From Spirochaetales bacterium (lineage in GTDB: Bacteria > Spirochaetota > Spirochaetia > DSM-2461), in NCBI GenBank assembly GCA_016936295.1, contig JAFGYD010000224.1, forward strand, positions 1-40,885: DNA of 40,885 nt. Reading direction: 5' to 3'. Below, piece by piece: positions 1-40,885 of the stretch (its first letter is position 1; every line of letters starts with the position of its first letter). A program made the translations under genes and the position numbers. The notes below the pieces were generated by a model. It made no database searches. It saw only the letters and a list, made by a program, of their open reading frames with translations, and was not told where the DNA came from.

Positions 1-498
1 AATTCTTTAATGGCTATGGTTGGTGGAATTTTAGCAGGTTCTATTTTCTCAAAAAATGATGCTGGATTTACCCACAACGGAGCATTAGCTGGTCTTGTAG
101 CTGTGTGTGCAGGTAGTAACCTCTACCATCCTATGGGAGCTTTAGCAGTTGGTATTATTGCAGGAATTATCTTTGTATTTGGCTTTCATTTTGTAACAGA
201 GAAATTGAGAATTGACGATGTTCTAGGAGTATGGCCTCTACATGGTCTTTGTGGTACATGGGGTGGTCTAGCTGTTGGAATTTTTGGTCTAAAAGCACTA
301 GGTGGAGCTGGTGACGTATCTTTTATATCACAATTAATTGGTACACTATTTGTTATAATAGTAGCATTAATTGCTAGTACAGCAGTATATGGTTTATTAA
401 AGAAAAGTGTAGGTATTAGATTAACTGAACAACAGGAATTATTAGGTGCAGACCTTTCTATCCACCATGTTGAAGCTAACCCGGAAGAAGCACTATAA
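1..498 (+). CDS. amtB: Ammonium transporter (Amt family), C-terminal part; 5' end lies outside the window
   Basis: Open from base 1 (frame NSLMAMVGG); Amt-like motifs DDVLGVWPLHGLCGTWGGLAVGIFG; followed directly by a PII gene. Confidence 0.93.
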   Translation, partial: NSLMAMVGGILAGSIFSKNDAGFTHNGALAGLVAVCAGSNLYHPMGALAVGIIAGIIFVFGFHFVTEKLRIDDVLGVWPLHGLCGTWGGLAVGIFGLKALGGAGDVSFISQLIGTLFVIIVALIASTAVYGLLKKSVGIRLTEQQELLGADLSIHHVEANPEEAL

Positions 499-512
499 TT
501 TAGGAGAATGTT

Positions 513-854
513 ATGAAAATGATTGAAGCAATAATTCAGCCAGAAAGTCTAGATGCTGTAAAAAACGAACTATATAAAGAAAATGTAGGAAAGATGACAG
601 TTTTTAAAGTTAAGGGTTGTGGACAGCAAATGGGTTACACCGAGAGTTACCGAGGGGTTACCCACAAAATAAACTTAATGCCAAAAGTATGTATAAGAAT
701 AGCTGTAAATGATAATTTTGTAGATACAACAATACAGGCAATCATGCGTGGTGCCAGAACCGGGAATATCGGTGATGGAAAAATATTTGTACAACCATTG
801 GAGCAGTGTTACAGAATAAGAACAGGTGAAGATGGAGAAGTAGCTGTCGGATAA
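513..854 (+). CDS. glnB: P-II family nitrogen regulatory protein
   Basis: 113 aa colinear with GlnB/GlnK (MKMIEAIIQP..., TGNIGDGKIFV, YRIRTGE); SD TAGGAG; downstream of amt. Confidence 0.95.
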   Translation: MKMIEAIIQPESLDAVKNELYKENVGKMTVFKVKGCGQQMGYTESYRGVTHKINLMPKVCIRIAVNDNFVDTTIQAIMRGARTGNIGDGKIFVQPLEQCYRIRTGEDGEVAVG

Positions 855-865
855 ATAGAAGGGTG

Positions 866-2149
866 TTACCCTTCTATTACCTCACCTATTAAAAATGGAT
901 CTTCCCCTTTCTCTATTCCTGTAATTAAAACATCTACAAAATCATTCTTGTTAAGATTTAATCCGTTAAACTTTACAGGAACATAATAGTCTCCAAAACC
1001 TGAATATTTATTATTAGAAGATTTTTCTATAAGAACTCTCTGTTTTGTTCCTATCAAACTTTTACGATAATCAAATTTTAATTGTTCAGAAAGAATACGT
1101 ACGACCTCAGATCTCTGGTTTTTTAATTTTTCATCTATCTGATTAGTAAACTTAGCAGCTTGGGTTCCCTCTCTTTTTGAGTATTTAAACGTATGAATAT
1201 GCCCAAAACCTATCTGCTTACAAGCATCTATACTCTCTTGGAACAACTCTTCGGTCTCTCCAGGAAAACCAACTATTAAATCGGTTGTTATATTAAAGTG
1301 AGGAATCCTTTCACGTATTTTTTTTACAATATTACTGTATTGGGTGAATGAATACGTTCTCTTCATATCTTTTAAAATAGTCTCGGAACCACTTTGTAAA
1401 CATAGATGAAGGTGTGGAGTCATTCTAGGGTGGGAAAATAGATCGACTATATTTTCATCCATCATATCCGGTTCTAAAGAGGATATTCTTAACCTCCAGT
1501 CTCCATCAATATTTAGAATATGACCTATTAAATCCTTAAAATCTACTCCGTTGTGATTATAGCAAGACATGTTTATACCTGTTAAAACTATCTCTTTAAA
1601 ACCATTTTCCAAGTGTGATCTAATACTATCTAAAATATCATTTAATGGTCTACTAACTCCAGCACCCCTAACATAAGGTATAATACAATAACTGCAAAAA
1701 CTGTCACATCCGTCCTGTATTTTTATTGTGGCTCTGGTTCTTAGACCCTTATCTGTTGTATGAAAATCAAATACATCCTGGTTATTATCGTGTAATATCT
1801 CACCATTAAAGTATGCATCAACTAATTGAAATATCTGATTTTTTTTCTGGTTTTCAATTAGAAATGTAATCCCTGTCTCATTTTCAAGTTTATGTTTAGC
1901 AGAATCGACATAACATCCTGTAACAACAACAACAGAATTATTTGATTTTCTTGCTTTGTTAATACTATTTCGACTTTTCCTGTCACTTTTATTTGTAACA
2001 GTACATGTATTTATTACGTAAACATCTGCTTCTTCATCGAAAGATACAATCTCGTAACCTGCATTAATGAAATCCGATGCCAAGCTATCGGACTCGTACT
2101 GATTCATTTTACAACCTAGTGTATTCAAGGCTACTTTTTTACTCAACAA
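866..2149 (-). CDS. mtaB: MtaB-type tRNA (t6A37) methylthiotransferase, radical SAM; probable TTG start
   Basis: TLGCKMNQYESD, INTCTVTNKSDRKSR, CDSFCSYCIIPYVRG; SD AAGGAG before TTG. Confidence 0.88.
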   Translation of the reverse strand: MLSKKVALNTLGCKMNQYESDSLASDFINAGYEIVSFDEEADVYVINTCTVTNKSDRKSRNSINKARKSNNSVVVVTGCYVDSAKHKLENETGITFLIENQKKNQIFQLVDAYFNGEILHDNNQDVFDFHTTDKGLRTRATIKIQDGCDSFCSYCIIPYVRGAGVSRPLNDILDSIRSHLENGFKEIVLTGINMSCYNHNGVDFKDLIGHILNIDGDWRLRISSLEPDMMDENIVDLFSHPRMTPHLHLCLQSGSETILKDMKRTYSFTQYSNIVKKIRERIPHFNITTDLIVGFPGETEELFQESIDACKQIGFGHIHTFKYSKREGTQAAKFTNQIDEKLKNQRSEVVRILSEQLKFDYRKSLIGTKQRVLIEKSSNNKYSGFGDYYVPVKFNGLNLNKNDFVDVLITGIEKGEDPFLIGEVIEG

Positions 2150-3455
2150 GGACTCCTTCTATAGACATTGGGGCAATTTCAGATATTTTTACATTGACAA
2201 ATTGGCCAACAAGATTTTCCTCACCTTTTTTAACCCTTGTAACAATTTTACCCTCTGTTACACCCTGATAGTACTCTCCTTTCCTGTCCAGACTGGTAAG
2301 TAAAATTCTCATATTTTTTCCTAAAAGGTTTTTATTATATTCAAGGGACTTTTCCTGCATTACATCTGATAATCGGTGTAATCGCTCTTTTTTCTCTTCT
2401 AACGGAACATCATCGTCCCATTTATGACTTTGAGCTCCAGGTCTTGGCGAATATATGGCGATGTATGCCATGTTATATAAAAATTTCTCCATAGCTTTTT
2501 TTGTATTTAAAAAAGCTTCCTCGGTCTCACCTGTAAAACCTACAATAATATCTGTAAATAGAGTAGCTTCCGGTAAAATTTCCCTAATTTTATTTACAGA
2601 CTTTTCGTACTCTTCAACTGTATAGTTTCTATTCATTTTTTTCAGAATCTGATTATCTCCACTCTGTATAGGGAAATGAACCCAGTTAGCAAGACACTTA
2701 TACTTCTTAATTGTATATAATAAATCTTCGTTAAAATCCTTAGGATGAGGAGCTGTAAAATAGAGTAAGAACTCTTTACCGGAAGAGTCACCGTACTCAC
2801 CAATTTTTGTTAATAACTGGTTAAAGGAAATCTCCTCCCCATTCTTATCAGATCCATAGGAGTTAACATTTTGCCCTAGGAGTGTAATCTGCTTATATCC
2901 CCTGTCTATTAAACTTTTAACCTCTGAAATAATATCCTGTGAAGATCTTGAAAGCTCTCTACCCCTTGTGTATGGGACAGCACAGTAAGTACAAAAATTA
3001 TTACAACCATTTTGGATTGGAACATAAGCATCAAAATTATTTGCATACTGAGGGTCTATATGCCAGAAATCTGTTAAATTATTTCTATTTTTTAAATTTC
3101 CAGGCATTGTTACACCATAATTACTAATTAGATCTGGTAATTTATCCAAATCCCCCATTTTGAATACAAAGTCAAATGTTTTAAGGAATTTTTTCTCGTC
3201 ACTCTCAAGAACGCAACCAGAGAGAAATGTTAAAATATTTCTCTCCTGTTTTCTTTTCATCTTGTTCCATTTATGAATTCTTGCATAAACTTTATCTATT
3301 GCCCTCTGTCTTACAGAACAGGCAATAACTCCTAATATATCAGCTTCATCTTCACTTTCAGTGAATGTATATCCTAATTTTTCAAATAATGCTCTTACTC
3401 TCTCAGAATCTGAAATATTCATCTGACAACCAAGAACAACTATGTGATATTTCAT
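2139..3455 (-). CDS. miaB: MiaB-family tRNA methylthiotransferase
   Basis: VLGCQMNISDSER, CNNFCTYCAVPYTRGRE radical SAM motif, TRAM-like C-terminus; overlaps mtaB by 11 bp. Confidence 0.88.
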   Translation of the reverse strand: MKYHIVVLGCQMNISDSERVRALFEKLGYTFTESEDEADILGVIACSVRQRAIDKVYARIHKWNKMKRKQERNILTFLSGCVLESDEKKFLKTFDFVFKMGDLDKLPDLISNYGVTMPGNLKNRNNLTDFWHIDPQYANNFDAYVPIQNGCNNFCTYCAVPYTRGRELSRSSQDIISEVKSLIDRGYKQITLLGQNVNSYGSDKNGEEISFNQLLTKIGEYGDSSGKEFLLYFTAPHPKDFNEDLLYTIKKYKCLANWVHFPIQSGDNQILKKMNRNYTVEEYEKSVNKIREILPEATLFTDIIVGFTGETEEAFLNTKKAMEKFLYNMAYIAIYSPRPGAQSHKWDDDVPLEEKKERLHRLSDVMQEKSLEYNKNLLGKNMRILLTSLDRKGEYYQGVTEGKIVTRVKKGEENLVGQFVNVKISEIAPMSIEGVLVE

Positions 3456-3534
3456 ATTTATTAACCACCCTTAACTTAAATAGCTATAAGAAATTATCAT
3501 TTTTATTTATTAATATCTATAGTATAACTATTGT

Positions 3535-4320
3535 ATGGAAGTAACTTTTTTAGGAACAGGTACATCCCATGGGATACCGGTGTTAACTTGTAATTGCGAT
3601 ATTTGCAGGTCTGATAGACCTGAAAACAAGAGATTAAGATCATCACTTTTAGTTAGAAGTGGAAACAGTTCATTTATTGTAGATACTACTCCTGAATTTA
3701 GAATTCAAGGATTAAGAGCAGGCATAAATTCAATTTCAGGTGTTTTCTATACCCACACCCATGCAGATCATCTTCATGGTATAGACGATTTACGCCCATA
3801 CTGCTCTAAAAACCATCTACCAATTTATGGAAGTGAACACGATATAAATGAAATAAAATCAAGATTTCCATATATTTTTGGAGAGGTTAAACAACTTGGT
3901 GGTGGTAAACCTTTAATTGAGTCTGTTGTATTAAACAAGAGTTTAATTATTAACGATATAAAAGTGACTCCAATTCCTATTAAACATGGGATTCTGGATA
4001 TTTTCGGTTACCGGTTTAACGATGTTGCATATATAACCGATTGCAGCTTTATCCCACAGGAGAGTTATAAACTATTAACAAACCTAAAAGTTTTAATTAT
4101 AGGTGCTTTAAGATATAGACCACACTCCACACACTTTAGTATTGATGAAGCAATAAATGAAATTAAGAGAATAAATCCAAAAGAAGCATACCTGACACAT
4201 ATTTGTCATGATGTAGAACACTTTGATTTAATTAATAAACTTGAAATAAAATCGAAGAAAGATGAGTTTATAAAAAAAATAAAGCCCGCACATGACGGAC
4301 TTTGTTTAAAATCTGTTTGA
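3535..4320 (+). CDS. MBL-fold metallohydrolase (PhnP-like)
   Basis: FLGTGTSHGIPVLTCNCDIC, THTHADHLHGIDDLR metal-binding motif, THICHDVEH. Confidence 0.88.
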   Translation: MEVTFLGTGTSHGIPVLTCNCDICRSDRPENKRLRSSLLVRSGNSSFIVDTTPEFRIQGLRAGINSISGVFYTHTHADHLHGIDDLRPYCSKNHLPIYGSEHDINEIKSRFPYIFGEVKQLGGGKPLIESVVLNKSLIINDIKVTPIPIKHGILDIFGYRFNDVAYITDCSFIPQESYKLLTNLKVLIIGALRYRPHSTHFSIDEAINEIKRINPKEAYLTHICHDVEHFDLINKLEIKSKKDEFIKKIKPAHDGLCLKSV

Positions 4321-4322
4321 AA

Positions 4323-4340
4323 ATGGGTTTAAAAACCCAT
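4323..4340. terminator. Hairpin between convergent genes, possible bidirectional terminator
   Basis: ATGGGTTT-AA-AAACCCAT perfect inverted repeat between convergent stops; no strong T-run. Confidence 0.4.
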
Positions 4341-4345
4341 ATGAA

Positions 4346-4573
4346 TTAAAGTTGTTCTACTTTTCCTGCTTTTAAGCATCTTGTACAAACTTTAACAGAT
4401 TTAGGAGAACCATCAATAGTTGCCTGAACCTTAACTATGTTAGGTTTGAAAGTTCTTTTTGATTTAACACCGATGTGTTGACCAGCTCCACCCTTTTTTT
4501 TAGGTAAACCTTTTCTTGGTACACTGTTTCCAGCGATGGTACCTTTACCACACAATTCACATTTTCTAGCCAT
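4346..4573 (-). CDS. rpmB: 50S ribosomal protein L28
   Basis: MARKCELCGKGTIAGN...RTFKPNIVKVQ; CxxC pairs. Confidence 0.96.
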   Translation of the reverse strand: MARKCELCGKGTIAGNSVPRKGLPKKKGGAGQHIGVKSKRTFKPNIVKVQATIDGSPKSVKVCTRCLKAGKVEQL

Positions 4574-4673
4574 TATATATCCCTACCTTAAGAAAAATTA
4601 CTCACTAAGTGGAAGTAAAATAACAAATATGGTGGAATATGTAAAGCCTTTAATTATATAATAATCATCGTTT

Positions 4674-5144
4674 ATGAAAAAAAAATATTTTACAGCTTTA
4701 ATACCCGCGTCAAACCTGGATAGCTCATATAAAAAAATTCAGTGTAATTCTGATCTTTTTATAACTTTACCTCCGGTTGCCATACTTGAATATCATAAGG
4801 ATTATATTTTAAAAAAAGATTTTAATAAAGATATAAATGATATAAAAGAGTTTAAAACCCAGGGTTTAGCTACCTATAATGATTGGTGTACTATTAAATT
4901 ACCAGACTATCCTCTTAATACTGTTTTTAATAAGAGATCAGATGATTTATTCCCTCCAGATTTTTGCTTTATATTGGGAAAAGGAGTAAAATCCTTGCAC
5001 ACTATACCTGAACAGAAGGAAGAACTGGTTAGAAATTGGGAAGTAGGATTCTTTGAATTCATTTATTGGGATCAAGAAGACCCGTTTAGTAACTTTGAAT
5101 TTATTCTTCATTGGAAAATAAAAAAGAAAAAGCCTAAATACTGA
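4674..5144 (+). CDS. Hypothetical protein
   Basis: 156-aa ORF in a tidy intergenic slot; no family recognised. Confidence 0.6.
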   Translation: MKKKYFTALIPASNLDSSYKKIQCNSDLFITLPPVAILEYHKDYILKKDFNKDINDIKEFKTQGLATYNDWCTIKLPDYPLNTVFNKRSDDLFPPDFCFILGKGVKSLHTIPEQKEELVRNWEVGFFEFIYWDQEDPFSNFEFILHWKIKKKKPKY

Positions 5145-5161
5145 CTAATATTAAATATATA

Positions 5162-5178
5162 TGCTAAACTACTTAGCA
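5162..5178. promoter_or_regulatory. Candidate operator palindrome upstream of the DtxR-family gene
   Basis: TGCTAA-ACTAC-TTAGCA inverted repeat 26 bp before the ATG, in AT-rich flanks. Confidence 0.45.
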
Positions 5179-5203
5179 ATATAAAGAGAAATGAGGACAA
5201 CCT

Positions 5204-5632
5204 ATGAAAGATAGAATAACACTAACTCCTAGCCTGGAAGATTATCTTGAAGCAATTTTACAGTTGGAAAAGAAAAATAGAGTGGCAAGAGTTAAAGATA
5301 TTGCATCTGCCCTTGGAGTACAAATGCCATCTGTTTCCGGTGCTTTAAAAAGTTTAAAAAGCAAGGGAATGATAGATTATGAAAAAAACTCATTTATTAA
5401 TCTCACAGATGAGGGTAAAAAGATTGCAGTTAGAGTTTACGAAAAACATAAACTCCTTGTTTCTTTCTTTCAAAATGTACTTTTACTAGATAAAGATGAG
5501 GCAACTGAAGTGGGTTGTAAAGTTGAGCACGTAATTAATATAGAAACCGCAATTAAGCTCTCAAAAATTGAGAAATTCTTAAAAGATAAAACTCAGGACA
5601 TTGAGACTTGGAATAAAATAATTTCGAAATAA
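5204..5632 (+). CDS. DtxR/MntR-family metal-dependent transcriptional regulator
   Basis: LTPSLEDYLEAILQLEKK...RVKDIASALGVQMPSVSGALKSLKSKGMI; C-terminal CKVEHVI. Confidence 0.9.
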   Translation: MKDRITLTPSLEDYLEAILQLEKKNRVARVKDIASALGVQMPSVSGALKSLKSKGMIDYEKNSFINLTDEGKKIAVRVYEKHKLLVSFFQNVLLLDKDEATEVGCKVEHVINIETAIKLSKIEKFLKDKTQDIETWNKIISK

Positions 5633-5643
5633 TAGGAACGTTC

Positions 5644-6399
5644 ATGATTCAAAAACAGTGTAAAGTTATTAGCAATAAACTAATTGCTAAGGATTATTAC
5701 GAGCTAGTATTTAACTGGGAGAGTAGTTTTAATCCCAAACCAGGGCAATTTTTAACATTAAGACCCCAAGGTTTACCCTTATTAAGACGGCCATTTGCAT
5801 TTTCTTCTTTTAAGGATAACAGAGCAGCTATTATTTACAAAACAGTAGGTAAAGCGACAAAGGGGTTCTCTTCCCTAACAGAAAAGGATTCAATTTCTAT
5901 TCTTGGCCCTCTAGGTAGTGGTTTTGATCTACCTAAAAAAAGACCTGTACTTATAGCAGGTGGAATTGGGCTTGGTCCAATGCTATTTACCGCAATAGAT
6001 TTTGCTGAAAGAGGTTTGAGTCCTATATTAGTAATTGGAGCAAGGGACAAGAGTTTTATACCTAAACTGGAATTAGGAAAAGGAGTTGAGGTTGTTATTG
6101 CAACTGATGACGGATCCCTGGGGTTTAAAGGTAATGTTACACAGTGTTTAAAAACAGAATATAACAATATTTTAAATAATTGTGAAATCCTGTGCTGTGG
6201 TCCACACATTATGCTTAAAGCCTGTCATGAATTGGCTCTTGAGTATGATATTGAGTGTCAGGTTTCTATGGAAGAGATGATGGCTTGTGCTGTAGGAGCT
6301 TGCTATGGATGTGTAGTAGAAACAACACACCAGGAGAAATATAAAAGGGTTTGCAAAGATGGACCTGTTTTTAACAGCAGGGAGATAGTATGGATTTAA
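5644..6399 (+). CDS. pyrK: Dihydroorotate dehydrogenase electron-transfer subunit
   Basis: LRRPFAFSS, GGIGLGPM, C-terminal 2Fe-2S motif CAVGACYGCVV...C; overlaps pyrD. Confidence 0.92.
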   Translation: MIQKQCKVISNKLIAKDYYELVFNWESSFNPKPGQFLTLRPQGLPLLRRPFAFSSFKDNRAAIIYKTVGKATKGFSSLTEKDSISILGPLGSGFDLPKKRPVLIAGGIGLGPMLFTAIDFAERGLSPILVIGARDKSFIPKLELGKGVEVVIATDDGSLGFKGNVTQCLKTEYNNILNNCEILCCGPHIMLKACHELALEYDIECQVSMEEMMACAVGACYGCVVETTHQEKYKRVCKDGPVFNSREIVWI

Positions 6400-7298
6400 G
6401 TGTAAAAATTAGAGATAAAATAATGCAGAATCCTGTGGGAACAGCCTCTGGAACATTTGGATTTGGTGAAGAATATGGTGAACTAATTGATCTGTCTCAA
6501 CTGGGATCCATATACACAAAGGCTGTAACTGTTCTACCACGGGAGGGAAACCCACTACCAAGATTAACAGAAACACCATATGGAATGATTAACTCCATAG
6601 GTTTAGCAAACACAGGAGTAAAAGGTTTTTTAGAAAATAAAGTCCCTTTTTTAAATACAATAAAAAACTGTGCTGTAATAGTTAATGTAGCAGGATCTAC
6701 AGAGGATGAGTATACAAAAGTTATAGATATGATAGACTCGGTAGACTCTGTTTGGGGTTATGAAATAAATATTTCCTGTCCCAATGTAAAATGCGGTGGA
6801 TTAGCATTTGGAACAGATCCTGTACAGGTTGAACGTTTAACAAAAGAGATTAGAAAAAGAACAAATAAGCCTGTAATAATGAAATTAACCCCAAATGTAA
6901 CAGATATTACAACTGTTGCTACAGCTTGCGAAATAGGTGGTGCTGATGCAGTATCCTGTATTAATACTGTAATGGGAATGAAAATAGATATAAATAAAAA
7001 GAAGCCCGCTATTTATCAAAAAACAGGAGGACTTTCAGGACCAGCAATAAAACCTGTAGGTGTAGCTGCTGTTTATAGAGTTTCTAAAAAAATATCCATT
7101 CCAGTAATCGGTTTAGGTGGAATCATGAACTGGGAAGATGCTGTTGAGTATTTCCTGGCCGGAGCATCTGCTATCCAGATTGGAACTGCAAACTTTATTG
7201 ATCCAAATACACCAATTGATGTATTAGATGGAATAAAGAGATATATGACTAATAATAAATTGGAAAAAATATCTGATTTCCACAGTTTTATTGAATAA
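6390..7298 (+). CDS. pyrD: Dihydroorotate dehydrogenase B catalytic subunit
   Basis: NPVGTASGTFGFG, NISCPNVKCGG, KLTPNVTDI, GLGGIMNWEDAVEYFLAGASAIQIGTA. Confidence 0.95.
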   Translation: MDLSVKIRDKIMQNPVGTASGTFGFGEEYGELIDLSQLGSIYTKAVTVLPREGNPLPRLTETPYGMINSIGLANTGVKGFLENKVPFLNTIKNCAVIVNVAGSTEDEYTKVIDMIDSVDSVWGYEINISCPNVKCGGLAFGTDPVQVERLTKEIRKRTNKPVIMKLTPNVTDITTVATACEIGGADAVSCINTVMGMKIDINKKKPAIYQKTGGLSGPAIKPVGVAAVYRVSKKISIPVIGLGGIMNWEDAVEYFLAGASAIQIGTANFIDPNTPIDVLDGIKRYMTNNKLEKISDFHSFIE

Positions 7299-7299
7299 A

Positions 7300-7321
7300 A
7301 AAGGAGCTTTTAGGCTCCTTT
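7300..7321 (+). terminator. Rho-independent terminator after pyrD
   Basis: AAAGGAGC-TTTTAG-GCTCCTTT hairpin then TCTCTTATTT. Confidence 0.75.
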
Positions 7322-7324
7322 CTC

Positions 7325-8233
7325 TTATTTAAACAGTTTTTGTGGATACTTTCCACTTTCTATCAATTCTCGGACACTTTTAACCACAGATTCCTTATCC
7401 TCTGGATATGTTACCCCAAACCATGAGTCTTTAGAAGTTAAAACCTCAACTTTAGCCATTCCTTTCTGAATAAGTTCATCTACTACAAAAGGTATATAAA
7501 ATTCAGATTTAAGCTCTGATCCCCTTTTTGATAGAAATTCAGTAAACATTATCTCAAGATGGTTAAAAAGAGAGGGTGTAAATCCCCAGAAATTCATTGA
7601 AACAACTTCATTCCCTGTTAAGGATAATTTATCTCCATTTTCTAATGTTGCTTCAGCCCCATTTTCTGTTTTAACAATATTTGTTCTCTCTACAACAGTT
7701 GTTAATATATTATCACTACCTAATTCACATACTCCTCTGGAAACAAAACCGTTCTCGGACAGAGTATTACTTAAAACAAAACCAACCATAGAGTAGTCTT
7801 CAATACCACTATTGGTTATATTATTTAGTTTTTGGGAAATAAGTTTATATGCGCTTTCTCCATAAAAATCATCTGCATTTATTACTGCAAATGGTTCAGT
7901 AACAACATTTCTAGCAGCATAAATAGCATGTCCGGTTCCCCATGGTTTTGCTCGTCCCTCTGGAACAGTAAATCCATTTGGCAAGTCATCTAATTGCTGG
8001 TAAGCATATTCAACAGGAATTATTCCCTCGAATCGACTACCAATATGCTCTTTAAACATATCCTCTATATCTTTTCGTATAACAAATACGACCTTTCCAA
8101 ATCCTGCTTTTACTGCATCGAAGATAGAATAATCTATTATGATTTCACCATTTGGACCAATTGGATCAATTTGTTTAAGTCCACCATAACGGCTCCCCAT
8201 ACCTGCAGCTAATACTAATAATGTTGGTTTCAT
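7325..8233 (-). CDS. Sugar-nucleotide nucleotidyltransferase family protein
   Basis: LLVLAAGMGSRYGGLKQIDPIGPNGEIIIDYSIFDA; FAVINADDFYG; SD AGAGGT. Confidence 0.9.
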   Translation of the reverse strand: MKPTLLVLAAGMGSRYGGLKQIDPIGPNGEIIIDYSIFDAVKAGFGKVVFVIRKDIEDMFKEHIGSRFEGIIPVEYAYQQLDDLPNGFTVPEGRAKPWGTGHAIYAARNVVTEPFAVINADDFYGESAYKLISQKLNNITNSGIEDYSMVGFVLSNTLSENGFVSRGVCELGSDNILTTVVERTNIVKTENGAEATLENGDKLSLTGNEVVSMNFWGFTPSLFNHLEIMFTEFLSKRGSELKSEFYIPFVVDELIQKGMAKVEVLTSKDSWFGVTYPEDKESVVKSVRELIESGKYPQKLFK

Positions 8234-8267
8234 TAATTACCTCTATAAAATTGTATAGTATAATATA

Positions 8268-9059
8268 CTAGTTAGATGTAGTCACATCAAGTGACTTAAA
8301 TAAATCCGGGTCTATTTGTTTACGAACCATCTCTGTAGTATAAATTCCATTTAAATGTTTATTGAATATTTGTTCTATCTCTTTAGGTCCCTTAAAATAA
8401 TATCCAGATCCCTTAAGTTGTTTATTACCAAAACTTAACCTTAAATTATTACATTTTTCAAAATCATTTGGATATAAATAGAATGCACCACCTGTTACAA
8501 TTATTTCTAATTTATATTCAAAAGCCAGATTTGTAATTCTTTCCATAATAATTAAATTTTCATTTAAACCATTATCCTGTATTTCTAAATAGAAATTACT
8601 TCCAAAAAGCTCTTTTAGTATTTTAATATTTTGTAAACCAAGTTCTTCATTCCCCTGGAAATAAGGTTTATCAAAAACTCCTCCTAAACCTCCAGATAGA
8701 GCAATAACACCCTTTGAATATCTACTTAATGTTCCATAATCAACTCTTTCATACTTACTTAAATCAACTATATTTTTTAATCCATCCAAGTTTTTTGCAA
8801 TTAAAACCAAGTGATTTGTTTCAGAGTTCTCTAACCCTAAAGGAGCATAATATAGTCCTATACCATAAAAAGGGATTATCCCTGCTTCTAGACACTCTTT
8901 AGTAAATTCCTTGTATCCATCTATATTGCCACTATCTGTAATAGTAAGGGTTCTCATTTTAAACACTTTTGCTCTAGCAACTAAATCTTTTATCTCTATG
9001 GTGCTATTACCCTTTGTATATTTTGTATGTATATGAAAATCGTTATATTCCATTGACAT
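8268..9059 (-). CDS. Stand-alone PHP-domain protein resembling the PHP domain of DNA polymerase III alpha; degenerate active site
   Basis: FHIHTKYTKGNSTIEIKDLVARAKVFKMRTLTITDSGN...HLVLIAKN...ALSGGLGG...FYLEIQDNG...YYFKGPKEIEQIF match DnaE PHP blocks in order. SD AAGGAGA spacing favours the second ATG at 9053. Confidence 0.82.
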   Translation of the reverse strand: MSMEYNDFHIHTKYTKGNSTIEIKDLVARAKVFKMRTLTITDSGNIDGYKEFTKECLEAGIIPFYGIGLYYAPLGLENSETNHLVLIAKNLDGLKNIVDLSKYERVDYGTLSRYSKGVIALSGGLGGVFDKPYFQGNEELGLQNIKILKELFGSNFYLEIQDNGLNENLIIMERITNLAFEYKLEIIVTGGAFYLYPNDFEKCNNLRLSFGNKQLKGSGYYFKGPKEIEQIFNKHLNGIYTTEMVRKQIDPDLFKSLDVTTSN

Positions 9060-9081
9060 TCTCCTTTTACATAATTATCTT
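9053..9081 (+). promoter_or_regulatory. Promoter of the MATE gene, TTGACA-N17-TATCTT
   Basis: -35 9053-9058, -10 9076-9081, ATG 7 nt after the -10; no SD. Confidence 0.65.
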
Positions 9082-9088
9082 TGTTTGA

Positions 9089-10432
9089 ATGATTAAAGAT
9101 CTAACACAAGGTAGTATAACAAAAAATTTATTAAAAATCTCACTTCCTGTTATGGGAGCAAGTCTATTTCAAATGGCTTATCAAATTACAGATATGTTCT
9201 GGTTAGGGAAATTAAGTAGCGATGCTGTAGCTGCGGTTGGAACTGCAGGTTTTTACATTAATCTTAGTTATGCTCTAGCAACTCTTGCATTTATTGGTGT
9301 TGGTATAAAGGTTTCCCAGGCAGTTGGAGCTAAAAAATATAATCAAGCAATAGAATATGTATCGGCTTCAATTATTTTAATTGCAATTCTTAGTATCGTT
9401 ATATCCTTAATTACAGTTATTTTTAGAAATCAGCTCATCGATTTCTTTAATATTAACTCTCTATATATTAGGAATGGGGCTATATCATATTTAGCAATTG
9501 TTATCTCTTTTTCAATTTTTAAAAATTTAAATTTAACTTTTAATAGAATATTCATTGGGTATGGTTCGGGTCGTGTCCCATTAATTATTGGTAGTTTTTC
9601 TGTTTTACTAAATATTATACTTGATCCAATTTTTATTTTTACTTTGGATATGGGTATTGTAGGTGCAGCCTATGCAACAATTATATCCCAGGTTATTTCA
9701 TCAATAACATACGGATTTGTTTTAATTAAATATAGTAAGATTAATAAATTTCAGGGTATTAAGCTATGTATTAATAAAATTTCCATAATAATTAAGCTTA
9801 GTTATCCTGTAACAATTCAAAGAGTTATTTTTACTGTTATTTCAATTTTTATTGGTAAAATTATTTCTGAATGGGGAACTGATGCAATTGCTATACAGAA
9901 AATAGGTATACAATTAGAATCTCTATCCTGGATTACTGCCGGTGGTATGCAAGCTGCAATCACATCCTTTATCGGGCAGAATTACGGAGCTAAAAAATTA
10001 GATAGACTAAGAAAAGGATACTTTAGCGCAACAATTATTATGTTTGGTGTGGGTGCTTTTGTTACACTTCTTTTCACAGTTTTCCCAACCCAGATATTTA
10101 GCCTTTTTGTAAATGAACCAGAAGTAATTTCTGGAGGAGCAAATTACTTAAAGATTTTAGCAATATCCCAAATATTCATGTGTATAGATATTATGACAAT
10201 GGGGGCTTTTAATGGAATAGGAAGAACAGGTGTTCCCCCTATTATTAGTGTAACATTTACAGGAGCAAGAATACCCCTATCAATTCTACTATCATCAGTT
10301 TTAAGTTTTGGAGTATCAGGTATCTGGTTTTCCATAACATTAACAACAATTTTAAAAAGTACTATTCTTGTAATACTATTCCTATACTTTTTAAAAAGAG
10401 TTGAAATGGAATTAAAACCAATTAAGGCTTAA
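9089..10432 (+). CDS. MATE family efflux transporter
   Basis: MIKDLTQGSITKNLLKISLPVMGASLFQMAYQITDMFWLGKLS; multiple TM helices. Confidence 0.95.
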   Translation: MIKDLTQGSITKNLLKISLPVMGASLFQMAYQITDMFWLGKLSSDAVAAVGTAGFYINLSYALATLAFIGVGIKVSQAVGAKKYNQAIEYVSASIILIAILSIVISLITVIFRNQLIDFFNINSLYIRNGAISYLAIVISFSIFKNLNLTFNRIFIGYGSGRVPLIIGSFSVLLNIILDPIFIFTLDMGIVGAAYATIISQVISSITYGFVLIKYSKINKFQGIKLCINKISIIIKLSYPVTIQRVIFTVISIFIGKIISEWGTDAIAIQKIGIQLESLSWITAGGMQAAITSFIGQNYGAKKLDRLRKGYFSATIIMFGVGAFVTLLFTVFPTQIFSLFVNEPEVISGGANYLKILAISQIFMCIDIMTMGAFNGIGRTGVPPIISVTFTGARIPLSILLSSVLSFGVSGIWFSITLTTILKSTILVILFLYFLKRVEMELKPIKA

Positions 10433-11203
10433 TTACCATCCACCTGATGCGCCGCCTCCACCAAAACCACCTCCGCCACCAGAAAAACCTCCAGAGCTGA
10501 AGCCACTTCCGAATCCACCGGAACTAAATCCACCGCCAAAATTGCCATGTCTTCGAGAACCACCCAGTAGTGAACTCATTATTAAAAATGTTCCAAAATT
10601 TCCAGAACGTCTTCTTCTTCCTTTTCCAAAAATTAAAAAGAAAATAAATATAATTAAACCTATAGGGATTGAAGAGGAACCTGATGATCTACCGTTATTC
10701 TGGGATAAATCTCTCTCTGCAATCTCAAAATTACCTTCTATTAAACCGTTTAGTGCTAAAAATGAATCTTTCAATCCTGTATACACATCACCTTTATTAA
10801 AATTGGGAGATATGATATTCCTAATTATATAACTTGCTTTAGCATCTGTAATATAAGGTTCGGCGCCATAACCTACTTCAATTCTAACTTTACGTTCTTT
10901 TTTTACTATAAGTAGAAGTACACCATTATCCTCTTTCTCACTTCCTAATTTCCAGCTATCTACAACTCTAATGGAAAACCCTTCTAAACTATCGCCTTCA
11001 AGACTCTCAATGGTTAATATTGCAATTTGTGAAGTCGAATTCCCAATTGATTCTAAAATTACAGATTCCAATTTTTTTTCTTCAGAACTACTTAGCATGT
11101 TTCCATAATCGTTTACTACGCCACGAAGTTTAGGTACATCTAACGAAAATATTGAAAGCAATGAAGTTGTTGTAAAAAAAAGTACTAATATTAATCTTCC
11201 CAT
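10433..11203 (-). CDS. TPM domain protein, YgcG-like, with signal peptide and Gly-rich C-terminus
   Basis: VNDYGNMLSSSEEKKLESVI, ADGVLL-like EDNGVLLLIVKKERKVRIEVGYG; C-terminal GGGFGGGGASGGW. Confidence 0.92.
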   Translation of the reverse strand: MGRLILVLFFTTTSLLSIFSLDVPKLRGVVNDYGNMLSSSEEKKLESVILESIGNSTSQIAILTIESLEGDSLEGFSIRVVDSWKLGSEKEDNGVLLLIVKKERKVRIEVGYGAEPYITDAKASYIIRNIISPNFNKGDVYTGLKDSFLALNGLIEGNFEIAERDLSQNNGRSSGSSSIPIGLIIFIFFLIFGKGRRRRSGNFGTFLIMSSLLGGSRRHGNFGGGFSSGGFGSGFSSGGFSGGGGGFGGGGASGGW

Positions 11204-11205
11204 AA

Positions 11206-11871
11206 CTACTCCTTTAGAATCCTGATATCGTCGGATAGTTCATTTACATCATCACTCTGTATAGGAAAGTGGTCAGTAAGAATATTACCGCACTCAATTA
11301 CAGCAGAAACTATTGAATCTACAACCATTTTCCCCTTTATCCCCAAAATAATTTCAGCAACAATACCGTCCCATCTTTCCTGAGGAATTTTATCGTTTAT
11401 ACCCTTATCTGCAAGAAGAATAACTTTTCTTTCTAATTCGGAAATAAATATTAAAACCCCTGTTCTATCCTTTGTATAACATGTTCCAGACTCTATAAAA
11501 TATCTCAATGCTCGATTATTAACCCTTTGTTCCATAATCTTTTTAGGAATTATAAGTCTGTCAACTCCTGGTAAATTAGCTATTAAATATGATAACCCTA
11601 TTACTAAAAATAGCGACACTCCAGTAAAAATCATAAAATGAAAACCTGTGGTTCCCCAAAAAAGAGATGAAATAAACCCCTCTATTCGACCAGAAAATAT
11701 TGTTAAAACTATAAAATAGATACCACCAACTATTAACGAAAAGAATAGTTCATAAAATGCGTAATCTGAACTCTCTTTAATAATAGCCGTAGCTATTTCA
11801 CCACTAGTTTTACTTTCTGCAATTTTAACCGCATTATTTATTCTTTTAAAATCTTCTTCGGTAAACTTCAT
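11206..11871 (-). CDS. TPM domain membrane protein; start reassigned to MKFTEEDF
   Basis: KFTEEDFKRINNAVKIAESKTSGEIATAI and FISELERKVILLADKGI; upstream 26 residues of the ORF overlap lemA and are probably untranslated. Confidence 0.82.
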   Translation of the reverse strand: MKFTEEDFKRINNAVKIAESKTSGEIATAIIKESSDYAFYELFFSLIVGGIYFIVLTIFSGRIEGFISSLFWGTTGFHFMIFTGVSLFLVIGLSYLIANLPGVDRLIIPKKIMEQRVNNRALRYFIESGTCYTKDRTGVLIFISELERKVILLADKGINDKIPQERWDGIVAEIILGIKGKMVVDSIVSAVIECGNILTDHFPIQSDDVNELSDDIRILKE

Positions 11872-11872
11872 C

Positions 11873-12487
11873 CTACTCTCCAAAATCAACAGTTGGAGCA
11901 ACTTCAGCACCAGAAACAGCTTTAAAATATGGCCTTTGACTAAATCCAAACATATTTGCCATCAAGTTATTTGGGAAAGTTCTTATATAAGTATTATACC
12001 CTTTTGCTGCTTCGTTAAATCTCATTCTCTCAACTGTTATTCGGTTTTCAGTTCCCTCTAATTCACTTTGAAGTGATAGGAAAGACTCATTAGCTTTTAA
12101 TTCAGGATAATTCTCTGTAATCATCATTAGCCTTTGCAAGGCACCACCTAAGGAACTTTGTGCTTCCTGAAATTTTTCGAAAAGAGCAGGATCATTTAAT
12201 ACTTCTTCAGAAATGTTAAAAGTCCCCCCAGCCTTACTTCTAGCTTCTGCTAACTGAGTGAAAGTATTCTCTTCGTGCTTAGCATAACCTTTAACAGTTG
12301 CCACTAGATTTGGAATTAAGTCAGACCTTCTCTGGTACACATTTTCAACCTGGCTCCACTTCTCTTTTACACCCTCATCTAAAATTACCATACTATTGTA
12401 AGATGATTTAAATTTTCCATATACAGAAAAGATAAGAACAACAATAACTCCAAGAATTATTAAATTACGCAAACTACTTTTTTTCAC
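11873..12487 (-). CDS. lemA: LemA family protein; probable GTG start
   Basis: YNSMVILDEGVKEKWSQVENVYQRRSDLIPNLVATVKGYAKHE; FNEAAKGYNTYIRTFPNNLMA; SD AAGGGG. Confidence 0.95.
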   Translation of the reverse strand: MKKSSLRNLIILGVIVVLIFSVYGKFKSSYNSMVILDEGVKEKWSQVENVYQRRSDLIPNLVATVKGYAKHEENTFTQLAEARSKAGGTFNISEEVLNDPALFEKFQEAQSSLGGALQRLMMITENYPELKANESFLSLQSELEGTENRITVERMRFNEAAKGYNTYIRTFPNNLMANMFGFSQRPYFKAVSGAEVAPTVDFGE

Positions 12488-12524
12488 ACATATCCCCTTT
12501 AATCATATATTTAATTTACTTACC

Positions 12525-13793
12525 TTACTCCTGGTTGACAAGTTTTTTAACTATATTTTTTATTTCTTTATGAATAATTGAATTAATTTTGCCTTGTGAG
12601 TAAAAAGCAATATTTAAATGTTTTGTTAGAATAAAAATATCATCTTTATTAGAATTATTAGTTACTAAAGCTAGCATATCTTCAATAGAATACCCTTTTA
12701 AAGAACTTAACTGGGTAACACTTAGTATCCATTTTTTTAGTTGTTTATAATACAGATTTATACCAATAACTCTTAAGAATCCAGCTAAGCTTCTGGTAGT
12801 TTTCTCCTTTTTTATATTTTCAATCCCTGATGTTCTTATATCTAAATACGATTTAACTCCAAGCTCCTTTTTTTTAAAAAATTCCTTAATCCAACTCTTT
12901 ATATTTCCCCAGTATTGAGAAAGTGTTACTTTATTTCTATTTTTAACTAATAAAGGTTTAATTAACGGAATAATAAAAAAGTATATAATCCCGGATAGAA
13001 TTAGTACATAAATGAACTTTTCTAAAAAATTCCAAAGAAAAGTGAGATCCGGATAATTTCTGGGTACTGAATCCTCTTTAGGAATTGTTGAGGATTCAAT
13101 TAAATCAAGAAGAGCAAATTCCTTAGTATTTGCAGGTGGAGGTTCTATTACAATTCCCGAACCAAGTGATAATAGCCAATTAAAAAATCTAAGTATATAT
13201 TCGTAGGGAAATACTTCAATTTTAATATGAATAAAAACTGAAAGTGCGATTGGGGGTAAAATATACTTAAAACTATTTAAAGAGAAATCTCTTGCTGTAG
13301 CTTGTAAAATAATAAGCAATATAAAATCTGCTATTCCAGAAAACAGCCATAAAATGGGATAGTTTATATAACCATTTCTTAAATATAAATAGATAATAAA
13401 ACAGAGTTTTGATACTATTAAAATCATTATATTTTTTGTCCATAATTCTAATACAAAATCTTTTTTACCAAGAATCTCAGATGAAAAAAAGTGATAATAA
13501 ATATTTATTATCATTACAAGGAATATGGAATTTATAATTGAAAAGGGGCCTTTTAGTAGAAAAATAGATATTGCTCCAGAAACAATTATAACAAATATTG
13601 AAATAATATTATTTACAGGATTTCTATCATCTTCAAAATCAAAATAGTTAAATTTTATGGTTTTAATAAAAAGAGGTATTAATCCAATTAATAATATAAA
13701 TATACCAATAAATGAAATTAATATATTTTGAGTTTGATATATAACTGGAAGTAGTGAAAATAGAGTGTAAAAAAAACCAAAAATATAGCTCAA
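12525..13793 (-). CDS. Multi-TM protein, possibly DUF4129-like C-terminus, in MoxR/DUF58 operon
   Basis: Several hydrophobic segments; position after MoxR-DUF58; C-terminal helical domain reminiscent of DUF4129. Confidence 0.65.
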   Translation of the reverse strand: MSYIFGFFYTLFSLLPVIYQTQNILISFIGIFILLIGLIPLFIKTIKFNYFDFEDDRNPVNNIISIFVIIVSGAISIFLLKGPFSIINSIFLVMIINIYYHFFSSEILGKKDFVLELWTKNIMILIVSKLCFIIYLYLRNGYINYPILWLFSGIADFILLIILQATARDFSLNSFKYILPPIALSVFIHIKIEVFPYEYILRFFNWLLSLGSGIVIEPPPANTKEFALLDLIESSTIPKEDSVPRNYPDLTFLWNFLEKFIYVLILSGIIYFFIIPLIKPLLVKNRNKVTLSQYWGNIKSWIKEFFKKKELGVKSYLDIRTSGIENIKKEKTTRSLAGFLRVIGINLYYKQLKKWILSVTQLSSLKGYSIEDMLALVTNNSNKDDIFILTKHLNIAFYSQGKINSIIHKEIKNIVKKLVNQE

Positions 13794-14941
13794 TTGTACA
13801 ATTCCTTTCCATATAGAGATAAATCTTTTATTTGATATTTATTATTCTCAGACTCAACCTGTCTACCGCTACTATTAACAATTGTTATATAATATCTGTT
13901 TTTAAAAAGAGTATTAATTTCAACAATAAATTCAAATGTAATTTCTGGAACAATTATGTAGATATGGGAACCGGATGGTGGTGTACATCCTATATCCTGT
14001 AGTTGCTCTAAAAGAGATAAATTATTTTTATGAGGATAATCAATAACTGATAATAGTGAAAATATTTCCAATATATGTGTATATCCGCTACCTGGAGGAA
14101 TATACTTTACCCCACTCTCATCATAAGTAAAAATAGATGTCATTTCACCCCTTTTCCCATATTCAGAGACAAGAGTTGATGCTAGTTCTAGACACCGATC
14201 TAAATAATTATATCTATTTTTTATACTATATTTTTCTGCATTTAAATCTAGTAAAAGGAAAAGAGGTGAACTTAATGAGTTAGAAAACTCCATAGTCTGC
14301 AACTTCCCTATTTTAGCTGAGGATTTCCAATTAATTCTCTTTAGTGAATCCCCGGATCTATAATCTCTAATTGTTTTTAAGTCAGATAAATCCTCGTATA
14401 AAGGATTCTTTACTTGTTGAAACCCACCTCTAATTCCATTTATCAGTAGTAGTTCCAATTCTGAAATCTTTGGATATACATAGACTTGAAAGTATGTTTC
14501 AACTATCTTCTTCCATGGGAATAGATTTAGTGGATCTGAGCCGGAGATAATTATAGGTCCAATAGTAAATTTACCTCTGGTTTGGGTATTTAAATTATTA
14601 TTAAACAATTTACTACTTTTTTTAGGTAGGGTTTGAATATATTCACCAACACCCTGCTCATAGGCTCCATGCCCTAAATCTTTAATTTCCAACTTATTTA
14701 GAGTAACTAAACTATTATTAATTACTGTAAATTCTATAGATTCAGTTGAATTAAACTGACAATAAATTTCTTCAGCATCTCTAATACAGCTAACACTATT
14801 ATAAGTATATTTAGATAGTAGTAATGAAAATAAATAGAGGAATATAATTGATGACACCAATATTTGAATTATTGGAAATGGAAAGAGTATACCTAAAATT
14901 AGAGTTATTATAAGAAATACAACAGAGACCCCATTTCTCAT
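13790..14941 (-). CDS. DUF58 domain protein
   Basis: DLKTIRDYRSGDSLKRINWKSSAKIGKLQTMEF motif; 4-bp overlaps with its neighbours. Confidence 0.92.
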   Translation of the reverse strand: MRNGVSVVFLIITLILGILFPFPIIQILVSSIIFLYLFSLLLSKYTYNSVSCIRDAEEIYCQFNSTESIEFTVINNSLVTLNKLEIKDLGHGAYEQGVGEYIQTLPKKSSKLFNNNLNTQTRGKFTIGPIIISGSDPLNLFPWKKIVETYFQVYVYPKISELELLLINGIRGGFQQVKNPLYEDLSDLKTIRDYRSGDSLKRINWKSSAKIGKLQTMEFSNSLSSPLFLLLDLNAEKYSIKNRYNYLDRCLELASTLVSEYGKRGEMTSIFTYDESGVKYIPPGSGYTHILEIFSLLSVIDYPHKNNLSLLEQLQDIGCTPPSGSHIYIIVPEITFEFIVEINTLFKNRYYITIVNSSGRQVESENNKYQIKDLSLYGKELYN

Positions 14942-15888
14942 TTACTTTCTGAAGGAACCTCTACACTTTGAAGAACTTGATCCAAAGCTCTCTCTACAGT
15001 TAAACCCTTTAATAAAGTTGCAGGTTTAAGAAGTACTCTCTGTTTTAATATTGAGTGGAATACCGACTTAACATCGTTTGGTGTAACAAAATCCCTTCCT
15101 TGCAGAGCACTAAAAGCTTGGCTACCTTTATATAAAGCCAGTGTCCCCCTGGGAGATACTCCCAAATGGAAAAGATCCAATGTTCTGGTTTTGTTAACCA
15201 AATCAAGAATATAATCCCGTACACTATTATCAACATGAACTTTAACAACTTCTTCTTTGTACTTTAATATTTCACTTAAGGATGAAACTGGTTTTAAATC
15301 ATTTACAGGATGAGTTAACCTTCGTTGACTCTCAAGAATTTCTGCTTCTGCCTCCCTTGAAGGGTAACCTATATTTATTGTCATAAAAAAACGGTCTTTT
15401 TGTGCTTCAGGAAGTGGAAATGTTCCCTCAAATTCTGTGGGGTTCTCGGTTGCAATTAAAAAAAATGGCTCCGGAAGGAGTCTAACTACACCATCAATAG
15501 ATATTTGAAATTCTGCCATTGCTTCTAAAAAAGCTGACTGAGTTCTAGGAGTCGCTCTATTTATCTCATCTACAAGCACAACATTTCCATTAATTGGTCC
15601 TGGATTAAATTTAAATGTTTCATCCCTTGGACTGTATATTGATAGTCCTAATACATCGTTTGGTAAGAGATCTGGTGTTGCCTGAATTCTATTAAAAACT
15701 CCACCTAAAGAGATAGATATTGCCTTGGCTAATACTGTCTTTCCCAAGCCGGGTACATCTTCAAGTAAAACATGCCCACTACAAAGAATTGCAGTCAAAA
15801 TTTGATCAACAACTTCGTTTTTCCCATAGAATACTAAACTTACATTATCCCTTATTTTCTTTGCCCAAGCCTCTATATTACTTGCCAT
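14938..15888 (-). CDS. MoxR family AAA+ ATPase
   Basis: LLEDVPGLGKTVLAKA, RIQATPDLLPNDVLG, LVDEINRATPRTQSAFLEAMAE. Confidence 0.95.
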   Translation of the reverse strand: MASNIEAWAKKIRDNVSLVFYGKNEVVDQILTAILCSGHVLLEDVPGLGKTVLAKAISISLGGVFNRIQATPDLLPNDVLGLSIYSPRDETFKFNPGPINGNVVLVDEINRATPRTQSAFLEAMAEFQISIDGVVRLLPEPFFLIATENPTEFEGTFPLPEAQKDRFFMTINIGYPSREAEAEILESQRRLTHPVNDLKPVSSLSEILKYKEEVVKVHVDNSVRDYILDLVNKTRTLDLFHLGVSPRGTLALYKGSQAFSALQGRDFVTPNDVKSVFHSILKQRVLLKPATLLKGLTVERALDQVLQSVEVPSESK

Positions 15889-16762
15889 AAAGTCTCCTAT
15901 TTATAAAAGTTAACATCCTTTCCATATTTTTAATAGTTTTTTTTGATCTTAACTGAATTGAAGACATATGAATTGTACCCTTTGTATTATTTAATTCAGT
16001 AATATTACCTGCTAACTTTAATGAGTTATGCAAGTTAACACCTTCATCGTGTAGAGGATCGAATTCAGAAACTTCTATATAAGTTGGTGGAAGATTACTA
16101 AAAGATGGTGAAGTTGCCGGGGAAGCGTAAAATGGAATATCCCCTACTACATTTCTTAAATAAAGTTCCCACATAAAACTGTTACTTTCACTATTCCAAT
16201 TAGGTGTATCATTATAATTCTTTACAGATTCTGTTATCTGCCTATGATCTGTTACTGGTGCTATTAAAGTCTGACACTTAATAATTTTAAAATCTCTATC
16301 CCTTGCAAGTAGAGAAACTCCTGCGGCTAATGCACCGCCTGCACTAAAACCTGTAACAAAAATTTTACTAGGATCAATTCCCAAATAAGAGGCATTATTA
16401 TAACACCATGTTAACCCCGAATAACAATCCTCCAGTGGTATTGGATATGGATAATCAAGGGATAGTCGATAATCCACATAGATCACAGCAAATTTTCCAC
16501 GTCTAATATATTCGGATAAAATTTTAGGGGATAGAGCATCCCCTTTTAGATAAAAGCCGCCACCATGAAAATAGACCATACATGGGAGATTTTCATTAAT
16601 TCCCAATGGTTTATATATATAAAGATCTATTGGAGAACCATCAAAAGTCTCTATTACCTTTTTTTCCGATACAATATCACTATCAACTTTTAAAAAGTTG
16701 AGGGAGTTAATAAATGCATTACTTAATCTAATTCTTTTCTCATTATGAATATTTATATTCAT
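15878..16762 (-). CDS. Alpha/beta hydrolase (HSL-type esterase)
   Basis: CMVYFHGGGFYLKGD, FVTGFSAGGALAAG, SEFDPLHDEG. Confidence 0.9.
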   Translation of the reverse strand: MNINIHNEKRIRLSNAFINSLNFLKVDSDIVSEKKVIETFDGSPIDLYIYKPLGINENLPCMVYFHGGGFYLKGDALSPKILSEYIRRGKFAVIYVDYRLSLDYPYPIPLEDCYSGLTWCYNNASYLGIDPSKIFVTGFSAGGALAAGVSLLARDRDFKIIKCQTLIAPVTDHRQITESVKNYNDTPNWNSESNSFMWELYLRNVVGDIPFYASPATSPSFSNLPPTYIEVSEFDPLHDEGVNLHNSLKLAGNITELNNTKGTIHMSSIQLRSKKTIKNMERMLTFINRRLYGK

Positions 16763-16819
16763 TAACGCTAATAATTGATAATCTTTATCTATTTTATACT
16801 TTTTAAACGTAATTAACTC

Positions 16820-17329
16820 CTAATAAAAATTCCTTATATTTCTTCCTAATGGCTCATACTTACCTTCACGACCAATTCCTACACCAATACTAAATGTGGA
16901 ATTAACCCCATAATCACTGCTTATGTATATGTTATACGAACCACTTCCATTTAATTCCCCAACTAAAATTTCAATTCTTTTTTCAAATGGATTAAAAAAT
17001 GGAATATTTCTATTATCAAAGGTGTAGTACTCATCATCATTCCAAATTTGAAGATCAATATTTTTTATAAATGAACGAAATTGGTATATATCATAGTTAC
17101 CAAAACTATCTTTTTTTTCAAAAACAAGCTTTACAACACTCTTTCCATTTAAGGTAACACTGTCCCGAATAACCGATCTATTTTCACTTAAATCAGGGGA
17201 GAGATAGTATAATCCCCCCTCAAAACCTGAATAATAGGGGGAATATATTATAATAGCTGCTGTTACCAGAAGAACTAGAACTGCAAAAGATATATAAATT
17301 ACAAATGCAAATTTTGTTTTTTTTATCAT
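16820..17329 (-). CDS. Hypothetical protein with one N-terminal TM segment
   Basis: SD taataGGAAGtaATG; hydrophobic N-terminus FAFVIYISFAVLVLLVTAAIIIY. Confidence 0.7.
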   Translation of the reverse strand: MIKKTKFAFVIYISFAVLVLLVTAAIIIYSPYYSGFEGGLYYLSPDLSENRSVIRDSVTLNGKSVVKLVFEKKDSFGNYDIYQFRSFIKNIDLQIWNDDEYYTFDNRNIPFFNPFEKRIEILVGELNGSGSYNIYISSDYGVNSTFSIGVGIGREGKYEPLGRNIRNFY

Positions 17330-17338
17330 TACTTCCTA

Positions 17339-18634
17339 TTATATTTCATTTAAATAGTCCTGAACAGATTGAGCAAGAGTTTTATAAATCCAGTCTCTTT
17401 TATCATCGTCATCTTCTAAAAGTGTAAATCTAAATCCCTTTAGTCCAGAATAAAACCCGGATAATGGAACAACACAAATTCCTGTCGCACCTAGTAGATA
17501 ATAAACAAATCTCTTATCATCTGGAACACCAATAACTGCTTCTTCAATGTAAGATTTTACACTCTGATTTTTAATTTGTAAAACACCTTGATTACTTAGT
17601 TCATTAAAAATAACGGTCATGTATAGACCTCCAGATGGTTTAATAGAGGTAATACCATTTATTTTGGAAAAATATTTCCATGCGTGATCTGCCCTATTTG
17701 AGAATTTATTAGCTCTTACTTTTAAATGTGTTGTATATCTTTCATCACCTAAAATTTCAGGAAGAACAATTTGAGGAAGTGTTGTAGAACATACTTCTAG
17801 CCTTTTTGCATTAATTATCGAATCGATATATGTTGAAAATTCAGTATCAATATGTCTATTGTAAACCTCTGCCCAACCACATCTTGCTCCTGGCCAAGGT
17901 AGTTCCTTAGACAAACTTCGCATGGAAATAGCTGGTACATTTTTTATTACATCCGATAAAAATGTCCATTCTGTATTTGGAAAAGTAACATTCGCATAGG
18001 TTTCATCGCAAATTATAAATAGATCGTACTTTTCTGCTAAGTTTACAATTGATTCTAAAATCCATTTTGGATAGACAGCACCTGTAGGATTATCTGGATT
18101 AATAATTAAAATACCGGCAATTGAATCATTGTATTTTATCTTATTTTCCATCTCTTCTAAATCTGGGAACCAATTATTTTTAGGGTCAAGGCTATAAGTT
18201 AAGTGCTCGTAACCTGAATGAGCAGCCTCTGCAGATGAGTGTGTAGAATAGGCTGGAGACGGGCCAAGAATTCTTGCCTCTCTTTTTAAATAATTATAGA
18301 CTTTACTTATTGCATCACCTAATCCGTTAAAGAAAATGATGTCATCCATTGTTATTTTGGTTGTACCACGTTTATTTACAATTTCAGATAAGAAAGATCT
18401 TGTTTCAAGATGCCCCTGACTATCGGTATAACCAAAGCTTAAGCTATCCTGAGCTCGCTCGCTAACTTTATCTCTTATCCAACTGCTTACAATCTCACCT
18501 TTCTGAACAGGATCTCCAATATTTTCCCAAACAACTTCCTGCCCTAAACTGGATACTTTTCTGGCAATTTTAACTATTTCTCTAATTTCGTAGGTAAGTT
18601 TACCTGCCCCTTCATGTACTATACTTCTTCTCAT
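17339..18634 (-). CDS. PLP-dependent aminotransferase, class I/II (alanine-aminotransferase-like)
   Basis: ENIGDPVQKG, IINPDNPTGAVYP, ICDETYANV, SMRSLSKELPWPGARCGW; SD CAGGAG. Confidence 0.9.
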   Translation of the reverse strand: MRRSIVHEGAGKLTYEIREIVKIARKVSSLGQEVVWENIGDPVQKGEIVSSWIRDKVSERAQDSLSFGYTDSQGHLETRSFLSEIVNKRGTTKITMDDIIFFNGLGDAISKVYNYLKREARILGPSPAYSTHSSAEAAHSGYEHLTYSLDPKNNWFPDLEEMENKIKYNDSIAGILIINPDNPTGAVYPKWILESIVNLAEKYDLFIICDETYANVTFPNTEWTFLSDVIKNVPAISMRSLSKELPWPGARCGWAEVYNRHIDTEFSTYIDSIINAKRLEVCSTTLPQIVLPEILGDERYTTHLKVRANKFSNRADHAWKYFSKINGITSIKPSGGLYMTVIFNELSNQGVLQIKNQSVKSYIEEAVIGVPDDKRFVYYLLGATGICVVPLSGFYSGLKGFRFTLLEDDDDKRDWIYKTLAQSVQDYLNEI

Positions 18635-18670
18635 ATTAACTCCTGGGTACAGTTAGAAAGGGGTTAAATA

Positions 18671-18701
18671 AAAAAACCACAGTTTCTAACTGTGGTTTTT
18701 T
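18671..18701 (-). terminator. Intrinsic terminator in the 5' leader of the aminotransferase gene (attenuator terminator)
   Basis: Minus strand: AAAAACCACAGT-TAGAA-ACTGTGGTTTTTTT, U-run on the minus strand, 37 nt before the ATG. Confidence 0.8.
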
Positions 18702-18720
18702 AATGTTTAAATACGACAAA

Positions 18721-18789
18721 CTACCACAGCAAATGCAATGCTTTGGCGCTGGCTGAGATAGTATTTGTTTTAGCAATATATATAAACAT
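18721..18789 (-). CDS. Putative 22-aa leader peptide MFIYIAKTNTISASAKALHLLW
   Basis: Minus-strand ORF, stop TAG overlapping the antiterminator strand; promoter directly upstream; not in ORF track because too short. Confidence 0.6.
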   Translation of the reverse strand: MFIYIAKTNTISASAKALHLLW

Positions 18790-18795
18790 ACAAAT

Positions 18796-18824
18796 ACTAT
18801 ATATTCCTAATTATTATTGGTCAA
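18796..18824 (-). promoter_or_regulatory. Promoter of leader-aminotransferase unit, TTGACC-N17-TATAGT
   Basis: -35 18819-18824, -10 18796-18801, 6 nt before leader ATG. Confidence 0.7.
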
Positions 18825-18828
18825 TATA

Positions 18829-18837
18829 TGTTATAAT
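18829..18837 (+). promoter_or_regulatory. Extended -10 promoter TGTTATAAT for the GGDEF gene
   Basis: Ends 6 nt before ATG at 18844; no SD. Confidence 0.55.
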
Positions 18838-18843
18838 TACATT

Positions 18844-20091
18844 ATGAGTAAAAGAATTTTATTTATTGAAAAAAGTGATTTTTTTGGTAGAGCAACAAAA
18901 TATAAATTAGAAACCACAACCGATTTTCAAATTTTATGGTACAGATCAAACATGGAATATGTTACAGGAAATCATGACTATACTTTACTGGATATGGCAA
19001 TAATTGATTATAACGAGGGTGATACATATACAAATTCAATGCTGGATATATGCTTTAAAAACAAAATCCCAATTGTATTATTAGCTAGTAAAATAACCCC
19101 TACGTTACAAGAGAAGATGTGGAGTCTGCAGGCTATAGATTATATTATTAAAGGATATAACTATAGTATAGACAATATTATAGATATTATAACAAGATAT
19201 TTTAGTAACAACACATCTGGAATTTTATTAGTTGATAACTGTATAGAATCACGTAAACACCTTAAAAAATTACTAAAACTACACAGGTACAGGATATTCG
19301 AATCTTCAAATGAGACGGAATCCCTGGAAATTCTAAAGGAACATCAAGAAATTATTAAGTTGGTCATTGTTGGACATAACGATCCTGAATTAAATGGGTT
19401 AGAATTAACTTCAGAAATTAGAAGACACTATTCTATGGACAAATTAGCAATAATAGGAGTTTCCCTACAGGGAAATCACTCATTAATGGTTCAATTTATA
19501 AAAAGTGGTGCAAATGATTTTATTAGTAAACCATTTATAAGTGAACTCTTATACTGCAGGGTTATTCAAAATATAAAAGTAGTTGAATATTTTAACAAAA
19601 TTAAAGAGCTAGCAATTATTGACCCATTAACAGGATTAAACAATAGGCATTTTATTAAAGAGGCTGAATCTATTATTATTGAAAATTCCAAAAGACATAA
19701 TTTAGTTATTTGCGGAGCAATGATTGATATAGACGACTTTAAAGCAATAAATGATACATGGGGTCATGATGCGGGTGATATTGTTCTTAAAGAGATCTCA
19801 AAGGTATTAAAAAATTCAATAAGAAAATCTGATATAATAATTAGGTATGGTGGTGAAGAATTTCTTATTATAGGAAATAATTTAGACCCAATCCATGCAG
19901 AAAAATTCTTTAATAAACTAAGGGTGACTATTGAAAATTTAAAAATTAACATAGGTAAAAAAATTGTAAATGTAACTATAAGTATTGGTGTGTGTACAAC
20001 CGAAGAAGATAATCTTGAACAAATAATAAATATTGCCGATAAAAAACTATATGAAGCAAAAAATAGTGGGAAGAATAGGGTTATTATTTAA
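18844..20091 (+). CDS. REC-REC-GGDEF diguanylate cyclase
   Basis: Two receiver-like domains then DPLTGLNNRHF...RKSDIIIRYGGEEF (I-site RxxD plus GGEEF). Start placed at ATG 18844 instead of TTG 18817. Confidence 0.9.
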   Translation: MSKRILFIEKSDFFGRATKYKLETTTDFQILWYRSNMEYVTGNHDYTLLDMAIIDYNEGDTYTNSMLDICFKNKIPIVLLASKITPTLQEKMWSLQAIDYIIKGYNYSIDNIIDIITRYFSNNTSGILLVDNCIESRKHLKKLLKLHRYRIFESSNETESLEILKEHQEIIKLVIVGHNDPELNGLELTSEIRRHYSMDKLAIIGVSLQGNHSLMVQFIKSGANDFISKPFISELLYCRVIQNIKVVEYFNKIKELAIIDPLTGLNNRHFIKEAESIIIENSKRHNLVICGAMIDIDDFKAINDTWGHDAGDIVLKEISKVLKNSIRKSDIIIRYGGEEFLIIGNNLDPIHAEKFFNKLRVTIENLKINIGKKIVNVTISIGVCTTEEDNLEQIINIADKKLYEAKNSGKNRVII

Positions 20092-21575
20092 TGGGTAAAG
20101 TTTTTTATACATACTTTAATAGTGATAATATAAATACAATAACAAACAGTATTGAAGGTAAAAAAGAGTACTCCTGCATTATTCCCTACCATAGCGATGA
20201 TTCTGAACTACTAATTTCACGCTCAATCTTAAGTCTATTAAAAACATTCAATAAACATAAATATCACCATAAAATATCTATAATTGCCAATGAACTGGTT
20301 TCATCGGCTGATATGATAAATATAACAAGAATATTTTTTCAAGAAAAAAACTACAACTCCTTAACAGAAAGTGATTATGAGAAAGGTGTTGAAGCACTAT
20401 TTAATTCTTGCTTCATTGAGGATTTTAATAAAAAAATTGCTTATATTAAAATCGATCTTAAAGCATCAAATAGTAATTTTTCTATAAAACTAGAAACCAA
20501 TAGCCCAATAAACCCTATAGATAAAGAACTTATTGAGAAAACAAAACTTTTAGCAAACAGTAATAATATATACGACATATTAAGATATAGCGAAAAACAA
20601 CATAGAACTACAGGTTATGGATTTTTAATATCCATCCTACTACTTAAATCAATGAATTTAAGGTCCGAAATCATACAAGTTCTAAGTGAAGATGATAAAA
20701 CCAGGATTGAATTAAATATACCTTTAAATGATATTGTTATTAATAATCACGAACAAATCTCAAACGATGTACTAAATGAAATTATTAATTTACCGCAATT
20801 CCCGGATAGTATTATGAGACTTCAAAAAGAGATAATGGATCCAGAATGGGATTATTCCAGAATTTCAGATTTTATTCTTTCAGATTCATCCTTAACAGCG
20901 GAAGTTCTTAGATTAGTTAATTCACCAGTTTATAGAATAGAGGATCCTATTGATAAAGTATCTATTGCTGTAAAAAAAATAGGTATAAATGGTCTTAAAT
21001 CAATATTATACACTTTTGGAGCTTTAGAAATTCTTGAAAAGAACTATGATTTCCTAAAAATAAAAACATTTAAAGATCATCTTTTTCAGGTTGCTTTAAT
21101 TTCAAGCTATCTTGCAAATAAAATGGGTCTCGATATATTTTGTGAAGATATCTATGTGGCAGCATTAATGCACGATATAGGGAAAATAATAATTTTTGCC
21201 CTTGAACCAGAAATTGAAGAGAAAATAAATAGTATAAATCAATCTAAAAAATTACCATTGGATATTATTGATAATATTTTTGATGGTTATAACCACTCTA
21301 TTATAGGGTCTAAATTAGCTGAGAAATGGAATTTCCCCGAGAAGTATATTAAATCAATAAAATATCATCATACCCCTGATATTGTTCCTGACGAGTATAA
21401 AATTATTACATACTGTGTTTATTTAGGGAATGAAATATATCATACCATAGTGGATGAAAATAAATACTGTAATATTGACCCGGATGTACTTGGATTTTTT
21501 AATTTTGAATCACTGGAAAATTTTAATCAATTTATTAAAGAGCTAAGATCCCAGGGGATAGTAATGGATTTATAG
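20091..21575 (+). CDS. HDOD domain protein with possible N-terminal HATPase-like region
   Basis: LPQFPDSIMRLQKEIMDPEWDYSRISDFILSDSSLTAEVLRLVNSPVY; AALMHDIGKI; start overlaps the GGDEF stop by 1 nt. Confidence 0.85.
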   Translation: MGKVFYTYFNSDNINTITNSIEGKKEYSCIIPYHSDDSELLISRSILSLLKTFNKHKYHHKISIIANELVSSADMINITRIFFQEKNYNSLTESDYEKGVEALFNSCFIEDFNKKIAYIKIDLKASNSNFSIKLETNSPINPIDKELIEKTKLLANSNNIYDILRYSEKQHRTTGYGFLISILLLKSMNLRSEIIQVLSEDDKTRIELNIPLNDIVINNHEQISNDVLNEIINLPQFPDSIMRLQKEIMDPEWDYSRISDFILSDSSLTAEVLRLVNSPVYRIEDPIDKVSIAVKKIGINGLKSILYTFGALEILEKNYDFLKIKTFKDHLFQVALISSYLANKMGLDIFCEDIYVAALMHDIGKIIIFALEPEIEEKINSINQSKKLPLDIIDNIFDGYNHSIIGSKLAEKWNFPEKYIKSIKYHHTPDIVPDEYKIITYCVYLGNEIYHTIVDENKYCNIDPDVLGFFNFESLENFNQFIKELRSQGIVMDL

Positions 21576-23441
21576 TTAATCCATTACTAACGATTTGTTT
21601 ACTCTATTGTAACTTGCTTTTAAACCTAAAGTTACTCCACTTGAAACATTAATTTTCTTTTCTAATGTGTTCCCTTTATAGGATAATAGAATAGTATGTT
21701 CTCCCGGAGTTAATATTAGATCAATCTTTCCGGCTTTAACCTTTCCAAGTTTAACAACGGTCTCACTTCTATCGCCCTTAGTATAAAAACGTTCACCATC
21801 TACTTTTATATCAATATCATCGGTTAGAGTTTCGATTTTAACAGTTCCAGGTTTAGAGTATAAAATAGCATCTAATTTTAATTCTGTCTGATCTGGACTT
21901 ATTTGCAATATAAACTCTTTGGTGTAATAATCCTTTAATGATATTTGGAAATATTGGATTTCTCCTGTTTTTAATGTTTTATCATTTTTTGAGAATTTGA
22001 CAAAATCATTACCCTTTTTAATGTAAATAGTTGCCCTCGATGTTAAATCCTCTTTGGTATTAAAATCCTTAACAGTGATTGTAGGATAAAATGGAAGAGT
22101 TTGAGGTTCATTATGGGTAAATACAAAAACTTGACCATCTTTGGTTTCGATATTTTTTTTCTGTTCTACCCTGCTTTTAACATAAATATTCTTCCAGAAT
22201 AAATTTCCATCAATAATTAATTTTAATCTGTAAGATCCTTCTGGTATATATAATTTTTCGGTCTCATATACATTGAATTCTTTTTTAGTCTTTGTATTTA
22301 AAATAAAATTATAGCTGGATCCTTCAACATATTTAATAACAGATCCATTCTCTTTAAAGAGCTTGGACCGAATATAAATCTCATCGAATTCTTTGTAATA
22401 AGTCTTACTTACATTTAGTTTGAGTTGAACAGCACCATGAGTCTTAGCCCTTAATATTTCATTACCATAGGTTCTATACCCCCAATATATGGCGGATAGT
22501 AAAATTAAAGAAATAATAATATGGGGTATAAAATTCTTTTTTCTAATTTGTGGCAGCGCGACTGTTTTTTCTCCTGTTACAAGGTTTGAAAGACTCTCAA
22601 TATACATATCATCTTTTTTTCCCCTAAAGTATTTTCTTAACTTATTTAATACTTCTTCCAAATCCTGTATTCGTTTATTTATATTCTTATTCATTAATTT
22701 TTTTATTAACTTAGAGCTATATTTTGAACATGTTTTATTGAATTTTTCGGGTTTAACATATTTACCTTTCTGGATTTTTGCAATATTTTCTGGTGAAATT
22801 CCACCTGGAAATGGTTTATTACTCGTTATCATCTCGTATAAAATAACACCTAATGCATAAATATCTGTTCTTTTGTCAACATTTGCACTATTTTCAAACT
22901 GTTCTGGGGACATATAAGATGGGGTACCTAAAGTCATACCTACGGTAGTTAAATCTTCGGAAGTATCATCGTCCATGGAAGCAATACCAAAATCTACTAA
23001 CTTGACCTCACCTTTTTTTGAAATTAGAATATTGGCAGGTTTAATGTCTCTATGAACAACACCTTTATTATGTGCATATTTTAAAGCTTTTGAAATTTCT
23101 TTTACAATATATAGTGCTAAATCGTTAGAAAGAGGACTTTCATTTCGTATTAATTGTTCCAAAGATATACCATCGATATACTCTAAGACAATATAGTAAG
23201 AAGATCCTTCTTTAAAATGATCGTATACATCTACTATATTATCGTTTTTAAAATCGATCATTATTTTTGCTTCTCTATTGAATCTTTCAATAAACTGATC
23301 GCTTTTATTAATTGTTAATTTTTTTAGAATTACATTACGTTTTAATGTCGGGTGAAACCCTTTATAAACAGCTCCCATTCCACCCTGGGCAATTAAACTC
23401 TCAATTTTATATTTTCCAATTGTTTCAGGCTGTTTATTCAT
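21576..23441 (-). CDS. Membrane Ser/Thr protein kinase with extracytoplasmic PEGA-like C-terminus
   Basis: YKIESLIAQGGMGAVYKG, VVHRDIKPANILI, VDFGIAS, GTPSYMSPEQF; TM IIISLILLSAIYWGY. Confidence 0.93.
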   Translation of the reverse strand: MNKQPETIGKYKIESLIAQGGMGAVYKGFHPTLKRNVILKKLTINKSDQFIERFNREAKIMIDFKNDNIVDVYDHFKEGSSYYIVLEYIDGISLEQLIRNESPLSNDLALYIVKEISKALKYAHNKGVVHRDIKPANILISKKGEVKLVDFGIASMDDDTSEDLTTVGMTLGTPSYMSPEQFENSANVDKRTDIYALGVILYEMITSNKPFPGGISPENIAKIQKGKYVKPEKFNKTCSKYSSKLIKKLMNKNINKRIQDLEEVLNKLRKYFRGKKDDMYIESLSNLVTGEKTVALPQIRKKNFIPHIIISLILLSAIYWGYRTYGNEILRAKTHGAVQLKLNVSKTYYKEFDEIYIRSKLFKENGSVIKYVEGSSYNFILNTKTKKEFNVYETEKLYIPEGSYRLKLIIDGNLFWKNIYVKSRVEQKKNIETKDGQVFVFTHNEPQTLPFYPTITVKDFNTKEDLTSRATIYIKKGNDFVKFSKNDKTLKTGEIQYFQISLKDYYTKEFILQISPDQTELKLDAILYSKPGTVKIETLTDDIDIKVDGERFYTKGDRSETVVKLGKVKAGKIDLILTPGEHTILLSYKGNTLEKKINVSSGVTLGLKASYNRVNKSLVMD

Positions 23442-24399
23442 TACTTATTTCTCCGTTTATATCTAATATTATTGATTCTAAATTTATTTCTTCGTTTGCT
23501 TTTATAAATGCAACACCGTAATTTACAGGATTGTGTATTTGAACTAATTTACCATTTGCCCGGGTATTATAAGCACCGGATACAGGTCTGTGACCAACAA
23601 AATAGTAGGCAATTTTACTATTACAATCAACTAAAGATTCTAGTAATTTTTCTACACTTCCTTCAGTAGATTCTGAATTCGCTGTCCATGTTAAACCTTC
23701 TGTAACATTAAAATTAGTCCTGAAATTTATAATTTCATCCTTAGTGTAGTAACTCCTTGGCTCAGAATGGGATATAAGAAAATTAGATCCTACTGCCATT
23801 AATGGTAAATTATACTCAAATTCAGAGTATTTATTCAAAAAATCTTCCCCATAAAATTTTAAGACCCACTCTTTAACAATCTCCCCTTCTTTTGTAAATT
23901 TACCAAAAGCGTGATTGCCATAACTATTTTCGTTTTTTATATTTTCATGGTTACCCTTTAAGAAAGTAAAGTAATTTGGGAACATTATTTTAAGTTCCAT
24001 AATAAGTTCCATAAGTTCCAAATTTTCAGACATCTCATCATCAATATGGCTATGAGTCTTAAAATTGGATGCATACTCTTTTTCAGCAGAGAGCCAACGA
24101 TTTTTACCTCGACCTTCGGAGTGAAAACCATCTCCAACACATACTACTTGAATTTTCTTTTGGGATAAAAGCTCAATAATTTCAACATTATCTATTTTCC
24201 AATTTAGTAGCTTATGAATAAACTCAACTCTTCCGTGTAGATCCGGTACAATTATAGTAGGAATATCTTTATATAGGGTTACGATCCCCCCTGGTAGACC
24301 AGCATCATCTAATTCTCTATTTTTATCAATACTCTTTAAAATATATGTTACATGATCAATCTTATCCATATATTCTTCTTTATCGGGCAATTCGCTCAT
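23434..24399 (-). CDS. Calcineurin-like metallophosphoesterase / PP-type protein phosphatase
   Basis: VPDLHGR, VGDGFHSEGR, LKGNHEN, LISHSEP, FVGHRPVSG; overlaps the kinase gene by 8 bp. Confidence 0.85.
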   Translation of the reverse strand: MSELPDKEEYMDKIDHVTYILKSIDKNRELDDAGLPGGIVTLYKDIPTIIVPDLHGRVEFIHKLLNWKIDNVEIIELLSQKKIQVVCVGDGFHSEGRGKNRWLSAEKEYASNFKTHSHIDDEMSENLELMELIMELKIMFPNYFTFLKGNHENIKNENSYGNHAFGKFTKEGEIVKEWVLKFYGEDFLNKYSEFEYNLPLMAVGSNFLISHSEPRSYYTKDEIINFRTNFNVTEGLTWTANSESTEGSVEKLLESLVDCNSKIAYYFVGHRPVSGAYNTRANGKLVQIHNPVNYGVAFIKANEEINLESIILDINGEISNE

Positions 24400-24405
24400 A
24401 AATCT

Positions 24406-24411
24406 ATTATA
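24406..24411 (-). promoter_or_regulatory. -10 element TATAAT, 6 nt before phosphatase ATG
   Basis: Minus strand TATAAT-AGATTT-ATG; no SD, no clear -35. Confidence 0.5.
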
Positions 24412-24436
24412 TACAATTTTTTTAAATCTACATATA

Positions 24437-24464
24437 GAAAAAAACCCGTGATTAACACGGGTTT
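24437..24464 (-). terminator. Rho-independent terminator after asnB
   Basis: Minus strand AAACCCGTG-TTAAT-CACGGGTTT followed by T-run. Confidence 0.85.
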
Positions 24465-24469
24465 AAATC

Positions 24470-26128
24470 TTAGTAACTCTTTTCATGTACACTTTGAACA
24501 GAACGTCCAGAAGGGTCTTTTATATTCTTTAAAGATTGATCCCATTCAAATACAATTGCTGTACTACAAGCTACAGACTCTTCATAGGGTACAGTTTTTA
24601 TTGCGTCATCCTCAGGGAATAATTCAGAGAATATAGATCTATATAAATACTCTTCCTTAGTTCTTGGAGTATTGATTGGGAATTTATATTTTGCATTTTC
24701 TAAATCGATATCCGAAACTTCTGTCTCTGCTTTATCCTTTAAACCATCGATCCAGGAATAACCAACCCCATCAGAAAATTGCTCCTTTTGTCTCCATGCA
24801 ACTTCTTTTGGTAGATAATCCTCAAATGCCTGTCTTAATATATATTTCTCCATTCTCTCTTTAGAAGGCATTTTATCTGTAGGATTTTGTCTCATTGCAA
24901 CATCAAGGAACTCCAGATCAAGGAAAGGAACCCTGGATTCTACTCCCCATGCAGCCATTGACTTATTACTTCTTAAACAGTCGTATTTAGACAGCTTCTG
25001 AATTTTTCTAACTGTTTCTTTGTGTAACTCTTCTCCATTTGGAGCTTTATGGAAGTAAAGATATCCTCCAAAAATCTCATCGGCACCCTCACCACTTAAA
25101 ACCATTTTTATTCCCATGGATTTAATAAATCTAGCCATTAAAAACATTGGAGTACTAGCTCTAACAGTTGTAACATCACATGTTTCTAGGTGATAAATAA
25201 CATCTCTTAATGCATCAAAACCATCTTGAACTGTAAAATGAACTTCGTGGTGAATTGTTCCTATCTGTTGAGCAACTTTCTTTGCAGCAACTAAGTCTGG
25301 AGAATCTTTTAATCCAACTGCAAAGCTGTGAAGTTGTGGCCACCAAGCTTCTTCTACATCTCCTGATTCAATTCTCATGGAGTTGTATTTTTTAGCAATA
25401 GCAGAAGTAATAGAGGAATCTAAACCTCCTGAAAGTAGAACACCATGTGGAACATCGCACATTAATTGTCTATGAACAGCAGCTTCTAAAGCTTTTTTTA
25501 TTTCATCTACACTTGTTGTGTTGTTTTTTACATTTTCGTAATCAAACCAGTCTTTATGGTAATATTGAACAAATTTACCCTCTTTTGAACTATAGTAGTG
25601 TCCTGGAGGGAAATCAGACATCTGTTTACAAAAACCTGTAAGAGATTTCATTTCGGATGCTACAAATAGAACACCATTCTCATCCCTTCCATAGTATAAT
25701 GGGATAACACCAATAGGGTCTCTGGCAATTAAATAGCTATCGTCTACCTGATCGTATAGAGCAAAAGCAAAAATACCATTTAAATCGTTTAAAAAATTAA
25801 CACCCTTTTCTTTATATAGAGGTAAAATAACTTCGCAGTCCGAGTTTGTTGCAAAATTATAATTTAAGCTATTTCTAATTTCCTGGTGATTATAAATCTC
25901 ACCATTAACTGCCAAAACCTGATTATTATCGTTGGAATAAAGTGGTTGAGCACCATTTTCTACACCTACAATAGATAACCTCTCATGGGCTAAAATAGCT
26001 TTATCATTAGAGAAAATACCAGACCAGTCTGGCCCTCTATGTCTTAATCTCCTAGACATTTCTAATGCTTGCTCTCTTAGCAAACTTGCATCTTCTCTGG
26101 TATCAAATACACCTACAATTGAACACAT
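24470..26128 (-). CDS. asnB: Asparagine synthase (glutamine-hydrolysing) B
   Basis: MCSIVGVFD N-terminal nucleophile, RLRHRGPDWSG, LLSGGLDSSITSAIA. Confidence 0.97.
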   Translation of the reverse strand: MCSIVGVFDTREDASLLREQALEMSRRLRHRGPDWSGIFSNDKAILAHERLSIVGVENGAQPLYSNDNNQVLAVNGEIYNHQEIRNSLNYNFATNSDCEVILPLYKEKGVNFLNDLNGIFAFALYDQVDDSYLIARDPIGVIPLYYGRDENGVLFVASEMKSLTGFCKQMSDFPPGHYYSSKEGKFVQYYHKDWFDYENVKNNTTSVDEIKKALEAAVHRQLMCDVPHGVLLSGGLDSSITSAIAKKYNSMRIESGDVEEAWWPQLHSFAVGLKDSPDLVAAKKVAQQIGTIHHEVHFTVQDGFDALRDVIYHLETCDVTTVRASTPMFLMARFIKSMGIKMVLSGEGADEIFGGYLYFHKAPNGEELHKETVRKIQKLSKYDCLRSNKSMAAWGVESRVPFLDLEFLDVAMRQNPTDKMPSKERMEKYILRQAFEDYLPKEVAWRQKEQFSDGVGYSWIDGLKDKAETEVSDIDLENAKYKFPINTPRTKEEYLYRSIFSELFPEDDAIKTVPYEESVACSTAIVFEWDQSLKNIKDPSGRSVQSVHEKSY

Positions 26129-26248
26129 ACTCTAATTTACCTTATTTTCATATTTAGTTTATTAATGTTGTTCAAAGTTTAAAGGAATGTCAACGTATTT
26201 GATAAAAAAAAGCAAAGTTATTGTGAAATAATTCTCAGGCTTTTTTAG

Positions 26249-26277
26249 TAGACAAAAATATGTTGAAACTTTATTCT
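26249..26277 (+). promoter_or_regulatory. Promoter TAGACA-N17-TATTCT of the first ankyrin lipoprotein gene
   Basis: -10 ends 6 nt before ATG 26284; no SD. Confidence 0.5.
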
Positions 26278-26283
26278 TTTAAA

Positions 26284-29081
26284 ATGAAAAAAATAATTCA
26301 AAAGATATTAATTCCATTTTTACTAATTAGTTGTACCACTGTTAATGACTTAAATAATAACATTGATAATCTATCACTTTTTTCTCTAGCAGAGACAACT
26401 AATATTATAGATGATACAACAGATTTAGAACAATTTAGATCCTATGGTAAATCAATTTCCAATATACCAATAAGAATGTTAGCACCCCATATAGAGAGTG
26501 ATAAAAGCATGGCTTTAGAATATTTAGAAAAAGAGATGCTAATTCCATCTAAAAAAGAGCTACTTAGAGTTATAGATTTTTACTATTTTGAGGGTTATAC
26601 CGCCGATATGATAGAAGCCTTGGAACTTTTGACAACTAAACCGGAATTACTTAATGATCCGGCAATCTTAGTAAAAGAGGAGACATGGAGTTCAGAATTA
26701 AGTAGTGGTATGATAAAAAAAAATATCCTTAGAACCATTAAATTTTTAGTTGAAAATCCCAAAATAACCAATTTAAAAGATGTTAGAATTTATGATTTAG
26801 TTACTATATCACTCCTTGTTCGTTTAGGTGTTGCATCTGAACTTATTACACAGAATGAAGCGAATAATGTTTATGACCAAATATCATTAGAACTCTTGAA
26901 ATTTAATGGGACATGGTATGATTTTTCAAAAAGTTATCTTTCTGGAGTTGCTTACTTTCATAGAGAAATGGATGATTTAAATAGCTCAGTTTTTGCCAAT
27001 GCATTTGCTGCATTAGAAATAATTAAATTTGGTTCTTATAGTAATGATGATCTTTCAACTATAAAAAAATATAGTAATTTAACCGCTATAAAGACACTAT
27101 ATGAAAAGAAAACAAATAATTACATCCTTCCGAAACTTCCCCCAAATATAACCACTACCAAAAATATAGAACTTCTGTATAATTATGACAGACTGACATA
27201 CGATTTAATTAATTTCCACTACATCGATTATATGTTAAATCTTGCTGTTTTAAATAATAATTACAAAGAAGTTCTTTCATATTTAAATAGTGGAGATACT
27301 TATTATGATTATTTAAATCATGTTGGAAATTCTCTTATTCACGAGGCTATAGGAAAAGATATTCGAATTTTAGAATCTTTACTTTCCTTTGGATTTAATC
27401 CCAATATGCCTTCAAAATCAACAGGAGACACTGCACTCCATAAAGCAGTTACAAAACAAGAGTATAACGATATTCGTGCATTATTAGAAAATAAGGCAGA
27501 TCCCAATATATTAAATATAAAGGACGAAACGCCACTCTGTTTTGCCGTTGACAACAATGATATAAGAGCTCTTTCTTTATTACTAGAATTCTCAGCAGAC
27601 CCTGAATTAGGATATGTTGGTAGTTATAAACCATTTGGATACTCACTAAGAAACTCTTATGATTTGATATCCCGTGAATTAATTAAATACATAGATAATA
27701 TGAATGCTCTTGCTATAGACGATTGGACCTACACTCACATTGCAACTCGATACGCGAATCTTGATATATTAGAGCAAATTCTATTAAAGGGCGGTGATCT
27801 AAATCTATTAAGAGATAATGGATGGAGTGCCGTACAACTAGTCCATTATAATGAAGATGATGATGTTAATAATAGATACAACTTAGTTGAAAAAATGGGG
27901 GGTAACTTTAATTATGTAAAGAGTAACGGTTACAATATTCTTACGGAGTATTTAAATAGTGAACATTTCAAGATATACGATGAAAACAAAGATAATAATG
28001 AATTTATTGATGTAGCTAATTTTGCACCATATTTTAGATATTTATTAGACAGAACTGAAAACTTATACCAGACAGAAAGTGATAATAGATCCATTCTATG
28101 GTTTATGAGAAATTACGGAAGTAAGGAAGATATAGATTATTTATTAGAAAAAACTTCAGAACAGAAAATTGATTCTGTAAATGGATATATTATTTTACGA
28201 TCTTTTTTAAACAGAGATTTAAAAGATGAATTTGAAATTGTATTAAAAAGGATTACTGATCTTAATTATAGAAATGAAAATGGATGGAATATTTTCTATT
28301 TAGCATATTCAAATCCTAAATTTTATTGGGCAGGAGATATTCTACTTGAGAATGGATTTGATTTAAATTTCCCAGGTTCAAATGATGAAAAAGTTATTGA
28401 TATGCTTGGAAGAAAAGGGGAATATAATTTATACCTGAAATTATTAGATTATGGAGCAGTGCCTGAAAAAATTTATGAAACAGTTAAACTGGCAAGAATT
28501 GAAAATTCAGAAGAGTCTAAAAACTTTATTAATAGTTTAATTAAATTAAATTTAGCATCTGAACTTGATAACCAATATTTTGGAGACAATCAATCTTTTT
28601 GGGATTTATCAAACTATTTTGAAAATGAGATTATATTCGATAGTAATAAATTAACTTTTAGTAACAACAATGAGAGTAGCTTAAGATTAGCATCCTCAGA
28701 TAAACTTTTAATAGATGATAATTTTACTGTCCGGTTCTTGCTACCTGACTATGATAAAGGTGTAATGCTTTATCTTCCTTGTAAATATGATAACAGTAAT
28801 GTTTTGTTTTATTAAATGATAGTAAATGTGCTATTGGTGTGCCAGAAGGAAGTAATAAAAAAAATATAATTTTTACAAAAAAAACTCTTGAAAAAGGAGA
28901 AAACTACAAAGTAGAAATTGAGAAAAAAGGGGCTATATATACTTTAAAAGTTAATAATGAAATTATTCATAAAATGAATTTTTCAGAATCAATCCGTGAT
29001 GATATTTCATGGATTATTCCAGGACAATCTACATTAAATATAGATGAATTAGAGGTTATTGGAGCAAATCTAAATGAGTAA
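26284..29081 (+). pseudogene. DUF1266-like plus ankyrin-repeat lipoprotein, interrupted by a frameshift near 28801-28815
   Basis: Lipobox MKKIIQKILIPFLLISC; ankyrin repeats TGDTALHKAVTKQEYNDIRALLENKADPN, DETPLCFAVDNNDIRALSLLL; the reading frame continues in the -1 frame as LLNDSKCAIGVPEGSNKKN... Confidence 0.7.
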
Positions 29082-30909
29082 ATATTTTACATTATTACTT
29101 ATAATATTATTTAGTTTTAGCTGTACTTCCATATCTAAAAATAGTAATGAAGATCTAAATTTAGAAGAATTTCGTGTAATTGCATTAAAAGCTTCCGATA
29201 TAATGTCAATTAATAATGGATACGAATATGGGTCACTAATTACTATAAAAGGAATTAATAACGCTTCAGAGGATGCACAATCCATTTTAACCTCAAGCTG
29301 GGGTATCAACGATAAAGATGAATTTAATAAAAGATTAAACATGCTAATAAATTCAGGGCAAAGAGAAACTTATATAAAGACACTAAACATACTTTTAACT
29401 AAAAAGGATAAATTAAATGATCCTGAATTACTTTTAAATATAGATACCTGGATAGATGATATTAATTCAGGAATTATTACTTATAATGATATTTTACGTA
29501 TGCAAACTCTGTTAGTTAGAAGTAAATATATATCATATTTTGATATCCATTTGTTTGAACTGGAGAGATTATCAGCACTGATAAGATGGGGATATGCGGC
29601 TAGATATTTAACTAAAGAGAGAGCTATATTCTTAATGAATAGTTTGGCCTACGAATTATCGAAATATAATATAACATGGTTAGATTTTGGAAACAGCTAT
29701 ATAGCAGGATTAACCTTTTTATGGTACGACAGCAAAAAAACAGATGCAAATATAAAAAGCAGGGCTATGAGTATACTTGATTTAATTCATCGATATTCCT
29801 GGTCAGAAGATGATTGGCAAAAAGCACAAAAATTAAGGGAGGAAGTAAAAAATAGTGATCAAATAGATAATAATCTATTTAAAAACAGTTTAAAATTTCC
29901 TAAATTACCTAAAAACATAGAAGTTAATCCACAAGTAGCAATACTATTTGATCCAAATAGAATGAGCGAGGGATATGTAGAAAAATACACATGGGATTAT
30001 AAACTGTTTAACGCAATTAATAAGAATGATGTAGCTGAAGTTAAATCTATAGTAGAACAAACCTCAGTAAATATTACAGATCTGAATTTATATTCAGGTG
30101 AGAGTTATATATATCAATCAGTAGAATTAAATAATATGGAAATAACCAAAATCCTGCTAGAACAAAATTTTGATCCAAATTTAAAATGTACAGGGAATGG
30201 ATGGGCACCCCTTCATAAAGCTGTTATGGATAAAAATTATAGTGCTATTGAATTATTACTTAAATACAATGCGGATATTGATATAAGAACTGATTTGGAG
30301 AAAACACCATTAGGCTACGCAATAAAATCAAATGATATAAATTTAGTTACTAAAATATTGGATTTTGGAGCTAATCCTGTTGCAGGATTTTACATAGATA
30401 ATAATCCAACATATTGGGGTGCTCTAAATAATGTAAGCGAAGAGATATCTAAAATTGTTATTGATAAAATTCCCAATAAAAGTTTAAACCCAAGAATTGC
30501 TTTTAGTGATTTGAAGTTATTAATAGATTGGGAGAGAAAAGAAGAATTTAAATCATTTATACAAAAGAGTAATAATCTTGAATACAGAGATAATAGTGGT
30601 ATGCATATACTCTACTACTCTCTTATGGAGAAAAACAGATATTGGGCTTCAAAAATATTAATTGATAATAATTTTAATCTAAATCTTCCCGGTCTTAATA
30701 ATTCTACAATAATGTATCCATTATGCAAAAGTAATAACTTTGAAATGATTCTGGAAATAATAGATAGAGGTTTTAATATTAATGAGTATGATTATAATAC
30801 CGGGAAACCAATAACAAAACTTATGTCAGAATCAATTACTGATACAACAAGTGAAGAGTATACCTCTTTTATTAATGAATTAAATAAAAGAGATATACAG
30901 CTATATTAA
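29074..30909 (+). CDS. DUF1266-like plus ankyrin-repeat lipoprotein, paralogue of preceding gene
   Basis: Lipobox LLIILFSFSC; LSALIRWGYAARYLTKERA...WLDFGNSYIAG (DUF1266-like); GWAPLHKAVMDKNYSAIELLLKYNADID ankyrin. Confidence 0.8.
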   Translation: MSKYFTLLLIILFSFSCTSISKNSNEDLNLEEFRVIALKASDIMSINNGYEYGSLITIKGINNASEDAQSILTSSWGINDKDEFNKRLNMLINSGQRETYIKTLNILLTKKDKLNDPELLLNIDTWIDDINSGIITYNDILRMQTLLVRSKYISYFDIHLFELERLSALIRWGYAARYLTKERAIFLMNSLAYELSKYNITWLDFGNSYIAGLTFLWYDSKKTDANIKSRAMSILDLIHRYSWSEDDWQKAQKLREEVKNSDQIDNNLFKNSLKFPKLPKNIEVNPQVAILFDPNRMSEGYVEKYTWDYKLFNAINKNDVAEVKSIVEQTSVNITDLNLYSGESYIYQSVELNNMEITKILLEQNFDPNLKCTGNGWAPLHKAVMDKNYSAIELLLKYNADIDIRTDLEKTPLGYAIKSNDINLVTKILDFGANPVAGFYIDNNPTYWGALNNVSEEISKIVIDKIPNKSLNPRIAFSDLKLLIDWERKEEFKSFIQKSNNLEYRDNSGMHILYYSLMEKNRYWASKILIDNNFNLNLPGLNNSTIMYPLCKSNNFEMILEIIDRGFNINEYDYNTGKPITKLMSESITDTTSEEYTSFINELNKRDIQLY

Positions 30910-30911
30910 AC

Positions 30912-32138
30912 TTATAGAACAAAGTTTCCATTAACAAAAACAGGGATTTCTGTTCCATCATCTTTAATCCCTGTAATTTCCAAGTCACTTGATCCGACCA
31001 TAAAATCTACATGAACCAAAGAGTCATTAACACCAGCCTTATTCATTTCTTCTTTATTCATATTCTCACCATTTTTAATATTTATGGGATATGCGCGACC
31101 TAAAGCAAAATGACACGATGCATTTTCATCGAATAGAGTGTTGTAAAAAATTGTTTTTGAATTTGAGATAGGAGAATCATATGGAACTAGGGCAACTTCC
31201 CCCAATCTTTTTGCTCCTTCATCTGTTTGAAGTAGTTCTTCAAGAACATCTCTACCCTCCTTTGCATCAAATTCTACAATTAAGCCATCTTTAAATACAA
31301 AATAAAAATCCCTAATTAGATTCCCATGGTAGTTTAACGGTAGACTACTAACAATTTTTCCATTAATCCCATCTTTTTTAGGCATTGAAAAGATCTCTTC
31401 TGTAGGCATATTTGCTATAAAATGCTGTCCGGTACTACTCTCTTCTCCACCACCAAACCAAATATGATTTTCCACAAGTTCAACTGTTACATTGGTACCT
31501 AGGCTGTTTTTATAATTTAATGATTTAAAATTACTATCATTTAAGAATTTTTTTCTTTTAGATAATATATCCTGATGCTCTTTCCATGCTTGAACAGGAT
31601 CTGGGGTATCGACTCTAACAGCTTTAAATATAGCATCCCAAAGTTTATTAACAGAATCAATACTGTTTTTTTCATTTGGAAATACCTTCTTTGCCCATGA
31701 TTCTGTTGGTATAGATGCAACACACCAGACATTCTGATTAGACATTAATCGACTTCTGTAATATTCACTGCCCAAAGTTATAGCTTTACTCTGTCTAGCC
31801 ATTCGTTTTGGGTCTACATCCTTCATAAGTTCAGGATCAGACGCAGAAATTCTAAGATAGGCTGCGTCCTGGTTTACTGTGGAATTTAAAAAATCCAAAT
31901 CCCAGCTGTTAACGTTGTCAAATATTTCATCTGGTCCCATATTAAATCTAATTCTATCTGACTTCTCATCATTCCATCGAATAAAAACTTCCTTTGCTCC
32001 CGCTTCATATGCCTTTTCGGTAACAAGACGGGTAAAATCCGCACATTCTACAGGTGAGTTAATAACTAATAATTGATTATTTTTTAGATTAATTCCTGTT
32101 CTAACTAATAAATCTGCATATTTTTCTTTATTATTCAT
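30912..32138 (-). CDS. M29 family aminopeptidase
   Basis: ADLLVRTGINLKNNQLLVINSPVE; VEFDAKEG; LGEVALVPYDSPIS; HVDFMVGSSDLEITG. Confidence 0.93.
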   Translation of the reverse strand: MNNKEKYADLLVRTGINLKNNQLLVINSPVECADFTRLVTEKAYEAGAKEVFIRWNDEKSDRIRFNMGPDEIFDNVNSWDLDFLNSTVNQDAAYLRISASDPELMKDVDPKRMARQSKAITLGSEYYRSRLMSNQNVWCVASIPTESWAKKVFPNEKNSIDSVNKLWDAIFKAVRVDTPDPVQAWKEHQDILSKRKKFLNDSNFKSLNYKNSLGTNVTVELVENHIWFGGGEESSTGQHFIANMPTEEIFSMPKKDGINGKIVSSLPLNYHGNLIRDFYFVFKDGLIVEFDAKEGRDVLEELLQTDEGAKRLGEVALVPYDSPISNSKTIFYNTLFDENASCHFALGRAYPINIKNGENMNKEEMNKAGVNDSLVHVDFMVGSSDLEITGIKDDGTEIPVFVNGNFVL

Positions 32139-32860
32139 TATTTTATTTGCTCCATATTATATTTAACCACATCTAATAAAGATATTGTACCGTTTTGTCC
32201 GGGAAAATTCATAAAAACTACATATTTAGCTTGAGGTAGAATCTCTTGTAATGCAGTAGCTTTAGTTGCGTGTAAATTATCAATAATAAATGCTGGATTG
32301 GTATTTTTAAACTCAACTAGTTGTTGGGGTGTTAGTGGTCCAGGCCCAAAAACTCCAATAACATTTAACCCCATCTCTTTTGCTAGGGATTGCATATGGA
32401 AATCAACTAGTACACCTTTTTTATCTAGTCCGTTTTCAATTATTCTACTTTTTATTTCTCTATATTCATTATGAAATAGAGCAAGATTTTCTTCAGCTTT
32501 ACTTGTTTTTCCCAATACCTTAGCAATCTTTAAAACACTCTCATCTATTGTTTTTAAATCGTAACCAGTTGTAATTGGTAACAATTTGGATGCATCAATA
32601 TTCAAAGATCCTTTAATCTCTTTTACCATAGTTTCATACCCGGCATAAATTATAAGTTTTGCATTTTGTAATTTAACAATATCACCCGGTTTTAATTCAT
32701 ACTCTGGGGGATGAACCATTTCTGGAGGTGTAAAAGTGTAAACATTATCTTCTCCAGCCAATGTAACATATCCTGCTACCCAATTTGTAGTAGTAACAAT
32801 TTCCTGGGAATAAATTGTTAATCCCAATAAAAAAATTAATATTAATGAAAAATATCTCAT
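32138..32860 (-). CDS. Metal ABC transporter substrate-binding protein (ZnuA-like)
   Basis: HPPEYELKPGDIVKLQNAKLIIYAGYE; signal peptide; gene order with permease and ATPase. Confidence 0.85.
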   Translation of the reverse strand: MRYFSLILIFLLGLTIYSQEIVTTTNWVAGYVTLAGEDNVYTFTPPEMVHPPEYELKPGDIVKLQNAKLIIYAGYETMVKEIKGSLNIDASKLLPITTGYDLKTIDESVLKIAKVLGKTSKAEENLALFHNEYREIKSRIIENGLDKKGVLVDFHMQSLAKEMGLNVIGVFGPGPLTPQQLVEFKNTNPAFIIDNLHATKATALQEILPQAKYVVFMNFPGQNGTISLLDVVKYNMEQIK

Positions 32861-33669
32861 TTTTTCTCCTTTATAAAAATAATAAAAATTAAAAATAAAA
32901 ATCCACCCAAAAGTGCCATAAATCCACTTACAGGGATATTAAAAGTCAAAGAACCAATAATTCCTGTAAATGATAATATAAAACCAAGAATTATACTTAA
33001 TGCAAAATAAAAGAATTGTCCTTTTTTCCAAAAACCTGCTAAAACTACTGGTAAAATTAGTAAAACATCTACCAGAAGTGCACCTAAAAGTTTCATAGCT
33101 AATGCAACTGAAATCCCAATAATCAGATTTAGTAAATATCCTAGAAAACTAGTATTAACACCTAGAGTCCTAGCATTTACTGGATCAAATAAAAAGATTG
33201 TAAATGCATCTCTTAAAATATAGAGTATCAGAACTACTACTACAGCCCAAATTATAAAAATCCAGAGCTCCAATTTAGTAAGTGAATATGGACTTCCCCA
33301 TAAAATCGATAAAATTCCCTGGCTGGGAATGGATTTTATCTGGGAAAGAATTGCGGCTCCTCCCAGGGAGAAGACCATTAGAAAGGAACTAATTCTTCCA
33401 ACATCCATTTTACGACTTTGATTAACATAAGTAATTGTAATTACAAATATTATATTTATTACAACCATTAGTAATATAGGAGATAGACCTAGAAAAACAG
33501 CTAAAGTTCCTGCAAATAATGCACCATGCATTAACATAAATCTCATTGGTAGTAAATTCAACTCTATAAGCGGGATGCCACACATGGGTAATACAATACC
33601 CGAAACTAACAGAGCAACAATTCCTCTCTGTATTGGAGGAATTGATAAAAATTCAAAGAATTGTATCAT
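32857..33669 (-). CDS. Metal ABC transporter permease (ZnuB-like)
   Basis: FLSIPPIQRGIVALLVSGIVLPMCGIPL; LGALLVDVLLILPV; multiple TM helices. Confidence 0.88.
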   Translation of the reverse strand: MIQFFEFLSIPPIQRGIVALLVSGIVLPMCGIPLIELNLLPMRFMLMHGALFAGTLAVFLGLSPILLMVVINIIFVITITYVNQSRKMDVGRISSFLMVFSLGGAAILSQIKSIPSQGILSILWGSPYSLTKLELWIFIIWAVVVVLILYILRDAFTIFLFDPVNARTLGVNTSFLGYLLNLIIGISVALAMKLLGALLVDVLLILPVVLAGFWKKGQFFYFALSIILGFILSFTGIIGSLTFNIPVSGFMALLGGFLFLIFIIFIKEKK

Positions 33670-34679
33670 CGATATATTTTTCCTTCATTTACAGTTAAAT
33701 AGTCCCAATTCATGGATTCAATAAATTGAGAATCGTGGGAAGAGACAAGAATTGTGGGCATCTCTCTGTAATGAATATCCTGTAATAACTCAATTAGAAC
33801 ACTACAACCCTTTTTATCTAAATGGGATGTTGGCTCATCTAATATAAAAAGCCCAGATCTCTGACAAATTAATCTTGCAAGATTAACCCTCTGTCTCTCA
33901 CCACCAGACAATTCGTAATAGATCCTGTTATATAATTCTAAAGCTCCTGTTCTTCTTAGAGAAATCTCTATTTGATAACTTTTCTCTTCCCCTTTTAACC
34001 CCATTAAAGCAGCAGATGATTTCATAATTTCACTAACTAAAACAGGCATGGATGCCCTATCATTATTTTGGGTTAATATACCTATTTTTCCTTTTTGAGG
34101 TAGAATAGATTCCCCCCTTCTCCTGTATAAAATTGAACCACTTAAACTTGGCTGAAGACCAGATATTGTTTTAAAAAAAGTAGTTTTCCCTTGCCCATTA
34201 TCACCTTTAACAATTAAAGCTTCACCTTCTTCTATAGTTAAATTAATGCTACTTAAAATCTTCTTTTTATTGTAACCACAACTTAAATCAGAACACTCAA
34301 TTTCAATACCCGAAAAAAGTCCTGCCCTTTTTTTTAGTATTCTATAGGCAGATTCAGAATCGTTAATATCTTCTAGCAAAGTTTCTGTTCTACACTTAAT
34401 TCTGTCAGTTAACTCGTCCCAGGATATATCTACATGATTTGCTTTAAATACTTCTAACCCTAATTTACTCAGTAAGCCAATATGAACTTTTTTAAAACCC
34501 ATATAACACATTAAATGGGCTGCAGCTCTACCAGCAATTTTGTCTTTTAAAAATAAACCGGAACAATTAATATTATTTAATTTAATATAATTTTCTAAAT
34601 CGAAAAGAGGATATACCCATCTTCCATTACTATGAAAAATAAGGTTTGTATTTTGATATACTTCTAAATTATTATTCAT
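33666..34679 (-). CDS. Metal ABC transporter ATPase with N-terminal DUF1893-like domain
   Basis: KGDNGQGKTTFFKTISG Walker A, YYELSGGERQRVNLARLI signature, FILDEPTSHLD; N-terminal LFLKDKIAGRAAAHLMCYMGFKKVHIGLLSKLGLEVFKANHVDISWDELTDRI. Confidence 0.85.
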   Translation of the reverse strand: MNNNLEVYQNTNLIFHSNGRWVYPLFDLENYIKLNNINCSGLFLKDKIAGRAAAHLMCYMGFKKVHIGLLSKLGLEVFKANHVDISWDELTDRIKCRTETLLEDINDSESAYRILKKRAGLFSGIEIECSDLSCGYNKKKILSSINLTIEEGEALIVKGDNGQGKTTFFKTISGLQPSLSGSILYRRRGESILPQKGKIGILTQNNDRASMPVLVSEIMKSSAALMGLKGEEKSYQIEISLRRTGALELYNRIYYELSGGERQRVNLARLICQRSGLFILDEPTSHLDKKGCSVLIELLQDIHYREMPTILVSSHDSQFIESMNWDYLTVNEGKIYR

Positions 34680-34692
34680 GAATCTCCTTTCA

Positions 34693-34721
34693 TTGACTTT
34701 TGAATGTTTAATATTTAAAGT
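34693..34721 (+). promoter_or_regulatory. Promoter TTGACT-N17-TAAAGT of the hydrolase lipoprotein gene
   Basis: -10 ends 6 nt before ATG 34728; no SD. Confidence 0.5.
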
Positions 34722-34727
34722 TATTAT

Positions 34728-35426
34728 ATGATGAAATTTATAAAGTATTTAACCTTTATTCTATTAATAATTACCTTTTCCTGCTCTTCTAAACCTAATT
34801 TTAGCAATGAATCTATTCCTGAAAAAATAAGTGTTACTAGAACTAAATCAGGTTATATGATAAATCCTCTATGTTACGATATGAAAACAGGATTTATATT
34901 CTACCCTGGTGGGCTTGTAGAAGCTGAAGCTTATATACCCCAAATGTCAAAAATTGCTTTGGAGTCAAACATAGCTGTATTTATTGTAAAAATGCCATTA
35001 AATCTTGCAGTATTTAATCAAAATGGAGCAAAAAAAGTCTTAAAGGAGTTTGACTATATAAATGATTGGTATATAGGAGGACACTCCCTGGGTGGTGTAA
35101 TGGCTACATCATATTTGCAAAAAAATCCTTCAGTTTTTTCAGGATTAATACTTATGGCATCATATCCGACAGAAAAAATGTCTATATCTAATTTAAATAT
35201 AAAAGTTTTATCTATTAAAGGTAGCGACGATGGATTAGTTCTAAATTCGGATATAGATAGCAGCAAATATTTACTGCCAAAGGATACTATTTATATAACA
35301 ATTCCTGGTGGAAATCATGCTAAATTTGGCTCATACGGAGAACAAAAAGGAGATAATCCTGGGACTATCTCCGAATTTGAACAGCATCAGCAAGTAAGTA
35401 TTGCTGTTAAACAATTTTTAAAGTAA
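34728..35426 (+). CDS. Alpha/beta hydrolase lipoprotein
   Basis: Lipobox FILLIITFSCSS; WYIGGHSLGGVMA nucleophile elbow; GGNHAKFG. Confidence 0.83.
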   Translation: MMKFIKYLTFILLIITFSCSSKPNFSNESIPEKISVTRTKSGYMINPLCYDMKTGFIFYPGGLVEAEAYIPQMSKIALESNIAVFIVKMPLNLAVFNQNGAKKVLKEFDYINDWYIGGHSLGGVMATSYLQKNPSVFSGLILMASYPTEKMSISNLNIKVLSIKGSDDGLVLNSDIDSSKYLLPKDTIYITIPGGNHAKFGSYGEQKGDNPGTISEFEQHQQVSIAVKQFLK

Positions 35427-37626
35427 CTGTATTACTTTCCAGTGTACTACTTTTTACTCTAATTTTAGCCTCGCCCTTCTGGTTTAAAGTCTCAATCCAA
35501 AAACCAAACGCTCCACCTTTTAAAGTTAAAACAGATGGACCCTGTAGTTTTACCGGACCATCAATTTCAATGTTTACAGGTGTTTCGTAAAATGGAAGTA
35601 AGTTCCCATAATTATCTGTAACTTTAATAACAAACCTTGCAACATCTTTTTCACTAGATGAAAGTTCTATATCGTCTGAAACTAATTCCAGATTTTTTGG
35701 GAGAGGTCTACTAGAGAGTTTTTTAGTTATAACCTCTTTTCCATCTACAAAACCTTTAATTATTCCATCCTCCCATCGCATACCCCACTCACCCATTTCT
35801 GCTGGAGGAATTGATTCTGTATCAATAACAATTGGTGGATAAGGAAGATTACTAAAATGACCATCCTTTCTATAAATCTTAAATAATTTAGGGCTGTCTC
35901 CATATTGTAATTCAACATAGTCACAGTTTGTTAAAATTGTTAGTGGCATAATTCCACCTATGCTTCTCTCACCTCTGGCCCAAAATGTTACTGGTTCCAG
36001 TACAGGTTCTACTTTAGGGGAAACCTGTGATTTATAAACATAGGAGGCAAATTTAGGGATTCTAAAAATATCGGTAATACCGTGGTAACAAATCCTGTCC
36101 CCGGAACCAAAATCGTTGTGTGTATTATAATCATATAAACACCAACCAATAGCACCGGATATATTGTCATCTCCAAATGATGCATTTTGTACCCTTAAGT
36201 GTCTATTTACATGCTCCATCTGTCTCTCTTCGTTATCAAAACGTTTAGTAGGAAACATGTGTCCATTATACTCTGTTACTAAATATGGAACATTTTGAGA
36301 AAGTCCTGTTACATCTTTCTGATTCCTTAAAGCGGTCTCACCCCCATCTAGTACAAAGTCATTCATTGTATAAACATCTTCCAGCATTGAACTATTGGTA
36401 ATATATCTAACACCACCTGTCTGTCTAGTAGGATCCAGTTTTCTAGCAAGGTTATTTGTTCTTGTATAAAACTCATCGTTATCCTGGGATTCGTTTATTC
36501 GAACACCCCAAATAATTATTGATGGATGATTCCAATCCCTCTCAATCATCTCCTCTACATTTTTAACAGCAATATCCTGCCAGCCTTTGTTTCCTATATG
36601 CTGCCATCCTGGAATTTCCTCAAAAACTAAAAGACCTATCTCGTCACATCGATTTAAAAAATCTACCGATTGAGGATAGTGTGAAGTTCTAACTAAATTA
36701 AAATGCAGCTCATTTTTAATAATATCAGCATCTTTAATCTGAGCTCTTTTTGGCATAGCGTAACCAACATAAGGGAAGGATTGGTGCCTATTAATACCTA
36801 CAAGTTTTACTTTATTATTATTTAAGTAAAAACCTTCACTTGTAAATTTTACACTTCTAAAACCTACTCTTTCTGTTATTTCATCTGAATACGCACCTGC
36901 TGAAATAGATATTTTTACACTATATAAGTTTGGATTATCCAGATCCCACAACTCAATATTTTTAATATTATCTATACATAATCTAATCTCATTCTGTTTA
37001 TGTTCAAGGTTCAATTCTTTTTTAAAGTTATGTATTTGTATCCCTTTTGTAGTAAAAATATCAACTTCTAGTAAACAGTTTTTTTCTACCGATGAATTAT
37101 TTACATTTAGAATCAGGTCTACTTTTTTTTCAGATTCAAATATATTACCACACTCAATTTTTATTTTTTCAAAATATATTTCATCATATATACGTAGTTC
37201 AACATCCCTATATATTCCACCATAGGTTAAATAGTCTATCTGTCCACCAAAAGGAGGAATACTCTCCAACTCCCTTGAATCAACAACTACTGTAATTATA
37301 TTTTTACCTACTTTTGCACTCTCTGTAATATCAAATTCAAATGGGGTATATCCTCCTGAATGCTCTCCAACCAGTTGTTCATTACAGTAAACAGTTGCCT
37401 TTGTCATTACTCCATGAAAATAGATAGTAGCCCTCTTACTTCCCTTTAGCGCTCCTATTTCAATCTCTTTTCTATAACACGAAATAAATTGAAATAATTT
37501 TTCGTCAAAATAGTTATAAGGCAGTTCAATATTCGTGTGGGGTAAATTCACCTTCTCAAAAGTCATATTTTCGCCATACACAGGGGAGTACAGCCATTGG
37601 TTATTTAATCTAGTTATATCTCTCAT
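35407..37626 (-). CDS. Glycoside hydrolase family 2 (beta-galactosidase/glucuronidase type)
   Basis: GGYTPFEFDITESAKVGKN, GFRSVKFTSEGFYLNNNKVKLVGINRHQ, RDWNHPSIIIWGVRINES, VTEYNGH. Confidence 0.93.
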   Translation of the reverse strand: MRDITRLNNQWLYSPVYGENMTFEKVNLPHTNIELPYNYFDEKLFQFISCYRKEIEIGALKGSKRATIYFHGVMTKATVYCNEQLVGEHSGGYTPFEFDITESAKVGKNIITVVVDSRELESIPPFGGQIDYLTYGGIYRDVELRIYDEIYFEKIKIECGNIFESEKKVDLILNVNNSSVEKNCLLEVDIFTTKGIQIHNFKKELNLEHKQNEIRLCIDNIKNIELWDLDNPNLYSVKISISAGAYSDEITERVGFRSVKFTSEGFYLNNNKVKLVGINRHQSFPYVGYAMPKRAQIKDADIIKNELHFNLVRTSHYPQSVDFLNRCDEIGLLVFEEIPGWQHIGNKGWQDIAVKNVEEMIERDWNHPSIIIWGVRINESQDNDEFYTRTNNLARKLDPTRQTGGVRYITNSSMLEDVYTMNDFVLDGGETALRNQKDVTGLSQNVPYLVTEYNGHMFPTKRFDNEERQMEHVNRHLRVQNASFGDDNISGAIGWCLYDYNTHNDFGSGDRICYHGITDIFRIPKFASYVYKSQVSPKVEPVLEPVTFWARGERSIGGIMPLTILTNCDYVELQYGDSPKLFKIYRKDGHFSNLPYPPIVIDTESIPPAEMGEWGMRWEDGIIKGFVDGKEVITKKLSSRPLPKNLELVSDDIELSSSEKDVARFVIKVTDNYGNLLPFYETPVNIEIDGPVKLQGPSVLTLKGGAFGFWIETLNQKGEAKIRVKSSTLESNTVTLKIV

Positions 37627-37632
37627 AAGACA

Positions 37633-37661
37633 ATAATAGTATTGTTTTTATTTATTGTCAA
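37633..37661 (-). promoter_or_regulatory. Promoter TTGACA-N17-TATTAT of the GH2 gene
   Basis: Perfect -35 (37656-37661), near-perfect -10 (37633-37638), TGTCTT, then ATG. Confidence 0.75.
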
Positions 37662-37663
37662 TT

Positions 37664-37687
37664 TTTTACTAAAAATTTGTAGTAAAA
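37664..37687. promoter_or_regulatory. Palindrome between LacI and GH2 genes (possible operator or hairpin)
   Basis: TTTTACTA-N8-TAGTAAAA perfect 8-bp arms, just upstream of the GH2 -35. Confidence 0.4.
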
Positions 37688-37690
37688 TTA

Positions 37691-38680
37691 TTAATTTTTA
37701 CTATTAACAGATCCTCTTTCAATAATTCTTGTTGGTATGGTTATCTTCTTTGGAATTTTTCGTCCATTAAATCTCTCTAAAAGGAGTTCCAAGCCACACT
37801 CACCCATAAATTCCGACTCTATTTTAACTGTAGTTAAAGGAGGTGTTGTATATTTAGCAGAAGGAATATCATTTACCCCAACAATAGAGATGTCATTTGG
37901 CACATTAATTCCACGTTCATGTAGTGCTTTTATTGCACCTACAGCAACAGAGTCTGTAAGAGCAAATACCACTTCTGGTAATTTCCCGGAATTAATCATA
38001 CTAATCATAGATTTATATCCTCCTTCCGGAGTTAGTGGACAGTGAAAGATAAACTCTTTGTCAATTAAATTTCTATTACTCAAATAGTCCCAAAAAGCTC
38101 TCTCCCTAACTATATCATCACCTAATAAACCAAAGGTTTTAAATCCTTTATTTACCAAAAAATCTAACATTTTAGTTACTGCAAGGTTTGTTTCGGCTAT
38201 AACAGAGTCAAAAGTATCGTTAGGAGGGGTATAGTCAATAAAAACAACATCTTTTATATGTGTTGTTATCTCTTTAAACTCTCTTTTTTCAAAATTTCCT
38301 ATGGCAATTACTCCATCGAGTTTTTCGTTATGAATTTTAGAAAAATCCAGATTGCCCTTATATATTTTTACAAGTTTTACACTGTTATTTGCACAAGCCT
38401 TCTCAACCCCTAACCTAATAGAGATATAGTATGGGTCATCAAGTTCCTGTTCAACAGATAAGTTATGTATCAACCCTACAGTAGTTACCTTTGTATTCTT
38501 TTTTTTACTTCTGCTATTCTTTCTATTTCTTGGAATTTGATAATCCAGCTCCTCGGCTATTTCCAGAATTGTTTTTCTAGTTTCTGTAGAAACAGATAAT
38601 TTTTCATCATAATTTAGAACTCTGGAGACAGTTGTAATAGAGACTCCAGTACGCTCTGCAATATCTTTAATTGTTGCCAT
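37691..38680 (-). CDS. LacI family transcriptional regulator
   Basis: MATIKDIAERTGVSITTVSRVLNYDEKLSVSTETRKTILEIAEELDY HTH. Confidence 0.96.
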   Translation of the reverse strand: MATIKDIAERTGVSITTVSRVLNYDEKLSVSTETRKTILEIAEELDYQIPRNRKNSRSKKKNTKVTTVGLIHNLSVEQELDDPYYISIRLGVEKACANNSVKLVKIYKGNLDFSKIHNEKLDGVIAIGNFEKREFKEITTHIKDVVFIDYTPPNDTFDSVIAETNLAVTKMLDFLVNKGFKTFGLLGDDIVRERAFWDYLSNRNLIDKEFIFHCPLTPEGGYKSMISMINSGKLPEVVFALTDSVAVGAIKALHERGINVPNDISIVGVNDIPSAKYTTPPLTTVKIESEFMGECGLELLLERFNGRKIPKKITIPTRIIERGSVNSKN

Positions 38681-38698
38681 TACTACCTCATAACTACC

Positions 38699-39388
38699 CT
38701 ACAATATTTTACTAAAAAAAACTACAGGAAACACAGTTATTACTAAAGCAGAAGCAAACCCTATTAAAATTTCAGATAAATTATTTGAAAAAAATATTTT
38801 TTCAAACCAGAATGGTGGAAATATAGATAATAGATTAGTAAAAATAGAATGATTAAAATATGGAACAATCCCACTAAAAATAATAAGAGATATTAATTTA
38901 GCCTTTGTTAGAGCTTCTACTTTATTTTTTGAAAATCTTACAATTACAATAGCAAAATATGGAGCCATTAAAGATGTGGCGATAAAAAATATAAATATTC
39001 TAAAACTAAAACTCTCTCCTACTAAAAGAGCTATAATTACATTAAAAATAAAACCAACTACTGCACCTGTTAAACTCTTTATATAAATATATCCTCTTAA
39101 TGATATTGGTGTTACAGCTATAAAACTTAAAACATCTAAATCTCTTTCGTCCATAAGTTGCAACCCTAAAACCATTCCTAAAAGAAGGGGAATCATTAAA
39201 TATAGGATAAACAGTATAAATTCGTAATAAGTGTAAATATCAATCCATGTTAAAAGATATGGTCTAATTATAGGTAAACCCAATTTAATAAAACCAAAAA
39301 TTAAAAATGGAACAAAAACTAATAATATTGAAATGGGATCCCTTAAAATAGATTTTTTTTGCCCAGATAGAATATTAAATATTTTCAT
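38699..39388 (-). CDS. ABC exporter membrane subunit; start reassigned to MKIFNILSG
   Basis: Multi-TM protein after an ABC ATPase; SD GAGGAG before ATG 39388. Confidence 0.75.
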   Translation of the reverse strand: MKIFNILSGQKKSILRDPISILLVFVPFLIFGFIKLGLPIIRPYLLTWIDIYTYYEFILFILYLMIPLLLGMVLGLQLMDERDLDVLSFIAVTPISLRGYIYIKSLTGAVVGFIFNVIIALLVGESFSFRIFIFFIATSLMAPYFAIVIVRFSKNKVEALTKAKLISLIIFSGIVPYFNHSIFTNLLSIFPPFWFEKIFFSNNLSEILIGFASALVITVFPVVFFSKIL

Positions 39389-40070
39389 TTTTATTCTCCT
39401 CTGTTTTAACAACACCAATAAAAATAATAATGCATAAAATAGTTAGATATAATAATGAATAGATTAAATCCAATAGGGATATATTAGAATTGATAGCACC
39501 AAAAATAAGTTTTAAAGATGCTGTAGATGGTAGTATATAGAACAGCATAGAACTATTTAAACCTAGAATATAAAATATTGGTAAAGCTAAAGGAGAGATT
39601 AAAAATCCTCCAATAAGAAGATAGAGTGTTATTTTCTTTACATAATTAGAAATTATCATTCCCAATAAAATAAATATAAAAGATGTAGATATTATTCCAA
39701 AGAGAAGCAGAAACCAGTTTATTTTAAATCCAATAACTACACCAACTATAACGACTGAAACAAAAAGAGTAACACTTGTTAAAGATATACATTTAGCTAG
39801 CACATACTCCTCTATTTTTACGGGAGTAATAAATAGTGCTGTGGTTACATTTTGCTCTCTTTCAAAAAAAAGTATTGCTCCAATAAAAAAGAAACCAATA
39901 AATGTAGGGTCACTAAAAATAATTAGTGGAGTTATTATATTTGTAATACTCCCCGATAGTAACTTTAAAATAACAATATAAAATAAAGTAATAATGGAAT
40001 AGACAGTATAAAACCCCTGTCTAAATTGAAATTTGATATCCTGTTGAACAAGGGTTATAAGATTTTTCAT
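39375..40070 (-). CDS. ABC exporter membrane subunit
   Basis: Multi-TM, overlaps ATPase gene by 4 bp; FFEREQNVTTALFITPVKIEEYVLAK. Confidence 0.78.
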   Translation of the reverse strand: MKNLITLVQQDIKFQFRQGFYTVYSIITLFYIVILKLLSGSITNIITPLIIFSDPTFIGFFFIGAILFFEREQNVTTALFITPVKIEEYVLAKCISLTSVTLFVSVVIVGVVIGFKINWFLLLFGIISTSFIFILLGMIISNYVKKITLYLLIGGFLISPLALPIFYILGLNSSMLFYILPSTASLKLIFGAINSNISLLDLIYSLLYLTILCIIIFIGVVKTEENKNENI

Positions 40071-40885
40071 ACTAAACTTCTCCCTGTAACATCTATAAAG
40101 ACATCGTCAAGGGTAGCTTCTAATGTTCTTATCCGCTTAATATTACTATTGTTAATTATATTTATGAATTGGTTATTATTTTTTAAATCATTTAATGGGA
40201 ATCTATCAAATTTTACATCATTTCCTTGAGTGTGCTCAATTTCAACCTCTTTTTTCCCATATAAATACATTAGGTTAGAAGGAGAATCAATTAGTTTTAT
40301 CTCCCCATCCACAATAAAAGCAACTCTATTACACAGATCCGAGGCAACTTGCATATTATGTGTAGTAATAAATATAGTTGTTCCTTCATCCCTTTTTTTC
40401 TCTATTAACCCTTTAATTATTGCTGAATTTACCGGGTCTAAGCCACTGGTTGGTTCATCTAAAAAGACTAATGATGGTTTATTAATAAATGCACGTATAA
40501 AGTTTAATCTCATCTTCATACCTTTTGAAAAAGTGGATACTTTTTTATCAGCATCACTTAACAAACCAACACTTTTTAACAACTCTTTTAAATCCTCTGT
40601 TTTTTCTTTATAAAATGATGAAAAAAATTCTAAATTTTCCATTGCTGTAAATTGAGTATATAAATTGGGAAATTCAAAGGAAACCCCAATGTTTTCATAG
40701 TATTCCCTTCCCATAGAAGATAATTCATAATTATCAATTTTAACACTACCGGAATATCCCCTATTTAGGCCTGTTAATACTTTTTGTGTAGTACTCTTTC
40801 CTGCACCAGAGGGTCCTAAAAAACCAAAGATTTCACCCTTATTTACATTAAAACTAATATTATTAACAGTAACAGTTCTATTACC
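40067..40885 (-). CDS. ABC transporter ATP-binding protein; N-terminus outside window
   Basis: Walker A GPSGAGKSTT readable upstream of the listed ORF start; FSKGMKMRLNFIRAFINKPSLVFLDEPTSGLDP. Confidence 0.92.
   Translation of the reverse strand, partial: GNRTVTVNNISFNVNKGEIFGFLGPSGAGKSTTQKVLTGLNRGYSGSVKIDNYELSSMGREYYENIGVSFEFPNLYTQFTAMENLEFFSSFYKEKTEDLKELLKSVGLLSDADKKVSTFSKGMKMRLNFIRAFINKPSLVFLDEPTSGLDPVNSAIIKGLIEKKRDEGTTIFITTHNMQVASDLCNRVAFIVDGEIKLIDSPSNLMYLYGKKEVEIEHTQGNDVKFDRFPLNDLKNNNQFINIINNSNIKRIRTLEATLDDVFIDVTGRSLV

Follow-up and report, generated by a model that had tools for sequence, protein, structure and literature searches.

Ribosome-mediated attenuation of trp, his, leu and thr genes in proteobacteria relies on a leader ORF with control codons, a segment 2 at the end of this ORF, mutually exclusive 2:3 and 3:4 pairings and a biosynthetic gene downstream. 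The spirochaete leader described here shares this design, but differs from the proteobacterial systems in its control residue (alanine), in its host, in a uORF that is probably leaderless and in matching no Rfam leader family (12 loci searched).

In Streptomyces lividans, alaL was predicted before alaS, and its authors regarded the type as previously undescribed (PMC8079986). Like the spirochaete leader, alaL encodes an alanine-containing leader peptide and is a proposed alanine sensor. However, it precedes the gene of an alanyl-tRNA synthetase, has no long Ala run (MNVIGRNIFATARATSSPVAAA) and is a prediction from one genome, whereas the spirochaete leader precedes an aminotransferase gene, is found class-wide and is accompanied by covariation. 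In mycobacteria, the whiB7 uORF attenuator is reported to be linked with alanine starvation and with aspC, a gene of alanine synthesis (Poulton et al. 2024, cited in PMC13236596 and PMC10727445). It resembles our leader in these links, but works through a transcription factor and responds to antibiotics as well, whereas the spirochaete attenuator would lie directly on the enzyme gene. The trpL leader of Sinorhizobium meliloti is leaderless, its transcript beginning at the leader AUG (PMC7298713). The same RNA start is predicted here, followed downstream by classical attenuation as in trpL, which differs in concerning tryptophan and an anthranilate synthase gene. For alanine aminotransferases of the Escherichia coli alaA/alaC/avtA type, PMC4094517 mentions no attenuation.

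In the open-licence literature we found neither an alanine attenuator before a biosynthetic gene nor a report of ribosome-mediated attenuation in spirochaetes; this control is known for other amino acids and apparently not for an alanine-synthesis gene. The first-pass annotation of the locus, made from its sequence, had been aware of no well-described alanine attenuator, which has to be qualified by the predicted alaL of S. lividans.

We propose that this locus works by ribosome-mediated transcription attenuation, sensing charged alanyl-tRNA and thereby controlling an aminotransferase that synthesises alanine, a reading to which we assign a probability of roughly 0.86. We also consider it likely that the leader belongs to an undescribed, class-wide family of spirochaete alanine attenuators, placed directly on an alanine-synthesis gene and characterized by a leaderless uORF and a relay sub-type (2:3/3:4, then 4:5/5:6). 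With such a family, alanine would join the few amino acids read by ribosome-mediated attenuation, here with a biosynthetic target, and this mechanism would extend to spirochaetes.

Architecture of the locus

The locus lies in the window (the whole stretch of 40,885 nt that was analysed), which is contig C49 of a genome with 81% completeness. The features are as follows.

18819..18824, minus strand: -35 box TTGACC; TTGAC(C/A/G) is likewise placed in nearly all relatives
18796..18801, minus strand: -10 box TATAGT, with a 17-nt spacer to the -35 box and 6 nt from the leader ATG
18721..18789, minus strand: leader ORF of 22 codons, MFIYIAKTNTISASAKALHLLW and stop; orthologous Ala-run leaders in relatives
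18739..18753, minus strand: control codons Ala-Ser-Ala-Lys-Ala (GCC AGC GCC AAA GCA), positioned as the Ala4-8 run of relatives
18740..18746, minus strand: segment 1, CCAAAGC, a possible partner of segment 2 in ribosome-free RNA; not specifically supported
18723..18730, minus strand: segment 2, GCTGTGGT / GCUGUGGU, spanning the last leader codons and the stop
18688..18697, minus strand: segment 3, AACCACAGUU, common to antiterminator 2:3 and terminator 3:4 (ACCACAG at 18696-18690)
18675..18684, minus strand: segment 4, AACUGUGGUU, 3' arm of the terminator (CTGTGGT at 18682-18676), then the U-tract
18669..18701, minus strand: predicted intrinsic terminator, a stem with A/T extension and U-tract (stem search and folding)
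18640..18646, minus strand: Shine-Dalgarno sequence CCAGGAG of the aminotransferase gene (AGGAG at 18644-18640)
17339..18634, minus strand: gene of a PLP-dependent class I/II aminotransferase, PRK06855 family (ATG at 18634)

Promoter, leader ORF, segments 1 to 4, terminator, Shine-Dalgarno sequence and ATG agree base for base, coordinates included, with the first-pass annotation. In a promoter scan of the window region, TTGACC-N17-TATAGT was the best promoter-like site of the neighbourhood, and it is predicted to be a sigma-70-type promoter. A standard terminator scan of the same region reported no site at the attenuator, and a likely reason is that the stem extends into the T-tract; a looser stem search recovered the stem as AAAAAACCACAGTT/AGA/AACTGTGGTTTTTT.

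From these elements, their geometry, their class-wide conservation and the covariation in both helices we infer the transcription start, the translation of the ORF, the stalling of ribosomes on it and the efficiency of termination. Transcription would start at or near the leader ORF AUG. When Ala-tRNA is plentiful, the leading ribosome would reach the stop codon and cover segment 2, leaving segment 3 to pair with segment 4, and transcription would end ~35 nt short of the gene. When Ala-tRNA is short, the ribosome would stall at the Ala codons without reaching segment 2; 2:3 would then pair before segment 4 is made, blocking the terminator and allowing the enzyme to be made. In the window and ~30 related genomes, the leader thus very likely restricts synthesis of the enzyme to conditions in which charged alanine tRNA is scarce.

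Conservation of the leader ORF and its alanine codons

The decisive support for the putative attenuator is comparative. Relatives were searched at family, class and phylum level and in named genome contigs, yielding 81 usable orthologue upstream regions, mostly from draft genomes: 42 from the same class (Spirochaetia) and 39 from outside. A leader ORF with at least four Ala in six codons (4-6 in these orthologues) was present in 31 of the 42 same-class regions and in none of the 39 outside the class (Fisher p=2×10−13, which overstates independence because the genomes are related). Dinucleotide shuffling of the 42 regions gave a mean of 0.55 Ala-rich ORFs. A terminator-like hairpin was similarly distributed (31/42 versus 1/39). 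The Ala leaders are spread over eleven family-level groups of the class, and the occurrence of these predicted leaders in eleven families versus none outside the class excludes a sampling effect. Some members of the class lack them, mostly in one genus (g2), where a nearby upstream gene may be co-transcribed with the aminotransferase gene. Retention of the gene with loss of the leader ORF or of the 2:3 complementarity, which the first-pass annotation had named as evidence against its reading, was not the situation in 31 of the 42 same-class genomes.

In relatives, the leader has a run of four to eight Ala codons held at a fixed position: in each of the 29 leaders tabulated it begins 10-14 codons downstream of the start codon, while the flanking residues change. 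Examples from other genera are MNKRSDLYTNSILSAAAAAAFQHGIAG (L011), MSGITSSCTVLRTTAAAAAAHTGAVV (L017), MIVRSSDVQILLAAAAAAP (L075) and MNINSNLQTVPLIEAVAAAAAITQASGN (L074). All four Ala codons occur (GCA 55, GCC 41, GCG 30, GCT 10), so it is the Ala residue rather than the bases that is conserved. Of all leader residues, 25.5% are Ala and 7.6% Leu. Leucine, which the first-pass annotation had kept as a second candidate for the sensed residue, was dropped, and the preference of the annotation for alanine is borne out by the position and length of the runs.

Within the window's own genus the run is variable. The window leader (MFIYIAKTNTISASAKALHLLW) has three Ala in six codons, none of them consecutive (S-A-S-A-K-A); that of congener G001 (MNTYKALQLNNSAKASVINSLW, L005; NSAKAS) is as diluted, whereas congener G002 (MENKDFKKIIFTKAAAALSYCGY, L004) retains A-A-A-A. 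If only the residue rule is applied, the window counts as a weak instance and as one of the two weakest members. The Ala-rich stretch of the earlier annotation thus has its Ala codons in place, but as a diluted run.

Two leaders of families f21 and f31 (L053, L078) extend 10-15 codons past the Ala run; a possible segment 2 follows the run directly, a second hairpin lies at the stop codon, and the simple scheme does not fit these two leaders.

Pairing, covariation and folding

Segment 2 overlaps the final codons and the stop, in some genomes reaching a few bases beyond it, and segments 3 and 4 form the hairpin that precedes the U-tract. By itself, the 2:3 match of the window is marginal (p~0.09 versus dinucleotide shuffles). 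An RNAduplex-versus-shuffle test gave too much noise, and ungapped helices and then curated segments were used instead. With segments defined automatically as ungapped helices, which failed for the relay form and some GC-rich leaders, 14 of 33 leaders reached p<0.05 (combined p=2×10−12, relatedness ignored).

Covariation was examined in 27 leaders with segments curated by hand. Standard pairs occupied 255 of 274 cells (93%) in 2:3 and 261 of 274 (95%) in 3:4, and double changes were found in 8 of 11 columns of each helix. When partners were swapped between genomes, pairing fell to 84-85%, and the observed value was reached in 0 of 1000 trials. Segment 3, for instance, reads CCACAG in the window genus versus CCGCGG in most relatives, and segments 2 and 4 change to match. 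A chance 2:3 match could account for the marginal value in the window alone, but the covariation is not attributable to chance.

Ribosome states were simulated in the same 27 leaders by folding only the RNA left ribosome-free. With the first Ala codon occupied by the ribosome and segment 4 still to be transcribed, 2:3 formed in 26 of 27 leaders; with the ribosome at the stop codon and segment 2 masked, 3:4 formed in 26 of 27. The window leader behaved as the model requires in both states. Constrained folding and a leader alignment had been put forward as checks by the first-pass annotation, and both favour its attenuator logic: the window switches, the Ala run is kept, and 2:3 and 3:4 covary among relatives. 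In most starved full-length folds the minimum-energy state is still the terminator, so readthrough would have to be kinetic. Classical attenuators likewise depend on kinetics for readthrough.

The four-segment scheme of the annotation fared less well in its first element. The 1:2 hairpin formed in free RNA of all 27 leaders, but synonymous recoding yielded almost as much. Complementarity to segment 2 is inherent in GCN codons, and 1:2 pairing is therefore no evidence of selection. Segment 1 is thus not supported as a selected element, while 2:3 and 3:4 stand.

Covariance-model searches

A leave-one-out covariance model built from 17 leaders, with the window excluded, recovered 18765-18670 in the window (E=1.5×10−6). 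In the whole genome of the window, the leader was the only credible match (E=1×10−4; next match E=5.6). Among 398 genomes of the same class, strong matches were found only before the aminotransferase gene. The weaker matches inspected, which were part of the list, contained no further Ala leaders before other genes; they comprised a His leader before a hisG-like gene, a leader type of family f30, and terminators. Rfam gave no amino-acid leader or riboswitch match up to E=1 at 12 loci, the only hit being a sub-threshold SNORA71 match on L022.

The His leader (L121; G082:C41:26644-26745, same class, family f18) is a probable histidine attenuator: it contains four His codons in a row, and a terminator lies 81 nt upstream of the hisG-like ORF. 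The f30 type (L120, L124, L127) has conserved short leader ORFs (MVRFISYCMTSDVYVKERDLS, MTMTTLKFSYITFIVMTPLRGDLS and MIRIFSYLAKVSVEGDLS) and two successive terminator-like hairpins before a gene other than the aminotransferase gene.

Start of the leader ORF and the relay sub-type

In 21 of 28 leaders, 6-8 nt separate the -10 box from the leader ATG. The leader ORF is therefore probably leaderless, with the RNA start at or a few nucleotides from the AUG. If so, initiation on leaderless RNA becomes testable in spirochaetes.

In L042, L069, L070, L071 and L073, from five genomes of one genus, and likewise in L076, no U-tract follows the first hairpin. The 3' arm of this hairpin pairs instead with the 5' arm of another one further downstream, which does have a U-tract. 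Folding of intermediates gave 2:3 then 4:5 in the starved state; in the fed state, 3:4 then 5:6 formed in the five leaders of one genus, and in L076 5:6 formed only when 3:4 was held fixed. Since the fed state of the five leaders ends in 5:6, the relay would keep the sign of control, and it illustrates how such a switch can lengthen without a sign change.

Alternative explanations

The dilution of the Ala run in the window raises the question of how well this species still senses alanine. The same attenuator may have decayed or broadened here, giving a weak alanine response or a general response to slowed translation, with the terminator mostly a constitutive brake. This would fit the absence of consecutive Ala codons in the window and in G001 next to the A-A-A-A of G002. 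However, the 2:3 and 3:4 complementarity, the promoter, the spacing and the position of the Ala codons have all been kept, and some classical attenuator leaders also have interrupted control codons. We regard decayed sensing as unlikely, but as a possibility to be taken seriously.

Other explanations dispense with alanine sensing. A uORF acting in trans, as peptide or small RNA, has a precedent in the leaderless trpL of S. meliloti, which yields a trans-acting RNA and peptide (rnTrpL and peTrpL; PMC7298713), and sensing of ribosome-targeting drugs has one in whiB7-type uORFs, which respond to antibiotics (PMC10727445). Outside the Ala run, however, the peptide is not conserved, and the amino acid of the run fits the biosynthetic enzyme that is the target; either substitute for alanine sensing is very improbable, while an added trans role would be compatible with alanine attenuation. 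We give still less credence to an absence of regulation, with the hairpin as terminator of another transcript or the ORF as a relic of a LysR-type gene. The A-tract on the opposite side of the hairpin could indeed make it act in both directions, and FIYIAKTNTISASAKALHL resembles, by eye, the start or amino-terminal helix of LysR proteins. A Pfam search with the window leader peptide, however, gave no match, and the leaders of relatives are not LysR-like, yet have the Ala run, promoter spacing and covarying segments in common, so the relic reading was dropped.

The aminotransferase and neighbouring genes

We return to the target of the proposed alanine attenuator. Pfam assigns the product of 17339..18634 to the PLP-dependent class I/II aminotransferases. 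It matches PRK06855, an unspecified aminotransferase family, with 638 bits (cut-off 443), and scored 156 bits against the alanine-aminotransferase equivalog PRK08363 (cut-off 534), which places it outside that equivalog. Its best match by sequence among solved structures is the E. coli glutamate-pyruvate aminotransferase AlaA (4cvq; E=6×10−37), followed by 1xi9, a putative transaminase. Among E. coli AlaA, AlaC and AvtA (PMC4094517), AlaA is thus the closest solved relative, but the window enzyme differs from all three in belonging to the well-separated PRK06855 family. The enzyme is probably an alanine (glutamate-pyruvate) aminotransferase, its substrate being inferred from these relationships, in line with the alanine-type aminotransferase named by the first-pass annotation. 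The leader would provide an independent functional label, indicating that a loosely named PRK06855 aminotransferase serves alanine supply.

Behind the aminotransferase gene, closely spaced genes on the same strand (12525-17329, minus strand) encode a 169-aa protein of no assigned function, an alpha/beta hydrolase, a MoxR-type ATPase and two proteins without NCBIfam match; they may be co-transcribed and hence also alanine-controlled. Divergent from the aminotransferase gene, a response-regulator/GGDEF protein and then an HDOD protein are encoded at 18817-21575 (plus strand), and these genes have one intergenic region in common with the attenuator promoter.
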